A stretch of 10,299 bases of DNA from Pseudomonadota bacterium (lineage in GTDB: Bacteria > Myxococcota > Bradymonadia > UBA4248): contig JAGACY010000025.1 of assembly GCA_017613855.1 (NCBI GenBank), positions 1-10,299 of the forward strand, in the 5' to 3' direction. Below are positions 1 through 10,299 of this stretch, piece by piece. Each line of letters begins with the position of its first letter. Position 1 is the stretch's first letter. A program made the position numbers and the translations under genes. The notes beneath the pieces were generated by a model. That model made no database searches. It saw nothing but the letters and a program-made list of their open reading frames with translations, and was not told the DNA's origin.

Positions 1-475
1 CGCATTCATTGGTAATGGTGTCGCAGGCTTCCCCCTCGGCACAGCATGATTCTCCGCAATGAACATCGCAAGTGAACTCGCATTGATTCTGGACACATTC
101 GCGATCGCCCGTACACGCAGGATCACAAATCTTGGAATTATCGATACATCCGCTTTCCGTACATGTCTGATCCGCACCACAACCAGGTCTGCACTGTTCC
201 GGAATCGGATTCTCCTTATCGACACATTGACCATTCTGACAGGTTTGTTCTGATGTACATTGATTGTCACAGGCATCCGGCTTATCCTGGTCATCCGGTT
301 TCTGTATATTGGGATCCTCAATGCATTCACCATGGTCATCACAAATCTGACCAACTTCGCACTGACACCCATGATTCGTGTCATTAGTTTTACCTGTGTC
401 AGAATCATCGCTGCAGCCCGTCAAATAAAGACCACAGCCGGCAAGGATGGATAAAAAGTAAATGGATCGTTTCAT
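1..475 (-). CDS. Cysteine-rich lipoprotein, 5' part only (runs off left edge)
   Basis: This is a reverse-strand reading frame, open from an ATG at 475 to the window edge (158 codons, no stop seen). A strong GGGAGG ribosome site lies a few bases upstream. Residues 2-21 form a lipoprotein signal peptide ending in the lipobox LTGC (Cys21), followed by an acidic linker. An LAGC at 11-14 also fits the lipobox pattern but lies very close to the N-terminus. From about residue 37 the protein is a string of short cysteine modules spaced C-x3-C-x5-C-x4-C: C69/C73/C79/C84, C95/C99/C105/C110 and C117/C121/C127/C132, with a divergent first unit at C37-C51. The last visible part, C136 onward, contains a CC pair. 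Ser follows the lipid cysteine, so outer-membrane anchoring is plausible. The modules probably form small disulphide knots, as in adhesive or spacer regions. No enzymatic motif is visible, and the C-terminal part outside the window could hold the functional domain. Confidence 0.85.
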   Translation of the reverse strand, partial: MKRSIYFLSILAGCGLYLTGCSDDSDTGKTNDTNHGCQCEVGQICDDHGECIEDPNIQKPDDQDKPDACDNQCTSEQTCQNGQCVDKENPIPEQCRPGCGADQTCTESGCIDNSKICDPACTGDRECVQNQCEFTCDVHCGESCCAEGEACDTITNEC

Positions 476-515
476 AAGCAGCCTCCCTGAAAGCACACAC
501 ACAAAAACGATAAAT

Positions 516-544
516 GTTGTAGTAGAATTTATAAGAACTCTCAA
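516..544 (-). promoter_or_regulatory. Candidate sigma-70-type promoter for the left-edge lipoprotein
   Basis: On the reverse strand TTGAGA (539-544; five of six to the -35 consensus) is followed after 17 bases by TACAAC (516-521; four of six to the -10 consensus). This sits about 40 bases before the start codon at 475, the expected place. It is a pattern match only. Confidence 0.45.
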
Positions 545-767
545 TAAGATGGTTCATTTTTTAACCGATAACAGCGCGGGACACATCATCATCGTCAAGC
601 GTGCCTCCACCGAAGCGCGCCCTTGTCACATTGCCTGATCCTTACAGAATCCCGATGAGATGACATTTTCACCATGCACGAGCCGATGGTCAAAAAAACA
701 GCAAAGAGCAAATACCAAGACCATGCACAAAAAATATAAAAAAATGCGCAAAATGAAAATAATCCGC

Positions 768-773
768 TATACT
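768..773 (+). promoter_or_regulatory. Candidate -10 box for the 765-aa lipoprotein gene
   Basis: TATACT, five of six to the -10 consensus, lies about 65 bases upstream of the chosen ATG at 839. Only a poor -35 (TGCGCA, 745-750) is present at 17 bases, so the promoter may depend on an activator or use another sigma factor. A -10 at this place would start the transcript near 780, which argues against translation starting at the ATG at 779. Confidence 0.35.
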
Positions 774-838
774 CTCAAATGCTGTGTCTTCATATAGGGC
801 ATGGACTTCGACAAACGACCACTTTTAGGAGATCAAAT

Positions 839-3136
839 ATGCGCAGGCAGTGGGCTTTGGCTATCGCCATTTTAGTATGTGGTTTGGCAGGATGCACCCT
901 CGAAAGTGTGCCTGAACGCGGAGAGCAGTGCCCTGGATTACTTGATGAATCAGGTAAATCACTTCAATTCATCGTAAAGCCAAGCAACGCAGATGGCGAA
1001 AAATGTAAAGATCTTGAAGAATGTAAATGTGATAACCCAGAGGCATGTCCAGAATATGCAGAGAGTTTTAATCTGAGCATCTGTCCAAAAGACATTTCTG
1101 CCTGCCATCAAACACAGGAAGGCCAGCATTATTGCATAACATGTTCGGCAAATCAGGTGGCATGCGAAGGATTATGTTACTCTCCCGATGATAACAAGCA
1201 TTGTGGTGCCAAAGGCGGATGCAACAGTTCAGATCCTGATTCTCCGGATTATATCGGTGATTCCTGTGGCTCTAATTATAAATGTGTCAACGGTAAGTGC
1301 AAGCTGCTCGTCGAATGTGTCAGTGAAATCTTTTGTGACGGAGAATGTCTGAAGCTCAATGTGAGTGACTTTAACCACTGCGGCGCAAAAGGGGAGTGCA
1401 ATTCTGATGATCCTTCCAGCAAGCATTATAAAGGAAAGAATTGCGTCGATCTGATGGGCAACAATTCCAAATGCCAGGACGAAGTATGTATTTGCACAGG
1501 TGGCTTTGTAAACGTCAACGGAATATGTGTCGATCCAACGGACAACGAACACTGTGGCGCTCAGGATGGTATTCCCGGTGAAAAATGCGGAGACCATTCC
1601 ACATGTAAAAGTGGTGTGTGTGTCTGCACGGATAATTATGTCATGGTCGACGGAATATGTATTGATCCCAATAATAACGAACACTGCGGAGCAACAGAGG
1701 GGGTAGATGGTGTCAATTGCGTAGAAAATTCAAATTGTATCAACGGCCAGTGCGTTTGTATCGAAGATTATGCCATGTGCGACGGCAAATGTATTGAAAG
1801 CAAAGTATCGAATAATTATTGCGGTGCAAGAGGAACGTGTGATGATCCCGACATAGCCAGTGAAAATTATCAGGGCGAAAAATGTGATAATAGTGCGGAT
1901 TGCGTCGAAGGAGAATGCGTCTGTGACGAAGGATATGTCAAATGCGGCAAAGAATGTATTAACCCATCCCTGAGTAATACACACTGCGGTGCAAAAGGTG
2001 ATTGCAATTCCGAAGACCCCAAAAGTGATCATTACCAGGGGGCTGTCTGCGAAGATGATCTCATGTGTGGTGATGGAATATGCCGCCATCTGAACGGCTG
2101 TATCGATAATGCCTGTTCTCTGAACGATTGCATCAATACCAATGAAAAATGTGGTATGCAGTGTATGAATTGTACCGACTATGGCAATACGACAAGCGGT
2201 TTTTGCAAAATCGATGTAGGTGCTTGTGAATTTACGGAATGCAAGGCCAATTACCATCTTAACGCGGAAAAATCCGACTGTGTAGAAAACTCACTAAATG
2301 CGTGCGCACCTGTCAATTCCAGTGATGCCAAAGATTGTACGGTTTTTGAGCATGTAGATTCGGTAATATGCAGCAATGAAGGTCTATGCACGCTCCAGCG
2401 ATGCCAGAAGGGTTACCATTTTAATCAAACCAAAACCGAGTGTTTGGAAAATAAGAATGATGCCTGTGCCGCAGTCGATTCGAATGATGTTAAAAATTGC
2501 AATACGGAAAACAACGCCCTTATCGGGACTTGCCAGGAAAACGGCGTATGTTCAATCACCCAATGTCGGGAAAACTATCATTTTAATGAACATAAAACAG
2601 CCTGTGTTCCGAATACGAGTACGGAATGTGCACCACCGACATCCAGTAAAACAGCCGAATGTGCAAACAGTTCTATGCGAGGACAATGTACAAAGGAGGG
2701 CATCTGTGATTGCAGCAATGGTGGACACATGCTCGATAATGGCTCTTGTGAAGGGGATAGTGACACGAATTGCGGCAAACACGGCAATGTGTGCCCAACA
2801 GATTCACATTGCCAGGATGCGTCTTGTCATGCTGACAAATGTACTGCGCTCACCAATACACTCATGTGCACAGACGATAAATCCATTTGCAAGATACCAG
2901 CAAAACAGACGTATTATACCTGCGTAAATCTGAATGAACATCATACGCAATGTTTTAATACCGGAGGCCAGAACTCATCCAATATCGATTGTACAAAACG
3001 TACGGATTCAACAGGCAAATGTATATATGAGCCAGAATTAAAAACAAGTAATGGCTGGAATTGTGAATGCAAAGATCCCTCGAAGCATTTCCAGCATTAT
3101 CATGACAATACAGGTTGGTCATGGATCTGCATATAA
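839..3136 (+). CDS. Large modular cysteine-rich lipoprotein, tandem paralogue 1 (765 aa)
   Basis: I chose the ATG at 839, not the in-frame ATG 20 codons earlier, because AGGAG precedes it and it begins a clean lipoprotein signal peptide (RR, hydrophobic run, LAGC; lipid Cys19). The mature part has about 94 further cysteines by hand count. In order: an N-terminal cap (19-109) shared with the next gene; six modules beginning [HY]CGA at residues 121, 180, 238, 282, 327 and 382; a linker with CGMQCMNC (438-445); three YH units of 54-residue spacing starting at Cys468, 522 and 576; a short CGKHGN unit (645-650); and a C-terminal cysteine domain (668-764) also shared with the next gene. There are no catalytic motifs. 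Role unknown: I infer a disulphide-stabilised, outer-membrane, surface-exposed fibre or binding protein. Thr follows Cys19, consistent with outer-membrane sorting. The third codon positions look less GC-rich than in the phosphorylase gene downstream. Confidence 0.93.
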   Translation: MRRQWALAIAILVCGLAGCTLESVPERGEQCPGLLDESGKSLQFIVKPSNADGEKCKDLEECKCDNPEACPEYAESFNLSICPKDISACHQTQEGQHYCITCSANQVACEGLCYSPDDNKHCGAKGGCNSSDPDSPDYIGDSCGSNYKCVNGKCKLLVECVSEIFCDGECLKLNVSDFNHCGAKGECNSDDPSSKHYKGKNCVDLMGNNSKCQDEVCICTGGFVNVNGICVDPTDNEHCGAQDGIPGEKCGDHSTCKSGVCVCTDNYVMVDGICIDPNNNEHCGATEGVDGVNCVENSNCINGQCVCIEDYAMCDGKCIESKVSNNYCGARGTCDDPDIASENYQGEKCDNSADCVEGECVCDEGYVKCGKECINPSLSNTHCGAKGDCNSEDPKSDHYQGAVCEDDLMCGDGICRHLNGCIDNACSLNDCINTNEKCGMQCMNCTDYGNTTSGFCKIDVGACEFTECKANYHLNAEKSDCVENSLNACAPVNSSDAKDCTVFEHVDSVICSNEGLCTLQRCQKGYHFNQTKTECLENKNDACAAVDSNDVKNCNTENNALIGTCQENGVCSITQCRENYHFNEHKTACVPNTSTECAPPTSSKTAECANSSMRGQCTKEGICDCSNGGHMLDNGSCEGDSDTNCGKHGNVCPTDSHCQDASCHADKCTALTNTLMCTDDKSICKIPAKQTYYTCVNLNEHHTQCFNTGGQNSSNIDCTKRTDSTGKCIYEPELKTSNGWNCECKDPSKHFQHYHDNTGWSWICI
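1199..2050 (+). repeat. Six [HY]CGA cysteine modules inside paralogue 1
   Basis: Four modules are long and follow [HY]CGA[KR]G-x-C-[ND]-x-x-D-x(4-5)-S-x-x-Y-x-G-x-x-C (residues 121-143, 180-202, 327-349, 382-404). Two are short forms in which the insert is missing and HCGA runs to GxxC within 13 residues (238-250, 282-294). Each is followed by a C-x4-6-C-x4-C type unit. The long and short forms appear to be the same module with and without a roughly 10-residue loop. The next gene has one diverged copy beginning YCGASGNCN (residues 110-117). Confidence 0.8.
2225..2707 (+). repeat. Three tandem YH cysteine units with 54-residue (162-nt) period
   Basis: Cysteines at 468/481/489/500/511/517 recur exactly 54 residues later at 522/535/543/554/565/571. 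The third unit keeps 576/589/597/608 before shortening by two residues. The pattern is C-x4-C-x3-YH-x7-C-x7-C-x10-C. The encoding DNA has diverged, so this is an old tandem duplication. The downstream paralogue holds one unit with the same spacing (C242/C255/C263/C274) and two related shorter YH units. Confidence 0.8.
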
Positions 3137-3216
3137 AGATGCCGGATACTTTAATGTGTTCGCGCAAATTTACCATCACCAAGAGGCGCTCGATTATATA
3201 TTAGAATTTTTAATAT

Positions 3217-3246
3217 TTTTTATTGCATCCTCAGATGCAATAAAAA
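3217..3246. repeat. Perfect 13-bp inverted repeat upstream of paralogue 2
   Basis: The arms are TTTTTATTGCATC (3217-3229) and GATGCAATAAAAA (3234-3246), with loop CTCA. The T-run is on the 5' arm and the A-run on the 3' arm, so neither strand gives the hairpin-then-U layout of a rho-independent terminator. It ends about ten bases before the GGAG ribosome site of the next gene. An operator or a 5'-UTR hairpin controlling translation is more likely than termination. Confidence 0.6.
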
Positions 3247-3267
3247 TGAAATAGACGGAGCTCGGAT

Positions 3268-4881
3268 ATGTACAGACTACGGTCACTGACAATTGCCGCT
3301 TTAATATGCGCTATTACAGGCTGTTCGCTTGAGGATATTCCTGCGCGCGGTGAGAAATGTCCGCCGGATCTGACAGACGGCAAACAGATATCTTTTATCG
3401 TAAAGCAGGACAATTCAAGGTGCCAAATAGATGAATGTACCGAATATGCCGACAGCGTCACAAACGGCTTTTGTCCGCCGGAGATTTACAGCTGCTATCA
3501 GAATAGTGAAATGGATTATTACTGCATGACGACATGTCCGGCTGGCCAGGTCGCATGCGATACCAAATGTATCGACCCCAAGTCAAACGAAGCGTACTGC
3601 GGCGCCTCAGGGAATTGTAATGCTCCGAAAGAGGGAGATAATTTTAAAGGCGTGATTTGCAAATCTGACGAAATCTGCAAGGAGGGTAAATGTATTAAAG
3701 CGCCCTGCACGACTGGCGAAATGTGCAATGATATTTGTACGGATCTCAACATCGACCCAAAGAATTGTGGTGAATGCGGGCACCAGTGTGAGATTGGCGA
3801 GTTCTGCGAGAGCGGCAAGTGCAAAAACAGTACGACTGTCTGTAATGATAATTATTGTTCATTTCAGAATACATGCATCAATGAACGCGACCATTGTGGT
3901 CCCCAATGCCTGGACTGCACCACTACAATTGCGAATGCAGCACCCGATAGCACAGAGTGTCGATCTAGCGGAGAATGCTACGTTTTGCGCTGTGCCGATA
4001 ATTATCATATCGCCAAGGATAATAAATCCTGTATCATCAATTCGAAGGAAGAATGCGGGCTCCCTGATTCCACAAAAGTTGAAAATTGCTTAAGCAACAC
4101 CTTCGATATTGTGGATTGTGTCAAGGGACAATGTGAATCCAAATGCGGAGAAAGCAGCCACGAATATGAGGGAAAATGCGAGCCGGATGATGAATACAAC
4201 TGCGGCAAGCATGGCAATAAGTGTCAATATGACAACGGCGAACCAGCATGTGTCCAAAAAACCTGCCAATTAAAAGGCTGCAAACCGAATTATCATGAAT
4301 ATAATGGAACTTGCGAACTCGATAGTAATGATCATTGCGGTCATCATGACATACATTGTTCGGAAGCTATTGAACATGGCAATGGGATATGTGAGAATGG
4401 CAAATGCAAAGCCACAACCTGTGATCTCGATTATCATGAATATTCCGGAATATGCGAAAAAGACGATGACGCCAATTGTGATGGGCATGGCAAAGCATGC
4501 CCGAAAGATGCAACCTGTAAGGAAAAGGAATGTCTCGCCGTGAAATGTTCAGAGTCCACAAATGCACTTCGGTGCCTTGACACGAGCATGATTTGCAGAA
4601 TCCCCATGGATGAAACGAATTATCGATGTATCTCCTTTGTTGATAGTAATAACGGTTGCTTTAGAAATGATAGAAAAACTCCCGCCAGGTGTACATACTA
4701 TTTAAGTGAAAAACGTCCAGGAGTAACCGGTAATTGTATCTACGATCCAGCCAAAGCCGATCCCGTGCACAGTGGATGGACACCTTCGGGATGGACTTGT
4801 GAATGCGATTCTCCGACGAAGAGTTTTGAACTGTATTGTTTGGATGACAAGGGTAATATCGATAGATACTGCTGCAAATAG
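3268..4881 (+). CDS. Modular cysteine-rich lipoprotein, tandem paralogue 2 (537 aa)
   Basis: The start ATG at 3268 follows GGAG at a spacing of seven. The signal peptide ends in ITGC with lipid Cys19, the same residue as in the upstream paralogue, and both also have Cys14 in the signal segment. Residues 19-97 match the upstream N-terminal cap, with identical cysteine spacing for C69-x6-C76-x9-C86 and C90-x6-C97. The middle is shorter: one YCGASG module (110-117), one NCGECGHQC-type module (166-174), CGPQCLDC (210-217), then YH units around residues 246, 342 and 389. The C-terminal domain (427-536) repeats the upstream spacing C-x8-C-x6-C-x10-C-x9-C and keeps IC[RK]IP, G[NK]CIY[DE]P and GW[TN]CEC. 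About 66 cysteines follow Cys19. Role unknown; inferred surface lipoprotein. The 131-base gap and the hairpin before it suggest that it is not simply co-translated with its neighbour. Confidence 0.93.
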   Translation: MYRLRSLTIAALICAITGCSLEDIPARGEKCPPDLTDGKQISFIVKQDNSRCQIDECTEYADSVTNGFCPPEIYSCYQNSEMDYYCMTTCPAGQVACDTKCIDPKSNEAYCGASGNCNAPKEGDNFKGVICKSDEICKEGKCIKAPCTTGEMCNDICTDLNIDPKNCGECGHQCEIGEFCESGKCKNSTTVCNDNYCSFQNTCINERDHCGPQCLDCTTTIANAAPDSTECRSSGECYVLRCADNYHIAKDNKSCIINSKEECGLPDSTKVENCLSNTFDIVDCVKGQCESKCGESSHEYEGKCEPDDEYNCGKHGNKCQYDNGEPACVQKTCQLKGCKPNYHEYNGTCELDSNDHCGHHDIHCSEAIEHGNGICENGKCKATTCDLDYHEYSGICEKDDDANCDGHGKACPKDATCKEKECLAVKCSESTNALRCLDTSMICRIPMDETNYRCISFVDSNNGCFRNDRKTPARCTYYLSEKRPGVTGNCIYDPAKADPVHSGWTPSGWTCECDSPTKSFELYCLDDKGNIDRYCCK

Positions 4882-4967
4882 TCACTTCTTTTATATTTAA
4901 ATCATACCAATGTGCAGCCTTTATTAAAGTTCTGTTCACTGAGTAGGATTTGGCATTATGTATCTTT

Positions 4968-4993
4968 AATGCATAATGATGAATGCATAATGA
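4968..4993. repeat. Two direct copies of AATGCATAATGA
   Basis: Copies at 4968-4979 and 4982-4993 are identical and two bases apart. The inverse form GCATTATG occurs at 4953-4960 and again at 5061-5068. This could be a binding-site cluster or remains of a short-unit repeat like the one flanking the S23 element at 6672. Function unknown. Confidence 0.5.
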
Positions 4994-5134
4994 AATGTCG
5001 TTCTCAGAACATTTGAATGATACCTTTGGTTTTGCAAAATCATTCAGCATTTTGAATTATGCATTATGAATTCACTCTCCCCCCCTTGGGGAATCTGCAG
5101 AGCAACAGACGGCTGAATGTTACCCAAAAAGCGT

Positions 5135-5152
5135 TGTTTAATGCATTAAACA
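5135..5152. repeat. Perfect 18-bp palindrome, AT-rich
   Basis: TGTTTAATGCATTAAACA is its own reverse complement over all 18 bases. A loop-less palindrome of this length looks more like a dimeric repressor site than an RNA hairpin. It lies about 200 bases before the phosphorylase start, rather far for a simple operator. Confidence 0.5.
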
Positions 5153-5182
5153 CTTTTCATTCCCTTCAAACCGTGCGACACT

Positions 5183-5213
5183 GCAGTCCTACTGCGAAAT
5201 GGGGCCCCATTTC
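5183..5213. repeat. Hairpin GCAGT/ACTGC abutting a perfect 18-bp palindrome
   Basis: GCAGT-CCT-ACTGC (5183-5195) is followed with no gap by GAAATGGGGCCCCATTTC (5196-5213), a perfect palindrome. The pair looks like a single designed unit, such as a dispersed repeat or a protein-binding element. I cannot tell from one copy whether it recurs in the genome. Confidence 0.5.
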
Positions 5214-5280
5214 AAACTTTGAATACGCATGACGAATCGTCAGCAACAACGAAAAGACTAAAGAAAAAATATTATGGATT

Positions 5281-5324
5281 CCAAAGGACTTAGTCCTTTG
5301 GCGGGGTCTGGGGCAGAGCCCCGG
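5281..5324. repeat. Double-hairpin GC-rich intergenic element before the phosphorylase
   Basis: CCAAAGGACT (5281-5290) pairs with AGTCCTTTGG (5292-5301) around a single T. Next to it CGGGG (5302-5306) pairs with CCCCG (5319-5323), with an inner alternative GGGGC/GCCCC (5310-5314 and 5318-5322). It ends about 17 bases before AAAGGAG of the next gene. The layout resembles dispersed REP-type elements found between genes in many proteobacteria. It may instead be an attenuating or insulating structure for the phosphorylase. No clear U-tract follows. Confidence 0.55.
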
Positions 5325-5353
5325 AAGAAAAACTCAATAAAAAGGAGAAAAAC

Positions 5354-6658
5354 ATGCGCGTCGTCGATTTGATTGAAATGAAACGTGATGGCAAGGAAAT
5401 CCCTGCACAGGACATCAAGGCATTTGTGGATGCCGTGGTACGCAAAGAAGTTCCCGAGTATCAGACGGCCGCATTTTTGATGGCCGTCTTTTTCAGAGGG
5501 ATGCAGCCCGAGGAACTCGTCGCCTATACCCAGGCGATGCTCTACAGTGGCGACACGCTTTCGCTCAAATCACTCGCCAATCAATATAAAGTCGACAAAC
5601 ACTCGACCGGCGGTGTCGGCGATAAAGTCTCCCTGACACTCGCTCCGATGGTTGCGGCATGCGGGCCTGTCATTCCGATGATTTCGGGACGCGGCCTCGG
5701 TCACACCGGCGGCACACTTGACAAACTCGAATCGGTACCCGGTTTCCGCGTTGACCTGAGTGAAGCCGAAATCGAAGCAGGCATTGCCAAATCGGGCTAT
5801 GTCATTACTGGCCAGACCGGGTCGCTCGTTCCCGCCGATAAAATCTTCTATGCACTGCGCGACGTGACCGGTACCGTGCCTTCGATCGAGCTGATTGCCG
5901 CATCTATTATGAGCAAGAAACTGTCGGTCGGCCTGAACGGCCTCGTGCTCGACGTCAAAGTCGGATCCGGTGCCTTCATGAAGACCCAGGATCGCGCCAC
6001 AAAACTGGCCGACACGATGATTAGCATCGGCCGCGCCATGAACTGCAACGTCCGCGCCTGCATCACGAGCATGGATCAGCCGCTCGGCGTCGCCGTCGGC
6101 AATGCCAACGAATTCATCGAAGCCGTCGAAATGCTCAAAGGCAACGCCCCCGCCGACTACGCGCACCTTTGCTATACCCTTGGCACCGAAATGCTCGCCA
6201 TGGCCAAAGGCATTTCGAATGACGATGCCCGCGACGAACTCGAAAAAGCCATCACCTCGGGCCGCGCACTCGAGCAAATGCGCAAGAGCATTGCCGCACA
6301 AGGCGGTGACGCCCGCGCCGTCGACGATTACAGCATTCTCGAAATCGCTAAAGACACCGTCCAGGTCAAGGCCCCATGCGACGGCTACGTCTCGGCATTC
6401 AATTGCGAACAAGTCGGCAAAGCCGGCTGCATCCTCGGCGCAGGCCGCGAAGTTGCCGGTGCACCCGTCGATCACAGCGTCGGCCTCGAAGTGCTGCACA
6501 AAATCGGCGCCAAAGTCAAAGCCGGCGACGCTCTCTTTACCGTCTACTACAAGGACGAAAAGAAATGCGAGACCGCCTGCAAGATGCTGCTCGATGCCAT
6601 CACACTGAGCAATGACGCGCCAAAACCGAATGAGCTGATTAGGGATATTCGGAGATAG
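5354..6658 (+). CDS. deoA: Thymidine/pyrimidine-nucleoside phosphorylase
   Basis: This enzyme splits thymidine or other pyrimidine nucleosides with phosphate to give the base and (deoxy)ribose 1-phosphate, in cytoplasmic nucleoside salvage. The 434 residues equal the usual family length. An N-terminal helical part (1-65) is followed by the phosphate loop KHSTGGVGDK (82-91), then the family signature SGRGLGHTGGTLDKLE (111-126). The positions matching the known active-site residues are all present: His83, Arg169 (ALRD), Ser184 and Lys188 (SIMSKK). A central alpha/beta domain leads to the C-terminal PYNP_C-type domain (about 340-420). The ATG follows AAAGGAG. It stands alone, with no other nucleoside-catabolism gene in the window. 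The region around the signature is very close to enterobacterial DeoA, but substrate choice (thymidine only, or also uridine, as in Pdp) cannot be settled by eye. Confidence 0.97.
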   Translation: MRVVDLIEMKRDGKEIPAQDIKAFVDAVVRKEVPEYQTAAFLMAVFFRGMQPEELVAYTQAMLYSGDTLSLKSLANQYKVDKHSTGGVGDKVSLTLAPMVAACGPVIPMISGRGLGHTGGTLDKLESVPGFRVDLSEAEIEAGIAKSGYVITGQTGSLVPADKIFYALRDVTGTVPSIELIAASIMSKKLSVGLNGLVLDVKVGSGAFMKTQDRATKLADTMISIGRAMNCNVRACITSMDQPLGVAVGNANEFIEAVEMLKGNAPADYAHLCYTLGTEMLAMAKGISNDDARDELEKAITSGRALEQMRKSIAAQGGDARAVDDYSILEIAKDTVQVKAPCDGYVSAFNCEQVGKAGCILGAGREVAGAPVDHSVGLEVLHKIGAKVKAGDALFTVYYKDEKKCETACKMLLDAITLSNDAPKPNELIRDIRR

Positions 6659-6671
6659 TTTCCGTTATTCT

Positions 6672-6694
6672 CTATTCACTATTCACTATTCACT
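6672..6694. repeat. Left 7-bp repeat array (CTATTCA x3)
   Basis: Exact tandem copies lie at 6672-6678, 6679-6685 and 6686-6692, followed by CT. The array ends four bases before the ATG of the enclosed gene and takes the place where a ribosome site would be expected. No Shine-Dalgarno sequence is present. Confidence 0.85.
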
Positions 6695-6698
6695 GCCT

Positions 6699-7064
6699 AT
6701 GAAAGACTCAATCCTGCGTGAAAAGAGCAAGAAATTCGCGATAGCTGTTATCCGAATGTACAATTATCTGCGCGAACAAAAGAGGGCTGCTGTGATTTCC
6801 AAGCAGGTGCTTCGTTCAGGTACGAGTATAGGGGCAAATGTCTGTGAATCTTATTATGCTCAGAGTTCTGCGGACTTTATTAACAAAATGAGCATTGCGC
6901 TCAAAGAAGCGGCAGAAACGGATTACTGACTGGAGCTGCTTTTGAGCACAGATGGTATCAGCGAACAGCAGTATGAACTCATGCACGAATCGTGCATCGA
7001 AATTATTAAAATTCTTACAGCCAGTATTAATACCGCCAAGAAAAATGCAGATAATTGTCAGTGA
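6699..7064 (+). pseudogene. Four-helix-bundle (S23/IVP family) protein gene with in-frame TGA
   Basis: Codons 1-76 read as a typical S23-family protein: an N-terminal helix (KSKKFAIAVIRMYNYL-like), the family hallmark LRSGTSIGAN (38-47), then YAQS and ADFINKMSIALKEA. Codon 77 is TGA. The same frame then continues for 44 sense codons (beginning LELLLSTDGI) to a second TGA at 7062. Joined, the 121 residues match the usual family length, and the family normally has Trp at the site of the first TGA (ETxYWLELL), so one base change from TGG explains it. The family is found as ORFs in 23S rRNA intervening sequences and is related in fold to Avd of diversity-generating retroelements; its biochemical role is not established. 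The ATG lacks a ribosome site. Most likely a recent pseudogene, possibly a sequencing error; readthrough is less likely. Confidence 0.85.
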
Positions 7065-7089
7065 ATACGTAATAGTGAATAGTGAATAG
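7062..7089. repeat. Right 7-bp repeat array (TGAATAG-type x4)
   Basis: The period-7 units are TGAATAC (7062), GTAATAG (7069), TGAATAG (7076) and TGAATAG (7083). It is inverted relative to the left array. The first unit supplies the final TGA stop of the S23 reading frame. Confidence 0.8.
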
Positions 7090-7097
7090 GTTTAAGG

Positions 7098-7162
7098 AGC
7101 CCGCCTATGCGCGCTGCGCATACGGCCTGGGCGCTCGGGCTATCGGCTTTGCCGATACGCCC
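7098..7162. repeat. Multi-stem GC-rich intergenic element
   Basis: TATGCGC-GCT-GCGCATA (7106-7122) is a perfect hairpin enclosed by AGCCCG (7098-7103) and CGGGCT (7136-7141). A second perfect hairpin, TATCGGC-TTT-GCCGATA (7141-7157), is enclosed by GGGCG (7129-7133) and CGCCC (7158-7162). The two outer stems overlap, so they are alternatives. This twin-hairpin form suggests a dispersed REP/BIME-like element. It sits immediately before the ribosome site of the small lipoprotein and may be part of its leader. Confidence 0.6.
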
Positions 7163-7192
7163 TCGCATTTTATTAAGTTCTTTGGAGGCCCT

Positions 7193-7606
7193 ATGAAAAA
7201 AGTTGCTCTGCTGTTATTGTGTGCCATCCCAATGCTTATGGCATGCAGCAAAGACCCCACGAATCAAGCCGCTCTCGAAGCTGCAGCAAAGGACAATGGT
7301 TTTACTGTGATAAAACTGGACAACGCGTTTCAGTTCACCAAAGGCGAGTGCACCGTTGGATTTGAATTCTTAGGTACGAGAGCCGATGCGGAAAGAAAAT
7401 TCTTTGCTGCCTCAAACGCCATTAAGAATAATCATATTGGCGGGGTTTCTTCTGCCGCAAACATGGCCAATTATCACTATTTCTCGAAAACCGGCGGCGG
7501 ACAGTTTTTCTATGCAACTCAGGTTGAGTCGACCTTATTCTTATTTGATGGTTCCGAAAACTGCAAAGATGCTGTCAAAAGCTTTGCAGATGGAATCAAA
7601 TATTAG
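7193..7606 (+). CDS. Small lipoprotein of unknown function (137 aa)
   Basis: The start ATG at 7193 follows TTTGGAGG and opens a standard lipoprotein signal: KK, hydrophobic run, LMAC with lipid Cys18. The longer frame reaching upstream to the ATG at 7082 would translate the GC-rich hairpin element and the 7-bp repeats, so it is rejected. The mature protein (119 residues after Cys18) has two cysteines, Cys53 and Cys124, that could form one disulphide. An alternating pattern follows (FTVIKL..AFQFTKGECTVGFEF; GGGQFFYATQVESTLFLFDG), suggesting a small alpha/beta or beta-sandwich domain. A short helical stretch (AALEAAAKDNG, 26-36) precedes it. Ser after Cys18 fits outer-membrane placement. I do not recognise the family and propose no function. 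Confidence 0.85.
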   Translation: MKKVALLLLCAIPMLMACSKDPTNQAALEAAAKDNGFTVIKLDNAFQFTKGECTVGFEFLGTRADAERKFFAASNAIKNNHIGGVSSAANMANYHYFSKTGGGQFFYATQVESTLFLFDGSENCKDAVKSFADGIKY

Positions 7607-7634
7607 TCAGATATTGAGAGGCAACACTGTTAAT

Positions 7635-7661
7635 CAGGACGTTGCATCCTGCTTTCTTTAT
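7635..7661 (+). terminator. Possible rho-independent terminator after the small lipoprotein
   Basis: CAGGA (7635-7639) pairs with TCCTG (7647-7651) over a 7-base loop, followed by CTTTCTTTAT. The stem is short and the T-tract imperfect. A second short hairpin, TTCACC-CATTA-GGTGAA (7667-7683), follows. The position, about 30 bases after the stop codon, is right. Confidence 0.4.
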
Positions 7662-7688
7662 ATTATTTCACCCATTAGGTGAATTTGT

Positions 7689-7781
7689 GGGCGGAATCTC
7701 ATTTTCCCGGGGCTAAGCTGTGCTCCCGCCCCGGGCTGTGCTTACCACGGTTATTGGCGATGAATGATACCGCCCTACGGG
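7689..7781. repeat. GC-rich structured intergenic element
   Basis: CCCGGGGC (7706-7713) pairs perfectly with GCCCCGGG (7728-7735) over a 14-base loop. GGGCGG (7689-7694) can pair with CCGCCC (7770-7775), and CCC-TAC-GGG lies at 7773-7781. Its base composition is far higher in GC than the AT-rich flanks. It resembles dispersed non-coding elements common between genes of gut bacteria, but this is from memory, not from a search. Confidence 0.5.
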
Positions 7782-7793
7782 TCATGATAGAAC

Positions 7794-7818
7794 TTTGTAT
7801 TTGTCATTCAAATACGAA
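7794..7818 (-). terminator. Hairpin just downstream of the beta-helix gene
   Basis: GTATTTG (7797-7803) and CAAATAC (7809-7815) form a stem around TCATT. The stem extends by a G-T and two A-T pairs on the outside. It begins 12 bases past the stop codon of the reverse-strand gene. A good U-run is lacking on that strand, so termination is only a possibility. Confidence 0.3.
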
Positions 7819-7829
7819 TTGAGAATGAA

Positions 7830-9443
7830 TTAATACCACTGTGTATTCAATCCCCAAGCCTCGTCTTTGGGGGAATCGTTCAATTCATTGAGCTTTTCAT
7901 ATTCTGTACAAACTTCCTGACCGGCATCGTCGTATTTGCAAATGACATTTCCTCCGGCTTTGCCGCCATAGATGTTTTTGAATGAATAGGATCCCGTGAT
8001 GGCGTCATCTATCAATTTTTCAACGCGATTGTTAATCACGCGAAGATTTTTTATCGTGGATGCGGACAAATGTCCGCCATGCATGACATTATCTTTAATG
8101 CAAAGCCGGTTGACGTAGGTCAGCTGAACGCGCTGATTGGGGATATCATTTTCTACAAAGAAGCTCGGATATTTCTGCTGTGTTTCATCGGGAACAGTTC
8201 CCTTTGTGAACCCGTATGAACAAAAGAGCTGGTTACTGCATCCCGTATTTTTTACGGGTTTGGTGACCTTATTTTTGTAGAATATATATGTCGAAGTATT
8301 GGCTCTCGTAATAAAGGGGCCATCGATCATCTTGTCCAAATTGCCGACATCAAAGATATTATGTTCGACGAACGTCTGCTGGCCATATATAATTAAATCG
8401 CCGGCCACATTATCATTGAATGTATTATTGTCGACAATTGCCCTGAAAATTTTGCGGGATCGGCCATTAGGCTCGAAGTCAATGCCAAATTCCGGCGAAC
8501 TGCCATTGGTATGATGAATATGGTTATGTGAAATACGAATGCCATCCATGCCGACAACGGCGATGCCATTGCGGTACGCATCATCTATCTCACTATTGGC
8601 GATGATGATATCTTTGGCAATTGTTTCTTCTTCTGTCGGTGTATAATCTAAAATGAGTATGCCGTCTCCGTGTACTGATTTAATTTTTACGCCATTGACA
8701 AAGATGTGGCCGCTGTTAAAGAACTGCATACCTCCGCATTCGTAATTGTATTTCTCATCAATATGTTCATATCTTTCGCCGATGAGATTGCCGCCCTCAA
8801 TATATACATTTTCCTGTCCTTTGAGGGTGATTAGTCCGCAATCACCGCGATTGGTCGGAACCATCTGAAAAGTAACATCCGGCCCCATAATGATGGCAAC
8901 ATTACTGCCCGGTGCAATGCCCTGATCAGTCAAAGGATAATGGCCGGACGGAATGACGATACGGTTATAACCGGCTTCCTTGTATTCTTTAATGGCCTGA
9001 TTCAGTCCCTTTGTCGTATCGTCGGCTTTACCGATGTCATACACCGTCGAAATATTGTACTTTTGGGTATCGATAATGACTTCGTATCCGTATTCGGGCA
9101 AAACCGGGTTCTCGATGACATGGTGTTTGGGGTACTCCCATTCATCACACTTACCCGGAATCTCCTGTAGAACGGGCAATGGATTATCAGGGATCATGCG
9201 CACAGGGCAATCGATACTGCCATCCCCGTCGATATCTTTATCTTCAAACTGACAGCCGCATATGCCAGGCTCAGTTTTGAGGGTTTTATCCACACACCGG
9301 TCATTGACATCGACCTCGGAGGAAATCGAAGTACCAGATTTGGAACCATCATCTGAACACGAGGACAAAAACAATGCCAAACCAACGCAAAGAGCAATCC
9401 CAAAACGCGAATGGTATTTTCTACATCTACAGATCATGTTCAT
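7830..9443 (-). CDS. Lipoprotein with right-handed parallel beta-helix (pectate-lyase-like), 537 aa
   Basis: Start ATG at 9443 is preceded by GAGGAG at a spacing of six; the in-frame ATG 14 codons upstream lacks this and would put extra residues before the signal peptide. The lipoprotein signal ends in LSSC (lipid Cys29, then SDD). Residues 50-79 hold a motif with TEPGICGC and DIDGDGSIDC, a calcium-binding thrombospondin type 3-like repeat. From about 136 to 506 the sequence has parallel beta-helix rungs: an opening ADDTTKGLNQAIKEY and VIPSGHYPL as in pectate_lyase_3-type proteins, then repeated N-x-I/V rungs, including VHGDGILI (257-264), RNGIAVVGMDGIRISHNHIH and GIDFEPNG. Such folds act on, or bind, polysaccharides (lyases, glycosidases, epimerases). 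I cannot assign a catalytic residue or substrate. Probably an outer-membrane, periplasmic- or surface-facing glycan-active or glycan-binding protein. Confidence 0.92.
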   Translation of the reverse strand: MNMICRCRKYHSRFGIALCVGLALFLSSCSDDGSKSGTSISSEVDVNDRCVDKTLKTEPGICGCQFEDKDIDGDGSIDCPVRMIPDNPLPVLQEIPGKCDEWEYPKHHVIENPVLPEYGYEVIIDTQKYNISTVYDIGKADDTTKGLNQAIKEYKEAGYNRIVIPSGHYPLTDQGIAPGSNVAIIMGPDVTFQMVPTNRGDCGLITLKGQENVYIEGGNLIGERYEHIDEKYNYECGGMQFFNSGHIFVNGVKIKSVHGDGILILDYTPTEEETIAKDIIIANSEIDDAYRNGIAVVGMDGIRISHNHIHHTNGSSPEFGIDFEPNGRSRKIFRAIVDNNTFNDNVAGDLIIYGQQTFVEHNIFDVGNLDKMIDGPFITRANTSTYIFYKNKVTKPVKNTGCSNQLFCSYGFTKGTVPDETQQKYPSFFVENDIPNQRVQLTYVNRLCIKDNVMHGGHLSASTIKNLRVINNRVEKLIDDAITGSYSFKNIYGGKAGGNVICKYDDAGQEVCTEYEKLNELNDSPKDEAWGLNTQWY

Positions 9444-9505
9444 CGAGGGCTCCTCAAAAGTAATACATTGATTTCCAAGCACCATGGCGCAACCCCGGAT
9501 TGTGC

Positions 9506-9533
9506 ATTATCATTATCGGCATTCGTTTTGCAA
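9506..9533 (-). promoter_or_regulatory. Candidate promoter for the beta-helix lipoprotein
   Basis: On the reverse strand TTGCAA (9528-9533) is followed after 16 bases by GATAAT (9506-9511; five of six to the -10 consensus). A second GATAAT lies at 9512-9517. The start codon is about 60 bases further on. Pattern match only. Confidence 0.35.
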
Positions 9534-9556
9534 TCGACTTTATACTATGTTAAACT
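9528..9556 (+). promoter_or_regulatory. Candidate promoter for the right-edge exported protein
   Basis: TTGCAA (9528-9533), 17 bases, then TAAACT (9551-9556). TATACT at 9541-9546 is a better -10 by itself but has a poor -35. TTGCAA is palindromic and would serve as the -35 box in both directions. Confidence 0.35.
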
Positions 9557-9636
9557 ATGAGTAGTGAAATGTGCCTAAACCGACCTGAAAAGGCCAAAGC
9601 ATTTAAATTTTTAATCACAGAGCACGAGGAAATACG

Positions 9637-10299
9637 ATGAAGTTGAGTAGAAAGATGAGAGCATTGCTGCAAGTGACTGCACTGGGAGCAGGATGTTTGG
9701 CGTTTAGTGCCCATGCATTTGCAGACAACTGTACCACGCTCAATAATAATGCGGACTGGAACGACGGCATGACCCAACTGAGCAGCCAGATGAAGACCAA
9801 ACAGTGGGACGATGCCTATAAAACCGCCGAAAACCTCAATGCCATCTGTGATCGGTCGCCGCAGCTCAACTATGCCATGGGGATCATCAACAAAGAAAAG
9901 GGCGACGACACCAAAGCGCTCTATTACATGCAGCGCGCCACGCGCTTTACCGAAGAATTCGCCGTGAAGGGCGACACACTCGAGAAAATGTGGAATGGCC
10001 GGTACGAAGCCGAACACCCCGAGGCACGGCCGGACGAAATCGCCAAGCGGCAGGAAGAGCTCGAGAAGCAAAAAGCTTTAATAGAAGCCCTGACCACAGA
10101 AAACCTCAAGCTCAAGGGCGATGTTAAAGCCGCATCGCTGAGTGGAAAACTGGAAACGTTTGAAGAAGATGAAGCAGAAAGAATGCACTATGCGGCGGGA
10201 TTATGGACGGGAGTGGCATTTACTGGCGTAGGGTTGGTGTTGGCGGGGGTAGGTGGAGGACTTTATGTTCAAAACTACAAAGATAATAAGTTAATCGAC
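9637..10299 (+). CDS. Exported TPR-like/coiled-coil protein with C-terminal membrane segment (3' end missing)
   Basis: The frame is open from the ATG at 9637 to the right edge (221 codons, no stop). GAGGA precedes the start by six bases. Residues 1-29 look like a Sec signal peptide with a hydrophobic run and an AFA-DN cleavage site for signal peptidase I. Residues 42-105 have a TPR-like helical-hairpin look (QWDDAYKTAENL, then PQLNYAMGIINKEKGDDTKALYYMQRA), with Cys32 and Cys71 able to pair. Residues 128-180 are charged and heptad-like, probably coiled coil. Residues 186-211 (Ala/Gly/Val/Leu-rich, many glycines) form a membrane-spanning segment, with a hydrophilic tail beginning QNYKDNK. This suggests a periplasmic sensor or scaffold fixed to a membrane. 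No specific family is recognised, and the missing part may change the picture. Confidence 0.85.
   Translation, partial: MKLSRKMRALLQVTALGAGCLAFSAHAFADNCTTLNNNADWNDGMTQLSSQMKTKQWDDAYKTAENLNAICDRSPQLNYAMGIINKEKGDDTKALYYMQRATRFTEEFAVKGDTLEKMWNGRYEAEHPEARPDEIAKRQEELEKQKALIEALTTENLKLKGDVKAASLSGKLETFEEDEAERMHYAAGLWTGVAFTGVGLVLAGVGGGLYVQNYKDNKLID

Follow-up and report, generated by a model that had tools for sequence, protein, structure and literature searches.

For decades S23 genes have been familiar as parts of rRNA intervening sequences (IVS); in many bacteria they are now annotated, with no function assigned, under the name 'four helix bundle protein'. For the 23S rRNA IVS of Coxiella burnetii, the accessible part of PMC4990558 describes tandem heptamers which precede the S23 start and vary in number between strains. 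The same source states that the rRNA sites of 23S IVS are former hairpin loops and that earlier authors suspected these sequences to be mobile; in that part the heptamers are not generalised and no copies outside rRNA are described. Insertions in the 16S and 23S rRNA of CPR bacteria carry an S23/IVP ORF like the unit presented below; the available sections of PMC11270868 place them in rRNA only and mention neither a heptamer nor an inverted repeat. According to excerpts of the respective papers, IVP genes had already been observed in cas loci (PMC3936711), and Avd of diversity-generating retroelements resembles PF05635 in sequence and structure (PMC10053308).

Heptamer arrays were described for Beggiatoaceae (TAACTGA; PMC4679880), Xanthomonas (GGGAATC) and Nostoc (GGGGA(C/T)T; both PMC4692102). 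In X. campestris two repeat sites of opposite orientation were reported to lie near each other in 70 cases, and as a rule the heptameric arrays were not found with mobile elements (PMC4692102). Like the arms of the S23 units, these arrays are tandem and mostly intergenic; as far as the accessible portions of both papers go, they are described without a cause and without a link to S23. In open-licence papers no report linking S23 genes to heptamer arrays outside rRNA was found.

The DNA analysed here, called the window, is a stretch of 10,299 nucleotides from a Pseudomonadota bacterium (GTDB lineage Myxococcota; Bradymonadia; UBA4248). The first-pass annotation had described a 19-bp perfect inverted repeat of heptamers around an S23 ORF, situated behind a nucleoside phosphorylase gene and outside rRNA. 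The repeat was confirmed (6672-6690/7071-7089, 19 nt, 100% complementary); a longer imperfect pair encloses these arms (6666-6700/7054-7088, 35 nt, 83% complementary). The setting was also correct: the ORF matches TIGR02436 and PF05635, its neighbour matches deoA models, and the window has no Rfam match of any kind, including rRNA. The features are compiled in Table 1.

Table 1 Features of the S23 unit and its upstream neighbour in the window
Feature	Position	Strand	Remarks
deoA-like pyrimidine-nucleoside/thymidine phosphorylase gene, upstream neighbour of the S23 unit	5354..6658	+	NF004490 523 bits, TIGR02644 521 bits
Left terminal array (CTATTCA)x3+CT, holds arm 6672-6690	6672..6694	+	Such arms also in S23-less UBA4248 units
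S23 four-helix-bundle gene, broken: 76 codons, then same frame to TGA 7062-7064	6699..7064	+	
In-frame TGA within S23	6927..6929	+	Trp codon there in the three most similar relatives
Right terminal array AGTGAATACGTAATAGTGAATAGTGAATAG, heptamer of the left array inverted, 7071-7089 perfect	7060..7089	+	
Whole S23 unit, ~420 bp, foldable as RNA or single-stranded DNA	6666..7089	.	RNA folding of 6660-7100

Between the arms S23 is the sole ORF of at least 60 aa, and no own transposase is encoded. The stop of its frame falls inside the right terminal array. The interrupted right-end form GTGAATACGTAATAGTGAATA was also found in L369 and L382, and on the complementary arm in L366, L367 and L379. As a control for the arms, exact inverted repeats of at least 18 bp occurred at 6 of 400 random position pairs in relatives, whose genomes are themselves rich in such arrays. 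Folding as RNA, which the first-pass annotation had proposed, gave a stable structure with paired arms for 6660-7100 (MFE -129 kcal/mol, z -3.99 against 100 shuffles).

Like the C. burnetii IVS of ~430 nt, the unit consists of an S23 ORF in a long terminal stem, with no other gene; unlike this IVS, which lies in rRNA helix 45, it is located behind deoA (PMC4990558, accessible part). The likeness to 23S IVS seen at first reading is supported, since the published IVS has heptamers before the S23 ORF. The S23 ORF (broken by a TGA) and the complementary ends of an IVS are present, and the location in a 23S rRNA helix is not. The unit is not an IVS, because it lies in the wrong place, and not an IS, because it has no transposase; it was filed under the IVS/S23 kind. 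Unlike a diversity-generating retroelement, the window has no reverse transcriptase (RT) among the 8 ORF translations scanned.

The first-pass annotation had recognised the ORF as S23, but had overlooked the in-frame TGA. The scores increase when this codon is read through, from 70 bits (first 76 aa) to 101 bits with TIGR02436 and from 61 to 88 bits with PF05635. Trp stands at this position in L023, L026 and L027, the three S23 copies of relatives most similar to that of the window; L022 and L025, which belong to another S23 branch, are without it. With a TGA after 76 codons and Trp in the closest copies, the window copy lacks a full protein unless readthrough occurs. The closest solved structure is PDB 2rld (E=1.4e-34), and with 2gsc the sequence match is weak. 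Taken alone, the copy in the window is decayed and modest; the finding is the class to which it belongs.

Related deoA sites were compared, as the first-pass annotation had suggested. Scanning for deoA yielded 21 loci. The five nearest belong to MAGs with Myxococcales or 'Proteobacteria' in their titles, and ruminant gut samples are the source of three of these MAGs; the best relative is UBA4248 (L001) with 98% deoA identity. S23 had no match in the 3 kb behind deoA in any of the five. In L001 the right array aligns with that of the window with a changed unit (AATTGCG-like vs AATAGTG), and S23 is absent. At the corresponding site UBA4248 retains just degenerate arms, hence there is no clean before and after for the window copy. 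Elsewhere, three of the five relatives have S23 (6 matches). The heptamer differs from site to site, e.g. GAGCTTT, AATTCGG, AATTGAT and AATGCGT. At the five sites uncut by a contig end heptamers are inverted across S23, with units that are similar and not always identical. REP-like palindromes (CGGGCTATCGGC..GCCGATACGCCC), which are common to the relatives, adjoin the unit at ~7100-7170 of the window, at ~1940-2010 of L001 and after deoA in L005. The window furthermore contains a second, S23-less inverted pair with heptamer-like arms (4967-5066, 27 nt, 78%, 46 nt apart), whose left arm matches repeats at 11450-11531 of L002.

With the window unit as query, 36 matches were found in G001 (UBA4248), 14 in G002 and 3 in G003, and none in G004 and G005; all but one lie on the arms, mostly without S23. 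The 36 matches in G001 represent 26 places, 20 of which were fetched. S23-less inverted units with arms of the window heptamer were present at 12 of these 20, which is not an unbiased rate, and 11 of them measure 129-137 bp. Their ends align partly to the window (left 27-50 of 76, right 28-52 of 68), which makes them relatives of the window unit, apparently miniature ones, and not recent copies. The first-pass annotation had counted an ordinary dispersed repeat unrelated to S23 as evidence against its reading, and this applies by half. The heptamer is indeed dispersed, mostly without S23, but the inverted units at the 12 places connect it with the S23 unit.

The flanks of S23 genes were surveyed in a larger sample. 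S23 matches were found in 38 of 140 Myxococcota genomes, in 2 of 16 assorted genomes, and in 26 plasmid and 2 phage records, of which 16 and 2 were fetched. Among 112 S23 places, 101 had at least 150 bp on either side, 66 of them with at least 45 bits and 35 weaker. The flank test counted exact inverted repeats of at least 12 bp between the two 250-bp flanks. Such repeats were detected in 39 of the 66 loci with at least 45 bits, compared to 1/197 for swapped flanks, 2/181 for the same loci shifted by 700 bp and 8/400 for random positions in relatives. Direct repeats of at least 12 bp were present in 14/66, and just 6/35 of the weaker S23-like matches had the inverted repeat.

The test was repeated on new genomes, where phylum labels, here and in the first sample, follow the centre genomes UBA4248, Prosthecobacter and Spirochaetaceae. 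For Verrucomicrobiota, with S23 in 70 of 115 genomes, inverted repeats were found at 14/30 loci vs 0/145 swapped and 0/60 shifted. The values for Spirochaetota were 7/23 vs 2/113 and 1/43; here direct repeats (8/23) were as common as inverted ones. Pooled over three phyla and plasmids (at least 45 bits), 58 of 111 S23 loci have the inverted repeat and 53 are without: Myxococcota 25/45, Verrucomicrobiota 14/30, Spirochaetota 5/15, plasmids and phages 11/18, assorted genomes 2/2, and the window. In these sequences, S23 genes as a class are flanked by inverted arrays more often than any control. No rRNA was found in the 60 fetched S23 loci scanned, and two single-sequence queries found no S23 in viral contigs.

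The arm period in the 58 loci was 7 in 27, 6 in 3 and 8 in 1, with none clear by the measure used in 27; 6-mer units are prominent in some Myxococcota, and an 8-mer unit in L030. As far as the sequences tell, the end unit of these S23 loci measures mostly 7 bp, with 6 or 8 in some lineages. Where a 7-mer array was present in both flanks, the unit was identical in inverted orientation at 20/32 loci and at most one base off at 25/32; between different loci it was identical in 15 of 992 pairs. The distance between units falls as S23 identity rises (Mantel r -0.19, p 0.0005, same orientation), weakly so in reversed orientation (r -0.06, p 0.02). In the Nostoc loci L103, L109 and L108, with 87-94% protein identity, the main units are GTCGGAG, GTCGGAA and GTCGCAA, each on both sides. 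Matched units within a locus, together with their divergence along the S23 lineage, indicate that the arrays are inherited with S23 and that both arms change together. Stop codons were rejected as a cause of the period of 7 (stop triplet in 48 of 100 units vs 47.6 expected after shuffling).

Array density was compared between 20 genomes with at least 3 S23 matches and 20 without, with up to two stretches each, some of them short. There were 18 period-7 arrays in 609 kb of the S23-rich and 4 in 663 kb of the S23-negative genomes, ~5x per base (per-genome p 0.03). The 6-mer arrays numbered 5 vs 1, and other periods were near level. Solo arrays without S23 are numerous, some inside annotated genes. 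On pAfl69 (L180, 29876-33647) the heptamer of the S23 element forms solo arrays, several of them within annotated coding sequences.

Sites with and without S23 could be compared in Nostoc. Plasmid A of Nostoc C052 carries S23 with (AATTCGT) arrays, whereas the paralogous region of plasmid D has neither S23 nor array; the right flanks are 99.8% and the left flanks 90% identical. A stretch of 188 bp is kept in plasmid D and missing beside S23 in plasmid A (L104 vs L173), and five more plasmid regions (L174-L178) also retain it; L179 was omitted from this comparison, as just its left part aligns. In N. commune SO-36 (L109) S23 and its arrays replace 593 bp with most of xisH, compared to Nostoc C057 (L184). 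The order cas2-S23-cas1 was found in L106 and L183, and cas2 and cas1 adjoin in L181 and L182. None of the nine S23-less target stretches (L173-L178, L184, L181, L182) contains a tandem array. Nostoc sites with S23 show no apparent target-site duplication. As read from these plasmid sequences, sites with S23 also have the arrays and lack target DNA, and sites without S23 have no array. The sites were read as insertions with target loss because most compared regions are without S23; as this polarity would follow from the majority, the reverse order, with the S23 state older, is formally possible.

Plasmid S23 genes are often situated within operons, e.g. hsdS-S23-hsdR (L105), csx2-S23-cas1 (L115), DUF1156-S23-Swt1 (L114/L116) and helicase-S23-methylase (L110). 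By reading of 16 annotated plasmid loci, both neighbours lie on the S23 strand in 11, on the opposite strand in 3 and mixed in 2. The S23 of L105 (Monoglobus, 1501-1842, between hsdS and hsdR) is also broken, with 2 stops. For L105 and L108, searches for similar regions yielded no counterpart without S23 that entered the comparison.

A multicopy family was found in G048, where four S23 copies at unrelated sites have exact ends in common. A search with one copy found 40 places with 68 matches in total; as 14 of the places begin at the start of a contig, single copies may in some cases have been split in two. Of the 30 loci fetched, 21 left and 24 right ends have constant termini with differing neighbours. 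One kind of internal S23 deletion occurs in 9/30 loci, 8 of them with identical breakpoints, and 2 more loci have another deletion. Since this S23-deleted derivative multiplied, S23 is not needed in cis. A 9-bp target duplication abuts 2 of the 15 two-ended copies and is absent in 13. The hexamer array comprises 2 to 9 units. The outermost ends (GGGCGCGAT...ATCGCGCCC) lie beyond the arrays and resemble ordinary terminal inverted repeats; hence, an unrelated MITE may have captured S23. On the evidence of these sequences, there is an S23 family of many copies whose ends are constant, and derivatives with a deleted S23 have multiplied within it.

We consider it likely that the window unit represents a decayed 'S23 element', by which we mean a minimal mobile element of ~0.4-0.6 kb with S23 as its sole gene and inverted short-tandem-repeat ends. 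The suggestion of a minimal non-autonomous mobile element, made in the first-pass annotation, is well supported by the sites with and without S23, the multicopy family with constant ends and the miniature UBA4248 units. The intervening sequences of 23S rRNA probably belong to the S23 elements as well. MITEs and REP elements are small, have inverted ends and no transposase, occur in many copies and are mobilised in trans. The miniature relatives and the G048 family likewise are small, have inverted ends and no transposase, and occur as copies at unrelated sites. In contrast to MITEs and REP elements, full-length S23 elements carry a conserved gene, and their ends are tandem arrays with a unit that changes between lineages. 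As estimated from codon substitutions, this gene is under purifying selection: dN/dS was 0.03-0.45 in 20 of 27 copy pairs, and dS was saturated in the other 7. The low values indicate that the protein is of value either to the element or to its host.

For the S23 element the following mechanism is proposed. The two arrays would act as one long hairpin, of single-stranded DNA during movement and of RNA when the host operon is transcribed. RNase III, which cuts out 23S rRNA intervening sequences, could by analogy excise the S23 message from the RNA of a host operon. Out-of-register slippage of the repeats and template switching across the hairpin may renew both arms jointly, hence units would differ between copies and yet match within one. 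The spread of S23-deleted copies suggests that the movement function can act in trans. The S23 protein, a pentameric helical bundle similar to Avd, is then the likely RNA- or DNA-binding partner rather than the catalyst.

Three other explanations were weighed against the S23 element. MITE-like heptamer hairpins could spread alone and S23 could drop into their loops, as IVS replace rRNA loops. The S23-less UBA4248 units with the arms of the window unit, the inverted arms without S23 that L001 has at this deoA site and the former hairpin loops at rRNA IVS sites (PMC4990558, accessible part) are in line with such a hairpin-tropic insertion. We nevertheless hold it to be unlikely, as the nine S23-less Nostoc targets have no array at the site, and as the units diverge together with the S23 protein in orientation, which is unexpected if S23 met random hairpins. 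The related proposal of the first-pass annotation, a repeat-tropic insertion, found no support at these same targets, where it could be tested.

S23 could also be an ordinary host gene, and the arrays selected cis signals for ribosome binding or transcript processing, with no mobility involved. The strong purifying selection fits this, as do the upstream arms, in which G predominates on the sense strand of S23 (G>C in 42, C>G in 11, p 2e-5), with SD-like words in 13/58 loci vs 2/58 reversed. Such an explanation is improbable in view of the patchy presence of S23 in Myxococcota and Verrucomicrobiota, the sites with and without S23, the many copies at unrelated sites and the S23-deleted derivatives. 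Even less credible is chance or an assembly artefact, with AT-rich simple repeats that happen to lie beside S23: heptamer arrays are dispersed in these genomes and many assemblies are fragmented, but the swapped, shifted and random flank controls and the period specificity contradict it, and complete plasmids show the same pattern, as do the plasmid and phage loci of the survey.

If the S23 element is accepted, S23 mobility would explain S23 genes inside cas, restriction and other operons. Two loose ends are joined, S23 genes without a function and heptameric repeats without an origin, and a testable object is named: a one-gene mobile element whose ends differ between lineages and are matched within each copy. 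Classical elements have fixed ends, as the sequence of these ends is read by an enzyme. Thus, how the ends of S23 elements vary and yet work, perhaps by structure and not by sequence, becomes a direct experimental question. More speculatively, the scattered bacterial heptamer repeats might be ends and relics of one ancient S23-element family, in which S23 with its Avd fold would help to make or renew the 6-8-nt repeats, perhaps by copying a short template in the manner of telomerase, whose units also measure 6-8 nt, and 23S IVS would be members that landed in rRNA; we regard this possibility as rather doubtful.

Of two candidates for supplying the movement in trans, neither is universal. For a reverse transcriptase, considered by analogy to Avd, the link was weak and the enzyme is not required: RVT_1 was found in 29/70 S23-positive vs 9/45 S23-negative Verrucomicrobiota (p 0.025), 41/70 of the S23-positive genomes had no RT match, and none was found in G163 with its 16 S23 matches. 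The link to a Y1/HUH transposase was strong in Verrucomicrobiota (55/70 S23-positive vs 16/45 S23-negative) and was not repeated in Myxococcota (16/38 vs 31/102, p 0.23); a Y1 match was present in 47 genomes, and G048, which is rich in copies, is not one of them. Neither RT nor Y1 transposase consistently accompanies S23. A long-frame Y1 class, hand-picked among the matches listed, occurred in at least 26/70 vs at least 2/45 Verrucomicrobiota. Among the matches listed, Y1 was noticed near S23 at two places (G198:C20 and G192:C66); an array scan of these stretches gave one 6-mer and one 7-mer array. G232 and G202 have 15 and 34 Y1 matches, yet they are not among the 70 genomes with an S23 match at the cut-off.

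Further RNA features were seen near individual S23 genes. In two phage-labelled human gut contigs a Gut-1 RNA (RF01706, Rfam) lies just upstream of S23 (L117 1280-1350, L118 1296-1368). No literature on this RNA was found in open-licence papers. By eye, both stretches consist of small hairpins in succession, between which GTGATATT or ATGAAAT recurs as a spacer. In L235 tRNA matches lie on either side of S23, at 1326-1413 and 1907-1992.
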